Positions 1 to 64,000 of a stretch of 64,000 bases of DNA are shown here, piece after piece. A model generated the notes under the pieces. It saw only the letters and a program-made list of their open reading frames with translations. It had not been told where the DNA came from and did no database searches. A program made the translations under genes and the position numbers. How positions within the stretch are numbered: position 1 is the first letter of the stretch; every line of letters starts with the position of its first letter. This DNA comes from Bacteroidaceae bacterium (GTDB lineage: Bacteria; Bacteroidota; Bacteroidia; Bacteroidales; Bacteroidaceae): assembly GCA_016291905.1 (NCBI GenBank), contig JAEEZS010000063.1, positions 1 through 64,000 of the forward strand. The letters are read 5' to 3'.

Positions 1-211
1 CCAACTCCCCGTCGCCGAACATATATTGTTCCGTCATTACACGAGCGGTAGCAGATCCGTCATAACTCACTACATATCCCTGGATGTTCCAGGTGGAGAA
101 ATAGTCGGGGACAGCAGAGGGTTTGCTGGGCACCAGCGATTTGTGTGTCTGCGTCATGACACAGCCATTTAATGCAAGTGTTACGATGAACAGATATATT
201 GTTTTTCTCAT
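1..211 (-). CDS. Lipoprotein, 5' part only (runs off the window)
   Basis: The first 70 codons of a minus-strand gene whose remainder lies outside the window. The product begins MRKTIYLFIVTLALNGC, a hydrophobic signal peptide ending in a lipobox-like LNGC, so Cys17 is the likely lipidated residue and the protein is probably anchored in the outer membrane or facing the periplasm. The next segment (PDYFSTWNIQGYVVSYDG) is not one I can assign to a family. The ATG is the only start that keeps the signal peptide, and a good promoter lies about 100 bp upstream. The transposon remnant at 366-672 inserted just upstream of that promoter. Confidence 0.75.
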   Translation of the reverse strand, partial: MRKTIYLFIVTLALNGCVMTQTHKSLVPSKPSAVPDYFSTWNIQGYVVSYDGSATARVMTEQYMFGDGEL

Positions 212-313
212 TTTAATAGACCTGATATTCATCTTTTCTATTGTTGTTTCACTTCTAACCATAACGTATATTGCGTATATCAGGGATATGGAGTCAAGGA
301 GTTTTTCCGTCTG

Positions 314-344
314 CAAAGATAATGGAGATAAATGGCATTTCCAA
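314..344 (-). promoter_or_regulatory. Bacteroidota-type promoter for the lipoprotein gene
   Basis: On the minus strand a -7 element TATCTTTG (314-321) follows a TTGG -33-like element (341-344) by about 20 nt. Transcription would start near 307, giving a 5' leader of roughly 95 nt. Confidence 0.6.
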
Positions 345-365
345 CACAAAAATAATAAAACGTCT

Positions 366-672
366 CACTGCTGTCCGGAGAAAAACTCCGTTTGATTGGT
401 TAAGGGAGGCTTCACGTGAAGTCTTTCTATGGGACGACACAGAACGCCGTGTACACGCAAATATGGATTGCTGTATGTACGTACTTGCTTCTGGTTATTG
501 CCAAGAAAGAATTCCATATTGATTGTGAACTTTACATTTTGGCTCAATCAATAGGACTTGTCCTGTTTGAAAGAGAGCCTATCCAAGAGATTTTCAAACG
601 TAATTCTAACTTAAATAGAGTCCAAGATTTGGGTCAACTTTGCCTATGGCCAAATTTCTCCGGACAGTAGTG
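366..672 (+). mobile_element. 307-bp internally deleted IS4-type element with 9-bp target duplication
   Basis: The ends are inverted copies: CACTGCTGTCCGGAGAAA (366-383) and TTTCTCCGGACAGTAGTG (655-672), 17 of 18 positions matching. Both sides carry the direct repeat AAAACGTCT (357-365 and 673-681), a typical target-site duplication. The inside holds only the 3' part of a transposase gene, so the element cannot move by itself but might be mobilised by a related full-length copy. It is a MITE-like deletion derivative. Confidence 0.85.
416..670 (+). pseudogene. C-terminal remnant of an IS4-family transposase
   Basis: An 84-codon open stretch whose product contains VKSFYGTTQNAVYTQIWIAV. In full-length IS4-type transposases of Bacteroidales this region follows the last catalytic acidic residue and precedes the C-terminus. 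A stop codon (401-403) lies just upstream in frame and the left inverted repeat is only about 20 bp beyond it, so the catalytic core has been removed by an internal deletion. The frame ends inside the right inverted repeat. It is not expected to be functional. Confidence 0.8.
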
Positions 673-789
673 AAAACGTCTATTTTCTAAAATAAATCGC
701 GCAGGAGTGCTCCTCCTGCCCAGCGGAATAAATCTGTAGCGTAACGCAAAATCCACTACTTTAGATATGTGAGCTCGATATAATATGTA

Positions 790-953
790 GTTTTTTCCAA
801 GGGGTATCGGGGGTGTCGGTGGGAAGGGAGAAGCCGTTGGCTTCCAGCCAATAATCCACCGATACCCCCTCTCTGAGGTGTCGGTGGCTTTTCGTTTGAA
901 AATCACATCTGTACGCGTACCCACCGACACCCCCGATACCTGTTGGAAAAAAC
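790..953. repeat. Long inverted repeat with nested copies (REP-like)
   Basis: Two 34-bp arms (790-823 and 920-953) are inverted copies with 32 of 34 matches, including a perfect 21-bp core (803-823 against 920-940). Between them lies a second pair of shorter inverted copies of the same motif, CCACCGATACC (856-866) and GGTGTCGGTGG (877-887). Four copies of one motif in alternating orientation resemble a compound REP/BIME-type element. No convincing gene overlaps it. Confidence 0.75.
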
Positions 954-966
954 TCTTTTTTTCTAG

Positions 967-1050
967 CCAATTAGAAAGGCCTTTCGCCAAATCAGAAGGC
1001 CCTTCTGCCAGAACAGAAGGGCCTTCTGCGAGATTAGCCGGCCCTTTGCA
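967..1050 (-). repeat. 21-bp-period degenerate array (AEGPS type)
   Basis: Four consecutive imperfect 21-bp units centred on the palindrome AGAAGGCCCTTCT. Read on the minus strand, each unit gives seven residues, for example AEGPSVL then AEGPSDL. Related units occur at 26588-26608 and 47140-47217. No start codon or RBS context supports translation. Confidence 0.7.
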
Positions 1051-1183
1051 CGGCTGACAACCTCTGAACCCTCCATTCCACTATAGAAATGCCCGTTCTT
1101 GCGTAGTTTGCTTTTTGGGATGTCATTCGGTCGGGAGGGTTTTTGTCAGATGCTTGGGCTGTGACGCCAGCCCCTTGGACTGA

Positions 1184-1267
1184 GCGCTTAACGCACTACG
1201 TCGCCCGCACGACGTAGTGCGTCTATGTGCGGACGTAGTGCGTTCTGACGCAGACGTAGTGCGTTTT
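1184..1267 (+). repeat. 21-bp-period degenerate array (GACGTAGTGCG type)
   Basis: GACGTAGTGCG occurs at 1211, 1232 and 1253, exactly 21 bp apart, and an inverted copy (ACGCACTACGTC) lies at 1191-1202. Read on the plus strand, the units encode seven-residue repeats such as CADVVRS and DADVVRF, ending at a stop near 1282. The rest of 682-1361 contains no gene I can support. Confidence 0.7.
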
Positions 1268-1361
1268 CGGACTAGCGAATGACAACCCAAAAAGGAAACC
1301 GCTCGGCAAACGCCACTTTTATATAGGAATGAAGGGTTTTAGACCCGTCACGCATCAATAA

Positions 1362-1901
1362 TTATACTTTGTCGAGGACATCGCGGGCGACTTGACAAAG
1401 GAGGGAGCTGTCGGAGGAGGCTGCTGCTTCAGCTTGGTCGAGGAGCTCGTCCTTGTCCTGCGAGGAGAGGGGGGCGTCCTGGCCGCGGAGCAGATGTGCC
1501 ATCAGGCGGAAACCGGCATACTGCGTCAGCACGGCCTCCGACGCCATCCACTGGAACGCCTTGTCTTTGGCGTAGGGCAGGCGACGGAAGAGGTTCATGC
1601 AGGTATAGTCGATGATTTCGGTGTCGTGCATGGCCTCAAGCCAGATGTCGGCAATCTCAGGGAGGAACGTGTCGGCAGGCTGGAGGTAGCCGGCAAGGAT
1701 GCGGCATTCGCGGATGTCCTCTTTCCAAAGGGCTTGCGCCAGGGCGTGGTCTTTCTCGTACTTCGAGGCAATCTCCTTCAGCCGAGGCAGTTCCACGCCG
1801 AAGATAAGGTGGTACTTCAGCCCCCGCTCGCGGAGGCTCTGCGCCAGCGGGCCGTTCATATAGAGCCTCAGCTCGGACTTTATCTCATTCAGGGAGGACA
1901 T
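1362..1901 (-). CDS. DNA alkylation repair enzyme-like protein (AlkD family)
   Basis: A 179-residue protein made of alpha-helical HEAT-like repeats, matching the AlkD/DNA-alkylation-repair fold. Family members bind and excise positively charged alkylated bases such as 3-methyladenine or 7-methylguanine without base flipping. Recognisable stretches include ECRILAGYL and DYTCMNLFRRLPYA, the latter in the region contributing the Trp/Asp pocket in AlkD. It is shorter than the usual 220-240 residues, so some terminal helices are missing. The gene stands alone and is flanked by short AT-rich repeats (TTAAGAGTTAAGAA type). Glycosylase activity is inferred from family only. Confidence 0.8.
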   Translation of the reverse strand: MSSLNEIKSELRLYMNGPLAQSLRERGLKYHLIFGVELPRLKEIASKYEKDHALAQALWKEDIRECRILAGYLQPADTFLPEIADIWLEAMHDTEIIDYTCMNLFRRLPYAKDKAFQWMASEAVLTQYAGFRLMAHLLRGQDAPLSSQDKDELLDQAEAAASSDSSLLCQVARDVLDKV

Positions 1902-1905
1902 TTTT

Positions 1906-2003
1906 TGTTAAGAATTAAGAGTTAAGAAAAATAGTACCGTAAACGGGGTGAAGATGAAAGGCTGCATACAAGACATTTTTTCTTAACTCTTAATTCTTAT
2001 TAA
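1906..2003. repeat. GAATTAAGAGTTAAGA-type short repeats
   Basis: Two oppositely oriented copies of the low-complexity motif TTAAGAATTAAGAGTTAAGA (about 1908-1928 and 1981-2000) form an inverted repeat around a 50-bp spacer. The same motif recurs at 17757-17793, 43656-43714, 45534-45565 and 45607-45658, always between genes. Confidence 0.65.
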
Positions 2004-2056
2004 ACCTGAAAGAGAAAAAAAGAAAAGAAAAAATATAATCTATTACTATTTATTTA

Positions 2057-2064
2057 TAATTTTG
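2057..2064 (+). promoter_or_regulatory. Promoter -7 element for the small RNA
   Basis: TAATTTTG fits the Bacteroidota -7 consensus TAnnTTTG. Transcription would start near 2071. No clear -33 element was found. Confidence 0.5.
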
Positions 2065-2070
2065 CACCGA

Positions 2071-2210
2071 GAATAGTTTTTCTATTCTAAGTTCTTAGGG
2101 AACGTTGGGCCTTATAGGTTCAGATACCTTCGAGCGAATACCTGCTTAGCTCAGGGAAACTTAGCACCACGGTGACTGTAGTTTGATAGGGGAGTTTTCT
2201 CCCCTATATT
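2071..2210 (+). ncRNA. Structured small RNA, about 140 nt, family uncertain
   Basis: There is no protein-coding potential, but a -7 element lies just upstream and a strong intrinsic terminator closes the transcript at 2186-2207. The 5' end can form a hairpin (GAATAG-TTTTT-CTATTC), and CTAAGTT near 2087 can pair with AACTTAG near 2160, closing an internal structured region. Size and layout would suit a 6S-type RNA or one of the uncharacterised Bacteroidales RNA motifs. I cannot assign a family by eye. Confidence 0.5.
2186..2207 (+). terminator. Intrinsic terminator of the small RNA
   Basis: Perfect 9-bp stem ATAGGGGAG/CTCCCCTAT with a TTTT loop, followed by ATTTGTTT. Confidence 0.8.
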
Positions 2211-2284
2211 TGTTTACCCTTTTCCCATATTTTTCTATAATTAGTTCTCTGATTTTTTTAGTTAGTATATCTTTAGGCACTACA

Positions 2285-4324
2285 TTAATTGACGACTGGA
2301 AGTGTTGCGTAGTCGCGGCTGTAGCGGAGGTTCTGGTCGGCAAACGTCTCGGTATAATCGATGGTGACGTCGGTAATGTTGCCGTCCTTGTCCACAACGG
2401 GGGTATAGACGGGGTTGATGAAGCCCTTGTAGGGGGCGAGGTTGAGCGCCTTGTAACGAGCCAGCACCTCGGCATGGAGCGTGGGGTCAACCTTCACGGC
2501 GTAGGTCTCCACCAGGTCGCGGGCAGCCTCGAAGTCGCCCTCGCTCTTGATGCGCTGGATTTCAGCCAGCAGCTCGCCGAAGAGGTTGCGCAGCTTGCGG
2601 TAGTCGTTGATGCGGACGTAGGTCTTGCCGTCCTGCTTCACCATCTCCACCACGCGGTCTTTCTGTCCCTTCTCGAAGCACCAGTGGGCCACGAGAGAAC
2701 GGTTGCGCATATGGGCTTCCTCTATGTCGTTGCCAGGCTCGATGCGTACGAGCTGTGTCATCAGGCCGTTCATCATGTAGGTGTAGTACTGTGCCTTGAA
2801 AGCGTCCTTCGAGGGGAGCAAGCCGAGGTCGAGCAGTTTTTTGTCGCCCACGTAGTAGAGGCCGAAGAGGTCAGCGCGCGCTTCCTCAATGGTGCTGCCA
2901 TAGGCCTTGAGGGCTTCGGAGCTGGTGCCCGGCAGCAGCTTGCCCGAGCCGTGCCCCAGACATTCGTGGAGGTCGGTGTGGAGGTCGTCGGTAATGGCGT
3001 CGTACTTGTCGATGAGGGCACGTTCCTTGTCGCTATAGACGAACTCCTCGTTGAAGCCGTTGCCGTGAGCGGCCTTCGCATAGGCCTCGGTGAGGTTGCC
3101 AATGGTGACGGACTTCGAGCCGTGAGCGGCACGTACCCAATCGCTGTTGGGCAGGTTGATGCCGATGGCGGTAGAGGGATAGAGGTCGCCCGCGAGGATG
3201 GCTGCGGTAATGACCTTGGCGCTAATACCCTTGCACTCCTCTTTCTTGAAGCGGGGGTCAACGGGCGAGTGGTCCTCGAACCACTGGGCGTTGGCGCTGA
3301 TGGTCTCGGTACGGCGCGTGGCCTCGAGATCCTTGAAGTTGACGATGCTCTCCCAGCTGGCTTTCATGCCGAGCGGGTCGCCGTAGCTCTCCGTAAAACC
3401 GTTGACAAAATCGATGCGGCTGTCGAGGTCCTTGACCCAGGCGATGCAGTAGTCGTCGAAGGTCTTGAGGTCGCCGTCGGTATAGAATTGGATGAGTTTG
3501 TTGATGACTGCGCGCTGGGTGTCATTCTCAGCCATTTCGGCTGCCTTGCGAAGCCAGAAAACGATGCGCTCGATAGCCTGTCCGTAGAGGCCGTCCACCT
3601 TCCACACCTTCTCCACGAGCTTGCCGTCTTCTTTGACGAGGCGGCTGTTCATACCGTACATCACGGGCTCGGGGTTGAGTGTGTCCTTCTGCGCCTCGTA
3701 GAAGGCCTCGGCCTCGGCCTGCGTCACACCATCGCCGTAATAGTTGCCTGCGGAGGTAAGGATAAGGTCCTCGCCGTCAGCCTGATTGACTTTCTTGGGC
3801 AGCACGTTCGGGTCGAATATGACGGGGCAGATTTCATCGAGGAACTGCTCAACCGTCTGTCCCTCGTAGGAGGCGGGGAAATGGTTGGGGTTGGCCATTA
3901 CCGTCTGGCGGAACCATTGCTCCGAGAAGTCGGGCAGGAACTTCAGTTCGCCGTAGTGGTGGTGAATGCCGTTGGAGAACCACACGCGCTTCAGATAGAC
4001 CTCAAGGGCACGCATCTCGTCGGTGTTGTGGTCAAGAGCTTTATTGGTGTAGATGGTTTCTAAGATATTGCGGATGCGAAGGTTGTACTTGCCGTTCTGG
4101 TCGAAGAGGATGTCGCGCCCGCTCAACGCCGCTTCCGTGAGGTAATAGACCAGCTTCTTCTGATTGAGCGAGAGTCCGTCCCAGCCCTTCACCTCGTAGC
4201 GTAGCATCTGCAGGTCGGCAAACTTCTCATTGGCATACTCAAACTCCGTAGCGGGCTTCTCGCCGCCGCCACACGATGCAAGCATCATCATTGTCATAGC
4301 GATAATTCCAAAAGACTTTTTCAT
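2285..4324 (-). CDS. Dipeptidyl peptidase III (peptidase family M49), lipoprotein
   Basis: A 679-residue zinc exopeptidase that releases dipeptides from peptide N-termini. The M49 signature HECLGH is at residues 453-458 and the second motif EEARAD, supplying the third zinc ligand, follows about 30 residues later. The start is placed at the ATG giving MKKSFGIIAMTMMMLASCGGG, a lipoprotein signal with Cys19 lipidated; an upstream in-frame extension lacks any such signal and would overlap the preceding gene. Gut Bacteroides have close homologues. Only 4 bp separate it from the upstream TPR gene, so the two are probably co-translated. It likely digests peptides in the periplasm. Confidence 0.92.
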   Translation of the reverse strand: MKKSFGIIAMTMMMLASCGGGEKPATEFEYANEKFADLQMLRYEVKGWDGLSLNQKKLVYYLTEAALSGRDILFDQNGKYNLRIRNILETIYTNKALDHNTDEMRALEVYLKRVWFSNGIHHHYGELKFLPDFSEQWFRQTVMANPNHFPASYEGQTVEQFLDEICPVIFDPNVLPKKVNQADGEDLILTSAGNYYGDGVTQAEAEAFYEAQKDTLNPEPVMYGMNSRLVKEDGKLVEKVWKVDGLYGQAIERIVFWLRKAAEMAENDTQRAVINKLIQFYTDGDLKTFDDYCIAWVKDLDSRIDFVNGFTESYGDPLGMKASWESIVNFKDLEATRRTETISANAQWFEDHSPVDPRFKKEECKGISAKVITAAILAGDLYPSTAIGINLPNSDWVRAAHGSKSVTIGNLTEAYAKAAHGNGFNEEFVYSDKERALIDKYDAITDDLHTDLHECLGHGSGKLLPGTSSEALKAYGSTIEEARADLFGLYYVGDKKLLDLGLLPSKDAFKAQYYTYMMNGLMTQLVRIEPGNDIEEAHMRNRSLVAHWCFEKGQKDRVVEMVKQDGKTYVRINDYRKLRNLFGELLAEIQRIKSEGDFEAARDLVETYAVKVDPTLHAEVLARYKALNLAPYKGFINPVYTPVVDKDGNITDVTIDYTETFADQNLRYSRDYATLPVVN

Positions 4325-4328
4325 ATAA

Positions 4329-5162
4329 TTATAATTTGTTGTATAAGTCGGCAAGGTCGGCGCGTGAGAGGCCGAGTTGCATGGCTCGGTCGAGGTCGGC
4401 ACGTGCCTGCCGTTTGTGACGCCCCATGCGGAGGTAGATGGCTGCACGGGTGACGTAGGCATAGGGGTCTTGGGGTGTGAGCTTCAGGGCCGATTCCATG
4501 TCGAGTAGCGCCAGGTCATAGAGCTCGCGGTCGGCAAGGACGTTGGCACGTGCTACGAGGTAGTCAGGCTCCTTCGGGTATTCGGCAATGAGGGCCGAGA
4601 GCTGCTCCGTGGCCTCCACCAAACGACCCTGCTTCTGGTTCAGCAACGCCAGCCCGAAGCGAGAGTTGGCATCGTTGGGGTCGAGCGTCAGCAGACGTCC
4701 GTAGTCGGCTCGCGCTACGTCGAATAAACGTTGGTGGACAGCAATATAGGCGCGGAAGGTCAGCGCCTCGCGGTTCTCGATGTCTTGGTCAAGCACGTTG
4801 CAGTAATCGACGTAGGCCTTGTCCTCGTTGCCTAACTCCATGTAGGTGGCAGCCCGCGCAAGCAGGATGGGCATAGCCGTCGGCTTGTAGTTCAGCGCCA
4901 GCGAGTAGCTCTCAGCAGCCTCCTTCAGCAGCCCCTGCCGTTTCTGTATGGAGCCAAGATTGGCAAAGAGCAGCACGTTGTGCTCGTTGGTAGGGTCGTG
5001 CTCAATAGCTTTCTTCACAAAGTCAGCCGCGCGGTCGAGGTCGTCGCGCTCCAGCGCGGCATACGCACTATCAACGTACTCGGCATACGTCTGTGCCCCT
5101 GCAGGCACACCAGCCCACAGACACAACGCTGCAATGAGCCACAAAAACAGTTTCTTTTTCAT
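4329..5162 (-). CDS. Secreted TPR-repeat protein
   Basis: 277 residues beginning with a signal peptide (MKKKLFLWLIAALCLWAGVP, cleavage likely after AGA). The mature part consists of roughly six tetratricopeptide repeats, with typical spacing of small and aromatic residues such as NLGSIQKRQGLLKEAAESYS and ALLNQKQGRLVEATEQL. TPRs mediate protein-protein contacts; no catalytic residues are visible. The start is taken at the internal ATG because the seven residues before it (MAYFCPR) would spoil the signal peptide. It is the first gene of a two-gene unit with the M49 peptidase, so it may act as a periplasmic scaffold, but that is inference. Confidence 0.8.
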   Translation of the reverse strand: MKKKLFLWLIAALCLWAGVPAGAQTYAEYVDSAYAALERDDLDRAADFVKKAIEHDPTNEHNVLLFANLGSIQKRQGLLKEAAESYSLALNYKPTAMPILLARAATYMELGNEDKAYVDYCNVLDQDIENREALTFRAYIAVHQRLFDVARADYGRLLTLDPNDANSRFGLALLNQKQGRLVEATEQLSALIAEYPKEPDYLVARANVLADRELYDLALLDMESALKLTPQDPYAYVTRAAIYLRMGRHKRQARADLDRAMQLGLSRADLADLYNKL

Positions 5163-5236
5163 GCGTGGGCAAAAGTACGCCATTTCTGCCGTATGCCCAA
5201 AAAAACCAACAACTATTTCAAAAAATCAAGGATTTT

Positions 5237-6127
5237 TTACTCAAAGTCGCAGACATATCCCTGCCGGTCCATCTCCAGCTTCATCACTTCCCAGCCATTG
5301 AGGCAGTCGTGCATCGCCTCCTTCAAGCGCACCACGCCCATAAGGTCGTCGGCACGGATGACAGCCATCAACGTCGGGCCCGCTCCGCTCAGGTAGCAGC
5401 CAAGCACCTGCTCGTCCTGCTCCAAATGGTGCATAATCTCGTCGTATCCTTTGATGAGGCTGCCGCGATAGGGCTGATGGAGATGGTCGTGGAAGCCGAT
5501 GCGCAAGCCCTCGTCGTGTCCGTTGATGAGCGAGGCTACCAGCAGGCTCAGATGCGAGATGTTTCCGATGGCATCCTTTCGCGACACCACGTCGGGCAAC
5601 ACCGAGCGCGACAACTGCGTGGAGAGCGTGAAAGGTGGAATGAAGGCCACGAACCGATAGTCGTTCTTCACGGGGATGTTGAGCGTGGTGACAGTATCGG
5701 CATTGACCGAAACGGTGAGCCCGCCGAAAATAGCTGGAGCAACATTGTCGGGGTGTCCCTCGATGCGTGTGGCCAGGTTGAGGATGTCCTGACGGTCGTT
5801 GTAACGTCCCTTGAAGGCAAAAGCTCCTACCAGTCCGGCCACGATGCAGGTAGATGACGATCCAAGGCCGCGTGTGTAGGGCACCTCGTCCTTGCACTCG
5901 ATGCGCAGGCCTGTGAACTCGAGCCCCACCTCCTTGGCTCCCTCGCAGAAGGCTTCGTAGGTCAGGTTATCTTCGCCTGCAAACTGTTCGGGACAGCCTG
6001 TAATCTCCAGCCCTTCGTCAATAAGTTCGAAGGTAAACGTGTTATATAGTGATACGGCCACGCCGGCCACATCGAAGCCCGGGCCCAGATTGGCACTCGT
6101 GGCGGGAACTCTTACTTTTACTTTCAT
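5237..6127 (-). CDS. thrB: Homoserine kinase
   Basis: 296 residues of the GHMP kinase superfamily. It phosphorylates L-homoserine with ATP in threonine biosynthesis. Motif 1 is the N-terminal VRVPATSANLGPGFD; the ATP-binding motif 2 is TRGLGSSSTCIVAGL near residue 90; the C-terminal glycine motif is YLSGAGPTLMAV. The start ATG overlaps the stop of thrC by 4 bp (ATGA), so thrC and thrB are translationally coupled and encode the last two pathway steps. No aspartokinase-homoserine dehydrogenase gene is nearby. Confidence 0.95.
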   Translation of the reverse strand: MKVKVRVPATSANLGPGFDVAGVAVSLYNTFTFELIDEGLEITGCPEQFAGEDNLTYEAFCEGAKEVGLEFTGLRIECKDEVPYTRGLGSSSTCIVAGLVGAFAFKGRYNDRQDILNLATRIEGHPDNVAPAIFGGLTVSVNADTVTTLNIPVKNDYRFVAFIPPFTLSTQLSRSVLPDVVSRKDAIGNISHLSLLVASLINGHDEGLRIGFHDHLHQPYRGSLIKGYDEIMHHLEQDEQVLGCYLSGAGPTLMAVIRADDLMGVVRLKEAMHDCLNGWEVMKLEMDRQGYVCDFE

Positions 6128-7599
6128 CCTATGCTTTCGGCTATGTGTGAAACAATCTGGTTTCGGTCAATGACCTTGTTGTGCAGTACGGGGCGGTCCA
6201 TGATGTCCTGAAGTGCCTCGGGGACGGGTTGCCCAGTAGTACGCCATAGTACCTCTGTGGCCAGTTCCTCGGGGACTTCCCTGCCCGTGACAGCTTTGCA
6301 TACGCTGGCAGGAAACTTATAGGGCGAGGCTGTGGCCATTACCACCGTAGGTGTGTTGTCGGCTGTTTGCTGACGGTAGCGGTCGTAAACCCCCAATGCC
6401 ACAGCGGTATGGGTGTCGGCCAGATAGCCCGTCGTGTGATAGTAGGTGTGGATAGTGTTAATAATCTCCTCGTCCGTCAGCCAGCCCGTTGCAAACGACT
6501 CGTGCAGACGCTCCAGCATTTCTCCATCAACCCAATAGCGTCCTGTGTCGCGCAGATTGTTCATGCAATTTGCCACCTTTGAGGAATCGCAATAGAGTAG
6601 GCTGAGCAGCCGTTCCAGATTGCTGCTGACAAGGATGTCCATAGCAGGGGCGATGGTTTTATAGAAGGGGCGCCGGACATCATAGCATCCGGTAGAGAAG
6701 AAGCCCGTCAGCACGTTGTTGCGGTTCGATGCCACGATGAAACGACGGATGGGTACTCCCATTCGCTGCGCCATCACGCCAGCCAGACAATTGCCGAAGT
6801 TGCCCGATGGAACGGCCACGTTGATGCCTTGGCCCAAGGCGATGACTCCCTTTGCCACTAACTGCAGATAGGCATGGAAGTAATAGACTATCTGAGGCAC
6901 CAGTCGCCCCACGTTGATGGAGTTGGCCGAGGTGAGGAAGATTTTTTTTTCTTCACAATCCCGCTGTAGGCTGGGCGAAGCGAACGCCTCCTTGACGGCA
7001 CGCTGGGCATCGTCGAAGTTGCCCCGAATGGCAACGACCTCGACATTCTTCCCGTGCTGGGTGACCATCTGCTGACGCTGCACGGGCGCGACGCCCTCAT
7101 CGGGGTAGAACACCTTGATCATTGTGCCCTCCACATCGGCAAAACCTTCGAGGGCAGCCTTCCCCGTATCACCGGATGTGGCAGCCAGTATCAGCGCCTG
7201 ACGATTTTCGCCCCTCTGCTTGAGCGAAAGAGTCAGCAGATGTGGCAACAGCTGAAGGGCCATATCCTTGAACGCTGCTGTAGGCCCATGGAACAGCTCG
7301 GCAATGTGGACATCACCCGCTTGGACGACGGAAACCACCTCCTTGGGAAACGACTTGCGAGCGTAAGCCTTGGCGCAGGCTGCCGCAATCAGCGGTTCCG
7401 TCCCTTCGGGTGCAAACGTTGCGATAATACGTGTGGCAAGGGCTTCATACGAGAGTCCTTGTAGCGAAGTCAAATCAAGCTGAGGCAGGTCGAACGCAGG
7501 CATCAACAGTCCTCCGTCGTCTCCGATGCCCTGTAGCACCGACTGAAAAAAATCCATTCGTGTGGCACTTCCTCTAGTGCTCACAAAACCGTTATCCAT
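6124..7599 (-). CDS. thrC: Threonine synthase
   Basis: 491 residues. A PLP-dependent lyase converting O-phosphohomoserine to L-threonine and phosphate. The PLP-binding lysine lies in HGPTAAFKDMALQ (Lys111), and the phosphate-binding glycine stretch and the ATSGDTGKAALEGF motif follow. The N-terminus matches family members from MDNGFVSTRG, so this ATG is preferred over one nine codons upstream. A TAATTTTG promoter element lies about 25 bp before the start. It is the first gene of the thrC-thrB pair. Confidence 0.95.
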   Translation of the reverse strand: MDNGFVSTRGSATRMDFFQSVLQGIGDDGGLLMPAFDLPQLDLTSLQGLSYEALATRIIATFAPEGTEPLIAAACAKAYARKSFPKEVVSVVQAGDVHIAELFHGPTAAFKDMALQLLPHLLTLSLKQRGENRQALILAATSGDTGKAALEGFADVEGTMIKVFYPDEGVAPVQRQQMVTQHGKNVEVVAIRGNFDDAQRAVKEAFASPSLQRDCEEKKIFLTSANSINVGRLVPQIVYYFHAYLQLVAKGVIALGQGINVAVPSGNFGNCLAGVMAQRMGVPIRRFIVASNRNNVLTGFFSTGCYDVRRPFYKTIAPAMDILVSSNLERLLSLLYCDSSKVANCMNNLRDTGRYWVDGEMLERLHESFATGWLTDEEIINTIHTYYHTTGYLADTHTAVALGVYDRYRQQTADNTPTVVMATASPYKFPASVCKAVTGREVPEELATEVLWRTTGQPVPEALQDIMDRPVLHNKVIDRNQIVSHIAESIG

Positions 7600-7623
7600 A
7601 ACAAAACAATACTTTTCGGGCGG

Positions 7624-7631
7624 CAAAATTA
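7624..7631 (-). promoter_or_regulatory. Promoter -7 element for thrC-thrB
   Basis: Minus-strand TAATTTTG, matching TAnnTTTG, 25 bp upstream of the thrC ATG. Confidence 0.5.
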
Positions 7632-7643
7632 CAAAAAATAAAG

Positions 7644-7680
7644 AAAACGGGAAATAATTTGACGAATTATTTACCGTTTT
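7644..7680 (-). terminator. Terminator after the GH20 gene
   Basis: Minus-strand stem AAAACGG-TAAATAATT / AATTATTT-CCCGTTTT with one mismatch, followed by TTTTCTTTATTTTTTG. It lies 50 bp past the GH20 stop codon. Confidence 0.7.
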
Positions 7681-7730
7681 CCTAAGGATATCCGTCCGAA
7701 CACCCTTGACGTAGCCAATAGTTTTATGTT

Positions 7731-9389
7731 TTACTGGACTTGTTCCTTCAATGGACGTTGGGCTATGCCTATCACTTGCAGGCGGTCAACATGCTTCAGC
7801 AGACGGGGCAGGAAGTCGTCCCATTGCTGCTGGTTGCCCGGCGTCCAAGCCTTTTCGGCAAGTGCCAAGGCGCGCGGAAACACCATGTATTGCATTTGTG
7901 CCTCAGTGGGGATTCGCTCGCCCCAGATGTTTCCCTGCATGCCTTTAATCAGCTGCAGCTGCTTCTCCGTCAGATCGGTGGGGACGATGTCGCCCGTGTA
8001 GAGGGCTTTCAGGGTGTTGTTATCCTGGTCGTAGTCGAAGTAGCAGAAGGTGGTGGGGCAGAGGATGACCTCGTTGCCGCCGTTAGTAGAGCGCTGTACG
8101 ACGTCGGTATGGTCGCCACGCCACCAGTTGATGGTTGCCGACTTGCTAACACCACCCTCCAGGATTTCGTCCCAGCCGATGAGCTTCTTGCCATTCTCAT
8201 TGAAGTACTTCTCCATGGTGCAGGTGAACCACGACTGTAGTTCTGCCTCGTCCTTCAGCTCGAGGTCTTTGATGCGTTGCTGACAACGGGGACACGTCTT
8301 CCATGCCGAGCGATTCACCTCGTCGCCGCCAATCTCCACATATTCGTAGGGGAAGAGGTCGAAAATCTCCTTATAGACGTTGCGGCAGAACTCCAGCGAG
8401 GTCTCCTTACCCACGCAGATGGGGTCGCGTCCGTCGTCGTTGCACGAGAGCCAAGGGTAGCATTGTGTCTCGGCGTAGCTATGGCCCGGCACATCGAATT
8501 CAGGCACAATGTCAATGCCCCTCACGGCAGCGTAGGAGACCAGTTCCCTTACCTCGTCCTGGGTGTAGTAGCCGCCGTATTCCAGCACTCCATCATGCAG
8601 GCGGGTGCGGTCACCTGATAGGGGAACAGCCATGCGGGGGTTGCCGGTTTCCTCCGCGAGTTTGTTGCAGCGCACGTCCCAGTACTCCTTTTCGGGGTCG
8701 CGCCACGCGCCCTTGTCGGTCAGTAACGGGTACTGCTTGATCTCCAGACGCCATGCTTGCGAGTCGATGAGGTGCCAGTGGAATTTGCTGAACTTGTACA
8801 GCGCCATCGCATCCAGCAGGCGCTTCGTCTCCTCGATGGTAAAGAAGTGGCGTACGGGGTCGAGCATGATGCCGCGCCATTCGAAGTTGGGTGCATCCTC
8901 AATCTCCACAGCCGGAATCCTCCATGTGACGTAGGGCTGCAGGGTAGAGGCTTCCACCTGATAGGGCAGCAGTTGGCGCAAGGTGGCAATGCCGTGTACG
9001 ATACCTCTATAGGCAGCGGCTTCTATGACCACACCATCGGCTGTGGCGGTTAGCTTGTAGCCTTCGGCACCAGCCTCGCAGCGGGGGTTGAGGCTGAGCA
9101 CGATGTCGGCCTTCTTGCCCTTGCGAAGGGGCAGGTCGTAGCCAGTAGCAGGGCGCAACTTTTCCCTGAGGTACTCAGCCGCAGGCAACAGGCTCTTGTG
9201 GGTGTAGGCTATGGTGGCATTGGGGGAGAGGACAAATGAGCCCTCCATCTCCACTGCACGGGTAGGCAGGGGAATAATGTTTATTTCTGCCAAGGCAGAC
9301 ATCGGCAGCAGCATGAACAGCAAGGTGAGTGCGCTAATCATTTTTATACCGCTGGTGATGTTAAGGAATCTGGGTTTCATTGTTTTCAT
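7731..9389 (-). CDS. Beta-N-acetylhexosaminidase (GH20)
   Basis: 552 residues, secreted (signal peptide from about residue 16, cleaved after MSALA). A GH20b-type N-terminal domain is followed by the catalytic barrel. Conserved blocks visible are RGIMLDPVRHFFTIEETKRLLDAMALYK, WHLIDSQAWRLEI and the catalytic pair Asp356-Glu357 in EIGGDEVNRSAWKTC. GH20 enzymes remove terminal GlcNAc or GalNAc by substrate-assisted catalysis, an activity used on mucin and host N-glycans. It is probably transcribed alone, with a terminator downstream. It fits with the GH95, GH110 and M60 genes elsewhere in the window. Confidence 0.93.
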   Translation of the reverse strand: MKTMKPRFLNITSGIKMISALTLLFMLLPMSALAEINIIPLPTRAVEMEGSFVLSPNATIAYTHKSLLPAAEYLREKLRPATGYDLPLRKGKKADIVLSLNPRCEAGAEGYKLTATADGVVIEAAAYRGIVHGIATLRQLLPYQVEASTLQPYVTWRIPAVEIEDAPNFEWRGIMLDPVRHFFTIEETKRLLDAMALYKFSKFHWHLIDSQAWRLEIKQYPLLTDKGAWRDPEKEYWDVRCNKLAEETGNPRMAVPLSGDRTRLHDGVLEYGGYYTQDEVRELVSYAAVRGIDIVPEFDVPGHSYAETQCYPWLSCNDDGRDPICVGKETSLEFCRNVYKEIFDLFPYEYVEIGGDEVNRSAWKTCPRCQQRIKDLELKDEAELQSWFTCTMEKYFNENGKKLIGWDEILEGGVSKSATINWWRGDHTDVVQRSTNGGNEVILCPTTFCYFDYDQDNNTLKALYTGDIVPTDLTEKQLQLIKGMQGNIWGERIPTEAQMQYMVFPRALALAEKAWTPGNQQQWDDFLPRLLKHVDRLQVIGIAQRPLKEQVQ

Positions 9390-9429
9390 GGGTATGGTTG
9401 ACTTAACTGAAGTTCAATAATACTGTCTA

Positions 9430-9459
9430 AAAAGCGCAGCCTAGACAGGCTGCGCTTTT
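9430..9459 (-). terminator. Terminator of the TonB receptor/BACON unit
   Basis: Perfect 13-bp stem AAAAGCGCAGCCT/AGGCTGCGCTTTT with a 4-nt loop, 40 bp downstream of the BACON gene stop. The stem itself ends in TTTT on the minus strand. Confidence 0.85.
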
Positions 9460-9498
9460 GCTTGATAGTCAGGGATAATTCCCTGCGAGGGGAGAGAA

Positions 9499-11076
9499 TT
9501 ATTCGGCTGCTTTGTGTGAGAAATAGTAGCCGACACCTTCGGTGAGGCCCTTGTAGGAAGTCTTGTAGGCAACAATGGTAAGTTCATCGCCTTCCTTCAC
9601 TCCAAGAGGACCAAACTCACCCTTCTTGCCGCCCCAACCGACATAGACACCGTAGATATATACAGAGCCGGTTTCGTCAGTAAGGTCGAAATTGCCGTAC
9701 TTTTCAAGATCCCACTTTGTGTTGTCTTCTGTAGGCTGAGTGACCGTGCCAGTCAGCATATAGAAGGCTTCCGTGTTATCGGGAAGATTGCGGAAATCAG
9801 CCACAGAGATGGGAGAAACTGCATACTTAAGTTCTTCGAATGTGCCGCTGACCATCTGAGGGCTATCCTTGTAAGCACCACGTTGACCTACAACCGTGAC
9901 AATATCACCCACCTTGGCACCAGCTTCAATGAAGCCTTCAGCACGATAAACGAGGGTCTTGTCCGAGAAATCCTGAATATAGAAGCTCTTACCTTGCTTG
10001 TCGCTGGCATAGAGATCGGTGATGATACCTGTGAGGCGATACTGAACGGTGCCGACCTCGGCAGCGAGGAAGTCGGCCACAGTCACTTCGAGGATGGCAC
10101 CCTTTTGAGCGAGGGTGGTCTGGGCGCTGTAGCTCTTCTTACCATCGGTGGTGTTGAACGTGAGGGTAGTACCACGGTCGCCGCCCTGGTTGGCAGCAGC
10201 CTTGAAGATAACCGTAGCTGCCGAAGCGCTGCTTTCGATGGAGGCGATGGAAAGCCATTCTTTGGCATCGTCGGGGATAGAAACGGTCACGCCGTTACCT
10301 TTGCAGGTGAGCTCGACAGCGAACTCGCCGCCTTCGATAGGCAGGATGGCATCCTCAGGAGTGACGCTGGCCACCTTGATGAGGGATTTGCTGACCTTGA
10401 CAACGCTGGCGTCAACGAGCTCGACGGTGCCGTTGTAGGTGGTCTTCGGACCTTCGACGGTAACCTCGTCGCCGACCTCAATGCCGAAGCTGGCCCAATT
10501 GTACTTGCCCGTAGCATCAACCGTACCGTAGATGTAGATTTCGCCCGTAGCATCCTGGAGGTACCAGTTGCCATAGTTGGTGTTGGCGATACGGGTGCAG
10601 ACACCGGTGACACGATAAGTCTTGCTGTCGGGGCCGGCGATAACCTCGGCGCAGGTAGCGGGTGAAACACCGGCTACGCCCTGGATGACGTTGATGTACT
10701 GGGTAGCACCGGCACAAACGATGTGGAGTTCGGTGTTGCGTCCGTCAAGGGTCTCAGGAGCGGTGAAGATGATAGTTGTCTCGCCAGCACCACCAGAGGT
10801 CTTATCGGCATTCAGCCATGTGGGAAGCGGCTGCTTGACGTAGATGTCCTTGCCGTCGGCGTCTTTCTCGCCCGTCTTAACAGAGAAGAGTTTCTCGAAC
10901 TCCCAAGCCTCGGCAGCCTTGACGACCAGTTCGGCTTTGCCACCGCTCATAGGCAGGGAAATGTAGGAAGTGGAAACCTGAATTTCATCAAGCTGAGTAG
11001 GAATGTTCTCCTCCTGGCAGCTGGTGGCAAACAGCAGCAGCGATGCAATGGCTGCAATAGAATATCTGAGTTTCAT
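9499..11076 (-). CDS. BACON and OB-fold repeat lipoprotein
   Basis: 525 residues. MKLRYSIAAIASLLLFATSC is a lipoprotein signal with Cys20. The mature protein alternates BACON-like immunoglobulin domains (about 35-125 and 235-330) with OB-fold-like segments (about 140-225, 335-420 and 425-520). The OB segments share the pattern Y-R/M-LTG-x-V/I ... YLQD/IYIYG, as in DUF5689/YhcR-type OB domains. BACON domains of Bacteroidota are thought to bind carbohydrate or mucin. The gene follows the TonB-dependent receptor by 23 bp and shares its terminator, so it is probably the surface partner of that receptor. No enzymatic motif was found. Confidence 0.8.
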   Translation of the reverse strand: MKLRYSIAAIASLLLFATSCQEENIPTQLDEIQVSTSYISLPMSGGKAELVVKAAEAWEFEKLFSVKTGEKDADGKDIYVKQPLPTWLNADKTSGGAGETTIIFTAPETLDGRNTELHIVCAGATQYINVIQGVAGVSPATCAEVIAGPDSKTYRVTGVCTRIANTNYGNWYLQDATGEIYIYGTVDATGKYNWASFGIEVGDEVTVEGPKTTYNGTVELVDASVVKVSKSLIKVASVTPEDAILPIEGGEFAVELTCKGNGVTVSIPDDAKEWLSIASIESSASAATVIFKAAANQGGDRGTTLTFNTTDGKKSYSAQTTLAQKGAILEVTVADFLAAEVGTVQYRLTGIITDLYASDKQGKSFYIQDFSDKTLVYRAEGFIEAGAKVGDIVTVVGQRGAYKDSPQMVSGTFEELKYAVSPISVADFRNLPDNTEAFYMLTGTVTQPTEDNTKWDLEKYGNFDLTDETGSVYIYGVYVGWGGKKGEFGPLGVKEGDELTIVAYKTSYKGLTEGVGYYFSHKAAE

Positions 11077-11099
11077 AGTCTGTTTCTACTTTTTATGAA

Positions 11100-14000
11100 T
11101 TAATTAAAGATGTACTTAAGACCGACGGAGGCATACCAGCACTGGCCAAGAGCGTGGTTGGGGACGAAGGTCTGGGTGTCGCCGCTGATGGCAGCAGGCG
11201 TAGAGAATACGGCATAGCCGTCCTTGTCAACACCTTCGTACTTGAGGATGCGGGCATCGCTGCCGATGGCAGGATTGAGGTACTTGCTGACACCCCAGCT
11301 GGAGTTGAAGAGGTTAGCGATGTTCTTGATGTCGCATGAGAGCTGGAGGATGTTGGTGTTCTTACCCACGCGAGCCTTGAAGTCGTGCTTGTAGCTGACG
11401 TCGAAGCGGTGTACCCACGGGCTGTAGACGGTGTAACCTTCGGCATACTCGCCCTGATGCTTGCTGAGGTAGCTGTCGTTGTGAACGAAAGCCATGAAGC
11501 GCTGAGCATCGTCGTCGGAGACGAAGCGGAAGTCGCCATTGTCGACCTGACGCTGGGTGGGGATGAAGATGGCATCGTAGTTGTAGCCGTCGCCGTTCAT
11601 GTCGTTGGTGGTCATGTAGGAGTAGTTGTAGCCGCCACGCCATGCCTCGTAGATGAGGCTGTAGTGGTTGCCGCTCTTGTCGTGGTGGGTAGCGCTGGCT
11701 ACGGCACGGTCAGGAGTGACATACTGTGAGTTGTGGAGACGGATGTTGTTGGGGCCTTCGTAAGTAGGAACATAAGTGAAGGCACTCTCAGCAGCCGAAC
11801 CGGGCATGCCGGTAATCTCCTTGGAGACGGTGTGGGTATAGGCAGCCATCAAGCTGAGGCTCTCGATGGGACGAGCATTGATCTGCACATTGGCACTCCA
11901 GCCGTAGCCCTGGTCGGTGTTCTCAAGGACGAAGGCCTTGGTGGTGGTGCGGAAGTCAGCGGGATAGAGAGGACGGTTGTCAGCACCGTTCAGACGGGCG
12001 AAACCAGCCACGGGCTTCACGCTCCAGTCGGAGATGCAGACAGCGTTGATAGTCTTGTTGAAGATACCTTCAGCCGATACGCTGAGGGGGAAGTCAGTCG
12101 GGAACGAGTAGTCGAAGGCAAGAGAGGTCTTCCATACCTGCGGCATTTTGAAGTTGGGGTCAACAGCCGAGATGGAAGAGGGCTTCGCACCGTCCTCAGG
12201 AGTGATGGTTGAGGGATAACCCATGCTCGTGAGTTTGTTGTAAAGGGCATCCACAGTAGCTTTGCCATTCTCTGTCACAAGACCGCCGGCAAACTGGTTC
12301 ATATCCATATAGCGATTACCCTTTGAATCGCTCGTGTAAGCACCTGTGTAACCTTTAATAACCTCTTCATTCTTTGCACCATCAAAGACCTTAGTTTTAG
12401 CATTGAGCTGTGCCTGATACTGCACCATACCGCCGTTGGTAGGCATGTTGGTGAAGAATACGAGGGGCAGACGGCCCAGGAAGAGGCCGGAACCACCGCG
12501 AACCACGAAGCTCTTGTCGCCAACCACGTCCCAAGTGAAGCCGAGACGCGGAGAAACGTTGACGTTCGAGTTAGGCCAGCGGCCGGTATCGATACGACGG
12601 AGGTTGTTGTCGCGGTCGTAATACTCAAGGTCATAGATGGCCTTGTTGGTCATCAGGTCGCCATTGTCGAAGAACAGTCCGTCGAGACGCAGGCCGGCGG
12701 TGAGCTTGAACTGGCGCGTCACGTCCCAGTCGTCCTGCACATAGAGGCCAGCCTTGTGGAACTGCACACGGGCAGCAGGGGTTTTTTCGCCGTTGTAGCC
12801 GTAGGTGAGGCAGACAATTTCAGGCGCTTGGGTGAAAAGCTGGTCAACGGTCATGCCGTCTTCCCAGTTGTAGCGGTAGTAACCTGTACCGTTACGCATG
12901 TACTGGTTGTCAGCCATCTGATACTCGTAGCTCACGCCAGCCATGATCTTGTGACTGCCCATGTTGTACGTGATGTCGTCGCGGATGTTGCCGACGGTGT
13001 TGTGGACAGCGTTGTTCCAGGTGAAGAGCTCGTAGCCGAGGGCAATGTAGTTGTTGCCATCCTTCGTGATGTCGATGAAGGGGAATTCGTCGGAGGTGGA
13101 GCCACGGACGTCGTCCAGCTTCGAATAGGTAGCCAGGAACTGGTTGGAGAGCTTCTCAGTGATGCGGCTGTTAAGGTCGAGGGAGACTGAGTGAACGAGG
13201 TTGTTCATGGAGTACATCGAGTTGGCATACGACATGGAGTACTGCGATGTACGGGCGCCTGACATACGAGTACCGCCGTCCATGGAGCTGGCGTTGGGCG
13301 CGTTCCAAGCCTTATTCAGCGTGTAGTTGTAGCGGAGGGCGAGGTGGTGCTTGTCGGTGATGTTCCAGTCCAAGCGAGCCAGCGCCTTCATGTTGCTTTC
13401 GTCAGCGGGGAAATCGGTGTAGGAGCCCGTCTGATAGCCATACTTGCTGGCCATGTATTCCGAGACGGCCTTCAGGTCGGCATTCTTGGTGCGTGAGATG
13501 TAGTCGTTGGGCACAGCCACGCCATTGTCAGAGCCTCTCCAACGGTTGGCGATGGTGGGAATCTTCGAGTATTCAAAGTTGCCGAAGAAGAACAGCTTGT
13601 TCTTGATGATGGGGGCACCGAGGGTCACGCCGTAGGTGGTGCTGCGGTCAACGGCACGTGCACCGGTAATCTGGTCGCCGTCAACGGCATCGCCGCGCAT
13701 GTTCTCGTTGCGGTGATAGACGTAGGCCGTTCCCTTCACGGTGTTCGTACCCGACTTGGTGATGGCGTTCACGCCACCACCGATGAAGTTGGTCTGACGG
13801 ACGTCGTACGGGCTGATGACGACTTGCAGTTCCTCGATGGCATCGATGGAGATAGGACTGCCGCCACCGGGGAGCTTGTCGCTCAGGCCGAAGTTGTTGT
13901 TAAAGTTAGCACCGTCGACGGTGAAGTTGGCGTTACGGCCGTCGGTGCCGGCGAAGCTCATGCCATTGCCGCCGTAAGGCGAGAGGCGCGTCACGTCGGT

Positions 14001-14462
14001 GATGTTACGGCTCACCGTAGGCAGCGCAGCAATCTGCTGGTTGTTGATGTTCGTCACAGCACCCGTCTTGGCTGTGTTGAACTTGGTGGCCGTAGCCGAG
14101 ATAACGACTTCGTCAAGCAGCTCGGCTGTCTCTTTCATCTTGTGGTTAAGCACGTAGGTCTCACCGAGAACGAGCGTGACATCCTGATAGCTGGCTGTCT
14201 GATAGCCAACGTAGGAGATGGTCACCCTGTAAGGACCGCCGGCGCGCATACCCTGAATGGAGTAGCGACCGTCGATGTTAGTGATGGCACCGTACTGCGT
14301 ACCGGAGGGCGTGTGAACGGCCAGAATGGTAGCACCGATAACGGCTTCATCGGAACTGTCGACAACCTTACCGGCCAGAGCCGATGTGGTAATCTGAGCA
14401 CTTGCGGCTGCGGAGATAAACATCAGTGCAGCTGCCAAAAAGAAACGCAGTTTTTTGAACAT
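11100..14462 (-). CDS. TonB-dependent receptor with carboxypeptidase-like N-terminal domain (Oar-like)
   Basis: 1120 residues. A signal peptide (MFKKLRFFLAAALMFISAAASA) precedes a CarboxypepD_reg domain (about 25-110, including GKVVDSSDEAVIGATI), a plug domain (about 120-260, with VSRNITDVTRLSPYGGNGMSFAGTDGR) and an outer-membrane beta-barrel ending in YASVGLKYIFN, with the terminal aromatic residue used for barrel assembly. Sequence style resembles Oar/OmpA-like receptors more than SusC, and no SusD gene accompanies it. The start is the ATG that gives the signal peptide; 17 upstream in-frame residues are ignored. Substrate is unknown; the partner is the BACON lipoprotein downstream. Confidence 0.88.
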   Translation of the reverse strand: MFKKLRFFLAAALMFISAAASAQITTSALAGKVVDSSDEAVIGATILAVHTPSGTQYGAITNIDGRYSIQGMRAGGPYRVTISYVGYQTASYQDVTLVLGETYVLNHKMKETAELLDEVVISATATKFNTAKTGAVTNINNQQIAALPTVSRNITDVTRLSPYGGNGMSFAGTDGRNANFTVDGANFNNNFGLSDKLPGGGSPISIDAIEELQVVISPYDVRQTNFIGGGVNAITKSGTNTVKGTAYVYHRNENMRGDAVDGDQITGARAVDRSTTYGVTLGAPIIKNKLFFFGNFEYSKIPTIANRWRGSDNGVAVPNDYISRTKNADLKAVSEYMASKYGYQTGSYTDFPADESNMKALARLDWNITDKHHLALRYNYTLNKAWNAPNASSMDGGTRMSGARTSQYSMSYANSMYSMNNLVHSVSLDLNSRITEKLSNQFLATYSKLDDVRGSTSDEFPFIDITKDGNNYIALGYELFTWNNAVHNTVGNIRDDITYNMGSHKIMAGVSYEYQMADNQYMRNGTGYYRYNWEDGMTVDQLFTQAPEIVCLTYGYNGEKTPAARVQFHKAGLYVQDDWDVTRQFKLTAGLRLDGLFFDNGDLMTNKAIYDLEYYDRDNNLRRIDTGRWPNSNVNVSPRLGFTWDVVGDKSFVVRGGSGLFLGRLPLVFFTNMPTNGGMVQYQAQLNAKTKVFDGAKNEEVIKGYTGAYTSDSKGNRYMDMNQFAGGLVTENGKATVDALYNKLTSMGYPSTITPEDGAKPSSISAVDPNFKMPQVWKTSLAFDYSFPTDFPLSVSAEGIFNKTINAVCISDWSVKPVAGFARLNGADNRPLYPADFRTTTKAFVLENTDQGYGWSANVQINARPIESLSLMAAYTHTVSKEITGMPGSAAESAFTYVPTYEGPNNIRLHNSQYVTPDRAVASATHHDKSGNHYSLIYEAWRGGYNYSYMTTNDMNGDGYNYDAIFIPTQRQVDNGDFRFVSDDDAQRFMAFVHNDSYLSKHQGEYAEGYTVYSPWVHRFDVSYKHDFKARVGKNTNILQLSCDIKNIANLFNSSWGVSKYLNPAIGSDARILKYEGVDKDGYAVFSTPAAISGDTQTFVPNHALGQCWYASVGLKYIFN

Positions 14463-14521
14463 AATAATTTGATTAATAAAATAATTATAAACTCTCTTCG
14501 TATTAAGCATCATTTTACGCC

Positions 14522-14529
14522 GCGAAGAT
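14522..14529 (-). promoter_or_regulatory. Probable promoter for the TonB receptor unit
   Basis: Minus-strand TATCTTCG, one mismatch from TAnnTTTG, about 60 bp upstream of the start codon and preceded by a TTTTTGTTGG element. Confidence 0.45.
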
Positions 14530-14588
14530 ACAACTTTTTTCCCAACAAAAAGAAGAAAAAATAAAAAAAATGAAGGGGGAAAATAAAA

Positions 14589-14618
14589 TAAGGTGACGAA
14601 CGTCGGCTCATCACCTTA
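14589..14618 (-). terminator. Terminator after the SGNH esterase gene
   Basis: Inverted repeat TAAGGTGA/TCACCTTA with a 14-nt loop, followed on the minus strand by a TTTTATTTT-rich stretch. Confidence 0.55.
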
Positions 14619-14674
14619 ATGGCTTAACAATTAGATTTTTATTTGGTATATGTCTCCTTTTGAACGCCTTATCA

Positions 14675-16042
14675 CTAACGGGAACGAGAGGAACGGCCGG
14701 CAGACTTTACCTTCACACCGTCGGCTTTGATGAGTTCCAGAAGGCTCTCCGTCCAGATTTCGGCCAGGCGGACGGCTCCGGTGTAGTTGGGATGGAGGTA
14801 AAAGGTGCCTGAATTGCCGTTCTCGGCAGTAAATAGGCTGCGGTTGTTCTCGAAACATTCCCAGACGCTACGGTCGCCGGCATAGACTTGGTCGTACTCA
14901 GCCACTAGGTCGTCGATGATAGGGTAGTACGAACGGAGGCGAGTCATACCCTCCTCAAGATAGCGCGAGCCGTTGTGGGTGTTGGGGCTGTACCAGAGGG
15001 GGTAGTTGACGAGAATCTTGCAGCTGGGGAAGCGGCGGATGAGCTCGTCGATGATTTTCTTCATGTTCGTGCGGTAGGATTCGGTGCTGACGGGGGCTCC
15101 CTCGGTGCCGATGATGGCGCTGTCGTTGGTGCCGAGCATAATGGAGAAATATAGCAGGCCACCGTTATTGCGGAGGAAGGTGTTGGCTGCCTTCGTGACG
15201 AGGATGAAGTCGTTTCGTCCGGGCAGGTAGCCGAAGGTGGTGATACCTGAGTGCCCGCCGTTGAAGACGTGGGTGTCCACGCCCGTGGCATCGTTCACCA
15301 TTTGGCGGCAGAGGATGGGCGGAGCTTGCGTGGAGGGGTCACTGAGTGTGGCACCATAGGTAATGCTGTTGCCGATGAAGACGAGGTTGATGTTCGCCTT
15401 CGGGTCGGTGGGAGTGGTGTCCTCCTCCACGTCGGTCTCGATGGCCTCATAGACCTGGAAACGCCCAAGGGAGAGCAGCAGGCCCGTGTGGTCTGTGCGG
15501 TCGCAAGTGCGACCCGCAAGGGTGCGCTTTACGACGAATTTCACGTCGGTATATCCCGTACCAAGGTCAATGTGGGGCGAGGTATAACGTTCTGGGCGTA
15601 GGGTGGTGAAGTCAGCATCCATGTCCTGTAGCGTCTGGATGTGCTTCCACTCTCCGCCCAGTTGGTTGGTGGCGAGGATTTCCACTTCGGTGGGAGTGTC
15701 GTAGGTCGATTGCCAGTTCGAGCCTATCATGGTGAAGATGATGTGCTGCTGGGCTTTGTTGAAGTGCACTTGCAGGTAAGGGTCGGTACCGGCGGGGATG
15801 ACGTTCGGCCCGCTCCAGGCGGTGTGGAAGATGTACTGGTCCGTACCCACGCCGTCGCTCTCGGGGCGTAGCAGGTTATCCACACCGAACTGACTGCTTT
15901 GCGCCGTGGTGGCGGTTATCTGTGTGGGGCTGGTCAGCAGGGCATTGCCTGTCGTCCAAACCTTTTTTGCCGCTACGCTGTCCGTAGCGAGCAGGCTTGC
16001 TACAAAGGCAAGCAGCAGGGGAAAGAGGTGATGTTTCATCAT
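14675..16042 (-). CDS. Secreted SGNH/GDSL hydrolase with N-terminal discoidin-like domain
   Basis: 455 residues. A signal peptide (MMKHHLFPLLLAFVASLLATDSVA) is followed by an F5/8 type C-like carbohydrate-binding domain (about 40-190) and an SGNH hydrolase domain (about 210-440). The catalytic blocks are FIGNSITYG (Ser nucleophile), the Gly in FNGGHSG, Asn in LGTNDS and the His of LHPNYTGA. Such enzymes in Bacteroidota deacetylate glycans, including sialic acids and plant polysaccharides. The start is chosen for the signal peptide; an alternative ATG lies one codon downstream. The promoter TACCTTCG is about 35 bp upstream. It follows pyrG in the same direction but looks independently promoted. 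Confidence 0.82.
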   Translation of the reverse strand: MMKHHLFPLLLAFVASLLATDSVAAKKVWTTGNALLTSPTQITATTAQSSQFGVDNLLRPESDGVGTDQYIFHTAWSGPNVIPAGTDPYLQVHFNKAQQHIIFTMIGSNWQSTYDTPTEVEILATNQLGGEWKHIQTLQDMDADFTTLRPERYTSPHIDLGTGYTDVKFVVKRTLAGRTCDRTDHTGLLLSLGRFQVYEAIETDVEEDTTPTDPKANINLVFIGNSITYGATLSDPSTQAPPILCRQMVNDATGVDTHVFNGGHSGITTFGYLPGRNDFILVTKAANTFLRNNGGLLYFSIMLGTNDSAIIGTEGAPVSTESYRTNMKKIIDELIRRFPSCKILVNYPLWYSPNTHNGSRYLEEGMTRLRSYYPIIDDLVAEYDQVYAGDRSVWECFENNRSLFTAENGNSGTFYLHPNYTGAVRLAEIWTESLLELIKADGVKVKSAGRSSRSR

Positions 16043-16074
16043 GATAAAGTAGAATAATGCTGTCGTATCGGTGG

Positions 16075-16082
16075 CGAAGGTA
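16075..16082 (-). promoter_or_regulatory. Promoter -7 element for the SGNH hydrolase gene
   Basis: Minus-strand TACCTTCG, one mismatch from TAnnTTTG, 33 bp before the ATG. Confidence 0.45.
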
Positions 16083-16107
16083 CGGCTTATTCTGCTTATC
16101 TCCAAAT

Positions 16108-17751
16108 TTATGAGCCGAAATCTTGATTTATGGCTGCACCCACGAACGAGACGAAGAGAGGATGGGGGTGCGTGGGACGGCTGCGGAACTCGGGATGGAA
16201 CTGCACGGCCACATAGTGGGGATGGTCGGGGAGTTCGATGATTTCCACAAGGTTGAGGTCGGGGTTGATGCCCGCTATCCGCAGCCCGTGCTGTTCCAGT
16301 AGGGTGCGGTAGGCATTGTTGAACTCGTAACGGTGGCGGTGGCGTTCCTGAATGGATAATGGATAATTGGCAATGGATGATTGAGAATGGATGCTGCTAT
16401 AGGCTTTCAAGGCGAGGGTTCCAGGCTGCAAGTCGCAGGGGCAGTTGCCGAGGCGCAGCGTGCCGCCCATGTTTCGGATGCCCTTCTGCTCCTCCATGAG
16501 GCAGATGACGGGATGAGGCGTGTCGGAGTTGAATTCGGTTGAGGAGGCATTGGTGAGGCCACAGATGTTGCGGGCAAACTCAATGACGGCTATCTGCATG
16601 CCCAGACAAAGGCCGAGGAACGGCTTGTGCTTTTCGCGGGCATAGCGGCAGGCGGCTATCATCCCTTCGGTGCCGCGTTGGCCGAAGCCCCCAGGGACGA
16701 TGATACCATCGTAGTTGCTTAATACAGAAGCGGCACCTTCAGCCGATTCCAGTTCTTCGGCATCAATATAATCCACACACACCCGTTTTCCAAAATGGTA
16801 GCCGGCATGGTGGAGAGCCTCGGTGACGCTGATGTAGGCATCGGGTAGATGGGTGTATTTCCCCACGAGGGCGATGTGAACCTCGCCCTGCAGGGCGTTC
16901 ACCGTATCGACCATGCGTTGCCATGCGCCGATGTCGAAGCTCCGCGTAGGGAGATGGAGTTTGGCGAGGACAATGTCGTCGGCTCCCTGCTGGTGGTAGA
17001 GGAGGGGAATCTCGTAGACGTTTTTCACATCGATGCTGGCGATGACATTCGTGGCGGGGACGGAGCAGAACATGGCAATCTTCGCCATTACCTCGTGCGG
17101 CGGGAGGACAGGAGTGCGGCAAACGATGATGTCGGGCTGAATGCCGGCACCGCGCAGGTCAATGACGGAGTGCTGCGTAGGCTTCGTCTTCAGCTCGTCC
17201 GAGCCGTAGAGGGCGGGCACCAGTGTGGTGTGGACAAACAAGGTGTCCTCGGCAGCCCGCTCCAGCTTCACCTGTCGCAGCGCCTCAAGGAAGGCCTCCG
17301 ACTCTATGTCGCCCACGGTGCCGCCAATCTCGGTGATGACGATGTCGGCACCCGTTGAAGATGCCGCCTCGTAGATTTTATGTTTGATTTCGTCGGTGAC
17401 ATGCGGCACTATCTGCACGGTGCCTCCGAGGTAGTCGCCGCGCCGCTCTTTATCAATGACGGCCTTCAGTACCTTGCCGAGGGTGATGTTCGACGTGTAG
17501 TTCATCTCCTCACCCGTGAAGCGCTCGTAGTGCCCAAGGTCGAGGTCTGTCTCCGAGCCGTCGGCTGTGACGAACACCTCGCCATGCTGATAAGGACTCA
17601 TGGTGCCTGGGTCGACATTGATATAGGGGTCGAACTTCTGCATGAACACTTTGTAGCCGTGCGCTTTCAATAGCAGGGCAATGCTGGAAGCCGTGATGCC
17701 CTTGCCTAAGCCCGACACGACTCCGCCTGTAACGAATATGAATTTTGCCAT
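16108..17751 (-). CDS. pyrG: CTP synthase
   Basis: 547 residues. Converts UTP to CTP using ATP and glutamine. The N-terminal synthetase domain starts KFIFVTGGVVSGLGKGITASS; the C-terminal class I amidotransferase has the nucleophile in GLCLGMQ and the His-Glu pair in VQFHPEF. Near residues 453-467, just before the conserved ERHRHRYEFNN block, there is a low-complexity insertion (SSIHSQSSIANYPLSIQ) encoded by an ATTATCCATT-type repeat that family members lack. Last gene of the glutamine cluster, 46 bp after guaA, with TTAAGAGTTAAG-type repeats in the gap. Confidence 0.96.
   Translation of the reverse strand: MAKFIFVTGGVVSGLGKGITASSIALLLKAHGYKVFMQKFDPYINVDPGTMSPYQHGEVFVTADGSETDLDLGHYERFTGEEMNYTSNITLGKVLKAVIDKERRGDYLGGTVQIVPHVTDEIKHKIYEAASSTGADIVITEIGGTVGDIESEAFLEALRQVKLERAAEDTLFVHTTLVPALYGSDELKTKPTQHSVIDLRGAGIQPDIIVCRTPVLPPHEVMAKIAMFCSVPATNVIASIDVKNVYEIPLLYHQQGADDIVLAKLHLPTRSFDIGAWQRMVDTVNALQGEVHIALVGKYTHLPDAYISVTEALHHAGYHFGKRVCVDYIDAEELESAEGAASVLSNYDGIIVPGGFGQRGTEGMIAACRYAREKHKPFLGLCLGMQIAVIEFARNICGLTNASSTEFNSDTPHPVICLMEEQKGIRNMGGTLRLGNCPCDLQPGTLALKAYSSIHSQSSIANYPLSIQERHRHRYEFNNAYRTLLEQHGLRIAGINPDLNLVEIIELPDHPHYVAVQFHPEFRSRPTHPHPLFVSFVGAAINQDFGS
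16351..16393 (-). repeat. ATTATCCATT-type short repeat inside pyrG
   Basis: Four imperfect copies of AATGGATAA/ATGGATG in 43 bp, read in frame through pyrG without a stop. Intergenic spacers of related genomes often carry this type of repeat. Confidence 0.65.
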
Positions 17752-17756
17752 CTTTC

Positions 17757-17793
17757 TAAACTCTTAACTCTTAATTCTTAACTCTTAACTGAA
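17757..17793. repeat. Intergenic TTAAGAGTTAAGA-type repeat
   Basis: Four tandem variants of AACTCTTAA between guaA and pyrG, in the same family as 1906-2003. Confidence 0.65.
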
Positions 17794-17797
17794 AAGA

Positions 17798-19357
17798 CTA
17801 TTCCCATTCGATAGTCGATGGGGGTTTGGAGGAAATGTCGTAGCAGACACGGTTCACGCCCTTGACCTTATTGATAATCTCGCTGCTGACGGTAGCCAGG
17901 AATTCGTGGGGCAACGGAGCCCAGTCAGCGGTCATCGCATCGGTGCTGGTGACGGCACGGAGCACGACGGGGTGGTCGTAGGTGCGCTCGTCACCCATCA
18001 CACCTACCGTCCGGATGCCAGCCAGCAGGACGACACCCGCCTGCCACACCTTGTTATAGAGCGTCTGCCCGTCGGCACAGGTCCAATCGCGAAGGCTTCG
18101 GATGAAGATGTCATCGGCCTCCTGTACCATACGCACTCTGTCACGGGTGATGTCGCCCACGATGCGCACCGCCAGTCCAGGCCCTGGGAAGGGATGTCGC
18201 CCGATGAGGTTTTCCGGCAGCCCTAGCTTTCGGCCTACAGCGCGCACCTCGTCCTTGAAAAGCCAGCGCAGCGGTTCGCATAGTTTCAATCCCATCTTCT
18301 CCGGCAGGCCGCCCACGTTGTGGTGGCTCTTGATGACCGTGCCCTTTCCCCCTTCTTTCGAGGGGCGGACAAGGCCGCTCTCAATGCAATCAGGGTAGAT
18401 GGTGCCTTGTGCCAGCCAACGAACGCCTGGCATACGTTTTGCCTCGTCGCTAAACACCTCCACGAAGTCCCTTCCAATGATGTGGCGCTTCTGCTCTGGG
18501 TCGGTGACTCCCGCCAAATCGCCGAGGAAACGCTCGCTGGCGTCAACGCCTTTAACGCTGATGCCTGCTTGTTTATAGGCTTCCATCACCTCGGCAAACT
18601 CGTTCTCGCGCATCATGCCGTGGTCGATGAAGATGCAGGTGAGCCGGTCGCCGATGGCGCGGTTGAGCAGCGCGGCGCATACCGAAGAATCAACGCCGCC
18701 CGAAAGTCCCATTACAACGCGGTCGTTGCCCAGTTGGTGACGCAGTTGGTCAATCGTTGTTGGGATAAAAGCTTCAGGATTCCACTCGCATCGGCTGCCG
18801 CAAATATCGGTCACGAAATTGCGCAGCAGGGTTGTTCCCTCCGTGGTGTGTACCACTTCAGGGTGGAACTGCACACCCCATATGGGCCGGGACAGCGAAG
18901 CGTAGGCAGCAAAGGGGATGTCCTCAGTGGAGGCAATAGCATGGCAGTCGGCAGGCAGGATGGTGATGGTGTCGCCGTGGCTCATCCATACCTGCGACTT
19001 CGCTGCGATGCCGCGCAGCAGAGGGTCGGAGGTGGTGAGGGTGATGCGGGCACGACCATACTCGTGTGCTGCCGTCCGTTCCACCTTGCCGCCATAGGTG
19101 GCTGCCAGCAGCTGGGCACCATAACAGATGCCCAGGCAGGGCACTCGTCCCAGAAAGCGACCGAAGTCGGCACGTGGCGCGTCGGCATCGTGTACCGAGC
19201 AGGGTGATCCGCTCAGGATAACACCTATCACATCCCCGTCGTCAGCCGGGTAGCGGTCGTAGGGCAGTATCTCGCAATATGTGCCCAGTTCTCTTATCCT
19301 ACGTGCAATCAGTTGGGTGGTCTGACTGCCAAAGTCAAGAATGATAATCCGTTGCAT
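17798..19357 (-). CDS. guaA: GMP synthase (glutamine-hydrolysing)
   Basis: 519 residues. Converts XMP to GMP with ATP and glutamine. Class I amidotransferase domain (about 1-190) with the Cys nucleophile in CLGICYGAQ and HPE in [13 protein letters not shown] pyrophosphatase domain with the P-loop [15 protein letters not shown] near residue 220; C-terminal dimerisation domain ending with the conserved KPPSTIEWE. Length and ends match the family. It lies 30 bp downstream of carB. Confidence 0.97.
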
Positions 19358-19387
19358 ACGTTCTCTCTTTTATAGTCAATGGACTGT

Positions 19388-22300
19388 TTAATGGTACTCT
19401 TTCCAGCACTTGATACCGACATCTTCAATCGTCAGATGGCAGAAGGCGTGGATGAACGCTGCCGCGAGGCGGGCGTTGGTGATGAGGGGGATGTTGAAGT
19501 CGATGGCCGTGCGGCGGATGAGGTAGCCGTTTTGCAACTCACGAGGCGTGTGGTTCTTGGGGATGTTGATGACGAGGTCGATACGTCCCTCCCTAAGGTA
19601 GTCGATGACGCTGGGTTTCTGGACGGAATCGGGCCAGTGGACTCGCTCGGCTTCAATGCCATTGGTGGCAAGGAAATCGGCTGTACCACCGGTGGCGTAG
19701 AGACGATAGCCGGAGCGGACGAGCGTGCGCGCTGCCTCCAAAAGCTCTACCTTCGACGGGGCTGTTCCTGACGACATCAAGATGCCCTTGCCCTTGTCAG
19801 GGACACGATAGCCTGCGGCTAGCATACTCTTCAGCAAAGCCTCGTAGTAGTCGGCACCCAGACAGGCCACCTCGCCCGTCGATGCCATATCGACACCCAG
19901 TACGGGGTCGGCGCCCGTCAGACGGGCAAACGAGAACTGCGCCGCCTTGACTCCCACGCAGTCGATGTCGGCAAACGTCTTGCCGTAGGGCTCTACCTCG
20001 TGCCCCAGCATAATCTCTGTAGCCATGCCGATGAAATTGAATCCCGTCACCTTCGACACAAAGGGGAAGCTGCGGCTGGCACGCAGGTTGCACTCGATGA
20101 CCTTCAGCCGGTTGTCCTTGGCAAGGAACTGGATGTTGAAGGGACCTGAGATGTGAAGTGCCTCGGCCAGCTTTGCAGCCGTGCGACGCACACGGCGGAT
20201 GGTTTCGTAGTAAAGTTTCTGGGCGGGGAATACCACGGTGGCATCGCCGCTATGAACGCCAGCAAATTCCACATGCTCGCTGATGGCGTAGCACTTGATG
20301 ACACCCTCTTGCGCCACGGCGTCAATCTCCACCTCTTTGGCTCGTTCCACAAATTCGGTTACCACCACGGGGTGCTCGTGGCTGACGGCTGCCGCCGCAC
20401 TCAGGGCATCGTCCAGTTCATCGTTTCCCGTCACCACGCGCATGGCAGCACCGCTGAGCACGTACGAGGGACGGATGAGCAAGGGGTAGCCCACTTTCTC
20501 AGCAAAACTGACGATGTCTTGTATGTTCGTCAGCTCGGCCCAGCGGGGCTGGTCGATGTCCAGCTTGTCGCAAAGGGCGGAGAATTTCTGGCGGTCCTCG
20601 GCGCAATCGATGGATGTGGCGGGGGTGCCGAGGAGGGTGACGCCCCGCTCTGCCAGCAGCATGGCGAGGTTGTTGGGCGTCTGTCCGCCTACGGACACGA
20701 TGATGCCTCGTGGCGCCTCGGCGTCACAGATGTCGAGCACACGCTCCAGCGTGAGTTCGTCGAAATAGAGGCGGTCACAGGCATCGTAGTCGGTACTGAC
20801 GGTCTCGGGATTGAAGTTTATCATCAGGGCGCGGTAGCCCATCTCTTGCACCTTGCGGATAGCGGCAACGCAACACCAGTCGAACTCCACACTCGACCCG
20901 ATGCGGTAGGCACCGCTGCCCAGTACCACCACCGAACGGCCGTCGCGCTCTGGCACAAGGTCGTTCTCATCGCCGCCATAGGTGATGTAGAGGTAGTTCG
21001 TCTGTGCCGGATATTCGCCTGCCAGCGTGTCAATCTGTTTGATGACGGGGACGATGCCCAACTGCTTGCGGAGGGCTCGCACGGCGTCGGCTTTTCCGTG
21101 GGGCGACAGCCCGCTGCCGGCAAGCACGAGCTTCCCTATCTGGTAGTCGCTGAAGCCGCGGCTTTTGGCTTCGCGGAGCAGGGCGTCACTTACGTCGGCA
21201 AGTGACGAGCATACGGCCAGCCGGACTTTGGTGCGATGGATGTTCTCCAGGCGGCAGAGGAACCATTTGTCGATTTTCGTGAGCTCGTGCAGACGGTCGA
21301 TGGTGTAGCCGCGGTCGAACGCCAGTTCGATGGCGGGCAGGCGGCGGTCGGTGGGGTTCTGCAGCTCGGTGTCCACGTCGGGGATGTGGAGCTCGTTGCC
21401 CACAAAGCCGTGTAGCCCTTGTCCCACCATGCGCAGTCCCTTCTGGATGGCTTCCTCGAAGGTGCGGCCGATGGCCATGACCTCGCCGACGGACTTCATG
21501 GACGAGCCGATGCGGCGCGAAACGTGGGAGAACTTGCTCAAGTCCCAGCGGGGCAGCTTACAGACGACGTAGTCGAGGGCGGGCTCGAAGCAGGCGGTGG
21601 TGACACGGGTGACGGCATTTGTCAGTTCGTCGAGTCCGTAGCCTAGGGCGAGCCGTGCCGCCACGGCGGCAAGAGGATATCCCGTGGCCTTCGAGGCGAG
21701 GGCCGACGAACGACTGAGGCGGGCGTTGACCTCGATAACGCGATAGTCGTCGGAGGTGGGCGAAAGGGCGTACTGGACGTTGCACTCGCCGATGATGCCC
21801 ACGCGGCGCACGATGCGGATGGCCGTTTCGCGCAGACGGTGGTACTCGTGGTCGCTGAGTGTCTGCGATGGTGCCACGACGACACTCTCGCCGGTGTGAA
21901 TGCCGAGGGGGTCGAGGTTTTCCATGTTGCAGACGGTGATGCAGTTGTCGTAACGGTCGCGCACTACCTCATACTCGATTTCCTTCCAGCCTTTCAGCGA
22001 CTCCTCCACCAACAGTTGGGGCGAATAGGCAAGGGCCGACGAGGCGAGGCGGGTGAGCTCATCGTCATTGGCACAGAATCCTGAGCCGAGACCACCCAGC
22101 GTATAGGCCGCACGGACGATGACCGGGTAGCCCGTTACCCGCGCAGCTTGCAAGGCTTCCTCGACGCTGCCGACGGCAATGCTCTTCGGCGTCTTCACGT
22201 CTATCTCGTGCATCAGGTCGGCAAAGAGCTGGCGGTCCTCGGTCTCCATGATGGCCTCGACGGGGGTGCCAAGCACCTTGACACCATATTTGTCGAGGAT

Positions 22301-22612
22301 GCCGCGGCGATAGAGCTCCGTGCCGCAGTTGAGTGCCGTCTGCCCGCCGAAGGCCAGCATGATGCCGTCGGGGCGTTCTTTCTGGATGACCTTCTCGACA
22401 TACTCGGGTGTGATGGGCAGGGAATAGACGGCATCGGCAATACCCTCGGACGTCTGCACGGTGGCTACGTTGGGGTTGATGAGGATGGTGTACCGGTGTT
22501 CGTCGCGCAGCGCCTTCAATGCCTGCGTGCCGGAATAGTCAAACTCGCCAGATTGGCCAATCTTCAGGGCTCCCGACCCTAAGAGTAGTATTCGTTGGAT
22601 GCTATCGGACAT
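19388..22612 (-). CDS. carB: Carbamoyl-phosphate synthase large subunit
   Basis: 1074 residues, the usual length. It makes carbamoyl phosphate from bicarbonate, ammonia from CarA, and two ATP. Two homologous ATP-grasp halves are visible (each opening with LLLGSGALKIGQSGEFDYSG or VVLGSGAYRIGSSVEFDWC) and a C-terminal MGS-like regulatory domain follows (KGILMSSGTAPSK onward). The start is the ATG giving MSDSIQRILLLGSG; it overlaps the end of carA by 11 bp, so the two subunits are coupled. Confidence 0.97.
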   Translation of the reverse strand: MSDSIQRILLLGSGALKIGQSGEFDYSGTQALKALRDEHRYTILINPNVATVQTSEGIADAVYSLPITPEYVEKVIQKERPDGIMLAFGGQTALNCGTELYRRGILDKYGVKVLGTPVEAIMETEDRQLFADLMHEIDVKTPKSIAVGSVEEALQAARVTGYPVIVRAAYTLGGLGSGFCANDDELTRLASSALAYSPQLLVEESLKGWKEIEYEVVRDRYDNCITVCNMENLDPLGIHTGESVVVAPSQTLSDHEYHRLRETAIRIVRRVGIIGECNVQYALSPTSDDYRVIEVNARLSRSSALASKATGYPLAAVAARLALGYGLDELTNAVTRVTTACFEPALDYVVCKLPRWDLSKFSHVSRRIGSSMKSVGEVMAIGRTFEEAIQKGLRMVGQGLHGFVGNELHIPDVDTELQNPTDRRLPAIELAFDRGYTIDRLHELTKIDKWFLCRLENIHRTKVRLAVCSSLADVSDALLREAKSRGFSDYQIGKLVLAGSGLSPHGKADAVRALRKQLGIVPVIKQIDTLAGEYPAQTNYLYITYGGDENDLVPERDGRSVVVLGSGAYRIGSSVEFDWCCVAAIRKVQEMGYRALMINFNPETVSTDYDACDRLYFDELTLERVLDICDAEAPRGIIVSVGGQTPNNLAMLLAERGVTLLGTPATSIDCAEDRQKFSALCDKLDIDQPRWAELTNIQDIVSFAEKVGYPLLIRPSYVLSGAAMRVVTGNDELDDALSAAAAVSHEHPVVVTEFVERAKEVEIDAVAQEGVIKCYAISEHVEFAGVHSGDATVVFPAQKLYYETIRRVRRTAAKLAEALHISGPFNIQFLAKDNRLKVIECNLRASRSFPFVSKVTGFNFIGMATEIMLGHEVEPYGKTFADIDCVGVKAAQFSFARLTGADPVLGVDMASTGEVACLGADYYEALLKSMLAAGYRVPDKGKGILMSSGTAPSKVELLEAARTLVRSGYRLYATGGTADFLATNGIEAERVHWPDSVQKPSVIDYLREGRIDLVINIPKNHTPRELQNGYLIRRTAIDFNIPLITNARLAAAFIHAFCHLTIEDVGIKCWKEYH

Positions 22613-23687
22613 AATTCCTAATATTCGAGATGAATAAGTCGAAGAGGCTGTCGGTATCGACGGGGCCGCTGCTGGCCTCGGGGTGGAACTGGGTGGAGAA
22701 GAAGGGCTTTGTCTTGTGGCGGAGGCCTTCGACGGTGCCGTCGTTAAGGTTCTCGAAGAGACATTCCCAGTTATCGGGCAGCGTGTTACCGTCGACGGCA
22801 AAGCCGTGGTTCTGCGAGGTGACGAAGCAGCGGTGGGTGCCCGGGATGCGGACGGTCTGGTTGTGGCCGCGATGGCCGTACTTCATCTTATACGTCCGTG
22901 CGCCGGCAGCGAGTGCCAGCAGCTGGTGGCCGAGGCAGATGCCCATGATGGGGCGGTCGCCGGCCAGGGCGGTGCGCAGGTGGCTGATGGTGGGGACGAG
23001 GCGCGACGGGTCGCCCGGGCCATTGGAGATGAAGATGCCGTCGTAGTCACTGTCGGCGGTGAAGTCGTAGTCCCACGGCACGCGGCGTATGGTGACGTCG
23101 CGGCGGAGCAGACAGCGCAGGATGTTGTTCTTGATGCCGCAGTCAATCATCAGCACGCGGTAGCGTCCGTTGCCGTAGCTTTGGATGCGGTCGGTCGAAA
23201 CCTGTGCCACGAGGTTTTCGGCGTTCGGGTCGCGGAAGGGGATGACGTCATCGCCGTCGAAGATGATGCGTCCCGACATGGCGCCGTAGGTGCGTAGCCG
23301 CTTGGCCAGCGAGCGGGTGTCGATGCCGTAGATGCCGGGGATGTGCTGCTCCACGAGCCAGTTGCCGAGGCTGCGGTGCGAATCCCAGTGGCTATAGTCC
23401 GCCGAATAGTCGCCGATGATGAGGGCGGTGCATTGGATGCGGTCCGATTCGAAGTGCTCCGGCAGGCCGTAGGCATCACGCTCGTCGTCGGGGACGCCGT
23501 AGTTCCCTATCATGGGATAGGTGGGGACAAGCAGCTGGCCACGGTACGAGGGGTCGGTGAGGCTTTCGGGATAGCCCGTCATGGCGGTGGTGAACACCAT
23601 TTCGCCGGAGACGGACTGCTCGTATCCAAACGAGTAGCCCTGATACTCACTCCCGTCAGCCAGTTGCAGGATGGCTTTTCTCTCCAT
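22602..23687 (-). CDS. carA: Carbamoyl-phosphate synthase small subunit
   Basis: 361 residues. Glutaminase subunit that feeds ammonia to CarB. The N-terminal CarA-specific domain includes FTTAMTGYPESLTDPSYRGQ; the class I amidotransferase domain has Cys in GICLGHQLLAL and His/Glu in TQFHPEAS. It starts 8 bp after the end of the glutamine synthetase gene and overlaps carB, so it is in the middle of the operon. Confidence 0.97.
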   Translation of the reverse strand: MERKAILQLADGSEYQGYSFGYEQSVSGEMVFTTAMTGYPESLTDPSYRGQLLVPTYPMIGNYGVPDDERDAYGLPEHFESDRIQCTALIIGDYSADYSHWDSHRSLGNWLVEQHIPGIYGIDTRSLAKRLRTYGAMSGRIIFDGDDVIPFRDPNAENLVAQVSTDRIQSYGNGRYRVLMIDCGIKNNILRCLLRRDVTIRRVPWDYDFTADSDYDGIFISNGPGDPSRLVPTISHLRTALAGDRPIMGICLGHQLLALAAGARTYKMKYGHRGHNQTVRIPGTHRCFVTSQNHGFAVDGNTLPDNWECLFENLNDGTVEGLRHKTKPFFSTQFHPEASSGPVDTDSLFDLFISNIRNYVR

Positions 23688-23695
23688 ATTTATAC

Positions 23696-25873
23696 TTAAT
23701 TAATAAATAGCAGTTCGCGATATTTGGGCAGGGGCCAGAGGTCGTTGTCGACAATCTGCTCCAGCCGGTCGATGGGCCGACGGATGGCGGCAAGGCTTTC
23801 GGCAATAGCATGATAGGCACAGGCACGCTGGTAGAGGTCGTCGATGCGGTTGGCAGCCTTGCGGGCCTCCACCATGGCATTGACACGGCTGCGAAGTTCG
23901 CGGACGAGGGTGCTGATCTCCCTTGTCAGGCTCAGGGCCGGGTTGCCTTCCATCTCTTCGCCGACTTCCTGCATCAGGCGGACGTTCTGCAAGAGGCGCG
24001 TCTGATAAGTAAGGGCGACGGGGATGATATGGTTGATGGCCATGCGGCCGATGACGCGTGCCTCAATCTGCACCTTCTTGACGTAAGTCTCCCACTTCAC
24101 CTCGTTGCGGGAAGTGAGCTCACGCTCAGTATAGATGCCGAGACGGGTGAAGAGGCGGACTGACGAGGGGGTGGTGAAAGCGCGGAACATCTCGGGGACG
24201 TTGGTCTCGGTGTCAAGCCCGCGACGGGCAGCTTCGGCAGCCCATTCGGGGGTGTAGCCGTTGCCCTCGAAGCAGACGGTGTCCAAGATGTCGCTGATGA
24301 TGGGCTTGAGAGTGTCCATGATGGCGACGGAGAGGGGACGGCCCTCGCCAATCGCCTGTTGCACATCGGCATGGAACGCCTGCAGCTGCTCGGCAACAGC
24401 CGCCGAGAGGGTGGTGAGCGCACCGGCACAGTTAGCACTACTGCCTACAGCGCGGAACTCAAAGCGGTTGCCCGTGAAGGCAAAGGGTGAGGTGCGGTTG
24501 CGGTCGGTGTTATCGACAATAATTTCAGGTATCTCCACGAGGCCGACGGAAGCGCCCCGCTTGCCGGCAATGTCGATGGGCGTGTCGGAGGGGAGAGTGA
24601 TGAGTTTGTGCAGCACGTCGGTCATGGTGCGGCCGAGGAAGGCCGAAACAATGGCAGGCGGTGCCTCGTTGGCACCCAGACGGTGGGCGTTGGTAGCTGA
24701 GGCGACAGAGGCTTTTAATACAGCGTTGTGAGTCTGCACGGCCTTCAGCACGTTCACGAAAAAGGTGATGAACTGCAGGTTACCCTGCGCGTCGCGTCCA
24801 GGGGCAAGCAATGGAACACCCGTGTCGGTGCCCAGCGACCAGTTGCAATGCTTGCCCGAGCCGTTGATGCCGTCGAAGGGCTTCTCGTGAAGCAGTAACA
24901 CGAAGCCGTGACGACGGGCTGTGGTCTGCATGACGTTCATCACCAGCTGGTTCTGGTCGTTCGACAGGTTGGCTTCGCCGTAGATGGGCGCCATCTCAAA
25001 CTGCCCGGGCGCCACCTCGTTGTGGCGCGTCTTGAGGGGAATGCCCAGCTTGTAGCCGCAGACCTCCACGTCGCGCATGAACGCCGCCACACGGGCGGGG
25101 ATGGCGCCAAAGTAGTGGTCGTCGAGCTGCTGGTTCTTCGACGAGACGTGTCCCATCAGCGTTCGGCCCGTCAGCATCAGGTCGGGGCGGGCGGCATAGA
25201 GGTCCTCATCGACAAGGAAGTACTCCTGCTCCCAGCCGAGGTAGGAGATGACGTGACGGACGGCGGGGTCGAACAACTGGCAGATGGGCAGCGCGGCGTC
25301 GCTGACGGCGCGAAGTGAGCGCTTCAGCGGCGTCTTGTAGTCGAGTGCCTCGCCCGTGTAGGAGATGAACACGGTGGGGATGCAGAGCGTGTCGTCCTGG
25401 ATGAACACGGGCGACGTGGGGTCCCACGCCGTGTAGCCGCGTGCCTCGAAGGTGGCACGGATGCCCCCGCTGGGGAACGACGAGGCGTCGGGCTCCTGCT
25501 GCACCAGCGCGCGGCCCGTGAACTCCTCTATCATGCCGCCGCGCCCATCGTACTCCAGAAACGAGTCGTGCTTCTCGGCCGTGCCCTCGGTGAGGGGCTG
25601 GAACCAGTGGGTGATGTGGGTGACGCCGTGCTCCAGCGCCCACGTCTTCATGCCCTTCGCCACACCGTCGGCCGTGACGGCGTCCAACGGTCTGTCGCCC
25701 GCCATGCACTCCAGCAGCGCCTTGTACGTAGCGGCATCCAGATAGCGCCGCATCTTCTCCTTGCCGAACACCAGCTCGCCGAAGTACTCCGACGGCTTTG
25801 CCGATGGCACGTTCACCTCTACGGCCTTCTTCTTGAAAGCCTCCTGTACAACGTCAAATCGCAGTTTACTCAT
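23696..25873 (-). CDS. glnN: Glutamine synthetase type III
   Basis: 725 residues. ATP-dependent synthesis of glutamine from glutamate and ammonia. GSIII is a dodecameric form common in Bacteroidota, about 720-730 residues long with an N-terminal domain not found in GSI. Characteristic blocks include DGRGGMIEEFTGRALVQQEPDASSFPSGGIR, the active-site HNEVAPGQFEMAP and NGSGKHCNWSLGTDTG. A Shine-Dalgarno-like AAGGAG lies just before the ATG. It heads glnN-carA-carB-guaA-pyrG, and its 460-bp leader has unusual features (see 26201-26314 and the two stem-loops). Confidence 0.96.
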   Translation of the reverse strand: MSKLRFDVVQEAFKKKAVEVNVPSAKPSEYFGELVFGKEKMRRYLDAATYKALLECMAGDRPLDAVTADGVAKGMKTWALEHGVTHITHWFQPLTEGTAEKHDSFLEYDGRGGMIEEFTGRALVQQEPDASSFPSGGIRATFEARGYTAWDPTSPVFIQDDTLCIPTVFISYTGEALDYKTPLKRSLRAVSDAALPICQLFDPAVRHVISYLGWEQEYFLVDEDLYAARPDLMLTGRTLMGHVSSKNQQLDDHYFGAIPARVAAFMRDVEVCGYKLGIPLKTRHNEVAPGQFEMAPIYGEANLSNDQNQLVMNVMQTTARRHGFVLLLHEKPFDGINGSGKHCNWSLGTDTGVPLLAPGRDAQGNLQFITFFVNVLKAVQTHNAVLKASVASATNAHRLGANEAPPAIVSAFLGRTMTDVLHKLITLPSDTPIDIAGKRGASVGLVEIPEIIVDNTDRNRTSPFAFTGNRFEFRAVGSSANCAGALTTLSAAVAEQLQAFHADVQQAIGEGRPLSVAIMDTLKPIISDILDTVCFEGNGYTPEWAAEAARRGLDTETNVPEMFRAFTTPSSVRLFTRLGIYTERELTSRNEVKWETYVKKVQIEARVIGRMAINHIIPVALTYQTRLLQNVRLMQEVGEEMEGNPALSLTREISTLVRELRSRVNAMVEARKAANRIDDLYQRACAYHAIAESLAAIRRPIDRLEQIVDNDLWPLPKYRELLFIN

Positions 25874-25895
25874 ACTCCTTATACCTTATTATATA

Positions 25896-26084
25896 TTATA
25901 CACTTCGTCCATGGTCAATTGTCCTTTTGAGGCCCTTGCCAAGAAGAAAGGCTGGCTCACGGGGAGCCAGCCTTTCAGACAGCGCAGGAGAGGGGGACAG
26001 CAGGCGGCTGTCCGTCGGCAGGGACAGCTCCTTCATGCTGGCCATAAGGGCACACATTGCTCTGTAAACCTCTTCCTTCATCAT
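25896..26084 (-). CDS. Possible small ORF in the glnN leader (62 codons)
   Basis: Opens with ATGATGAAGGAAGAG and encodes MMKEEVYRAMCALMASMKEL and on. The last third crosses stem-loop 2, and the stop is 22 bp before glnN. I do not recognise the product. The N-terminal half is helix-like and the rest looks less protein-like. It may be a leader ORF or simply an open frame through a regulatory RNA. Confidence 0.25.
   Translation of the reverse strand: MMKEEVYRAMCALMASMKELSLPTDSRLLSPSPALSERLAPREPAFLLGKGLKRTIDHGRSV
25947..25975 (-). terminator. Stem-loop 2 in the glnN leader, terminator-like
   Basis: Perfect 12-bp stem AAAGGCTGGCTC/GAGCCAGCCTTT with a 5-nt loop, followed on the minus strand by CTTCTTGG. 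It is 74 bp upstream of glnN. Its arms are nearly identical to those of stem-loop 1. Confidence 0.65.
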
Positions 26085-26131
26085 TTCGTTACTAATCTTT
26101 TAACCTTAAAAACAATTAACCTTTATAACAC

Positions 26132-26162
26132 GTAAGGCTGGTTCCTTAAAAACCAGCCTTAC
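26132..26162 (-). promoter_or_regulatory. Stem-loop 1 in the glnN leader
   Basis: Perfect 12-bp stem GTAAGGCTGGTT/AACCAGCCTTAC with a 7-nt loop, 38 nt after the Gln-rich ORF stop. No direct U-run follows. Its 3' arm can pair with the 5' arm of stem-loop 2, which would prevent stem-loop 2 from forming. Confidence 0.6.
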
Positions 26163-26200
26163 TTTATAAACTACTTCATCTTTCTCTCTTTTCCTCTACC

Positions 26201-26314
26201 TCATTTATCAATAGGACTGGCGAACTTGATAAACGTCTGTTGCTGCTGGAACTGATTCTGGTTCCAGTTCAGCTTGTCATTCATCTTGTTGAAAAGGCAA
26301 TTAAACGTAAACAT
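26201..26314 (-). CDS. Gln/Asn-rich 37-residue leader peptide (putative)
   Basis: A small ORF 22 nt downstream of the predicted transcription start, with an AAGGA motif 8 nt before the ATG. The product begins MFTFNCLFNKMND, contains NWNQNQFQQQQ and ends PIDK; 12 of 37 residues are Gln or Asn. It lies at the head of the transcript leading to glutamine synthetase and three glutamine-using enzymes, and I see no other convincing promoter before glnN. By analogy with trp and his leader peptides it may sense Gln-tRNA charging, but the glutamine codons lie about 80 nt ahead of stem-loop 1, further than in classical attenuators. An unrelated small gene remains possible. Confidence 0.45.
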   Translation of the reverse strand: MFTFNCLFNKMNDKLNWNQNQFQQQQTFIKFASPIDK

Positions 26315-26342
26315 CTTCGCTGTCCTTCTTTTTTTGACGCTG

Positions 26343-26373
26343 CAAAGGTACGCCGTTTTTTCCAATTTCCAAA
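26343..26373 (-). promoter_or_regulatory. Promoter for the leader ORF and probably the glnN operon
   Basis: Minus-strand TTTG (26370-26373), 19-nt spacer, TACCTTTG (26343-26350): a near-ideal Bacteroidota promoter. Predicted start near 26336. Confidence 0.7.
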
Positions 26374-26416
26374 CGATTTTCCGGATTTTTTCATCTCTCT
26401 GTTTCTGTTTTTTTAC

Positions 26417-26537
26417 TACATCACTACACGGCTCGCCCATAATCCTCTCGCTCACAGCCCTGTTGCCTCCATTGCCCTAAAAATTACTACACGATTACTA
26501 CACAATTACTACACGAAAACGTCGTTTTTTCGTGTAG
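26417..26537. repeat. ACTACACG repeats with a palindrome
   Basis: ACTACAC occurs four times, three of them within ATTACTACAC units between 26485 and 26516, and the stretch ends in the inverted repeat ACACGAAAA/TTTTTTCGTGT around CGTCG (about 26513-26537). This part of the 27-gene gap has no supportable gene. Confidence 0.55.
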
Positions 26538-26545
26538 AATGTGTA

Positions 26546-26764
26546 GATGAAACGTCCATCCTCTCAGATGCTCCTTCTATTTTCGCGAAAGGCCCTTCTA
26601 ATTTTATAGAATCAGCTTCTATTTGTGCCGATGCTTTATTCCTTTGGGCTGCGGAATTATTCCCTTACGTTACTGATTTATTCCACTACGCTACGGATTT
26701 ATTCCCTTGGGCTGTGGAATTATCGTTAAACTCTACTGATTTGTTTCCTAATGTTACTTTGGTA
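26546..26764 (+). repeat. 21-bp-period degenerate array, ten or so units
   Basis: The best example of this repeat class in the window. Units such as TTATTCCACTACGCTACGG start at exact 21-bp steps from about 26651 to 26735 and less clearly back to 26546. Each unit tends to carry ATTCC and GGAA/T as a loose dyad. The plus frame is open throughout and gives seven-residue repeats such as TDLFHYA and TDLFPWA; upstream units (KGPSNFI) match the AEGPS type at 967-1050. I treat it as non-coding. Confidence 0.7.
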
Positions 26765-26850
26765 TAAAATGAAAGTGGTGCGTTTTGTACACGACAAATG
26801 TCCAAAGGAAGAACGACTGACGCAACGCTATTTTCTTCCCGTTCGGAGAC

Positions 26851-27573
26851 TTAGTGGAATCTGAACATCTTTTCCCTCTGTAACCTTGTGTACATAAGAT
26901 CGTTGACTCGCGTAATATCAAAATAGATTTCGGAACGATTGTAGAACTGGCTGGTTTCTCCTAATGAGAAAATGTCGTAATCGCCGGCAAACATTTGAGT
27001 CTCTAATTTCCAAAGGTTCAGATAGAAGCGCATGAAGTTGTATTCATCGCTTATTTTGGTGACGTAGAAAGGATGCTCCTTGGAGCCGTCGCCTGTCCTG
27101 TCGATGGTGTTTAGCAAGGCCGCAGTACATCTCACATAGCATCGGGCATCGTCTGCCTTTACCTGTGGCCAGCGCACAGAATCCTGTGCCATAGAAAACA
27201 GTACCTGGCCCGTCATAGTAAGGGCATCCAAATTCAAGGGGTTAATTTCCAGGATTTTTTTCGCTTTTTTCAGGCATTGTTCCAACTTTCCTTCCCTGGC
27301 CAGTTTTTCCATCTTTGCCACTTGTGCCTCCTCCTTGTCTTTCGTCAGAAGCGACTGGCCATAAAAGGCGAGTATTTTTTCGGGATAGGTCAAGGTCGTG
27401 TCCTGCTGTTCAACGGACATCCGTGCCACCAGTTCCTTGACGTGTTTCGGATTCGTTTTCACCTCTTTTTTTATCTCTTCCCAGTTTACGGGAAGGATTT
27501 CCTTTTCTTCCTGTGCGTTCATCCACAAAGGCAGGAACGAAAGCAGGATTAAAGTAAGCTTCAGTTTTTTCAT
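26851..27573 (-). CDS. Secreted DUF4919-like protein
   Basis: 240 residues with a signal peptide (MKKLKLTLILLSFLPLWMNA). The mature protein is alpha-helical, with a TPR-like section around residues 90-130 (LEQCLKKAKKILEINPLNLDALTMTGQVLFSMAQ) and a conserved-looking LTYPEKILAFYGQSLL. It resembles the Bacteroidota family DUF4919, of unknown function. It is monocistronic, with its own promoter and no close neighbour downstream. Function is unknown. Confidence 0.65.
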   Translation of the reverse strand: MKKLKLTLILLSFLPLWMNAQEEKEILPVNWEEIKKEVKTNPKHVKELVARMSVEQQDTTLTYPEKILAFYGQSLLTKDKEEAQVAKMEKLAREGKLEQCLKKAKKILEINPLNLDALTMTGQVLFSMAQDSVRWPQVKADDARCYVRCTAALLNTIDRTGDGSKEHPFYVTKISDEYNFMRFYLNLWKLETQMFAGDYDIFSLGETSQFYNRSEIYFDITRVNDLMYTRLQREKMFRFH

Positions 27574-27601
27574 GACATTCTCCTTTTTTTATTTCCGAGG
27601 A

Positions 27602-27633
27602 CAAAAATAGTATTCAAGGAGAGAAATTACAAG
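27602..27633 (-). promoter_or_regulatory. Promoter for the DUF4919-like gene
   Basis: Minus-strand CTTG (27630-27633), 20-nt spacer, TATTTTTG (27602-27609); start codon 29 bp downstream. Confidence 0.6.
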
Positions 27634-27665
27634 AAAGATAACTATTTTTAAGGTTTTTATTGCAA

Positions 27666-29423
27666 TCAAAGGGCGGCGGCCTGTGCCTGCGTCATCATGC
27701 GGAGGAAGTTTTCGCCCCAGACCTTGCGGAGGTCATCGTCGGTGAGGCCCTCAGCCTGCAGGCAGCGGGTGAGGTTCATCACCTCGGAGGCGTCGGCACA
27801 GCCGATGATGCCCCCATCGCCATCGAAGTCGGTACCGATGCCGACGTGGTCGATGCCTGCGACGTCAATCATGTGGAGCAGATGGCGCACGGCATCATCG
27901 ACGGTAGCACGTCCCTCGGCTTCGGGGCGGAGGAAGCCGCTGTAGAGGCACACCTGCGCCACGCCGCCGCAGTCGCGCAAAGCGCGTAGCTGGTCGTCGG
28001 TGAGGTTGCGGGGGTGGTTGCAAAGGGCACGGCTGCTGCTGTGGCTGCACACGATGGGGGTGCGGCTTAAGGCGAGGGCATCGTAGAAGCTCTGCTCGGC
28101 AGCATGCGAGAGGTCCACCATCATGCCCACGCGATTCATCTCGCGCACCACCTCACGGCCGAAGTCGCTGAGGCCTTTGTGGGTAAAGGTGGTCTCGTTG
28201 TCACGAGGACGGGCAGAGGCACAGATGGCGTTGTTGCCGTTGTGGCAAAGAGTCATATAGACTACGCCACGCTGGCGGAAGTGTTCCACAAGGCTGAGGT
28301 CGTCGCCAATGGCATAGCCGTTTTCGATGCCCAGCATGATGGACTTGAGCCCTCGATGCTTATTGTAATAGAGCTCGTCGGGCGTGCGGGCAATGGCAAC
28401 CTGTTGACCTGTTGACTTGTTGACCTGTTGACCTGTTGACTTGTTGACCTGTTGACCCAATCTTACGATGCCGTCGAGCAGGGCGTCGGCCTTGCGGGTG
28501 GCAGCGGCATAGTCGTAGTGCCCGGGGAGGTCCTGGGGAATGTAGGCGACCATGATGGTGGCATCGAGGTGGCCGTCGCGCATGTTGGGGAGGTTGACGA
28601 GGATGCGCGGGTCGCGGGTGTGGAAGTCGATGTGCTGGTGGAAGAACATCGGGGTGTCGCAATGGGTGTCGAGGGTGAGGTGGCGGCGGTGGAAGCGCCG
28701 TGCCTCGGCAAACGACTTCGCCTCGCCCACTAGCCAGCGGAAGAGGGGGAGCATGGAGGTGTCGTCGCCCAGAATCATGCACTCAGGGTGCCATTGCACG
28801 CCCAGCATCGGCTTGCCCTCGGTGCTCTCGACAGCCTCGATGATGCCGTCGGGCGAGAGGGCGCTGACGCGGAAGCCGGGTGCCGCCTCGCGCACAGCCT
28901 GATGGTGGAAGCTGTTGACGGGGAAGTCGTCATTCTTGCTGCCTTCAAGGATTTTTGCCAGCAGCGTGTCGGGGAGTATGCTGACGGTGTGCGACGTGGT
29001 GTGGCGGGGGGCAGGGCTTTGGTCGTGACCGAGCGTGGCGCCGCCCTGCACATAGATGTCCTGCCACAGCCGTCCGCCCAGGGCGGCCGTCATCACCTGT
29101 ATGCCGCGGCAAATGCCCAGCACGGGAATCTGCTTATGGACAGCCATGCGGACGAGCGGCAGCTCCTGTGCGTCGCGCGGCACGTTCGGCTCGCCCACCT
29201 CGGGCAGCGGCTCCTCGCCCAGCAGACGGGGGTCGATGTCGCCCCCTCCGCTCAGGATGAGCCCATCGACATGCTCCAGCAGGCTCTCCATCAGCGCCTC
29301 GTCGGCATAGGGAGGGACGATGACGGGGCTGCCGCCGGCGTGGACGACAGAAGCAAAATACCCCTCCAGCATGGTGCACATGCCGGAGGAGTAGTTACCT
29401 GTAATGGCAATCAGAGGTGCCAT
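27666..29423 (-). CDS. Fused C26 glutamine amidotransferase-like and M19 dipeptidase protein
   Basis: 585 residues with two enzyme domains. Residues 1-240 form a class I amidotransferase-like peptidase C26 (PuuD/gamma-glutamyl hydrolase type): GLILSGGGDIDP, nucleophile Cys in LGICRGIQV, and His-Glu in GVQWHPE. Residues 250-580 form an M19 membrane dipeptidase: zinc motif LDTHCDTP, the bridging-Glu region LGIENG, a zinc-ligand His in VDLSHA and GIGTDFDGDGG. Both domains cleave gamma-glutamyl or dipeptide bonds, so the fusion may process gamma-glutamyl dipeptides in sequence. No signal peptide is seen. An 8-bp tandem repeat inserts the peptide NKSTGQQV near residues 323-341. It lies 6 bp upstream of the FKBP gene. 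Confidence 0.88.
   Translation of the reverse strand: MAPLIAITGNYSSGMCTMLEGYFASVVHAGGSPVIVPPYADEALMESLLEHVDGLILSGGGDIDPRLLGEEPLPEVGEPNVPRDAQELPLVRMAVHKQIPVLGICRGIQVMTAALGGRLWQDIYVQGGATLGHDQSPAPRHTTSHTVSILPDTLLAKILEGSKNDDFPVNSFHHQAVREAAPGFRVSALSPDGIIEAVESTEGKPMLGVQWHPECMILGDDTSMLPLFRWLVGEAKSFAEARRFHRRHLTLDTHCDTPMFFHQHIDFHTRDPRILVNLPNMRDGHLDATIMVAYIPQDLPGHYDYAAATRKADALLDGIVRLGQQVNKSTGQQVNKSTGQQVAIARTPDELYYNKHRGLKSIMLGIENGYAIGDDLSLVEHFRQRGVVYMTLCHNGNNAICASARPRDNETTFTHKGLSDFGREVVREMNRVGMMVDLSHAAEQSFYDALALSRTPIVCSHSSSRALCNHPRNLTDDQLRALRDCGGVAQVCLYSGFLRPEAEGRATVDDAVRHLLHMIDVAGIDHVGIGTDFDGDGGIIGCADASEVMNLTRCLQAEGLTDDDLRKVWGENFLRMMTQAQAAAL
28401..28456 (-). repeat. Seven tandem copies of an 8-bp unit inside the C26-M19 gene
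   Basis: Unit GTCAACAG/GTCAACAA on the coding strand. Because 3 x 8 = 24, all three coding-strand frames read the same stop-free eight-residue peptide; the opposite strand contains TGA. The same repeat occurs at 60603-60690. Confidence 0.9.
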
Positions 29424-29429
29424 TATCGC

Positions 29430-30299
29430 TTACTCAACGATGTCGAGCACTTCAACGTCGAAGATAAGCGTAGAGAAGGGCTTGATGGAGCCCTGGTTGC
29501 GCTCGCCGTAAGCGAGGTCCTGCGGGATGTAGAGCATCCAATGGCTGCCGACGGGCATCATGGTGAGGGCCTCCGTCCAGCCGGGGATGACCTGGTTGGC
29601 GCGGAACGTCGAGGGCTCGTTGCGCTTGTAGCTGCTGTCGAACTCGGTGCCGTCGATGAGCGTGCCGCGGTAGTTCACCTTCACACGGTCGGTCTTGGCG
29701 GCCACCTTGCCCTTACCCTCGGTGATGACCTTGTAGCAGAGGCCGCTGGCGGTCTTCACCACGTCGGGGGTCTTGGCGATGCTGTCCATGAAAGCCTCGC
29801 CGGCCTTCTTGTTGTCGCCGAACTCGGCCATCAGGCTCTCCTTGTGGAACTCGTCCATCAGGCTCTGGGCCATTGCCTGGGCTTCGGTCTGCGGCATGAG
29901 CATGCCCTTCTCGGTCGTACCGGCAATGAAACCGGAGAGGAAGTTCTTCAGGCTGAGCACCTTGGTGCTGTCGTCGCCGAAAGCCTCACGGCTGACGCCC
30001 GGGATAATCTGCTCCTTCACCTGCTGGCCAATCTGCATACCCTGCTGACGAGCCATCTGCTTGGGGTTGCTCTTGCCGGTGGCACCTGCGAGGATGCCCT
30101 GGACGAAGTCGGCCATGTAGGTCGTATCGACGCCGAGGCGGTTGACCATATAGTCCTTCAGACCCTGCGACTGGGCAAGACCCATCGTGTAGGAGAGGGT
30201 ATCGACTTTGTCGGTAAACGATGCTTTGGGAACGGGCTTTTGGCAGGAAGCAAGTACTGCCATGATGGCTACGGCCATCAGAATCATTGACTTTTTCAT
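29430..30299 (-). CDS. FKBP-type peptidyl-prolyl isomerase, lipoprotein
   Basis: 289 residues. Lipoprotein signal MKKSMILMAVAIMAVLASC. An FKBP N-terminal dimerisation domain (about 30-170, DKVDTLSYTMGLAQSQG) is followed by the catalytic FKBP domain (about 185-288) with VKVNYRGTLIDGTEFDSSY, VIPGWTEAL and YIPQDLAYGERN. It catalyses proline cis-trans isomerisation in the periplasm, probably assisting envelope protein folding. It lies between the C26-M19 gene and a second FKBP gene, spaced 6 and 65 bp. Confidence 0.93.
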   Translation of the reverse strand: MKKSMILMAVAIMAVLASCQKPVPKASFTDKVDTLSYTMGLAQSQGLKDYMVNRLGVDTTYMADFVQGILAGATGKSNPKQMARQQGMQIGQQVKEQIIPGVSREAFGDDSTKVLSLKNFLSGFIAGTTEKGMLMPQTEAQAMAQSLMDEFHKESLMAEFGDNKKAGEAFMDSIAKTPDVVKTASGLCYKVITEGKGKVAAKTDRVKVNYRGTLIDGTEFDSSYKRNEPSTFRANQVIPGWTEALTMMPVGSHWMLYIPQDLAYGERNQGSIKPFSTLIFDVEVLDIVE

Positions 30300-30364
30300 T
30301 GTTGTTTTGTGGTTAAGTTGTACTGTATTTATTGGTTGTTACCTGTTTGCTTATTGACTTTGGC

Positions 30365-30949
30365 TTATAGCACCTGCAGGAGTTCTACCTCGAAAACCAG
30401 CGCGCTACATGGGGGGATGGCATCGCCTGCACCCTGCTCGCCGTAGGCCAGCTGGTAGGGGATGAAGAGCTTCCACTTGTCGCCCTCGCGCATGAGCTGC
30501 AAGGCTTCTACCCAGCCCTGAATGACTTGGTTCACACCAAACACAGCCGGTTCGCCGCGCTCAATGCTGCTGTCGAACAGCGTGCCGTCGATGAGGCGTC
30601 CTTCGTAGTGGCAGCGCACGCGGTCCGTAGCCTTGGGCTGACGCCCGTTGCCGCGCTTCAGCACCTGATACTGCAGGCCGCTCTTTGTGGTGACCACGCC
30701 TGGGCGCTCTTTGTTCATGCGGAGGAAGGTCTCGCCCTGCTCCGTAGCTGCGGCAGCCGCCTTCCGCTGAATCTCAGCAAAGTGTTTGTTCACAATGTCG
30801 CGGGCTTCGCCAAACGTGATAGCTGTTGGCCGGCCCTCGAACACGTCGCGCAATGCCTGCACAAAATCATCCAGACAGACGTCGCCTGCACCCATCGAAC
30901 GGAGGTTTTGAGCCATTCCAAGCCCTAATCCATAGCTGTACTTGTCCAT
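30365..30949 (-). CDS. FKBP-type peptidyl-prolyl isomerase, no export signal
   Basis: 194 residues from the ATG giving MDKYSYGLGLGMAQNL; a TTG three codons upstream is possible but less likely. It has a short N-terminal dimerisation domain (1-85) and a catalytic FKBP domain (95-194: VRCHYEGRLIDGTLFDSS, VIQGWVEAL, FIPYQLAYGEQGAG). Without a signal peptide it should act in the cytoplasm. It is a divergent paralogue of the downstream lipoprotein isomerase. A TACTTTTG promoter element lies 20 bp upstream, back-to-back with the sirtuin promoter. Confidence 0.92.
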   Translation of the reverse strand: MDKYSYGLGLGMAQNLRSMGAGDVCLDDFVQALRDVFEGRPTAITFGEARDIVNKHFAEIQRKAAAAATEQGETFLRMNKERPGVVTTKSGLQYQVLKRGNGRQPKATDRVRCHYEGRLIDGTLFDSSIERGEPAVFGVNQVIQGWVEALQLMREGDKWKLFIPYQLAYGEQGAGDAIPPCSALVFEVELLQVL

Positions 30950-30968
30950 TGTTTTCAAAAAAATCGGG

Positions 30969-30976
30969 CAAAAGTA
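30969..30976 (-). promoter_or_regulatory. Promoter -7 element for the FKBP genes
   Basis: Minus-strand TACTTTTG, 20 bp upstream of the FKBP start. The nearby plus-strand element at 31022 drives the opposite gene. Confidence 0.55.
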
Positions 30977-31021
30977 ATGCTTTTTATTTAAATAAGGAGC
31001 GGGAATCTGGAGAATTTACAC

Positions 31022-31029
31022 TATTTTTG
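31022..31029 (+). promoter_or_regulatory. Promoter -7 element for the sirtuin gene
   Basis: TATTTTTG matching TAnnTTTG, 30 bp before the ATG. Confidence 0.55.
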
Positions 31030-31058
31030 CATTTTGAATACAAAAAAGCAGAAAAACC

Positions 31059-31769
31059 ATGAAGAAATTAGTCGTCTTGACCGGTGCGGGCATGAGCGCC
31101 GAGAGTGGTATCAGTACTTTCCGCGATGCGGGCGGACTGTGGGACCAATACCGTGTGGAGGACGTTGCCACCCCCGAGGGCTACGAGCGCGACCCGAAGA
31201 CCGTCATTGAGTTCTACAATATGCAGCGCCGCAACCTTTTGAAGGCTGAACCCAACGAGGGACATCGCCTGTTGGCCACCCTCGAGCGCGACTTCGATGT
31301 CACCATTGTCACCCAGAACATCGACAACCTCCACGAGCGTGCGGGTAGCACCCATGTCGTCCACCTCCACGGCGAATTGATGAAGGTTACCTCCAGCTTT
31401 CAGCCCAACAACCCCAAGTACATCCGCACCCTTAGTGCCGATGCCCCTGAGATTCACGTCGGCGACCGTGCCGCCGACGGCAGCCAGCTGCGCCCCTTCA
31501 TCGTCTGGTTTGGCGAGAGTGTGCCCAATATCGAGGTGGCCATTGACTATTGCGAGCAGGCCGACATCTTCCTCATCATCGGCACGTCGTTGGCTGTCTA
31601 TCCTGCGGCGGGGCTGCTCAACTACGTCCCCTCTACAGCCAGTGTCTGGCTCATCGACCCCAAGCCCGTCGATGTCCACTCCCGCCGCCCCGTCCACGTT
31701 ATCCAGCGCGGCGCTTCCGAAGGAATGCGGCAGTTTATCGAAGAGATAAAGCAATCAGCGTGCCAATAA
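31059..31769 (+). CDS. cobB: Sirtuin-type NAD-dependent protein deacylase
   Basis: 236 residues. Removes acyl groups from lysine using NAD+. NAD-binding motif GAGMSAESGISTFRDA (residues 8-23), TQNIDNLHERAG and the catalytic His in LHGELMKV. The Tyr/Arg pair in EFYNMQRR recalls the desuccinylase (class III) pocket. The zinc-binding Cys-x2-Cys pairs normally following the HGE motif are absent; that stretch reads VTSSFQPNNPKYI. Bacteroidetes homologues share this zinc-less form as far as I recall. Single gene with its own promoter and a terminator shared with convergent gpmI. Confidence 0.9.
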   Translation: MKKLVVLTGAGMSAESGISTFRDAGGLWDQYRVEDVATPEGYERDPKTVIEFYNMQRRNLLKAEPNEGHRLLATLERDFDVTIVTQNIDNLHERAGSTHVVHLHGELMKVTSSFQPNNPKYIRTLSADAPEIHVGDRAADGSQLRPFIVWFGESVPNIEVAIDYCEQADIFLIIGTSLAVYPAAGLLNYVPSTASVWLIDPKPVDVHSRRPVHVIQRGASEGMRQFIEEIKQSACQ

Positions 31770-31785
31770 GTCGGCACGCTGATTA
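31754..31785. terminator. Terminator between the convergent sirtuin and gpmI genes
   Basis: Perfect 12-bp stem AATCAGCGTGCC/GGCACGCTGATT overlapping the sirtuin stop codon; a T-rich run (AGTCTTTTTTCTTTC) follows on the plus strand. Confidence 0.75.
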
Positions 31786-31813
31786 CTAATAGTCTTTTTT
31801 CTTTCTTACTTTC

Positions 31814-33307
31814 TTAGAAGAGGCTGTGGCCAGTCATCTCGGCAGGCTGAGGAAGTTCCATTATCTTGAGGATACTGGGGGCGACGTCGGCGAGGATGCC
31901 GTTCTGGACAACGGTGTCACGCTTCTCTGTGACATAGATGAAGGGCACGGGATTGAGTGAGTGGGCTGTGTTGGGCGTGCCGTCGGGGTTGATGGCATTG
32001 TCGGCGTTGCCGTGGTCGGCAATGATGATGGCCTCGTAGCCCGTGGCGCGGGCAGCCTCGATGACGCTGTGTACGCAGGCATCGACAGCCGTCACCGCCT
32101 TGGCAATAGCCTCATAGACACCCGTGTGACCCACCATGTCGCCATTAGCGAAGTTGACGACGATGAAGTCATAGACGTTGCTGCGGATAGCTTCAACCAG
32201 CTTGGCGCAGACGGTGAAGGCGCTCATCTCAGGCTGCAGGTCGTAGGTAGCCACCTTGGGCGAGGGCACGAGGATGCGGTCTTCATCTTTGTAAGGCTCC
32301 TCGCGTCCGCCGTTGAGGAAGAAGGTCACGTGGGCGTACTTCTCCGTCTCGGCGATATGGAGCTGGCGCAGACCTTGGTTGCTGACGTATTCGCCGAGGG
32401 TGTTCTCCACGTTCTCCTTGTCGAAGAGGATGTGCACGCCGGTGAACGAGGCATCGTAGGGCGTCATGCAGTAGTACTGCAGGCCGGGAATGGTGGTCAT
32501 ACCGTGCTCGGGCATATCCTTCTGCGTCAGGGCGATGGTAATCTCTTTGGCGCGGTCGTTGCGGTAGTTGAAGAAGATGACCACGTCGCCCTCCTTGATG
32601 GTGGCGTCATACTTGGTGTTGACGATGGGCTTGATGAATTCGTCGGTGACGCCCTCGTCGTAGCTCTCTAGCATGGCAGCCACCATGTCGTCGCTCTGCT
32701 TGCCTTCGCCGTGGACGAGCTGGTCGTAACCCACCTTGACACGCTCCCAGCGTTTGTCGCGGTCCATGGTGTAGAAGCGGCCGATGATGCTGGCCACCTT
32801 GATCTCCTTCTCCAGCAGGGTGCGGATAAAGCCTACGCCGCTCTTGGGGTCGGTGTCGCGACCGTCCATCAGGCAGTGGACATAGGTGTTGTCGATGCCG
32901 TACTCCTTGGCAATTTCGCAGAGGGTGATGAGGTGCTCGAGGCTGCTGTGCACGCCGCCGTCGCTGGTGAGACCCATCAGGTGGACGTTCTTGCCCGTCT
33001 GCTTGGCATAGGTGAAGGCGCCCGCGACCTCTTTGTTCTGGCGGATGCTGCCGTCGGCACAGGCACGGTTGATTTTCACCAAATCCTGATACACTACACG
33101 TCCGGCACCGATGTTGAGGTGTCCCACCTCGCTGTTACCCATCTGTCCGTCGGGCAATCCGACGTTTTCGCCGCTGGCCTGCAGCTGGCTGTGAGGGAAC
33201 GTAGCGTTCAGGTAGTCGAGATAAGGAGTGTAGGTGTTGAAGATGACATCACCTTTGCCGTGGGCACCGATGCCCCAGCCGTCAAGAATCATTAATAAAG
33301 CTTTCAT
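31814..33307 (-). CDS. gpmI: 2,3-bisphosphoglycerate-independent phosphoglycerate mutase
   Basis: 497 residues. Interconverts 3- and 2-phosphoglycerate in glycolysis with two Mn2+ ions and a phosphoserine. The first metal motif is MILDGWGIG; the catalytic serine is Ser59 in [15 protein letters not shown]-terminal metal ligands are in [13 protein letters not shown] and IIADHGNAD. It lies 58 bp downstream of rnhB in the same direction. Confidence 0.96.
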
Positions 33308-33365
33308 ACGGGTTAGTGGTTACTGTTTATTGTTTTATTGTTTATATAAAGTTCTGGCGGATGCG

Positions 33366-33977
33366 TTAGTTGCCCGCGAAGGCGAGCTCCATCTGTCCGT
33401 CACCCAGCAGGTTGTAGGTCATGCGGTGGTAGGGCGTGGTGCCGTATTGGCGTATGGCGGCGCGGTGTGCGCGGGCGGGATAGCCTTTGTTGTGGTTCCA
33501 GCCGTAGGCGGGGTACTCCTCGTGCAAACGGTCCATGTAGTCGTCGCGGTAGGTCTTGGCAAGGATGCTGGCAGCGGCGATGTTCATGTACTTGCCGTCG
33601 CCCTTCACCACCGTCTTCCAGGGAATATCGCTGTAGGGCGTGAATCGGTTGCCGTCGACGATGATGAAGCTTGGGCGCACCTTTAATCCATCTAAAGCGC
33701 GGTGCATGGCAAGGATGGAGGCGCGCAGGATGTTGATTTCGTCAATCTCCTGGGGTGTGACGACGCCCAGAGCCCAGCTGACGGCAGCCTCCTCGATGAT
33801 GGGACGCAGGGCATAGCGCTGACGAGCTGTAAGCTGTTTGCTGTCGTTGAGCTGTTCGTTGTGGAAGTCGTCGGGTAGGATGACGGCTGCGGCAAATACG
33901 GCCCCCGCCAGACATCCGCGTCCGGCTTCGTCACAGCCCGCTTCCTTCATTCCTCGGTTCAGACAACACTCCAGCAT
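33366..33977 (-). CDS. rnhB: Ribonuclease HII
   Basis: 203 residues. Cuts the RNA strand of RNA-DNA hybrids, including single ribonucleotides in DNA. The active-site Asp-Glu are in [16 protein letters not shown]; a further Asp is in FIIVDGNRF and another in the YRDDYMD region. The start MLECCLNRG matches the N-terminal length of Bacteroides homologues. It sits 24 bp downstream of the beta-helix gene and upstream of gpmI. Confidence 0.95.
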
Positions 33978-34001
33978 GGTCTTTTTCAGCGAGTCTATGC
34001 G

Positions 34002-35780
34002 TCAGTTATATGCCAGCCAGCCGGCGGTGTGTTGGAGGGTGGTATAGCGGAGGGAGGTGGCGTCGGTGCTGAAGGCTTGGAGGGCGCCTCCGCTGACGGT
34101 GAGCGTAGCGGGGGTGTAAAGGGCGTCGTCGAGGGAACGGACGCGCAGCGTGGGCGTACCGCTCAGGGTGAGCCCTGCATCGGCGGTGAGGCCGCGGGCG
34201 CGGCTGGTGCTGCTGCCCGAGGTGTACTTGCTACCAAGGGTGACGATGGTGACGGAGGGCGTGCCACTAAGGGTTACACTACCCGTGCTATTGATGCCCT
34301 TGCCGCCGCCGGCGGTGGCCTTGAGGGCCACAACGGCATTACCGCTCACGGTGAGCACACCCTTGCTGCGAATAGCAGCAGCGGATGAGAGGTCGGCCTC
34401 CTCGTCGTCGTAGATGGGCAAGCCGTTCACCATGCTGGTAATCTTGCCACCCGTGACGTTTACTTTACCGTCGGCGTTGATAGCCTTGGAACCTGCGCCG
34501 TTCACGGTGGCGCGGACGATGCCTCCGCTGACGGTGATGTCCCTGCGGGCGCGGATGGCGTGGCCCTTGTCGCCGGTGGTGGTGACGGTGACGAGGCCGC
34601 CGGCAATGGTGATGGAGGGGTTGATGGAGGCATCGACGGTGCCGTCGTTCTCGCCCTGATAGGAGGCCATGATGCCCTCGTCGGTGGCGTTGACGGTGAG
34701 CCGTCCGCCGTTGATGGCGACGTAGCCTTTCTCGACGTCGATGCCGTCGTCGGCGGCCGTGACGGTGACGGTGCCGCCGTACATGAGCAGGTAGTCGTTG
34801 GTGCTGATGCCGTCCTTGACGGAGGAGATGTTGATGACGGGGTTGTGCTTGCCGCCGCGGATGCGGATGTAGTCGTCGCTGGCGATGCCGTGGCCGTAGC
34901 GGCTGGTGACGTTCAGCGTGCCGGTGCCGGAGAAGATGAGCTGGCCCTCGCTGAAGAGGGTGGCCTTCATGTCCTCGCCGCTGACGGCGGAGGAGTAGGA
35001 GGTGCCGTCGGTGAGGGTGCTGGTGCCGTTCAGTACCACGTAGCAGGTCTTGCCGCCGTACTCGGTGGTGCCGACGGTCTTCTTGGGCATGTTGATGGCG
35101 GCGCCGTCGCTGTTGGTGAGGGTGACGCCGTCGAGGGTCATCTTGCACTTCTTGGCGGAGTAGAGGGTGAGGGAGCCGTCGGAGGAGGAGCCTTTGAGGA
35201 CGAAGTCGAGCTTCTTGGAGGCGTAGATGACGACGTCGGCAGCGGTGCCGCTGGCCACGACGGCAGCGGTGCCACTGAGCGACGACGGGCTGAAGGCGAC
35301 ATTGGCCGTCGAGCCGCTCCATGTGATGGTGACGGTGCCCTTCGACTCATCGTCGTCCTCGAAGTTCTCCACGAAGTCGCCGTAGTCGTTGGTGGCGGTT
35401 TCGGTGGCGGTTATCTTCTCGGTGACGGAGGTGCAGGCGGTCTCGTCGTCGTCGCTGAAGGCGACGTCGAAGTCGGTGGAATAAGGAGTGGCCTGGTTGT
35501 TTCCCTCGAAGGTGTATTTTTCAAAGGCGATGGAGGCGATGTAATCGACGGGGTAGGCAATGGTGACACCGTCTGTATTGAGGAAATAGATGTGGCTGGC
35601 ATCGTCGCTGAAGCCTGCGGAGAGATAGCCGTCGGTGTCCCCGTTTTCACGGATGAAGACATCCAGCTCTTCCGTGTTTCCGTCGGTGCTTGTAATGATG
35701 GCCTTGAGGCTTGTGCCTCCTGCATGAACGGACGTCAATGCAAAGAAGAGGATGAGGGTGGTAAGAAAGAATCGTTTCAT
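34002..35780 (-). CDS. Secreted beta-helix carbohydrate-binding protein (Cthe_2159 type)
   Basis: 592 residues with a signal peptide (MKRFFLTTLILFFALTSVHA). After a 90-residue N-terminal region, the protein is a right-handed beta-helix with repeating VTVTG/IRIRGG/LTVSG strands (about 170-560). It contains the DUF4353/Cthe_2159-type segment running LVFS... through SGEDMKATLFSEGQLIFSG and GHGIASDDYIRIRGGK. Cthe_2159 relatives bind acidic polysaccharides. Its start overlaps the stop of the small secreted gene by 4 bp. In other phyla this family also neighbours VTC and DUF4956 genes, and both occur here 1.4-3 kb upstream. Confidence 0.8.
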   Translation of the reverse strand: MKRFFLTTLILFFALTSVHAGGTSLKAIITSTDGNTEELDVFIRENGDTDGYLSAGFSDDASHIYFLNTDGVTIAYPVDYIASIAFEKYTFEGNNQATPYSTDFDVAFSDDDETACTSVTEKITATETATNDYGDFVENFEDDDESKGTVTITWSGSTANVAFSPSSLSGTAAVVASGTAADVVIYASKKLDFVLKGSSSDGSLTLYSAKKCKMTLDGVTLTNSDGAAINMPKKTVGTTEYGGKTCYVVLNGTSTLTDGTSYSSAVSGEDMKATLFSEGQLIFSGTGTLNVTSRYGHGIASDDYIRIRGGKHNPVINISSVKDGISTNDYLLMYGGTVTVTAADDGIDVEKGYVAINGGRLTVNATDEGIMASYQGENDGTVDASINPSITIAGGLVTVTTTGDKGHAIRARRDITVSGGIVRATVNGAGSKAINADGKVNVTGGKITSMVNGLPIYDDEEADLSSAAAIRSKGVLTVSGNAVVALKATAGGGKGINSTGSVTLSGTPSVTIVTLGSKYTSGSSTSRARGLTADAGLTLSGTPTLRVRSLDDALYTPATLTVSGGALQAFSTDATSLRYTTLQHTAGWLAYN

Positions 35781-36247
35781 CGGATGACAATTTTTGAGGT
35801 TTTACTTGCAGCTTCGACCACGTACATTCCTTTCGGAAGGGTGGAGAGGCTGAGGGGTGCCTGGGCCACTGTCTGGATGGCCGTCAATGCCAGGCGTCCG
35901 TCAGGGGAATAGACGTAAATGGCTGTTCCGGCAGGGCAGCGGACGCTGAGCTCTTTCGTCAGGGGAGCCCAGACAAAGAAGTCCTGAACCGTCTCCTGTG
36001 AGACAAAGCCTCCACCAGGCAAAAAGTACATTCTGCTGATATTGGCGATGGCGTAGGAACTGCTGTCCCCCTGCTTCATGGCGATGACCATGTTGCCGTC
36101 GGAGAACGTAATCTTTTGTATGGCTTCAAATTCGTGACTTCCTGTGGCGCCGTCTTTTGTGAGGACATCGAGTGTCGCTGGCGCCTGTTGGGCCTGCGCG
36201 GCAAAAGCCGTCAGCAGCAGGGTGAGGAGGATGAGATGTTTTTTCAT
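35777..36247 (-). CDS. Small secreted protein with type IX-like C-terminal tail
   Basis: 156 residues. Signal peptide MKKHLILLTLLLTAFAAQAQ. The N-terminal half (about 25-75) has the EFEAIQKITFSDGNMVIAM pattern often found in small Bacteroidales secreted proteins; the C-terminal half looks like a Por/type IX sorting domain (IYVYSPDGRLAL ... LPKGMYVVEAASKTSKIVIR). Overlaps the beta-helix gene by 4 bp (ATGA), so the two are coupled. It may be a surface companion of the beta-helix protein; no specific function is known. Confidence 0.7.
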   Translation of the reverse strand: MKKHLILLTLLLTAFAAQAQQAPATLDVLTKDGATGSHEFEAIQKITFSDGNMVIAMKQGDSSSYAIANISRMYFLPGGGFVSQETVQDFFVWAPLTKELSVRCPAGTAIYVYSPDGRLALTAIQTVAQAPLSLSTLPKGMYVVEAASKTSKIVIR

Positions 36248-36272
36248 TTTCTGTTTTTCAGTTTTTCGTTAG

Positions 36273-37148
36273 TCAGAATTCGAACGAGTAGCCGAGGCCG
36301 ATGATGTGTCCGCCCGTGTCGTCGTCGTCGGCAGACGAGGCCTCGTCCTGGTAGCGGTAATAGACGGAGAGCTTGGACGTCTTGCTGAACTTGTAGTCGG
36401 TGCCGATGGTGTAGCGTATCTTGTCCATGGCGAAGTTGGAGACGAGGTCGTTGTAGAGTTCCACTTCGGCGAAGGGCTCGAACTTGCTCTTGCGTATGTC
36501 GTAGCTGGCGGCGAGGCGGCTGCGCAGCTTGTGGTAGCTCTTGGCCTTCTTGGTGTCGGTCATGTAGCTGTAGTCCTCGTCGGTGGCGTCATCGATGAGA
36601 TACCACTCGTCGAGCCCCTCGACGACGGCTGCCAGGGGGTTGTAGTAGTAGCGTGTGCGCTGGCAGGTGGTGGCGACGCGGTAGGTGTACTGGTAGCGTT
36701 CGCGCAGCGAGATTTTGAAGCGGGCCACCTTCCACGAGCCGGTGAGCGAGGCGGTGGCGCGGTGGCGCGGGCCCCAATAGTCGGCATCGACGTTCTTGTG
36801 CTTGGGCGTGACGCCGTCGGTGAGATACTTGATGCCTGTCTCGGCGGGGCTGTGCTTATATATAAAGGAGTAGCCGACGCCGACCTTCAGCCAGGGCGCG
36901 AGGGTCTTGTTCTTGTACGAGAGGCCCACGCCTGCCGAGGCGCGGTCAGAAGCGGAGAAGTTGTCGCGCATGCGGTAGCCGGCGTCGAAGGAGAGGCCGA
37001 GACCCTTGGCCAGCTTGGTCTCGCCCTCGACGTCTGTCCAGAGGCCGACGCCGTCACCTTGTGCATGGATGCCTAAGAAAGGAGAAGCGAGCAGGGCGGC
37101 GCAGAGGAGGGCTCGCGTTGTTTTGATAATTTCCACGTTGAATTGCAT
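36273..37148 (-). CDS. DUF2490 outer-membrane protein
   Basis: 291 residues from the ATG giving MQFNVEIIKTTRALLCAALL, followed by a signal peptide cleaved near IHA. The mature protein is rich in alternating beta-strand patterns (LGLSFDAGYRMRDNF, FKISLRERYQYTYR, KLSVYYRYQDE) and ends in GLGYSFEF with a terminal Phe, the hallmark of an outer-membrane barrel. DUF2490 proteins are barrels of unknown role. It lies between the small secreted protein and the DUF4956 gene, 25 and 43 bp away. An upstream in-frame extension lacks a signal and is rejected. Confidence 0.82.
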   Translation of the reverse strand: MQFNVEIIKTTRALLCAALLASPFLGIHAQGDGVGLWTDVEGETKLAKGLGLSFDAGYRMRDNFSASDRASAGVGLSYKNKTLAPWLKVGVGYSFIYKHSPAETGIKYLTDGVTPKHKNVDADYWGPRHRATASLTGSWKVARFKISLRERYQYTYRVATTCQRTRYYYNPLAAVVEGLDEWYLIDDATDEDYSYMTDTKKAKSYHKLRSRLAASYDIRKSKFEPFAEVELYNDLVSNFAMDKIRYTIGTDYKFSKTSKLSVYYRYQDEASSADDDDTGGHIIGLGYSFEF

Positions 37149-37191
37149 AGTTTTGAAAACGGTTTTTCGAAGTTTTGAAAAAGATGTAGCG

Positions 37192-37929
37192 TTAGCCTCG
37201 CGGCATTCGACCGACGCTATCGACGCTGTTGTCGATGCCGGAGAGCGGCTTGTAGTAGATACGCAGGATGGCGCTGTCCTTGAGGAAGTCGATGGCGCCC
37301 ACCTCGACGCGGAACACCTCGAGGCCGGTGCGGCGCTTGAGGTCCTCAAGCAGTTCCTCGTTCTTGTCGGGGGTGACGAGCTTCACGTTGTCGTACTTGA
37401 TGAGTTTGCTCGCCTCCTTTTTCACGAAGATGGTGCTCTCGCAGATGCTGATGACGATGATGAGCAGCACGTCGGCAGCCAGCAGCTCCACGAAGCTGAA
37501 GCTGGGGCCTACGCCGTTGATGACGCTGATGGCGATGAGGACGAAGAGGTAGTTCATCTCGCGAATGGGCACGCTCTCTGTCCTGTAACGGATGATGCTG
37601 AAGATGGCGAAGAGGCCGAGGGCGACACCCGTTTTGAGTTTCGTCCCGCCCAGGAAGAAGATGAGCATGAAGACGCTGATGCTCACCAGCATGAAGGTGA
37701 AGAAATAGTCGCGGCGGCGGCTCTTGGGATAGTAGAAGAAACGCACGATGACGAACACCACGGCCAGGCAAAGGAAGAAACGGACGAGAAGGTCTCCCAG
37801 GGCAGCCCAGTCAGCGAGAATGGAACTTGTACCGACGGTATCGGTAAAGGTGTCAAACTCTCCTTCTAAATCGCCGGCAGCGGCAAGCAGCGCCTTTCCT
37901 CCGGCAGCAAGTAATGTCATTAAACTCAT
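37192..37929 (-). CDS. DUF4956 inner-membrane protein
   Basis: 245 residues, start at MSLMTLLAAGG. Four or five membrane segments are visible: LLVRFFLCLAVVFVIVRFFYY, YFFTFMLVSISVFMLIFFLGG, TGVALGLFAIFSIIRYRT, MNYLFVLIAISVINGVG and LAADVLLIIVISICEST. A cytoplasmic C-terminal domain of about 80 residues follows. This matches DUF4956, which in many bacteria lies beside VTC-domain polyphosphate polymerase-like genes. Here the VTC gene ends 22 bp upstream. Function is unknown. Confidence 0.85.
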   Translation of the reverse strand: MSLMTLLAAGGKALLAAAGDLEGEFDTFTDTVGTSSILADWAALGDLLVRFFLCLAVVFVIVRFFYYPKSRRRDYFFTFMLVSISVFMLIFFLGGTKLKTGVALGLFAIFSIIRYRTESVPIREMNYLFVLIAISVINGVGPSFSFVELLAADVLLIIVISICESTIFVKKEASKLIKYDNVKLVTPDKNEELLEDLKRRTGLEVFRVEVGAIDFLKDSAILRIYYKPLSGIDNSVDSVGRMPRG

Positions 37930-37951
37930 GATACTTATCTTTTTTATTTGG

Positions 37952-38728
37952 TTATTGTTCGATGATTTCTTCCTGTGCCAGCATTTTCTCAATCCTGCGG
38001 ATTTTCGGGCGGAACAGGTTGTGCTTGATGGCTTCGTTGGTGAGGACGGTGCCGATGCAGTACTTGCTGAAGCCCGAGGGGTGGATGCGCAGCTTATGCA
38101 GGATATCAAGCACGGGGCTTGGGACATTTCCGTCGCGTTTCAGCTCAATGATGACGAGGCGGTCGAAGGTGTTGTCGCAACCCGTTTCCCAGTGGTGGAA
38201 CTTCACGTGGGTGTCTATGGTGAGCCGCTCCGTCTTATTGAGGTTCACGAGGGTGATGCGCTCGAAGCGATTCTCCACCTTCGGCACGAGCTGGCCGAGG
38301 GTGTAGCGGGCATACTTGTGGAGCAGCTCGTCGCCGTTATCAGCCACAAGGGTGTCGATGCCTCCGACCTGAATACGTTTTTTCTTCGTGCGGCCGTGGT
38401 TGTCCTTGTTCTTCACTTCAAGGAAGGTGTCACCACTGTCGAGGTAGGTGCGTACACGCACTTTCTGGCGGACGAGGCGGCCGTTGTGGTGTGCCAGGTA
38501 CATCTCCTCGTCGGGCGTGTCGAGGTAGATGGTGCGATAGGGGTTGAACCGGCTGTCACCGGTAGCCTGCGCGTAGTACTTGCCCTGCGCCAGCTCCAGC
38601 AGTCGCTCCAATTGCGTGAGCGTGGCCAGATACTTCCGGTCGAGACGGTTCATGAGCTTGATGCTACCCATCTCCTCCAACGGTATGGGTGGAAGATGTT
38701 CAAGCAGGTCAACAATTGCCTTATCCAT
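37952..38728 (-). CDS. VTC-domain protein (polyphosphate polymerase-like)
   Basis: 258 residues from the ATG giving MDKAIVDLLEHLPP. VTC domains are tunnel-shaped phosphotransferases; yeast Vtc4 makes polyphosphate from ATP. Basic and acidic tunnel residues are recognisable: RLDRKYLA at the start, RTIYLDTPDEEMY, VRQKVRVRTYLDSGDTFLEVKNK and HWETGCDNTFDRLVIIELK. First gene of a 7-gene run ending with gpmI, with its own promoter. Catalysis is inferred from the fold. Confidence 0.82.
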   Translation of the reverse strand: MDKAIVDLLEHLPPIPLEEMGSIKLMNRLDRKYLATLTQLERLLELAQGKYYAQATGDSRFNPYRTIYLDTPDEEMYLAHHNGRLVRQKVRVRTYLDSGDTFLEVKNKDNHGRTKKKRIQVGGIDTLVADNGDELLHKYARYTLGQLVPKVENRFERITLVNLNKTERLTIDTHVKFHHWETGCDNTFDRLVIIELKRDGNVPSPVLDILHKLRIHPSGFSKYCIGTVLTNEAIKHNLFRPKIRRIEKMLAQEEIIEQ

Positions 38729-38758
38729 TTTTCGTGTGTGACATACGCTTAAAGTGTG

Positions 38759-38788
38759 CAAATGTAGGGATTTTTTTTCTCGTTCCAA
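38759..38788 (-). promoter_or_regulatory. Promoter for the VTC-DUF4956 cluster
   Basis: Minus-strand TTGG (38785-38788), 19-nt spacer, TACATTTG (38759-38766). Confidence 0.65.
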
Positions 38789-38837
38789 CCATTTTGTTCG
38801 AAAAATGATGGTCAATTACGTTTTTTTTGCTCATTTC

Positions 38838-38868
38838 TTGGAAAAAAAGAATAATCGGCGTACCTTTG
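38838..38868 (+). promoter_or_regulatory. Promoter for frr-rsgA
   Basis: TTG (38838-38840), 20-nt spacer, TACCTTTG (38861-38868); the frr ATG is 29 bp downstream. Confidence 0.65.
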
Positions 38869-38896
38869 TCACTTACTCTGATTAAATGTTACAACC

Positions 38897-39457
38897 ATGC
38901 AAGATCTGAAAACCTATTTGAACGAAGCTGAGGAAATGATGGAAATGGCCATCATGCACATTGAAGACGAACTGGCTCACATTCGTGCGGGCAAGGCCGA
39001 TATACGTTTGCTTGACGGCATTCGCGTGGACAGCTACGGCTCGGTTGTTCCCCTCAACAATGTGGCCTCCGTCTCTACCCCCGACGCCCGCACCATTGCC
39101 ATCCGTCCCTGGGACAAGAGTATGGTGCGCGTCATTGAGAAAGCCATCATCGACTCCTCGCTGGGCATCATGCCCGAGAACAACGGCGAGATTATCCGCA
39201 TCTCCATTCCGCCCCTCACCGAGGAGCGTCGCAAACAGCTGGTGAAGCAATGCAGCAAGGAGGTGGAAACCGCCAAGATTAGCGTCCGCAATGCCCGCCG
39301 CGACTGCATTGACAGCCTGAAGAAAGCCGTCAAGGAGGGTATGCCCGAAGATGTCCAGAAGGACGGTGAAGAGAAAGTGCAGAAACTTCACGACAAGTTC
39401 ATCAAGAAAGTCGATGAGGTTTTTGCAGCCAAGGAAAAGGAAATCATGACCGTCTAA
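38897..39457 (+). CDS. frr: Ribosome recycling factor
   Basis: 186 residues, typical of the family. With EF-G it splits post-termination ribosomes. Conserved features: [22 protein letters not shown] near the start, [44 protein letters not shown] and the long C-terminal helix with [13 protein letters not shown]. The stop codon overlaps the start of rsgA (TAATG). Confidence 0.97.
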
Positions 39458-40419
39458 TGACGGGGCTGGTCATCCGTAATACGGGAAGCCATTACACCGT
39501 GCTCACTTCCGAGGGAGCACGGGTGGATTGTCGTGTGAAGGGGAACTTCCGGCTGAAGGGTATCCGCAGCACCAATCCTGTAGCGGTGGGCGACCGCGTG
39601 ACGTTCACCGTTGCCGAGGGCACCGCCTCTTCCGAAGGCCCTGAGGGATGGATTACCGCCATCGATGAGCGACGCAACTACGTCATCCGCAAAGCCTCCA
39701 ACCTCAGCAAGCAGAGCCACATCCTCGCCAGTAACGTCGACCAATGTCTGCTGCTTGTTACCGTCAACTACCCCGAGACCAGCACTACGTTCATCGACCG
39801 TTTCCTCGCCACGGCGGAGGCTTACCGCATCCCCGTCAGCATTGTCATCAATAAGATGGATCGTTACGATGAGGCCGAGCAGCACATCGCACAGATGCTT
39901 GCCACGCTTTACGAAGGGCTGGGCTATCCGTGCCACCTGATATCGTGCGCGGCGGAAGGGCAGCGTTCAGAGGCATCGCCTTTCACGTTGCTGCCTGAGC
40001 TGGCAGGGAAGACAACGCTGCTCAGCGGGAATAGCGGGGTGGGAAAGAGCACGCTGCTGAACCTCCTCGTGCCGGGCATTCACCAGAAGACAGCGGAGAT
40101 TTCCGATGCTCACAACACGGGCATGCACACGACCACCTTTAGCGAGATGTTTCCGCTCCCCGTCGGCACGGACTCGTGGCTCATTGATACGCCGGGCATC
40201 AAAGGCTTTGGCACGTTCGACATGGAGCGGGAAGAAATCAGCCATTACTTCCGCGAGATATTCCGCTTCTCAAAGGATTGTCGCTACACCAATTGCACCC
40301 ACACCCACGAGCCGGGTTGCGCTGTGCTCCGCGCCTTGGACGACCACCTTATTGCCGCCTCGCGCTACAACTCCTACCTTTCGATGTTGGGCGACGAGGA
40401 TGAGGGAAAATACCGGTAA
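39457..40419 (+). CDS. rsgA: Ribosome small-subunit-dependent GTPase A
   Basis: 320 residues. A circularly permuted GTPase for 30S maturation. N-terminal OB domain (1-85), then the permuted GTPase: G4 VINKMDRY precedes G1 [16 protein letters not shown] and G3 DTPGIKGFG. The C-terminal zinc domain is [16 protein letters not shown] with Cys/His ligands. Translationally coupled to frr; both act on ribosomes. Confidence 0.95.
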
Positions 40420-40430
40420 AATGGTAGAAT

Positions 40431-40468
40431 GAAAAATTAGGAATGAGGAATTATAAATCGTAAATCGT
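40431..40468. repeat. GAATTAGGAATGAGGAATT-type repeat
   Basis: Low-complexity AATTAGGAATGAGGAATTA with flanking AAATCGTAAATCG, between rsgA and cutC. The same family recurs at 41147-41185 and inside the GH95 gene at 59255-59290. Confidence 0.55.
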
Positions 40469-40469
40469 C

Positions 40470-41156
40470 ATGTCGTATTTCCTTGAATGTTGCTGCCAGA
40501 GTGCCGACGATGCCCGACGGGCCGAGGCATCGGGGGCACAGCGCATTGAGCTGTGCGAGCAGCTGGCGCTTGACGGGTTGACGCCTTCTGACGAAAACAT
40601 CCTTGCTACGTTGGCGGCGGTGAGCATCCCCGTCAATGTGCTGGTGCGCTGCCGTGCGGGCAACTTCGTCTATACCGACGAGGAGGTGGCGACGATGGTT
40701 CGCAGCATTGAGCATATTCGTCAGCTTGCTGCAGCGGCTCCTGATGGCACTGTGCGCCGTGTGAACGCCGTGGTCATCGGTGCGCTGACCGTAGAAGGCA
40801 GCGTCGATAAAAAGGCGATGAGGTTTCTTGTGAATGCCGCAAAGGGAATGTCCATTACGTTTCATCGGGCCTTCGATGTCTGCTACGACCCTGAGCAGTC
40901 TTACGACGACATTGCCATGCTGGGCATCGACCGCATCCTCACCTCCGGCCATAGAAAAACGGCCGTTGATGGTTGCGGGTTGATAGCGGGCTTGGTGAGG
41001 AGAAGCAAGGAGCCGTCGCTCTACGATACGCCCAACCCCATCATCCTTGTCGGAGGCGGCGTGCGTCCGCGCAATATCCGCGTGCTGGCCGTCGCCACGT
41101 CTGCCACCGAGTTCCATTCTTCGTGCTTGGAAGGGTGGGAGAGAATTATCAATTAG
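40470..41156 (+). CDS. cutC: CutC family protein (copper homeostasis)
   Basis: 228 residues, TIM-barrel fold. CutC was linked to copper tolerance in E. coli, though its biochemical role is unsettled. Family motifs: GAQRIELCEQLALDGLTPS, VRCRAGNFVYTDEE, MSITFHRAFDVC and the C-terminal VGGGVRPRNI. Its neighbours, rsgA upstream and GH110 downstream, give no clue to function, and short repeats separate it from both. Confidence 0.9.
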   Translation: MSYFLECCCQSADDARRAEASGAQRIELCEQLALDGLTPSDENILATLAAVSIPVNVLVRCRAGNFVYTDEEVATMVRSIEHIRQLAAAAPDGTVRRVNAVVIGALTVEGSVDKKAMRFLVNAAKGMSITFHRAFDVCYDPEQSYDDIAMLGIDRILTSGHRKTAVDGCGLIAGLVRRSKEPSLYDTPNPIILVGGGVRPRNIRVLAVATSATEFHSSCLEGWERIIN

Positions 41157-41188
41157 GAATTAGAAATGAGGAATAAATATCGTAAACT
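41144..41188. repeat. Short AATTAGGAATTAGAAATGAGGAAT repeat before the GH110 gene
   Basis: A 45-bp low-complexity run overlapping the cutC stop codon and ending at the GH110 ATG, related to 40431-40468. Confidence 0.5.
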
Positions 41189-42913
41189 ATGAAAAAGTGT
41201 TTTATCGCTTTGTTTGCTGTTGTTGCAACGCTTTTTGTCTCTTGTGCGCAGGAAGGTGGAGGCGCGGTCTATCTGAAAGACTATCTCACCGATGCGAGTA
41301 ACGACGATGCCATGCCGGCTATCCGTGCCGCGCTTGAAGAGTGCCGCCGCACCCATGCTGCCGAGCTGGTGCTCCCCGAGGGCACACTCAACATCCGCCT
41401 CGATGCTGCCTACGAGCGCTATCAGTTCATCAGCAACAACGACGAGAGCCTCAAGCGCATCGCCTTCGACCTCGGCGGCATGAGCCACTTCGCCGTTCGC
41501 GGACAGAACACCACGCTGCTGTTCACCGACTTCATGTCGCCCTTCAGCCTACAGGATTGCGCGGACATCACCATCAGCGGCATCAACATCGACTTCACCC
41601 ACACCTTCCACTCCGAAGGCATCATCCGCGGCGTAGGTGACGGCTGGCTCGACCTTGAGTTCCCTGCCGACTACCGCATAGGGCTCGACAACGGCTGCCT
41701 CTACATCATGGACAGCGAGTGGACCACCTATCCCTTCGGCAATATGCTGGAGTACGACCCCGTGAAAGACGAGGTGGCCTTCAACGCCTCCGACTACTGG
41801 CTCTCCCGCCAGACGCTCCCCGCCGAGCAGGTTGGCGACCGCCTCTACCGCATCTATAAGAAGGACATCACGGCCACCGTGGGCAATGTCATGGTGCTGG
41901 GCGCCGCCAAGCGCATCAACCCGGGCTTCTTCATCGCCGACAGCCACGACATCCTCATCCGCGACGTCAACCTCTACCACTGCGGCGGCATGGGCGTCAT
42001 CGCCCAGATGAGCCGTAACATCGAGCTCAACCACCTCGTCATTGTGCCTTCGCCGGGCAAGGGCCGTGTGGTCAGCATCACTGCCGATGCCACCCACTTC
42101 GTCAACTGCAGCGGCTACATCCGCATGATTGACTGCACCTTCCGCAATCAGAAGGACGACGACACCAACATCCACGGCCTCTACATGGGCATCGACCGTC
42201 AGACGTCGCCCCGTAGCCTCCAGCTCAGCTGGCGCAACGATGCCCAGCAGGGATTGCAGTTCCTCCGTCCGGGCATGACGGTGGAGATTGTCCGCAACAA
42301 GACCATGACGCAGTTCTGCCGTGCTACGGTGAAGAGCGTCGAGGTACTCAACAAGCTCATTACAAACGTCACCTTCACCGCCGACCTCCCCGAAGGCATC
42401 GAGCCCGACATGGTGGTGGCGCAGGACGACGACTACCCCGACGTGCTCATCAGCGGCTGCACCTTTAGCGGCAACCGTGCCCGCGGCCTCCTCATCGGCT
42501 CCCGTGGCAAGGTGGTGATAGAGAAAAACTACTTCCACATCCCGGGCGCAGCCATCCTCTTCGAGGGCGACGGCAACTATTGGTTTGAGCAGTCCGGTGT
42601 GCGCGATGTCACCATCCGCGACAACGTCTTCGAGAACTGCAACTTCGGCTACCGCGTGTGGGGTAACGCCTGCATCAGCGTGGGCAGCGGTGTACCCGAC
42701 CGCACCAGCGGCGAGTGCTACCACCACGGCATCACCATCGAGGACAACACCTTCCGTGTCTTCGACCCCCGCATCCTCTACCTCTACTCCGTCGATGGCC
42801 TCACCTTCCGGGGTAACCGCATCGAGATGACCACCGACTATCCCTATCTGCGTGGCGTCACCGAGCATTTCCGTGTCCTCGACGACTGTAAAAACATTAA
42901 CATCCAAGAATAA
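41189..42913 (+). CDS. Alpha-1,3-galactosidase-like beta-helix protein (GH110), lipoprotein
   Basis: 574 residues. Lipoprotein signal MKKCFIALFAVVATLFVSC. The rest is a right-handed beta-helix with GH110 features: DCADITISGINIDFTHTF, the HCGGMGVIAQMSRNIEL block, ITADATHFVNCSGYIRMIDC and QKDDDTNIHGLYM, which contains the acidic residues of the active site. GH110 enzymes release alpha-1,3-linked galactose, as from blood-group B or linear alpha-Gal structures. Followed 1 bp later by the thioesterase gene. It fits a host-glycan-degrading lifestyle together with the fucose isomerase downstream. Confidence 0.85.
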   Translation: MKKCFIALFAVVATLFVSCAQEGGGAVYLKDYLTDASNDDAMPAIRAALEECRRTHAAELVLPEGTLNIRLDAAYERYQFISNNDESLKRIAFDLGGMSHFAVRGQNTTLLFTDFMSPFSLQDCADITISGINIDFTHTFHSEGIIRGVGDGWLDLEFPADYRIGLDNGCLYIMDSEWTTYPFGNMLEYDPVKDEVAFNASDYWLSRQTLPAEQVGDRLYRIYKKDITATVGNVMVLGAAKRINPGFFIADSHDILIRDVNLYHCGGMGVIAQMSRNIELNHLVIVPSPGKGRVVSITADATHFVNCSGYIRMIDCTFRNQKDDDTNIHGLYMGIDRQTSPRSLQLSWRNDAQQGLQFLRPGMTVEIVRNKTMTQFCRATVKSVEVLNKLITNVTFTADLPEGIEPDMVVAQDDDYPDVLISGCTFSGNRARGLLIGSRGKVVIEKNYFHIPGAAILFEGDGNYWFEQSGVRDVTIRDNVFENCNFGYRVWGNACISVGSGVPDRTSGECYHHGITIEDNTFRVFDPRILYLYSVDGLTFRGNRIEMTTDYPYLRGVTEHFRVLDDCKNINIQE

Positions 42914-42914
42914 A

Positions 42915-43658
42915 GTGAACGTACCTCTGATAGGCGAAAGCCATTTTATCGTCGAGTCCTTCCACTCCGACTGCACGTCGCACCTCTCGCTGGCGGTGCT
43001 GGGCAATCAGCTGCTGAACACCGCGGCGTCCCATGCCGAGAAGCTGGGCATCGGGCGTCAAGCCTTGCTGGAGCAGCACCAGGCGTGGGTGTTCTCGCGT
43101 CTGCTCATCCAGATGGACCACTATCCCTACGAATTTGAGACATACTCCATCAAGACGTGGATTGACAGCGTGTCGCGCTTCTTCTCCAACCGTCATTTTG
43201 CCATCTTCGATGCGGCGGGCAAGGCCATAGGCTATGCCACCTCCGTGTGGGCGCTGATGGACTTGGACACGCGTCAGGCGTTGGACATTGCGCAGGCGCT
43301 CCCCGACCATGTCGATTGTGTGGCACCCGAGCACCCCGACTGCCCCATTGCGCGCACCACCCGTGCCCGTGTCACCGCCACCGAGCCGGCATACACCTTT
43401 CGTCCGCTCTTCTGCGACATCGACTACAACGGCCACTTCAACAGCATCCGCTACATCGAGCACTACCTCGGTGCGCTGCCGCTGGAGCTGTTGCGTGAGC
43501 GCCCCGTCCATCGTTTCGAAATCAGCTACAGCACCGAGTGCCGCTACGGCGAGGAGCTCGCTGTCTATGTCTCTAACGCCAATGTCGACGAATACGACCT
43601 CGAGCTCCGCAAAGCCGACGGCACCGTCGCCTCCCGCGCCAAAGCAATCTTTAGTTAA
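42915..43658 (+). CDS. Acyl-ACP thioesterase
   Basis: 247 residues. Hydrolyses acyl-ACP to free fatty acids; double-hotdog fold. Recognisable parts are the N-terminal hotdog with VFSRLLIQMDHYPYEFETYSIKTW and WALMDLDTR, and the second hotdog with DIDYNGHFNSIRYIEHYLGAL, which holds the catalytic Asn/His. I place the start at a GTG one base after the GH110 stop, which gives the usual N-terminal length; a further GTG 21 codons upstream would overlap GH110. Co-transcription with GH110 is likely, but a shared role is not evident. Confidence 0.87.
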   Translation: MNVPLIGESHFIVESFHSDCTSHLSLAVLGNQLLNTAASHAEKLGIGRQALLEQHQAWVFSRLLIQMDHYPYEFETYSIKTWIDSVSRFFSNRHFAIFDAAGKAIGYATSVWALMDLDTRQALDIAQALPDHVDCVAPEHPDCPIARTTRARVTATEPAYTFRPLFCDIDYNGHFNSIRYIEHYLGALPLELLRERPVHRFEISYSTECRYGEELAVYVSNANVDEYDLELRKADGTVASRAKAIFS

Positions 43659-43714
43659 CTCTTAACTTATAATGACTCTTAATTCTTAACTCTTAATTCT
43701 TAACTCTTAACTTA
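43656..43714. repeat. Tandem TTAACTCTTAATTC repeats before fucI
   Basis: About five imperfect copies of AACTCTTAAT/C between the thioesterase stop and the fucI ATG. Confidence 0.7.
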
Positions 43715-43716
43715 TA

Positions 43717-45534
43717 ATGAAGTACCCCAAAATCGGGATTCGTCCCACCATCGACGGACGCCAGGGCGGCGTTCGCGAAAGCCTTGAGAACAAGACCATG
43801 GCGCTGGCACATGCCGTAGCCGAGTTAATCACCACCACCCTCCGCAACGGCGACGGCAGTCCTGTGGAGTGCGTCATTGCCGACGGCACCATCGGCCGTG
43901 TGGCCGAGGCTGCTGCCTGCCAGGAGAAATTCGAACGCGAGGGCGTCGGCGCCACCATCACTGTCACCAGCTGCTGGTGCTACGGCTCCGAGACCATGGA
44001 CATGAGTCCCCATTGGCCGAAGGCCGTGTGGGGCTTCAACGGCACCGAGCGCCCGGGCGCTGTCTATCTGGCTGCCGTCCTCGCCGCCCATGCCCAGAAG
44101 GGGCTGCCCGCCTTCGGCATTTACGGCCATGATGTGCAGGACCTTGACGACAATACCATCCCTGCCGACGTGGCAGAGAAGATTCTGCGCTTTGCCCGTG
44201 CTGCCCAGGCTGTGGCCACCATGCGCGGCAAGTCATACCTCTCGCTTGGCAACACCTGCATGGGCATCGCCGGCTCCATCGTCAACGCCGACTTCCTGCA
44301 GGAGTACCTGGGAATGCGTACAGAATATGTCTCGCTCGTCGAAATCCTGCGTCGCGTCGATTTCAATATCTTTGACCCCGAGGAGTTCAAAAATGCGATG
44401 GAATGGGTAGAAAAATACTGCAAGCCCCAGGAGGGTCACGACTATAACGAGGACCGTCCCCTCTTCCCTGGCACGCCGATGACCACCTTTAGCGGCAAGG
44501 GTAAGGGCAAGAACCGCGAGGAGAAAGATGCCGACTGGGAGTTCACCGTCAAGACGATGATGATTATCCGCGACCTCATGGAAGGTAACCCGCGCCTGCT
44601 TGAGATGGGCTATAAGGAAGAAGCTCTGGGCCATAACGCTATCGCAGGTGGTGTACAGGGTCAACGTCAGTGGACCGACTACAAACCCAACTTCGACTTC
44701 CCGGAATCGATGCTCTGCACTTCCTTCGACTGGAACGGCAAACGTGAGGCGAAAATTCTGGCCACCGAGAACGACTTCCTCAACGGTATGACGATGCTTT
44801 TCGGTCACCTGCTCACCAATCGTGGTGTGATGTTCTCCGACATCCGCACCTATTGGAGTCCTGAGGCTGTGGAGCGCGTGGCAGGTAAGCGTCCAGAAGG
44901 TGCTGCAGCAGGCGGCTTCATCCATCTCATCAACAGTGGTGCCACGACGCTCGATGCTACGGGTGCTGCCACCGATAAGGACGGCAAGCCCACCATCAAG
45001 CCTTACTGGGAGCTGACCGACCAGGACGTGGAAGCCTGTCTGAAGGCGACCAACTGGATGCCTGCCGACCGCGACTACTTCCGCGGAGGAGGCTATAGCT
45101 CGCACTTCGTCACTAAGGGCGGCATGCCGATGACGATGATGCGCCTGAATATGGTGCAAGGCCTCGGCCCTGTACTGCAACTGGCCGAAGGCTGGACGGT
45201 GGAACTTGACCCGAAGACCCACGACATTCTCGATAAGCGTACCGATCCCACTTGGCCCACTACCTGGTTCGTGCCTCACCTCGACCCCACAAAGGATTGC
45301 TTCAAGGATGTCTATTCCGTAATGAACTGCTGGGGAGCTAACCACGGCGCCATCGCCTACGGACATATCGGAGCCGACATGCTGACGCTTTGCAGCATCC
45401 TGCGCATCCCCGTCTGCATGCACAACGTGGCCGATGCCGACATCTTCCGCCCTGCTGCGTGGAACGCCTTCGGCATGGACAAGGAGGGCGCCGACTTCCG
45501 CGCCTGCGCCAACTTCGGCCCGCTGTACAAATGA
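43717..45534 (+). CDS. fucI: L-fucose isomerase
   Basis: 605 residues, slightly longer than the 590-residue E. coli enzyme. Converts L-fucose to L-fuculose with a Mn2+ ion. The N-terminus ([20 protein letters not shown]), the [12 protein letters not shown] region and the C-terminal [23 protein letters not shown] are classical FucI blocks. Paired with the secreted alpha-fucosidase (GH95) elsewhere in the window it supports fucose use. No fuculokinase or aldolase lies nearby. Confidence 0.96.
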
Positions 45535-45658
45535 GAATTAAGAATTAAGAGTTAAGAGTTAAGAAAGAATGTTTCTGTATGCGGCGTACTGAATGTCAAG
45601 GCTATTTTTCTTAACTCTTAATTCTTAACTCTTGACTAAATCAATCTCTTAACTCCTA
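45534..45658. repeat. Inverted TTAAGAATTAAGAG repeats after fucI
   Basis: Copies of GAATTAAGAGTTAAGA (45535-45565) and their inverse (45607-45658) flank about 40 bp of unique sequence; together they could form a hairpin downstream of fucI. Confidence 0.6.
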
Positions 45659-45672
45659 AAAAACATTGTAAG

Positions 45673-46506
45673 ATGAAGTATAAAATGCTTTTCGTACTAG
45701 GCCTCCTGTTCCTCCTCTCCTGCGGCGAGGATGTCGAAAAGTCGGCAGGCCGGTTCCTCACGGCGGCGCAGACGGCGTTTGATGCCGGGCGGTTCGACGA
45801 GGCCAAGGCCAACATCGACAGCATCAAGGTGGTCTATCCCAAGGCCTTCGAGGCACGCAAGGCGGGCATAGCCCTGCTGCGGCAGGTGGAGCTGGCCGAG
45901 GCCCGGCGCACCTACGCCTACACCGACAGCCTGCTGGTCATCAGCGTGGCCCGTGTCGAGGAGCTCACGCCGCGCTTCACGTTCGAGAAGGACGCCCAGT
46001 ACCAGGACATCGGGCGCTACAGCGCCCCCTCGCAGAAGCTGGAGCAGAACGCCCAGCGCTGCTACCTGCGTGCCACCGTCGACGAGCATGGGCGCATGGT
46101 GCTCACCTCGTTCTGGCGCGGGGCGGCGTACATCCACCATCATGCCGTGAAAGTCTATGTCGGCGACACCTTTGCCCAGACGCCTGCCCGCACGGACACC
46201 TACGAGTCGTCCGACGCCCTCGCCAAGACCGAGCGCAACGACTACGTGCTGGGCGAGACCGACGGCGATGTCATCCAGTGGATAGCCCTTCATGCCGGCC
46301 AGGCGGTCAAGGTGGACTATCTGGGCGACAAGACCTACACCACCACGCTCACTGCCTCCGACACCCGTGCCATTGCCGATGTCTATGAACTGGCGCAGGC
46401 GCTGCAGGCCGTCCACAAGCTCAGCATCATGCAGGACGAGACCACCCGCCGTATCGCTTTCCTGGAGAAGAACGAGCATCGCCCTGCCACCGACGAGCAA
46501 CCTTAA
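45673..46506 (+). CDS. Lipoprotein of unknown function
   Basis: 277 residues. Lipoprotein signal MKYKMLFVLGLLFLLSC. Residues 25-75 form a TPR-like hairpin (FLTAAQTAFDAGRFDEAKANIDSIKVVYPKAFEARKAG); the remainder is a beta-rich domain of no recognised family. The stop overlaps the start of the zinc-ribbon gene by 1 bp (TAATG), suggesting the two are coupled. I do not recognise a function. Confidence 0.65.
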   Translation: MKYKMLFVLGLLFLLSCGEDVEKSAGRFLTAAQTAFDAGRFDEAKANIDSIKVVYPKAFEARKAGIALLRQVELAEARRTYAYTDSLLVISVARVEELTPRFTFEKDAQYQDIGRYSAPSQKLEQNAQRCYLRATVDEHGRMVLTSFWRGAAYIHHHAVKVYVGDTFAQTPARTDTYESSDALAKTERNDYVLGETDGDVIQWIALHAGQAVKVDYLGDKTYTTTLTASDTRAIADVYELAQALQAVHKLSIMQDETTRRIAFLEKNEHRPATDEQP

Positions 46507-46697
46507 TGGAAAGGAAAAAACGTAAACATGATAGTATGGATACAGAAGAAAGAAAAGACAACGAAGCACGAGAGAACCACGAAAGGCAGGAAGAGCGCAC
46601 GTATCGTTGTAACGACTGCGGAAACGTCATTCACAAGCACGAAATCTTCTGTTCGAAATGTGGCAAACTGCTGGATCGGTACGACTTTGAGGATTAA
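46506..46697 (+). CDS. Small zinc-ribbon protein
   Basis: 63 residues. A charged N-terminal helix is followed by a C-terminal zinc ribbon YRCNDCGNVIHKHEIFCSKCGK with Cys-x2-Cys and Cys-x2-Cys pairs, typical of small zinc-ribbon/rubredoxin-like domains. Coupled to the upstream lipoprotein gene. It might bind nucleic acid or serve as an assembly factor; function unknown. Confidence 0.65.
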   Translation: MERKKRKHDSMDTEERKDNEARENHERQEERTYRCNDCGNVIHKHEIFCSKCGKLLDRYDFED

Positions 46698-46769
46698 TCC
46701 CCTTTGGAGTAAGCGCCATATTTATCAAAAAAAACTCGGTTATTTCTGTTAAAATTCAAAATCGCAGAT

Positions 46770-46966
46770 GTAACCTTGTAACCTTGTAACCTGTAACCTT
46801 TCGCCTTTCGCACGTGTGCGCGATATTATATATATTAAGATATATGGAAATATATTAATTATATATTATATTATAAATAATACTTATAACTTTCCAATAT
46901 ATAGTAACCACGCGTGCGTACCCGTGCGAAAGGAAAGGTTACAAAGGTTACAGGTTACAAGGTTAC
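46770..46966. repeat. Large inverted repeat with AT-rich centre
   Basis: Arms of about 45 bp (46770-46814 and 46923-46966) are inverted copies made of GTAACCTT repeats and TTTCGCACG; the 108-bp centre is almost pure A/T. The arms match apart from a small re-phasing of the GTAACCTT units. There is no supportable gene between 46700 and 47500. Confidence 0.75.
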
Positions 46967-47139
46967 GCTCTTTCGCGGAGCATTACAGATATGTCCGACA
47001 TCGTATGCGTCTGTCTTTTAACCGTGTACGCCACAACCTCTACCACGCGCCCCATCCTTTAAGCGCGAACCCCCGCCTTTTTTCGGTATATTTGATCGTC
47101 GCGGTTGTTACATTTTTCCGCCCATTTTTCGCCCCGCTA

Positions 47140-47217
47140 CGCCCGCCCTTCTGTTCTGTACGAAGGCCCTTCTATCGTGTACGAAGGCCCTTCTGTTCTA
47201 TACGCCCAGCCTTCTGC
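47140..47217 (-). repeat. 21-bp-period degenerate array (AEGPS type)
   Basis: CCCTTCTGTTCTGTACGAAG-type units repeat at 21 bp. The minus strand encodes seven-residue repeats such as TEGPSYT and IEGPSYR, then ends at a stop. It corresponds to the AEGPSVL/AEGPSDL array at 967-1050. Confidence 0.7.
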
Positions 47218-47493
47218 CAGGCATCCGTAAAATCAAGTGCAAACCCCACGGCAGTCAGTCCCTTCCCCCGTCTGGAGACGGTTGCTCCCTCGCGTTCGGC
47301 GCTGCGTGTCGTTTCATCATGGCCATCGTCGATGCCGTTCCCGACCCTCCGCCCGAGGGCTCCGACCCTGTAGCCCTCTTCGCCCGCACCCTACGCGAAG
47401 CTCCAAAGCGGATTGGTGAATTCAATACACAAAACCGAACTATTCATCCGTTTTTGGGGAATGGTCATCCTCAAAAACAATTTTGCCTTTTTC

Positions 47494-47524
47494 TTGCATT
47501 TTTGCCTGCTGTCGTTTATCTTTG
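47494..47524 (+). promoter_or_regulatory. Promoter for the antitoxin-like gene
   Basis: TTG (47494-47496), 20-nt spacer, TATCTTTG (47517-47524); start codon 20 bp downstream. Confidence 0.6.
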
Positions 47525-47544
47525 CAGTCGAAAACAATAGAAAG

Positions 47545-47748
47545 ATGGCAACTTATACAATCACATTAAACGAACGAACCACCAGCGGCAAGGCGCTGAT
47601 GGCCTATCTGCAAGCGTTGGGAGTGCCCATGTCAAAGGTAACGCCCAAGGCGAAGAGCAGCTATCTCCGTTCGCAGGAGGACAAACAGGCTGGCCGTATA
47701 GAGAAATTCTCTTCCTCAGAGGAAATGTTCAAGTCGTTAGGCATTTGA
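47545..47748 (+). CDS. Small antitoxin-like protein
   Basis: 67 residues, start ATG giving MATYTITLNERTTSGKALMAYL. This N-terminal pattern (short beta-strand, then a helix with SGKALxxYL) is typical of DUF2683-type antitoxin-like proteins paired with RelE-type toxins in Bacteroidales. No intact toxin gene follows; the next open stretch from 47754 gives only MYEVRITQH before losing similarity and stopping after 34 codons. It may be an orphan antitoxin or a decayed pair. Confidence 0.6.
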   Translation: MATYTITLNERTTSGKALMAYLQALGVPMSKVTPKAKSSYLRSQEDKQAGRIEKFSSSEEMFKSLGI

Positions 47749-47896
47749 GCTGTATGTATGAGGTCAGGATAACACAACATACTTCTGGGGTAAGTCAGTT
47801 GGGCACTAGAAACGTTAGTCTTGTAGGCAAAGAGTTTACAGGACTTATTGTTTTCTGATATTTCAAGGTCATAGTCATACGATTTTTCCGTAAAAA

Positions 47897-47928
47897 TTTG
47901 GAACATTCGTTGCGATGTTTTACCTTTG
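47897..47928 (+). promoter_or_regulatory. Promoter for the secreted-protein/GH43 unit
   Basis: TTTG (47897-47900), 20-nt spacer, TACCTTTG (47921-47928): perfect consensus, 41 bp upstream of the ATG. Confidence 0.75.
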
Positions 47929-47969
47929 CCCCCAAATATGCCTATGTATAATAAAAAAACATATTGTCT

Positions 47970-49103
47970 ATGAAGAAAATTTCTACACTGATTATCATTC
48001 TCGTGGCTGCAATCCTGGCCACCAACGCCCAGCCTGTGCGTGCGCCGCAGCAGGTGAAGGAGCGCATGAGCGTTGCCGCCCAGCGTATGGGGCAGCAGAA
48101 GCCCAACCGCATTACGGAGGAGGACATGATGGCTGCCTGCCCCGACAGCGTGGTCTCGTGGGACACCAACGGCGAGGGCGTGCTGGTGCCTTCCTTCAAG
48201 TCCGTCTATACCTACGACGCCAAGAAGCGCATCGCCACCGAGACGGAGTATGACTGGGACGACGATGACTGGGAGCTTTACACGAAAACCACCAACACCT
48301 ACGAGGGCGACAAGTTGGCCTATGCCATGATTGAGGACTCCAAGGACTGGTTTGGTACGGGGCTGAAGAAGGTGTCCTACACCTACGATGCTGCCGGCCA
48401 CGTGACCGTGGAGCTCACACAGAATGTGCAGAGTGACGGCAGCCTTACGAACGACTACCGCCACACATACACTTACGATGCCCAAGGCCGCCTCACCGAG
48501 GATCTGGACGAGAACTGGGACGGTGACAACTGGAAGAATTCCAGAAAGAATGTCACCACCTATGAGGGCGAGAAGGCCTTCACGACCGAGTATGTCTGGC
48601 AAGGCAGCCAAGGCTGGGGAGCCACTGACTACTACGTCATCTACACCAATGCCGCCGGACAGATCTATCGCGAAGACGACTACGAGCTGGACGACGAGAC
48701 AGGCGAGTTCCTCCCCACCATGGTGATGGAGCTGACCTTCCTGTCCAACGGCCTTCCCGACCTCATGACAATCAAGTATGACATGGGCGAGGGCGAGCTG
48801 ATGGATATGGGCACTACCAAGTATGAATACGAGTACAACGCCAAGGGCCTGCCCACGAAGGTCACCTCCACGACCAACCTCGACTACTACGGCTTGTTCC
48901 AAGAGACGACCATTTCTGTCACCCGCTACTACTATGGCGACGGCTCGCATGTGGACAATGCCGCCACGGAGCCCGTCGTGACCTCGCGCCGCTTCTACGG
49001 CATGGACGGCAAGGAGACCACCGGCGCCAGCCGCGGCCTCTACATCGTCGTGACCGAATACGCCGATGGCACACGCACCACTGTCAAGTCCGTCAGGAAA
49101 TGA
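47970..49103 (+). CDS. Secreted protein with YD-like repeats
   Basis: 377 residues. Signal peptide MKKISTLIIILVAAILATNAQ; the ATG is preferred to a TTG two codons upstream. Repeated YTYDAxGxxTxE/YTYDAQGRLTE-type motifs occur at about 75, 130 and 170, as in Rhs/YD-type and related repeats of secreted Bacteroidota proteins. The C-terminus (RGLYIVVTEYADGTRTTVKSVRK) resembles a type IX sorting tail. The stop overlaps the start of the GH43 gene by 4 bp, so the two are coupled. Confidence 0.65.
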   Translation: MKKISTLIIILVAAILATNAQPVRAPQQVKERMSVAAQRMGQQKPNRITEEDMMAACPDSVVSWDTNGEGVLVPSFKSVYTYDAKKRIATETEYDWDDDDWELYTKTTNTYEGDKLAYAMIEDSKDWFGTGLKKVSYTYDAAGHVTVELTQNVQSDGSLTNDYRHTYTYDAQGRLTEDLDENWDGDNWKNSRKNVTTYEGEKAFTTEYVWQGSQGWGATDYYVIYTNAAGQIYREDDYELDDETGEFLPTMVMELTFLSNGLPDLMTIKYDMGEGELMDMGTTKYEYEYNAKGLPTKVTSTTNLDYYGLFQETTISVTRYYYGDGSHVDNAATEPVVTSRRFYGMDGKETTGASRGLYIVVTEYADGTRTTVKSVRK

Positions 49104-50191
49104 AGACACTGCGTACTACAGTCATCGTGACGATTCTCATAGCGCTTGCTGCCTGCACGTCGGGCGGCAAGCGTGCTGCATGGGAGAGCCCCAATCCCCT
49201 GGATGTGAAATTGGGAGACCCTTTTATCCTGTACGCCTCCGATGGCCATTATTACATGTATGGCACCTCGCTGGGTGACGGTTTCGAGGCTTTCGTATCT
49301 GATGACCTTCGCGAGTGGAAACCCTGCGGACAAATCTACAAGGGCGGTACGCCCGAGCAATGGAATCTCGACTGCTTCTGGGCGCCCGAGGTCTATGAGC
49401 GGAATGGCAAGTACTACCTCTTCTACAGTTCTAACAAGCGCGATAACCCTGAGGGCGACCTGGAGGTATTCCGCATCGGCGTGGCTGTCAGCGACAGCCC
49501 TGCCGGGCCTTTCCGCGACCTGATGAACCGCCCCGTCTTCGACCCGCCTTATCCCATAATCGATGCCAACGTGCTCTTCGACGATGCAACGGGACGCACA
49601 TACCTCTACTTCTCGCGCTGCTGCTATAAGCACGCCGTGGAGAGCGAACTGGCGCAAAAGGAACGTGCCGCAGGCGGCTATGCGGAGATTGAGGAGAGCT
49701 GGGTGTACGGCGTGGAGATGAAGCCTGACTTCAGTGGCGTTATCGGCGAGCCGCAGCTGCTGCTACAGCCGCCTATGAAGCTCAACGACGTGCAGGCAGA
49801 GTGGGAGAGCCAGTCTGTCACCGCCCACGAGGCTAACCGCCGTTGGACGGAGGGGTCGTACATCTTCCGTCAGGGCGACACGTACTACATGATGTACTCG
49901 GCCAACTGCTACCAGGGCGGGCACTACGCCGTGGGCTATGCCACGGCCGACAACCCTCTCGGCCCCTTCCGCAAGTCGGCCGACAACCCCGTGCTGAAGG
50001 AGAACGTCACCGCGGGCGGCACCGTCATGGGCACAGGACATAACATGATGTTCCGCGACGCCGACGGCCGTATGCTCACCGTCTATCACGGACGCCTCAC
50101 CTCCAACCCCGACGAGCGCGTCGCCTTCATCGACCCCATGGAGATAACGCCCGACGGCCACCTTGTCATCCACGGCCCGACGGTGAAGTGA
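49100..50191 (+). CDS. GH43-type glycosidase, lipoprotein
   Basis: 363 residues. Lipoprotein signal MKTLRTTVIVTILIALAAC. Five-bladed beta-propeller of GH43 with the catalytic acidic residues visible: base Asp in KLGDPFILYA (near residue 40), pKa-modulating Asp in IIDANVLFDD (near 152) and acid Glu in RWTEGSYIF (near 252). GH43 enzymes act mainly as arabinofuranosidases, xylosidases or galactosidases. Substrate cannot be told from sequence. Coupled to the YD-repeat protein. Confidence 0.87.
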   Translation: MKTLRTTVIVTILIALAACTSGGKRAAWESPNPLDVKLGDPFILYASDGHYYMYGTSLGDGFEAFVSDDLREWKPCGQIYKGGTPEQWNLDCFWAPEVYERNGKYYLFYSSNKRDNPEGDLEVFRIGVAVSDSPAGPFRDLMNRPVFDPPYPIIDANVLFDDATGRTYLYFSRCCYKHAVESELAQKERAAGGYAEIEESWVYGVEMKPDFSGVIGEPQLLLQPPMKLNDVQAEWESQSVTAHEANRRWTEGSYIFRQGDTYYMMYSANCYQGGHYAVGYATADNPLGPFRKSADNPVLKENVTAGGTVMGTGHNMMFRDADGRMLTVYHGRLTSNPDERVAFIDPMEITPDGHLVIHGPTVK

Positions 50192-50225
50192 CTTTAAATA
50201 TAGACTATATTGACTATAGCTCCAA

Positions 50226-51695
50226 TTACATCAACGGGGAGAATAGTCGTGTGAGGGACTCGGCGAAGCGGCGGAGGAGGGGACGGCGGCACCATTCATC
50301 GTAGGTGACGTAACGGGCGTGGCGTTCGTCTGCTAGAAAGACGTCGCGCTGTGAGCAGGCAAAGGCGGTGTCGTAGATGAAGGCATTGATTTCGAAATCC
50401 TGCTCGAAGCTCCTGAAATCGAAGTTCGTGGAACCGATGGTGCAGAAACGGTCGTCGCTGACGAGCGTCTTGGCATGGAGGAATCCGGCCTCGTAGAAGC
50501 AGACGCGCACGCCAGCAGCAAGCAGTTCGCGGAGGAACGAACAGGAGGCGAGCTGCGTGATGGCTCCCTTGTCGCCGTGCGAAGGGAGCATCAGACGGAC
50601 ATCGACGCCGCCCAGCGCAGCATTGCACAGTACGGTAATTATCGGCTCGGACGGCATGAAGTAGGGAGTCTGGATATAAACGTACGAACGGCTTTGTGCG
50701 ATGACCTGAAGCAACCCCTGCATGACGTTCCTCCATTCGTCCATAGGCCCTGCCGGGACAATCTGCACGGGCAAGGTACCCGTCGGAGGGAGAGGCGGGA
50801 AGAGGGCCTCGTCGGTGATGAGTTCGCTTGCGGCAAAACGCCAGTCGGTGAGGAACGAAGCCTGCATTTGTCCGACGGCTGGGCCGGTGAGACGGATGTG
50901 GGTGTCGCGCCAAATGCCACCGTGGATGCCGAGACGGTAGCGCTCGGCGATGTTCATGCCGCCCAGATAGCCTATCTGCCCGTCGACAACGACCACCTTG
51001 CGGTGGTTGCGGCAGTTGGCGTAGGGGCGGATGAAGGGAAGGTGGAGACGCATGAATGAGATAACCTGTACACCCCTTTGGCGCATACGACGGTAGAAGC
51101 CTGCCCCGACGAAGAAGTTGGCCACCGAGTCGTAGAGCACGCGCACCGATACCCCCTCGGCAGCCTTGCGGATGAGTAGCTGGCTGAGCTCGCGCCCGAT
51201 GGCGTCGTTCTCGAACTTGAAGAACTGCACGTGAATACTGTCCGTAGCTGCGGCGATGTCGCGCTTTAGCGTGGAAAACATGTCGTCGAAAGCGGTGAAT
51301 ACCTGCACGTCATTGCCTGTCACGAGCGGGACGCGCGCGGCATGAAGCATCATGGTAGGCAGCAGAGTGTCAGAGATAGAAGGTAGAAGGTCTACTGGTT
51401 TAGATGCAGGACTATTATCTGAGGTCTGAAGTTTGAAGTCTGAGGTCTTATCTGATGTCTGACCAATGGCTTCGGCAGCTAAGCGGGCGAGCGTGTCCTT
51501 GTCCTGGTCACTGACAAGGATACGCCCCTTGCCGCGGGTGCCCATACCAAAGAGAAAGAAGAGGACTAATCCTACAACAGGCAGGAACACCAGCACCATC
51601 ATCCAGGCAAGCGTCTTGACCGGATGGCGGTTTTCCAGCAACACCAATACGATGGTGCTGATGACCCAAATGCCGATGAGGATTTCCCAGAACAT
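50226..51695 (-). CDS. cls: Cardiolipin synthase
   Basis: 489 residues. Condenses two phosphatidylglycerols. Two N-terminal membrane helices (residues 1-50) precede two phospholipase D domains with HKD-type motifs: CRNHRKVVVVDGQIGYLGGMN (near 235) and FLHAKTLVSDDRFCTIGSTN (near 415). Residues 79-94 (SDKTSDFKLQTSD) are encoded by an AGACTTCAGA-type repeat that is not part of the conserved protein. The ATG directly follows the fumarase stop codon with no gap. Confidence 0.93.
   Translation of the reverse strand: MFWEILIGIWVISTIVLVLLENRHPVKTLAWMMVLVFLPVVGLVLFFLFGMGTRGKGRILVSDQDKDTLARLAAEAIGQTSDKTSDFKLQTSDNSPASKPVDLLPSISDTLLPTMMLHAARVPLVTGNDVQVFTAFDDMFSTLKRDIAAATDSIHVQFFKFENDAIGRELSQLLIRKAAEGVSVRVLYDSVANFFVGAGFYRRMRQRGVQVISFMRLHLPFIRPYANCRNHRKVVVVDGQIGYLGGMNIAERYRLGIHGGIWRDTHIRLTGPAVGQMQASFLTDWRFAASELITDEALFPPLPPTGTLPVQIVPAGPMDEWRNVMQGLLQVIAQSRSYVYIQTPYFMPSEPIITVLCNAALGGVDVRLMLPSHGDKGAITQLASCSFLRELLAAGVRVCFYEAGFLHAKTLVSDDRFCTIGSTNFDFRSFEQDFEINAFIYDTAFACSQRDVFLADERHARYVTYDEWCRRPLLRRFAESLTRLFSPLM
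51416..51462 (-). repeat. CAGACTTCA-type short repeat inside cls
   Basis: Imperfect copies of CAGACCTCAGACTTCAAAC, read in frame. A close relative occupies the fumarase-hflX gap at 53361-53402. Confidence 0.65.
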
Positions 51696-53333
51696 TTACT
51701 TCTTGCAAACGCTGGGCAGCTGGTGGAAGAAGTCGTTGCCCTTGTCATCGACGAGGATGAAAGCGGGGAAGTCCTCGACCTCGATTTTCCAAATGGCCTC
51801 CATGCCGAGTTCGGGATACTCCACACACTCAATGCTCTTGATATTGTCCTGTGCCAGAATGGCTGCAGGGCCGCCGATGGAGCCGAGGTAGAACCCGCCG
51901 TGCCGTTTGCAGGCGTCGGTGACGCACTGGGCACGGTTGCCCTTGGCCAGCATGATGAGCGAGCCGCCATGATCCTGGAACTCATCGACGTAGGGATCCA
52001 TTCGTCCGGCTGTCGTGGGACCCATGGAGCCACAAGCCATGCCTTCGGGCGTCTTGGCAGGGCCGGCGTAGTAGATGGGGTGATCCTTCATGTACTGCGG
52101 CATGGGCTCGCCAGCGTCCAGACGAGCTTTCAGCTTGGCGTGGGCGATGTCGCGGCCCACGATGATGGTGCCGTTCAGTGAGAGGCGCGTGCCGATGGGG
52201 TACTGGGTGAGAATCTTGCAGACGTCCTTCATGGGCTGGTTGAGGTCGATCTTCACGGCATCGCCTTCGCCGGCTTTGCGCAGCTCGGCGGGGATGAGCT
52301 CGTAAGGTTTGTCGTCCATCTTTTCAACCCAGATGCCGTCGCGGTTGATCTTGGCCTTGATGTTACGGTCGGCTGAGCAGCTAACGCCGAGGCCGATGGG
52401 ACAGCTGGCACCATGACGCGGCAGACGGACAACACGGATGTCGTGTGCCATGTACTTGCCGCCGAACTGGGCACCAAGCCCAATCTTGTGGGCTTCCTCC
52501 AGCAGCTGGGCTTCCAGCTCGATGTCGCGGAAAGCGCGCCCTGTGGCGTCGCCCGTGGTGGGCAGGCTGTCGTAGAAGTGGGTGGAGGCGAGCTTCACGG
52601 TAAGGAGGTTCTTCTCTGCCGACGTGCCGCCGATGACGAAGGCGATGTGGTAGGGCGGGCAGGCAGCGGTGCCGAGGCTCTTCATCTTCTCCACGAGGAA
52701 GGGGATGAGGGTGCCGGGGTTCTGGATGCGCGCCTTGGTCTCCTGATAGAGGTAGCTCTTGTTGGCCGAGCCGCCGCCCTTGGTGACGCAGAGGAAGCAG
52801 TACTCCATGCCCTCGGTGGCCTCGATGTCAATCTGGGCGGGGAGATTGCAGCGGGTGTTCACCTCCTCGTACATGGTGAGGGGGGCGTTCTGCGAGTAGC
52901 GCAGGTTCTCCTCGGTGTAGGTCTTGAAGACACCGAGCGAAAGGGCTTCCTCGTCACCGCCGCCCGTCCACACTTGCTGGCCTTTCTCGCCGTGGACGAT
53001 GGCGGTGCCGGTGTCCTGGCAGAGGGGCAGCTTGCCCTTGGCGGAGACTTCGGCGTTGCGGAGGAAGGTGAGGGCGACGTACTTGTCGTTGTCGCTGGCT
53101 TCGGGGTCGCTGAGGATGCTGGCAACCTGCTCGTTGTGCGAGCGGCGCAGCAGGAAGCTGACATCGCGGAAGGCGGTGTTGGCCATCACCGTGAGGGCTT
53201 CCTTCTCCACTTTCAGCATCTCGTGCCCCTCAAAGCTGCCCACGCTGACGTACTTCTCCGAGCCGGGGATTTTGTAATACTCTGTTTCATCTTTGCCGAG
53301 CTGGAACATCGGCGCATACTTGAATTCTGCCAT
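51696..53333 (-). CDS. Fumarate hydratase class I
   Basis: 545 residues. [4Fe-4S] enzyme interconverting fumarate and malate. N-terminal alpha domain with [19 protein letters not shown] and [14 protein letters not shown]-terminal beta domain with [34 protein letters not shown]. Cluster cysteines include one in LCQDTG. In Bacteroidota this form works in the reductive branch that produces succinate and propionate. Followed with no gap by cls. Confidence 0.95.
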
Positions 53334-53360
53334 GATACTTTTTTTATTTAGTAAAACATT

Positions 53361-53402
53361 TATCTGAAGTCTGTTAGTCTGAAGTCTGATAGTCTGAATC
53401 TG
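53361..53402 (-). repeat. TCTGAAGTCTG-type repeat at the 3' end of hflX
   Basis: Four copies of AGTCTGAA/GTCTGTT; the last nine codons of hflX (ending YQTSD) lie in the repeat. Confidence 0.6.
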
Positions 53403-54642
53403 TGGGATAGAGAAAATCGTTGTAGGGGTACTTTTGCACGTGGAGCTCGCGGACTTTGTTGTAGAGAAGGGTTTTCAGGGCGTCGATGTTCTGCTTCTGG
53501 GCGGCGGAGATGAAGATGCAGTCGTCGCCCATGCGTGCCATCCATGTGGCGCGAAGCTCGTCGAGGGTGATGTTTTCCTTCGTCTTCGGCGTGAGGTCGT
53601 CAGGCGCCTTGGGTGTAAAGGAGTAGGCATCGATTTTGTTGAACACCGTCATAGTGGGTTTCTCGGCACAGCCTAGGTCAGCCAACGTGGTACCGACGAC
53701 ACGTATCTGCTCCTCGAAATCGGGATGTGAGACATCCACGACGTGCACCAGCAAGTCAGCCTCGCGCACCTCGTCGAGTGTGCTCTTGAACGAATCAACA
53801 AGGTCGGTAGGCAGCTTGCGGATGAAGCCCACCGTGTCGCTGAGCAGGAAGGGCAGGTTTTCGATGATTACCTTACGCACGGTGGTGTCGAGCGTCGCAA
53901 ACAGCTTGTTCTCGGCAAACACCTCGCTCTTTGCCAGCAGGTTCATCAGCGTGGACTTCCCCACGTTGGTGTAGCCGACAAGCGCCACGCGGATGAGCCG
54001 TCCGCGGTTTTTGCGCTGCGTGGCCTTCTGCTTGTCGATGTCTGCCAGCTGGCGCTTGAGCAGCGACATACGGTTGAGGATGATACGACGGTCCATCTCC
54101 AGCTGCGTCTCACCCGGGCCACGCAAACCCACGGAGCCCTTTCCGCCACCTGCGCCAGAGCCACCGCCCTGACGCTCAAGGTGCGTCCACAGACGTTGCA
54201 GACGAGGCAGCATGTACTTGTACTGTGCCAGCTCCACCTGCGTCTTGGCGCTTGCCGTGCGGGCTCGCATGGCAAAGATGTCGAGGATGAGGCTGGTACG
54301 GTCGAGAATCTTCACGCCCAGCGCCTGCTCGATGTTGCGGAGCTGTTTGGCTGAGAGTTCATCGTCGAAGATGACCATACCCACAGGCTCCTCCTCATTG
54401 TCGATGCGGGCTTGGAGGTACTGCTTTATTTCGTCGAGCTTACCTTTGCCCACGTAGGTGACGCTGCTGGCGCCTTCTACTTTTTGCGTAAAGCGCTTCA
54501 CCGTCTGCGCTCCTGCGGTGTCAGCAAGAAACTCCAGTTCGTCGAGGTACTCGGTGGTCTTCTGCTCGTTCTGTTGGGGAGTGACAAGGGCAACGAGCAC
54601 GGCAAGCTCAGTTTGCGCTTCAGAGATGACAAATTCTTTCAA
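53374..54642 (-). CDS. hflX: Ribosome-associated GTPase HflX
   Basis: 422 residues. GTPase that splits stalled or stressed 70S ribosomes. N-terminal nucleotide-binding domain (1-190), Gly-rich linker [20 protein letters not shown], then the G domain: G1 [14 protein letters not shown]3 DTVGFI, G4 VFNKID. The last residues ([11 protein letters not shown]) come from a short tandem repeat beyond the conserved end. 9 bp after the M60 gene. Confidence 0.95.
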
Positions 54643-54651
54643 TCGTTCTTC

Positions 54652-57600
54652 TTATTTAATGTAAACTTTCTTTCCGTTGTGGATATATAGCCCCGAAGAG
54701 GGTGTTTCGATGCGACGGCCCGTGAGGTCGAAGAGATAGCCTTCCTTGGTGTCTTCGAAAGGTGAATGAATGCCTGTGAACTGGTAAGTACCGACGGGGA
54801 CGAATCGCCATTCCGAAGGCGTCTTACGTATCTGGGCATACATTTGCCCCGAGGTCTGCGTGGCCCAGTAGTTGTCGTCGTTAGCGATGATGAAGCCTGT
54901 CTGATCTTCGTTGAGCGTCAGCGTGAAGGGGGTAGAATCCTTTTTGCCACTGATGTCGATGTAGCTGCTGTTGATGGCAGCGGGGAGGAAGGTGGCAAGG
55001 TTGTAGATGAAGCATTCGCTATCGTTTCCTAATGGCATGAAGTAGAACCAGAAACGATGGTCGTTTTCGACGAGTTCACCTGTGCAGATGTTGCCGGCAT
55101 AACGGCCTGTGCCGTCATCGAGGTAGCAGTACATGCGTGTCTTGAGGTTCTGAATGGCATAGCAATAGGCTGTGCCATCGCCATTGGTGGTAATATAGGT
55201 CATATTAGGCATCGTCTGCTGGATGAGGTAGGCATCCTTGACGGCAGCAATGGCAGCCTCCAGCTGGGGCAACAGTTTCTCAAGGGCATCGTAGTTGCGG
55301 AGATAGCAGGCACTCTCCACTTCTCCCACGAAGTCGACGAGGGTGAGGACATCCTCCTCAAAGGTTTCTGTCAGTGGAACGACATTGTCCGCTACACATA
55401 TACAATCGACCAATGGGTCTAAGACTTCGCCCAGTATGTGCCGGGCCTCGGCCAAATCTTTTTCGGCGCGGGCGAGCAGGGCATCGGAGTAGTTATCGCT
55501 GACAAGCTTGAGCACCCAGAGGGCGTCCGTCTCGCTGGTTTTGCCCACGATGTCCTTGTTGCTGGCATAGCCCATGTAGAGGTTCTGGCTCTTGCAGTAG
55601 AGAGCAAATCGGCCAATGCCGCTCTCCACCAGGCTAAAGAGCAGGGCGTTTTTCGTGTCGTCGGCTTCGGCTGTGATGCGCTTGCCGGAGGCGATGTAGG
55701 AGATGTACTTTCCGCTCTCGAAGTTTTGAATGTAATAGCTGCCCTGGGCGGCTGCGGGGACAAAGACCCACTGCTTGGAGAGGTTTTCGGCAGGGTCGAG
55801 CATATTGCCCTTCAATCCGCCTGACAGGTTGGCGGCACAGTAGCTGCTGTAGGTGTAGAGGTAAAGGGCGTAGCAGTTGTTGGGGCGCAGGGCCACCTTG
55901 GCGCTGTTGTCGTTCAGCAGTTCACTCACGGCATCATCCACTACGATGGACCATTCGCCGTAGGTATGTGCCGTCTGGTCGGCGTTGTCCATGGCTGCCT
56001 TGGCATTGTCATAGGCGGCCTGCAGCGGCTCAATGGCAGAAGCGATGAACCAGCCCACGACGGCGTTGGTGGAGTCTGTCATGGCCAAATAGCTCTTGGC
56101 GGTGCTGAGGGATGACTTGAGGGCTTCCAACTGCTCGGCTTCCGTGCCTGCAAGGGCCGAGGAGAGGATCTCGGCATCGTTGTTGCCTACGGGGGCGGCA
56201 GCCACCACCTTGATTTTCTGTCCGTCCATTGTCTGCGGCAGGTTGAAGGTGTAGGTGTTGGAGATGGCCACCAGCGTGCCATCGGCATTATAGACTTTGA
56301 AGCCCACGGCTCCCTTGCCCTCGGCGTGGTTGATGGTTATCTTCAGTCCTTTGCGGGTGTAGGTGTAGCCCGAGGGAACGAGCGTCTCGTCCTCGTAGTC
56401 GAGATACTGTCCCACGTCGCCCATCTTGCCAAGGGGCCACTCGCTGCTGTAGTCGATGCGGAGTTTGTCAGGGCTGCCCCAAGGCTCACGTCCATAGGCA
56501 GCGTAGATGCGGTCTTCCACAAAGACAAGGTTGCCGAGTTTCTTCTCATAGGCTTGCATCTTCTCGCGGAACTGCTGGGCAGTCCGCTCTGTCATCGTGA
56601 CGTAGGAGTTGCTGTAGTCTTCCACAAGCCGGTTGCTGACGGGGACGAAGAAACCGTAGCTCTCGAAAAACTCCGAGAGGTCTGCATTGGCTATCTGGCA
56701 ACATTTGAGGGCGAACTTCAGCCAGCTATCCTGCCCGCTGACGGTGGAGCTGTTATGGTTCACCATGGGGTCGGCACGCAGGGCTTTGTAGAGGTTGGGG
56801 ATGTAGTCCTTGTCCTTGCCCAGCTCGTAGAAGTAGAGGTAGAGCTGGTAGTACATACGTGTCTGCTGCCAGATGTCGCGGTCGAACCAGCTTTTGCCGA
56901 AGTCCTTGCAGACGCCGTCGCGGACACCCACGCCGCGCGAGGTGCCCTTGCCGCCGCTATAGACAACGATGTTGGAGAACATGTTGTTCGACACCTCTGT
57001 GCCGCCCGGGAAGGTGATGAGGTATTGGTTGTTGTGTCCCGTCTCGTGGGCAGGGCCCCAGTAGGCACCGCCAGCGCCGTCGCGGTAGTTGGTGTAGTAG
57101 AGGATGCTGCTGAGCGTCGATTCGTTGTAGGCAGTGTGGCTGCCGGAGGCATACATGTAGTTGTCGCCCGTGACGGAGACGCAGTTGAGCACGAAGTCGT
57201 GCTTGGCAGGGACAGCCTCTTCCAAGCCCATCTGCCGGCACTCCCAAATCTGGATGCTGTCCCACACGCTGATGGACTCCACAATATGGTCGGGGACATA
57301 CTTTCGCACGAGCTTGCTGTTCATGTTCCAGAGCACGTGGCGCCCCTTCACCTGAATAGAGAAGCCGGAGAAGAGGTTTTTGTCGGCTATCATCTCCTTC
57401 CAGTCGTCGTTGGTGTGGCGGGCGATGTCCCAATAGCCGTTGACGGTGCCGCCCTGGATGTTGATGCGCAGGTCGGGGAAGTCGGCAAGCACAAGGTTGT
57501 TGTTGAGGCGCGTGCCGGCGGTGTAGCGGACAAAGACGGCTTGGTCGTTTTGGCCAGAGGAGACGATGTTAAGTCCCTTTTTGAGCTTGGTGCGCGTACC

Positions 57601-58527
57601 CTTGACGCTCCCCGTGCCGGCCAGCGTCTCTATCTCCAGCGTGGCGTTCGAGGGGATGTTGTCGCCCACGAAGAGGTAGAGCAGCTGCCCGTTGTCAACG
57701 CGGATGCCCGTGGGATTGTTCAGGTAGCCGTGTACGCTGTTGTGCATGGCGCTCGACCAGTAGTCGGGGTCGCCGTAGGCCTTGTAGGTGCCAAAGCGGA
57801 ACATCTTCTCCCACTTGCTAGCCCACTTGTCGGCAGCGAGGTTGACGGCGTAGTCGATGATGGCGGGGGGCAGCTTGCCGTCCATGGCAGCCCGCAGGCT
57901 ACTTTCGTCCATAGCGGCATAGTCGGCTACGAGTTCCTCGGCGCTATCGTCGGTGAAGAACGTCTTAACGTTTGCGGCATACGTGGCGGCATTGTCGATG
58001 ATGCCCTGCGTCTCCTGAAACTCCTTCTGCGCAAGCGCCAGCAGGTCTTGGTCAACGTCCACCGACACCAGTTTCCAGGCGCTGCGGTTGTTCTGCGCGT
58101 CGCTGTCGCCGGTGCAGGCGCTCCAGGTGACGAGCAGGCCCGTGCCGCCCTGATAGTTCCAGTATTTGTAGCCGTTGTTGACGTAGATGTTGAGGAAGCT
58201 GCTGACGGCGGCATTCTGGGTGATGAAGATGCCTGCGGATGACTTGCCTGTGTAGAACTGACTTGAGCCGTCGGCCTGTATGTAGCGCTGCGTGAGGAGG
58301 TTCTGCATGGAATAGCTGTCGCCGCTGATGCCCGTGATGCGCCAGAGTTGTTCGAAGGAGGTGTCCGATCCCTTGTTGCCGCAATAGAGCTTGCCCGTCT
58401 GGGCGTCCTCAATGACGACCTTGCTGTTGCCGGCACAGACGATACGGTAGATGCCGTCGTTCACTATGCCTGCCGTGAGCAGGGTGGCGGAGAGGCAAAG
58501 GATGAATGTGATAAGTGTCTTTTTCAT
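54652..58527 (-). CDS. Secreted M60-like zinc metalloprotease (mucinase type)
   Basis: 1291 residues. Signal peptide MKKTLITFILCLSATLLTA. Residues 25-170 form a ricin/beta-trefoil-like domain (GIYRIVCAGNSKVVIEDAQTG). The M60/enhancin-like peptidase domain (about 270-650) has the zinc motif HETGH at 494-498 (WGPAHETGHNNQ), with the usual Glu ligand expected further downstream. A long mixed helical/beta region follows, including a second trefoil-like segment near 930-1020, and the C-terminus (KEGYLFDLTGRRIETPSSGLYIHNGKKVYIK) resembles a type IX sorting tail. M60-like enzymes of gut Bacteroidota degrade mucin glycoproteins. It starts 2 bp after the GH95 gene, so both are probably made together. 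Confidence 0.88.
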   Translation of the reverse strand: MKKTLITFILCLSATLLTAGIVNDGIYRIVCAGNSKVVIEDAQTGKLYCGNKGSDTSFEQLWRITGISGDSYSMQNLLTQRYIQADGSSQFYTGKSSAGIFITQNAAVSSFLNIYVNNGYKYWNYQGGTGLLVTWSACTGDSDAQNNRSAWKLVSVDVDQDLLALAQKEFQETQGIIDNAATYAANVKTFFTDDSAEELVADYAAMDESSLRAAMDGKLPPAIIDYAVNLAADKWASKWEKMFRFGTYKAYGDPDYWSSAMHNSVHGYLNNPTGIRVDNGQLLYLFVGDNIPSNATLEIETLAGTGSVKGTRTKLKKGLNIVSSGQNDQAVFVRYTAGTRLNNNLVLADFPDLRINIQGGTVNGYWDIARHTNDDWKEMIADKNLFSGFSIQVKGRHVLWNMNSKLVRKYVPDHIVESISVWDSIQIWECRQMGLEEAVPAKHDFVLNCVSVTGDNYMYASGSHTAYNESTLSSILYYTNYRDGAGGAYWGPAHETGHNNQYLITFPGGTEVSNNMFSNIVVYSGGKGTSRGVGVRDGVCKDFGKSWFDRDIWQQTRMYYQLYLYFYELGKDKDYIPNLYKALRADPMVNHNSSTVSGQDSWLKFALKCCQIANADLSEFFESYGFFVPVSNRLVEDYSNSYVTMTERTAQQFREKMQAYEKKLGNLVFVEDRIYAAYGREPWGSPDKLRIDYSSEWPLGKMGDVGQYLDYEDETLVPSGYTYTRKGLKITINHAEGKGAVGFKVYNADGTLVAISNTYTFNLPQTMDGQKIKVVAAAPVGNNDAEILSSALAGTEAEQLEALKSSLSTAKSYLAMTDSTNAVVGWFIASAIEPLQAAYDNAKAAMDNADQTAHTYGEWSIVVDDAVSELLNDNSAKVALRPNNCYALYLYTYSSYCAANLSGGLKGNMLDPAENLSKQWVFVPAAAQGSYYIQNFESGKYISYIASGKRITAEADDTKNALLFSLVESGIGRFALYCKSQNLYMGYASNKDIVGKTSETDALWVLKLVSDNYSDALLARAEKDLAEARHILGEVLDPLVDCICVADNVVPLTETFEEDVLTLVDFVGEVESACYLRNYDALEKLLPQLEAAIAAVKDAYLIQQTMPNMTYITTNGDGTAYCYAIQNLKTRMYCYLDDGTGRYAGNICTGELVENDHRFWFYFMPLGNDSECFIYNLATFLPAAINSSYIDISGKKDSTPFTLTLNEDQTGFIIANDDNYWATQTSGQMYAQIRKTPSEWRFVPVGTYQFTGIHSPFEDTKEGYLFDLTGRRIETPSSGLYIHNGKKVYIK

Positions 58528-58529
58528 GG

Positions 58530-60998
58530 TTAGCGTTGTAAAAGGGTTAGTGTGTTGTCTAAGGTGTATTGCTTTCCAGCATGCGTGTCGAGGGTACACT
58601 CATTGTCGCCCAGTCTGACGTGGACGGCACCACCGAAGGGCGAGGTGATGACAGCGCTCGTCAGCTTGCCTTCAGCCCAGTCGATATCGACGGTATAGCC
58701 GCCCTGTGCCTTGAGTCCGTGGATGCTGCCTGATGCCCAACAGTCGGGGAGGGCAGGGAGGAGGTCGATGTAGCCGGCATGGCTCTGCATGAGCATCTCG
58801 GCAATGCCCGCCGTAACGCCGAAGTTGCCGTCGATCTGATAGGGTGGATGGGCGTCGAAGAGGTTGTTGTAGATGCCTGCGCCGCTGCCGTTGTAGTCGG
58901 TACGTCCCATGCTAGCGGGCGCAAGGGCGTTGTGGAGCAGCGTGTGGGCATTCTCGGCGTTCTTGGCGCGAGCCCAGAGGCATACCTTCCAGCCCATGGC
59001 CCAGCCAGTAGCCTTCATGCCGCGCCAGGTGAGTGAGCGGAGGGCTGCCTGATAGATGCTGTCGCAGTCGGTGGGGTTGATTTGTGTGCCCGGATAGAGG
59101 CCGATGAGGTGCGAGAGGTGGCGGTGATGAGGCCATTCGCCGGCATCCTGCTGGCTGACATCCTTCCATTCCCTCAGGAGTGTCTCTCCGTTAGCACGGG
59201 GGACGACCTCGGTATGCAAGCCGTTGTCAAGATGGGCAAAATAACTTCGCAGCTCATCAATTCCTAATTCCTCATTCTTCATTCCTAATGCTTCAATGGC
59301 TGCCAGCGTGTTCTCAAAGAGCGTGTAAACCAGCTGTTGGGCATGGGCGGTGACAGCCCCCACAGGACCGTGTTCAGGGCTGAATTCGTAGGGGCAAACC
59401 CAGGTGCCGTCGCTCTCATCGCGCACCAGACGGTTCTTCCAGAACTCTACGGCAGAGAGCATGACGGGCAGCGCCTTGTTACGAAGGTAGTCCTTGTCGA
59501 GCGTGTAGAGGTAGTGCTGCCAAAGGTGCATGCAGTACCAGGCGTTGGCTACGGCGTAGTTCTGTCCCGTCCAGCGCGAGCAGCGTCCGAAGATGTTGTT
59601 CTCGGTGGAGAGGAACCATCCGCCGCGCTGCTGTGTAGGACCACCGTCGCGTCCTGTTGTGGAGAGGTAGTTATAGACGTTCTTCTGCCACTGGGTGTCC
59701 TTGCCGTCGGCCTTCGAACGGCCTATCGACTCGTTATAGACATAGTCGATGAAGGTCATGTGGAGCTCGCTGAGGTTGGTGACTTCAGCAGGCCAGTAGT
59801 TCATCTGCACGTTGATGTTAGAGTGGATGTCGCAGTTCCACGCAGGGCGGTTCGAGTGGTTCCAGATGCCCTGCAGGTTACTGGGCAGCCCGATGCCGCG
59901 TGCGCTGCTAATCATCAGGTAGCGCCCGTAGGCGAAGTAAAGCTCCTCGAGGAAGAGGGTGCCCTCCCCTCCATCACGGGAGGGGTCGGAGGTGGGTCTT
60001 TTATTGTACTCCTTGATAAGTTCATCCGTAGGCAGCGTGTTGGCATTGTTAGGCGTGAGGGTGAAGCGACAACGGTCGAAGAGGTGACGGTAATCCTTCA
60101 CATGATCGTCCTTCAGCTTTTTGTAAGGCTGCGCAAGGGCACGGTTGACGATGCCGTCAACGCTGTCGGGCAGCAGACGGGCGTCGTAGATATAGCTGTT
60201 GTCAAGTTCCGAGAAGTTCGTACTGCCCCGCATGATGATAAGCAGTTCGTCAGCCCCCGTGATGCGCAGCTCATCGTCTGTCACCTCAGCCTTTGCCTTC
60301 CGTCCTTGGGGCTTGACAGCCAGGCGGAAATGGTAGTTGAGCAAATCCAGCTTGCCGCTGAAGGAGATGCCCTCGGTGCTGTATTGGATGCCCGAGGCTT
60401 CGGAGGGATAGGCTCTGGCGTTGGCATCGGTCAGGCTGAGCGCTACGTTGATGTTTCCTTTGCCGGAGGCTTTCAGCCGCAGAACGGCAGCCTCGGCAGG
60501 GTAGGAGACGAAGTATTCGCGCTCATAGTTTATGCCGTCCAGCGTGTACGTCACGTGCCCCAGGGCGTTCTGAATGTCGAGCTCACGACGATACCCCTCC
60601 ACCTGTTGACTTGTTGACCCGTTGACTTGTTGACCCGTTGACTTGTTGACCTGTTGACCTGTTGACTTGTTGACCTGTTGACCTGTTGACCTAATAATCA
60701 GATTGCCGAAGTTGCGGTAGCTGCCGTAGCCGCTGCCTGCGCCGATGGGGTCTCCACTAGTGCCCGTCCAGAGCGTCTTGTCGTTGAACTGGATCTCCTC
60801 TTGTTCCACACCGCCGAAGAAGGTGATGCCAAACTGTCCGTTACCCAAGGGCAAGGCCTCGTTCATCCATTCAGTAGCAGGAGCCGTGTACCACAGCGTC
60901 AGTTTCTCGCTGGGGACGTCGCCCGACGAAGCCGTCCGTGCAGCATGGGTGCAGGTGCAGAGCACCAACAGAAGGAGTAGGGGAAGTGTTTTCTTCAT
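58530..60998 (-). CDS. Alpha-L-fucosidase (GH95)
   Basis: 822 residues, signal peptide MKKTLPLLLLLVLCTCTHA. GH95 hydrolyses alpha-1,2-fucose (as in H antigen) by inversion. The N-terminal beta domain contains EALPLGNGQFGITFFGG; the (alpha/alpha)6 barrel includes NLQGIWNHSNRPAWNCDIHSNINVQMNYWPAE (catalytic Asn pair) and the late block IDGNFGVTAGIAEMLMQSH. Two repeat-derived insertions are present: NKSTGQQV-type at residues 103-132 and a MKNEELGIDEL-like segment near 570-582. The start is the ATG with a signal peptide; 22 upstream in-frame residues are dropped. A strong promoter lies just upstream. Confidence 0.93.
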   Translation of the reverse strand: MKKTLPLLLLLVLCTCTHAARTASSGDVPSEKLTLWYTAPATEWMNEALPLGNGQFGITFFGGVEQEEIQFNDKTLWTGTSGDPIGAGSGYGSYRNFGNLIIRSTGQQVNKSTGQQVNKSTGQQVNGSTSQQVEGYRRELDIQNALGHVTYTLDGINYEREYFVSYPAEAAVLRLKASGKGNINVALSLTDANARAYPSEASGIQYSTEGISFSGKLDLLNYHFRLAVKPQGRKAKAEVTDDELRITGADELLIIMRGSTNFSELDNSYIYDARLLPDSVDGIVNRALAQPYKKLKDDHVKDYRHLFDRCRFTLTPNNANTLPTDELIKEYNKRPTSDPSRDGGEGTLFLEELYFAYGRYLMISSARGIGLPSNLQGIWNHSNRPAWNCDIHSNINVQMNYWPAEVTNLSELHMTFIDYVYNESIGRSKADGKDTQWQKNVYNYLSTTGRDGGPTQQRGGWFLSTENNIFGRCSRWTGQNYAVANAWYCMHLWQHYLYTLDKDYLRNKALPVMLSAVEFWKNRLVRDESDGTWVCPYEFSPEHGPVGAVTAHAQQLVYTLFENTLAAIEALGMKNEELGIDELRSYFAHLDNGLHTEVVPRANGETLLREWKDVSQQDAGEWPHHRHLSHLIGLYPGTQINPTDCDSIYQAALRSLTWRGMKATGWAMGWKVCLWARAKNAENAHTLLHNALAPASMGRTDYNGSGAGIYNNLFDAHPPYQIDGNFGVTAGIAEMLMQSHAGYIDLLPALPDCWASGSIHGLKAQGGYTVDIDWAEGKLTSAVITSPFGGAVHVRLGDNECTLDTHAGKQYTLDNTLTLLQR
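59255..59290 (-). repeat. GAATGAAGAATGAGGAATTAG repeat inside GH95
   Basis: A low-complexity run matching the intergenic family at 40431-40468 and 41144-41188, read in frame as ALGMKNEELGIDE. Confidence 0.6.
60603..60690 (-). repeat. Eleven tandem copies of an 8-bp unit inside GH95
   Basis: Units GTCAACAG/GTCAACAA/GTCAACGG on the coding strand, encoding the peptide NKSTGQQV repeated. Same unit and orientation to coding as at 28401-28456. Confidence 0.9.
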
Positions 60999-61021
60999 AG
61001 TTGAAAAAGGTATAGAGAGTG

Positions 61022-61053
61022 CAAAAGTAATAAGTATCGAGCGATAATGCAAA
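61022..61053 (-). promoter_or_regulatory. Promoter for the GH95-M60 operon
   Basis: Minus-strand TTTG (61050-61053), 20-nt spacer, TACTTTTG (61022-61029); start codon 24 bp downstream. Confidence 0.75.
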
Positions 61054-61065
61054 TTTATTTGCATT
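61046..61065. promoter_or_regulatory. Palindromic operator candidate
   Basis: AATGCAAAT TT ATTTGCATT is a 9-bp inverted repeat with a 2-bp spacer, overlapping the -33 element of the GH95 promoter, as a repressor or activator site would. Confidence 0.55.
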
Positions 61066-61082
61066 TATTGGAGCCTTTTTTA

Positions 61083-61187
61083 GATGCTTGGAATAAATCC
61101 GTAGCCCAGTGCGCTGGCGTCGTAGAGTTAAACGTTGTGCCGATAGCGTTAAACTCTGTGGCGACAGCGTTAAAGACTGGCTGCATA
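61083..61187 (+). repeat. 21-bp-period degenerate array (GTTAAAC type)
   Basis: GTTAAA occurs at 61127, 61148 and 61169, exactly 21 bp apart. The plus frame reads seven-residue units such as ALNSVAT. The 5' part (GGAATAAATCCGTAG) is the complement of the TACGGATTTATTCC motif at 26546-26764; a relict of it is also at 723-739. Confidence 0.65.
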
Positions 61188-61231
61188 GGGCGAAAAAGCA
61201 GGAATTATTTGAGTTTTTCTAAAAAAAGTAC

Positions 61232-61239
61232 TACTTTCG
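61232..61239 (+). promoter_or_regulatory. Promoter -7 element for metF
   Basis: TACTTTCG, one mismatch from TAnnTTTG, 8 bp before the ATG, suggesting a very short leader. Confidence 0.45.
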
Positions 61240-61247
61240 CAGCCGAA

Positions 61248-62186
61248 ATGGATGAGATAAAAAGTACGACTGGTTTTTCGTTTGAAGTACTGCCCCCGCT
61301 GAAGGGGATGGGCATTGAGCGGCTGTTTGCCGACATTGATATGCTGCGCGAGTTTAATCCGCAGTATGTCAATATCACCACCCATCGCAGCGAGCGCATC
61401 TACCGCGAAACGGCTCCTGGGCTCTACGAACGTGTGGCGGTACGCAAACGTCCTGGTACTGTGGCTGTGGCTGCCGCTATCAAGGCGCGCTACGGCATTC
61501 CCGTCGTGCCTCATATCCTTTGCAGCGGTTTTACGCGCGAGGAGACGGAATATGTCCTGATTGACTTGCAGTTCCTGGGCATTACCGACTTGCTGGTGCT
61601 CCGAGGCGACAAGGCAAAGGATGACGCGAGTTTCACTCCCACGCCAGGCGGTTACAGCCACGCTACGGAGTTGCAGGAGCAGATAAACCGCTTTAATGCC
61701 GGCTACTTCGACGACGGAACACCCATTCAGGGCACCGTGCGTCCCTTTACGTATGGTGTAGCTTGCTACCCCGAGAAGCATATTGAGGCGCCCAATATGG
61801 AGAGCGATTTGCATTGGCTCCTGAAAAAGCAGGAAGGTGGGGCACAGTATGCTGTGACGCAGCTGTTTTATGATAATGCCGTCTATTTCCGTTTTGTGGA
61901 ACGGGCACGGGCGGCAGGCATCACCATTCCCATCATCCCCGGCATCAAGCCCCTCACGAAGGCATCGCAGCTGACTATCGTGCCCAAGACGTTCAACGTC
62001 GATATACCTGTTGAGCTTACGGAAGCCGTTATGGCATGCAAGGACGATGAGGCTGTGCGCCGTGTGGGCGTGGAGTGGTGTACGGCTCAATGCCGTGAGC
62101 TTATCCGTCACGGTGTTCCCCGTATTCATTTCTATGTCCTCGGCGCTACACCCAGTGTGCGCGATGTAGCCAAAGAGATTTTCTAA
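61248..62186 (+). CDS. metF: 5,10-methylenetetrahydrofolate reductase
   Basis: 312 residues. FAD enzyme producing 5-methyl-THF for methionine synthesis. TIM barrel with FSFEVLPPLKGMGIERL, FDIDMLREFNPQYVNITTHRS-type start, LVLRGDKAK and VACYPEKHIEAPNMESD. The ATG giving MDEIKSTTG is preferred because the 67 upstream in-frame codons run through the 21-bp repeat array and are not conserved. Divergent from GH95, 11 bp before holB. Confidence 0.94.
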   Translation: MDEIKSTTGFSFEVLPPLKGMGIERLFADIDMLREFNPQYVNITTHRSERIYRETAPGLYERVAVRKRPGTVAVAAAIKARYGIPVVPHILCSGFTREETEYVLIDLQFLGITDLLVLRGDKAKDDASFTPTPGGYSHATELQEQINRFNAGYFDDGTPIQGTVRPFTYGVACYPEKHIEAPNMESDLHWLLKKQEGGAQYAVTQLFYDNAVYFRFVERARAAGITIPIIPGIKPLTKASQLTIVPKTFNVDIPVELTEAVMACKDDEAVRRVGVEWCTAQCRELIRHGVPRIHFYVLGATPSVRDVAKEIF

Positions 62187-62197
62187 GACTGAGTGTT

Positions 62198-63460
62198 ATG
62201 TTTTTCAAGGATATCGTCGGACAGGAAGAGGTGAAGACGCAGTTGCGCCATCAGTTGGAGAGTGGGCGCATACCCCACGCGCAGTTGTTTGCTGGGCCTG
62301 CGGGCACGGGCAAACTGCCTATGGCTGTAGCCTTTGCACGTTATCTGGTCTGCGGGGGGGTGAATAAATCAACCACCCAAACTGTCAACCAGCCTGCTGC
62401 TGAATCCTCATTTGGTTTTGCGGGATTCTTCGACGACCCTGAGCTCGCTGTGGATACATCGGCAAGCGTCGTTGATTTAACGGACTCTTGCGGACATTGC
62501 CCTGCTTGCGTGAAGATGAACAAACTTGTTCATCCCGACGTACATTTCATGATGCCTGTCTTCAAGCGCGACAGCGGCAGAAATGCCGACACCTATCCGC
62601 AGAGCGACGATTTTATCTATGACTTCCGCGATGCTCTTCTTGCCAATCCCTATCTTGAGCTTGGGGAGTGGATGCACGCTGCGGGTGCAGAGAACCAGCA
62701 GGGCGAGCTCTATGCCGCCCAGGCGAATGAGCTTATCCGCAAGCTCAGCTTCCGCTCCAGTGAGGGAGGACGCCGCGTGGTAATTGTTTGGATGCCCGAG
62801 CGCATGAACGAGTCGTGCGCCAATAAACTGCTGAAGCTCATCGAGGAGCCCCCTGCCGAAACCGTTATCCTGATGGTGAGCGACGACGCCGAGCGCGTGT
62901 TGCCTACCATCCAGAGCCGTACCCTGCGCATCAATTTCCGTCCCCTTGCCGAGCCGGAGATTGCCCAAGCGCTGACGGAGCGTTATAGCCTTGGTGCCGA
63001 CGTAGCTGCCGAGCTTGCCCATACTGCCGGCGGCAGCTGGGCCCGTGCCATGCATCTGCTGGATGCCGAGGACGACACCCGCCTCTATACCGATTTGTTC
63101 ATCCGGCTCATGCGCCTCGCTTATGGCCGTAAGCTGAAGGAGCTGAAGGATTGGAGCGACGAGGTGGCAAAGATAGGTCGAGCCTCGCAAAGGGAGTTCC
63201 TGACGTATGCGCAGCGGATGACGCGCGAGAGCTTCGTCGCTAACTTCCGCACCCCTGCGCTCAACTACATGAACAGCGACGAGGCTGCCTTTACAGCCCG
63301 CTTTGCCCCCTTTGTGGATGAGCATAATATCATGGGCATTACGGAATTACTCTCTGATGCCCAGCGCGACATCGAGGGCAACGTCAATGCCAAAATGGTG
63401 TTTTTCGACCTCAGCCTCCGCATGATAATCCTTCTTCGCCAGTCTGCTGCAGCAAGATGA
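62198..63460 (+). CDS. holB: DNA polymerase III delta' subunit
   Basis: 420 residues. Clamp-loader ATPase-like subunit. Walker A-like AGPAGTGKLPMAVAFARYL; zinc module CGHCPACVKMNKLVHPDVH; SSEGGRRVVIVWMPERMNESCANKLLKLIEEPP with the sensor and SRC-like region following. Between the P-loop and the zinc module (residues 52-90) is an extra segment including GVNKSTTQTVNQP that looks like a degraded cousin of the NKSTGQQV repeat. 11 bp after metF. Confidence 0.92.
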   Translation: MFFKDIVGQEEVKTQLRHQLESGRIPHAQLFAGPAGTGKLPMAVAFARYLVCGGVNKSTTQTVNQPAAESSFGFAGFFDDPELAVDTSASVVDLTDSCGHCPACVKMNKLVHPDVHFMMPVFKRDSGRNADTYPQSDDFIYDFRDALLANPYLELGEWMHAAGAENQQGELYAAQANELIRKLSFRSSEGGRRVVIVWMPERMNESCANKLLKLIEEPPAETVILMVSDDAERVLPTIQSRTLRINFRPLAEPEIAQALTERYSLGADVAAELAHTAGGSWARAMHLLDAEDDTRLYTDLFIRLMRLAYGRKLKELKDWSDEVAKIGRASQREFLTYAQRMTRESFVANFRTPALNYMNSDEAAFTARFAPFVDEHNIMGITELLSDAQRDIEGNVNAKMVFFDLSLRMIILLRQSAAAR

Positions 63461-63492
63461 ATTAAGAATAAAATATAGAACCAAGCGATAAA

Positions 63493-64000
63493 ATGGACCC
63501 CGAGAAACTTTCATATCTTCCCCACGACGGCATTTGCTGCCGCGGTTATAGCCGTCAGGACTGCCCCCTCCACGTCTATGACTACCTTGCCGATACCCCC
63601 GGCAACCTGCAAGAGACGGACTACGTCGAAGTCCAGTTCAAGAACACCCGCAAGGGCTACTACCTCAATAGCAATCACCTTGACCTTCACAAGGGCGACA
63701 TCGTGGCTGTCGAGGCCAGCCCGGGACACGATATCGGCACCGTTACCCTTACTGGCGGACTGGTGCTGCTGCAGATGAAGAAGGTGGGCGTGAAGGAGGA
63801 TGCTCCCGTGCGCCGCGTCTATCGCAAGGCACGTCCCGTCGATATGGAGAAGTATGCCGAGGCTAAGCGCCGCGAGCATAAGACAATGATTGAGTCGCGC
63901 CAGATTGCTGCTGACCTGGGCTTGCAGATGAAGATTGGCGACGTGGAGTATCAGGGCGACGGCGGCAAGGCTATCTTCTACTACATTGCCGACGGCCGCG
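63493..64000 (+). CDS. PSP1-domain protein, 5' part (RicT-like)
   Basis: The first 169 codons of a gene running past the window end. The product begins MDPEKLSYLPHDGICCRGYSR and contains the PSP1 core TDYVEVQFKNTRKGYYLN and DIVAVEASPGHDIGTVTL, then KKVGVKEDAPVRRVYRKARP and YAEAKRREHKTMIESRQIAADLGLQMKIGDVEYQGD. RicT/YaaT relatives form an iron-sulfur complex affecting RNase Y in Firmicutes; in Bacteroidota the gene usually follows holB, as here. Role is inferred. Confidence 0.85.
   Translation, partial: MDPEKLSYLPHDGICCRGYSRQDCPLHVYDYLADTPGNLQETDYVEVQFKNTRKGYYLNSNHLDLHKGDIVAVEASPGHDIGTVTLTGGLVLLQMKKVGVKEDAPVRRVYRKARPVDMEKYAEAKRREHKTMIESRQIAADLGLQMKIGDVEYQGDGGKAIFYYIADGR

Follow-up and report, generated by a model that had tools for sequence, protein, structure and literature searches.

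A putative leader-peptide attenuator reading glutamine and asparagine codons upstream of glnN-carAB-guaA-pyrG and of other nitrogen genes in some Bacteroidales

The DNA under study, here called the window, is a stretch of 64,000 nucleotides from a gut bacterium of the Bacteroidaceae. It carries five closely spaced genes, glnN-carA-carB-guaA-pyrG, all on the minus strand. Pfam identifies a glutamine synthetase of type III (GSIII), CarA, CarB, GuaA and PyrG, i.e., a glutamine synthetase combined with glutamine-dependent amidotransferases, as stated in an initial annotation of this DNA. The relevant features are listed in the direction of transcription.

26343-26373, minus strand: promoter TTTG-N19-TACCTTTG, a pattern match just upstream of the leader ORF
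26201-26314, minus strand: leader ORF of 37 codons, MFTFNCLFNKMNDKLNWNQNQFQQQQTFIKFASPIDK, rich in Asn and Gln (N/Q); ATG at 26314, stop codon at 26201-26203
26215-26220, minus strand: CCAGTC, putative antiterminator arm (arm 0), inside the leader ORF shortly before the stop codon, complementary to GGCTGG
26132-26162, minus strand: hairpin 1, terminator homologue with covariation; arms 26132-26143 and 26151-26162, 12 nt, 100% complementary, -21.4 kcal/mol
25946-25976, minus strand: hairpin 2 with the same arms; 25946-25958 and 25964-25976, 13 nt, 100% complementary, -24.7 kcal/mol, TTCTT behind the stem
23696-25873, minus strand: glnN, type III glutamine synthetase (Pfam GSIII_N and others)
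22602-23687, minus strand: carA, carbamoyl-phosphate synthase small chain, glutamine amidotransferase (Pfam)
19388-22615, minus strand: carB, carbamoyl-phosphate synthase large chain (Pfam; open frame as scanned, start approximate)
17798-19357, minus strand: guaA, GMP synthase, glutamine amidotransferase (Pfam)
16108-17751, minus strand: pyrG, CTP synthase, glutamine amidotransferase (Pfam)

The promoter conforms to the pattern TTTG-N(18-21)-TANNTTTG, which we take to be the Bacteroidetes-type promoter consensus. The window contains six matches to this pattern where 0.19 are expected, and the consensus promoter annotated at 26343-26373 is one of them. A promoter-like sequence is located at the corresponding place in four loci of the same genus, L125, L126, L127 and L135. 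As to a separate promoter directly before glnN, raised as a counterargument in the initial annotation, no second one of this type stands directly upstream of the gene, and none lies between the hairpins and glnN; the other five matches in the window lie elsewhere. Upstream of the promoter is a DUF4919 gene. The interval between this gene and the promoter (26400-26770) harbors degenerate short repeats of the TTACTACAC type at 11-nt spacing, plus a 27-nt pair.

The N/Q-rich ORF of 37 codons is present as annotated and comprises six Asn and six Gln codons; its densest stretch has nine N/Q in 14 codons. The peptide core NCLFNKMNDKLN is identical in the window, in L127 (GSIII), in L125 and L126 (both asnB) and in L135 (glmS), and the codons used for it differ synonymously. 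When the full leaders of the window and L127 are compared, 14 codons are identical, 7 are synonymous and 14 non-synonymous, the last being located outside of the core in a region which is still N/Q-rich. Judged by these codon comparisons, the leader is conserved as a peptide among the five loci. Enrichment in Gln/Asn codons and synonymous change, as required of an attenuator leader ORF, are both evident, and translation of the ORF is predicted. In the leaders of GSIII, asnB, glmS and pyrG a conserved core, NCL[FS]N[KQ]MNDK, might add nascent-chain arrest to codon sensing. Which amino acid is signaled? Over all measured leaders we counted 430 AAT, 145 AAC, 343 CAG and 62 CAA codons, i.e., 575 for Asn versus 405 for Gln. 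Because Asn codons are as frequent as Gln codons in the window and more frequent overall, the signal probably is both Gln and Asn; glutamine as the natural signal is retained from the initial proposal, glutamine alone is not.

Two perfect stem-loops with interchangeable arms follow, again as annotated, and share AAGGCTGG...CCAGCCTT. The region 25850-26340 folds with a z of -5.6, and none out of 100 shuffles folds equally well. Candidates for a trp-type 1:2 pause hairpin can be seen inside the leader in this fold of the window. In the whole genome AAGGCTGG-N(3-16)-CCAGCCTT occurs at three places, the two window hairpins and L001; the latter lies in apparent coding sequence and was dismissed as a chance occurrence. 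Each of the five compared loci that share the NCLFNKMNDKLN core (window, L125, L126, L127, L135) has a second hairpin with the same arms, positioned 159-208 nt further on. It is not a property of every module locus in the genus, as the P-II loci L141 and L142 (genomes G001 and G017, same genus) possess one hairpin only. Between the two hairpins of L125, L126 and L127 lie 150 nt which are 83-98% identical between asnB and GSIII leaders and contain inverted repeats as well as what may be an ORF of 51 codons, with no counterpart of that form in the window. A second small ORF between the hairpins is not claimed as coding: it is similar between L125 and L127 and, separately, in part between the window and G016, not across both groups.

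In the initial annotation the antiterminator was drawn as a pairing of arms 2 and 3, i.e., of the hairpin-1 3' arm with the hairpin-2 5' arm. The idea of an alternative pairing has stood up, whereas the shared element is another one: CCAGYC at the end of the leader pairs with the hairpin-1 5' arm, GGCTGG in the window. That the 2:3 duplex nevertheless acts as the principal antiterminator, with CCAGTC uninvolved, appears quite unlikely to us. Indeed, the two arms are complementary, with -15.6 kcal/mol in the window and -11.9 to -14.4 kcal/mol in the four other genus loci; yet they are about 155 nt apart, the hairpin-1 3' arm is occupied while hairpin 1 is intact, instances with a single hairpin such as L141 and L142 do exist, and what the loci have in common is CCAGYC or a variant that keeps the pairing. 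Where two hairpins are present, a 2:3 pairing is possible as a second step. There, CCAGUC can pair with the 5' arm of either hairpin. As a hypothesis, a relay can be envisaged in which CCAGUC would free the hairpin-1 3' arm, which in turn would block hairpin 2; this would reconcile the first drawing with the general mechanism.

Upstream of GSIII genes, a density of at least 8 N/Q per 14 codons is reached on the sense strand in 11 of 100 rows and on the antisense strand, where the maximum is 7, in 0 of 100; duplicates were kept among the 100 rows and some contigs provide little upstream sequence. The upstream ORFs at GSIII of L005 (G008, a genus mate) are those of L030 (a rumen MAG, Bacteroidaceae), and the two share one leader. 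All 11 rows have a GGCUGG hairpin preceded by a pairing arm, ten recognized by a regular expression and one, L059 with its imperfect stem, by model and eye. As these rows had been singled out solely by their N/Q content, the switch which they have in common was found independently of it. The common order is leader ORF, CCAGYC near the stop codon, an A-rich spacer and the hairpin RAGGCUGG...YCAGCCU. CCAGYC is not the arm of every GSIII case, since L053 has UCAGCC at the stop codon. The GSIII rows L027, L028, L029, L040, L043, L067 and L081 have the switch with at most 5-6 N/Q per 14 codons; L009 has 7 N/Q in 14 and a different hairpin. Upstream of GSIII in G015 (L297) we noticed a weaker N/Q ORF, MVDKKDSRCSFTSGKSGRKNNDKGQQRQQQAPAYIITC, with 7 N/Q in 14 codons and hairpins of other sequence, possibly an independent attenuator design.

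The leader ORF, its N/Q codons and the stem are thus kept in some relatives; the distribution is patchy and extends to other nitrogen genes. The leader is not confined to GSIII: in other Bacteroidales the module also precedes glnB, asnB, gltB, glmS, pyrG and amtB. It is found before asnB in L026, L034, L082 and, weaker, in L051, and before glnB in L056 and in L089 with two copies. In L089 (430-732) two complete N/Q leader-attenuator modules are arranged in tandem before a single glnB, as if for a sharper response. The pyrG gene of G571 (L181) has its own leader of the N/Q attenuator type. G247 and G389 carry the module before three genes each, one without name, amtB and GSIII. G389 has its three attenuators within about 10 kb (L122/L123 represent G389 and G247), and the GSIII copy of G247 is on another contig. 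The gene behind the first leader of L122/L123 has a signal-peptide-like start and looks porin-like by eye; it has no match in Pfam and NCBIfam.

A covariance model, R1, was built from 24 training sequences and searched in 201 genomes of the family. All 28 matches of at least 43 bits precede a gene of the nitrogen set: P-II 9, GSIII 7, asnB 5, glmS 4, gltB 2 and pyrG 1. The training set itself accounts for five of the 28, which are copies of its sequences, and further ones are closely related to it; it contained no glmS, pyrG or gltB example. The downstream genes were named from the ORF start, and one representative of each was run against Pfam. At least 7 N/Q in 14 codons are present in 23 of the 28; the five below this value, with 3 to 6, all belong to GSIII. 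Could the stems be ordinary terminators next to a small ORF which is meaningless or has an independent function? Stems of the GGCTGG/CCAGCC kind could be a common terminator type, and other weak model matches elsewhere are plain hairpins or lie inside coding sequence. However, the strong matches come with N/Q leaders and nitrogen genes, and of 21 weak matches with no recognized nitrogen gene within 450 nt downstream none exceeds 5 N/Q in 14 codons; we can hardly give credence to this explanation. At 41.3 bits, L171 (module at 1501-1598, minus strand) has 7 N/Q in 14 codons and the same switch before a circularly permuted ATP-grasp gene (PF14403), a hint at a possible role of this family in nitrogen metabolism. 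A glmS copy, L183 (1500-1596), has kept the hairpin and has no detectable leader, possibly a system in decay; it was not included in the curated set described below.

We curated 72 instances which represent 42 distinct arm combinations. A leader with at least 6 N/Q in 12 codons is present in 65 of the 72 and falls below this value in seven (six GSIII, one asnB), bearing in mind that curation itself leaned on the N/Q run and on gene context. CCAG or a variant of it pairs with the terminator 5' arm in 42 of 42 combinations, although the model or pattern by which the majority of instances had been detected itself contains CCAGYC. The next two positions pair in 37 of 42 each, i.e., pairs are lost at each in 5. 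Variants which keep the pairing are CCGGUC/GGCCGG (L067), CCGGUC/GACCGG (L045, L074), UCAGUC/GGCUGA (L048) and ACCAGUCC/GGACUGGU (L191). In 41 of 42 combinations the segment that pairs best with the terminator arm includes part or all of CCAG; the duplex beats 95% of same-region shuffles in 28 of 42 only. Covariation in the antiterminator is weak: 94.8% of the cells are paired and three pairs have double changes (reached in 1 of 500 shuffles), yet the covariation score is equaled in 203 and the number of pair types in 150 of 500 shuffles. The score is poor because the sequence hardly varies, and from the alignment the antiterminator is to be regarded mainly as a conserved, almost invariant sequence. 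By complementarity, antiterminator and terminator share an arm and are mutually exclusive. For a nascent RNA which extends no further than the 5' arm, the antiterminator is the predicted fold in 42 of 42 combinations, compared to a mean of 13.5 when the first nine bases are shuffled. As soon as the 3' arm is included the terminator fold wins at equilibrium in 41 of 42; for this reason the antiterminator would have to act kinetically.

In the terminator stem covariation is strong. In a MAFFT alignment of 24 sequences 95.1% of the cells are paired and 7 of 12 pairs are doubly changed, a result attained in 0 of 500 shuffles; in a larger model-fitted alignment the values are 95.6% and 8 of 12, with the score again at 0 of 500. 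After the core of the 3' arm a T-rich tract with at least 6 T in 10 nt follows in 65 of the 72 curated instances, and a run of at least 5 in 46 of 72. Covarying stem and T-rich tract thus point to an intrinsic terminator between the leader ORF and the first gene, weak as hairpin 1 of the window is in this respect: its tail, TTACGTGTTATA, has 5 T in 10 nt and a longest T run of 2. A good U-tract follows hairpin 1 in L125-L127, the window and G016 lack one there, and the U-tract of hairpin 2 is at best broken in all five NCLFNKMNDKLN-core loci. Possibly, hairpin 2 is the effective terminator in the window species. The deficient U-tracts would agree with translational or Rho-linked control, in which translation of the leader, instead of intrinsic termination, would determine whether ribosomes can reach glnN or whether a Rho site is exposed. 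We consider this unlikely, as the T-rich tract is present behind the stem in the great majority of instances and the start of glnN is some 70 nt past hairpin 2.

Intrinsic termination governed by leader translation is consistent with the geometry. The 65 leaders that have 6 or more N/Q in 12 codons all place the end of their last N/Q codon 13-55 nt upstream of CCAG. The stop codon lies at -9 to +38 nt from CCAG, in 40 of the 65 at +13 to +20. In the window the last Gln codon ends 16 nt before the CCAGTC arm, and the earlier reservation about the distance of the Gln codons from stem 1 falls away. A ribosome covers about 10 nt past its A site. With this footprint and this geometry, the arm should be accessible while a ribosome is stalled on any of the N/Q codons and be covered once the ribosome has reached the stop codon. 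This applies to all but 4 of the 65 leaders; in those four, three GltB leaders and the asnB leader L082, the stop codon is 35-38 nt past the arm, beyond simple masking.

The following course of events can be envisaged. Transcription would start just upstream of the leader ORF, with a ribosome following the polymerase. Given ample charged tRNA-Gln and tRNA-Asn, the ribosome would reach the stop codon and cover CCAGTC; GGCUGG would then pair with its own 3' arm, hairpin 1 would form and transcription would stop at one of the two hairpins. When charged tRNA is scarce, the ribosome would stall in the N/Q run and leave free CCAGTC, at least 13 nt downstream. CCAGTC would pair with the newly made GGCUGG, pre-empt hairpin 1 and let the polymerase enter glnN-carAB-guaA-pyrG. 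The decision would be kinetic, depending on whether CCAGYC is free as GGCUGG emerges. In loci with two hairpins the freed hairpin-1 3' arm may pair with the hairpin-2 5' arm and so pass the decision on, a step we propose with less assurance. As for tRNA charging, GlnRS and AsnRS exceed the cut-off in the genome of the window (G000, 93% complete), in which GatB gave no match; the GatB search gives a match in 12 of 14 control genomes, the two without one being E. coli and Bacteroides ihuae. Hence, both tRNAs should be charged directly, following free Gln and Asn.

Another explanation is a metabolite riboswitch or a protein-binding RNA with an incidental ORF. It would account for the conservation of GGCUGG/CCAGCC, which exceeds the need of one pairing, and for the conserved residues other than N/Q in the NCLFNKMNDKLN core. 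Against it, translation is favored by synonymous change in a constant core, by N/Q runs of up to 14 in 14 codons and by where the arm sits with respect to the stop codon, and the spacer is A-rich and variable. Furthermore, an Rfam scan of 23000-28000 yielded no family at the gathering score (the best match, BTnc060, with 23.6 bits versus a gathering score of 228.9, was discarded as chance), and none was found at E 0.5 in five relatives. We regard such an RNA as very unlikely.

Taken together, a ribosome-mediated transcription attenuator which senses the supply (charging) of Gln and Asn is the best explanation of these sequences, and we hold it to be highly probable; the likelihoods attached to it and to the alternatives are not mutually exclusive. 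Leader, arms, geometry, gene set and terminator covariation emerge from sequence comparison; stalling, termination, the signal and the direction of the response we infer. The initial proposal of a glutamine-sensing leader-peptide attenuator is therewith upheld as the best reading, enlarged by asparagine, as leader, N/Q codons and stem recur before nitrogen genes.

How widespread is the module? At P-II genes of the family, 7 of 25 loci have 12-13 N/Q and the hairpin, and 18 of 25 have at most 5 N/Q and no hairpin. Of 151 genomes 78 had matched, the best 30 loci were viewed, 27 entered the main comparison and a start was found in 25; because only the best 30 P-II loci were considered, 7 of 25 is no family-wide frequency. 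Across the order, where 48 of 198 genomes matched, none of 27 P-II loci with a start (29 examined) has a convincing leader, the maximum being 7 N/Q in 14 codons (L245). A tight DNA pattern matched 11 of 393 genomes of the order. Three of these (G000, G247, G389) carry the module; the other eight, with at most 4 N/Q in 14 codons, were rejected. R1 searched in 295 genomes of the order gave matches at E 0.01 or better in 55, under strict filters which lose weak matches. Among the best 30 loci are the window and one G247 copy, and the remaining 28 have at most 5 N/Q in 14 codons. In G000 itself P-II and the other two GSIII genes are devoid of the module, R1 found no further copy with a leader, and weak matches at C78, C26 and C6 lack an N/Q leader. 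For these reasons the window species appears to use the module at a single place, ahead of its glutamine operon. Overall, the distribution is patchy, the module being kept by some lineages of Bacteroidales.

The leaders of trp, his, thr, ilv and leu are ribosome-mediated attenuators of amino-acid operons. The module resembles them in a leader rich in codons for the product amino acid, in alternative terminator and antiterminator structures and in position-dependent masking by the ribosome. It differs in that the codons are those for Gln and Asn, that the 5' arm of the antiterminator is at the leader's own stop codon, and that one nearly identical stem serves several nitrogen operons. Glutamine is the ligand of the glnA and Downstream-peptide RNAs. 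Neither the glnA/Downstream-peptide models nor that of Bacteroid-trp RNA (RF01692) matched in 23000-28000 (E up to 5) or in five relatives (E up to 0.5). According to the relevant portion of PMC2864571, the cyanobacterial glnA and Downstream-peptide RNAs occur near genes for P-II, glutamine synthetase, glutamate synthase and ammonium transporters, and glnA RNAs also in tandem. Gene set and tandem arrangement are much the same; however, as portrayed there, these RNAs are structured riboswitch candidates, not coding leaders.

In the same phylum, leader-peptide attenuation of amino-acid genes has been suspected in Flavobacterium psychrophilum (PMC9723704), leader-like sORFs were noted in 5' UTRs of B. 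thetaiotaomicron (PMC7366714), and Bacteroid-trp RNA is RF01692 (PMC2864571). Among the cases given in the pertinent sections of these three sources there is no Gln/Asn leader, and we found no Gln/Asn leader peptide in open-licence papers. Attenuation itself is known; new in comparison with these papers are the Gln/Asn specificity, the placement of the antiterminator arm within the last codons of the leader and the use across nitrogen genes. In Prevotella ruminicola 23, which is not known to carry the module, the same genes are involved: amtB, glnK, asnB, GSIII-2 and gltBD show strong joint changes when the nitrogen supply is altered (PMC5552732, in its results as excerpted). The excerpts conflict about the direction, once with induction by limiting ammonium and in several places with higher levels on non-limiting ammonium; the latter would not fit a simple response to shortage. 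The terms leader, attenuat and NtrC are absent from the main text of PMC5552732, and the excerpts name no mechanism.

The module would extend attenuation to glutamine and asparagine, and with it one attenuator is distributed among several operons in the manner of a regulon, a task for which a transcription factor or a riboswitch is ordinarily assumed. For the nitrogen response of rumen Bacteroidales it provides a testable mechanism with a defined gene set. These comparisons suggest that the bacteria gauge their nitrogen supply by the ease with which a ribosome reads N/Q codons. In its widest form, to which we give an even chance, some Bacteroidales would exert broad nitrogen control without a dedicated transcription factor: Gln/Asn leaders and the shared CCAGYC/GGCUGG switch would, by ribosome stalling, set the uptake of ammonium (glnB/amtB), its assimilation (GSIII/gltB/asnB) and the syntheses that consume glutamine (glmS/pyrG/carAB/guaA), to which the conserved leader core might add arrest of the nascent chain.
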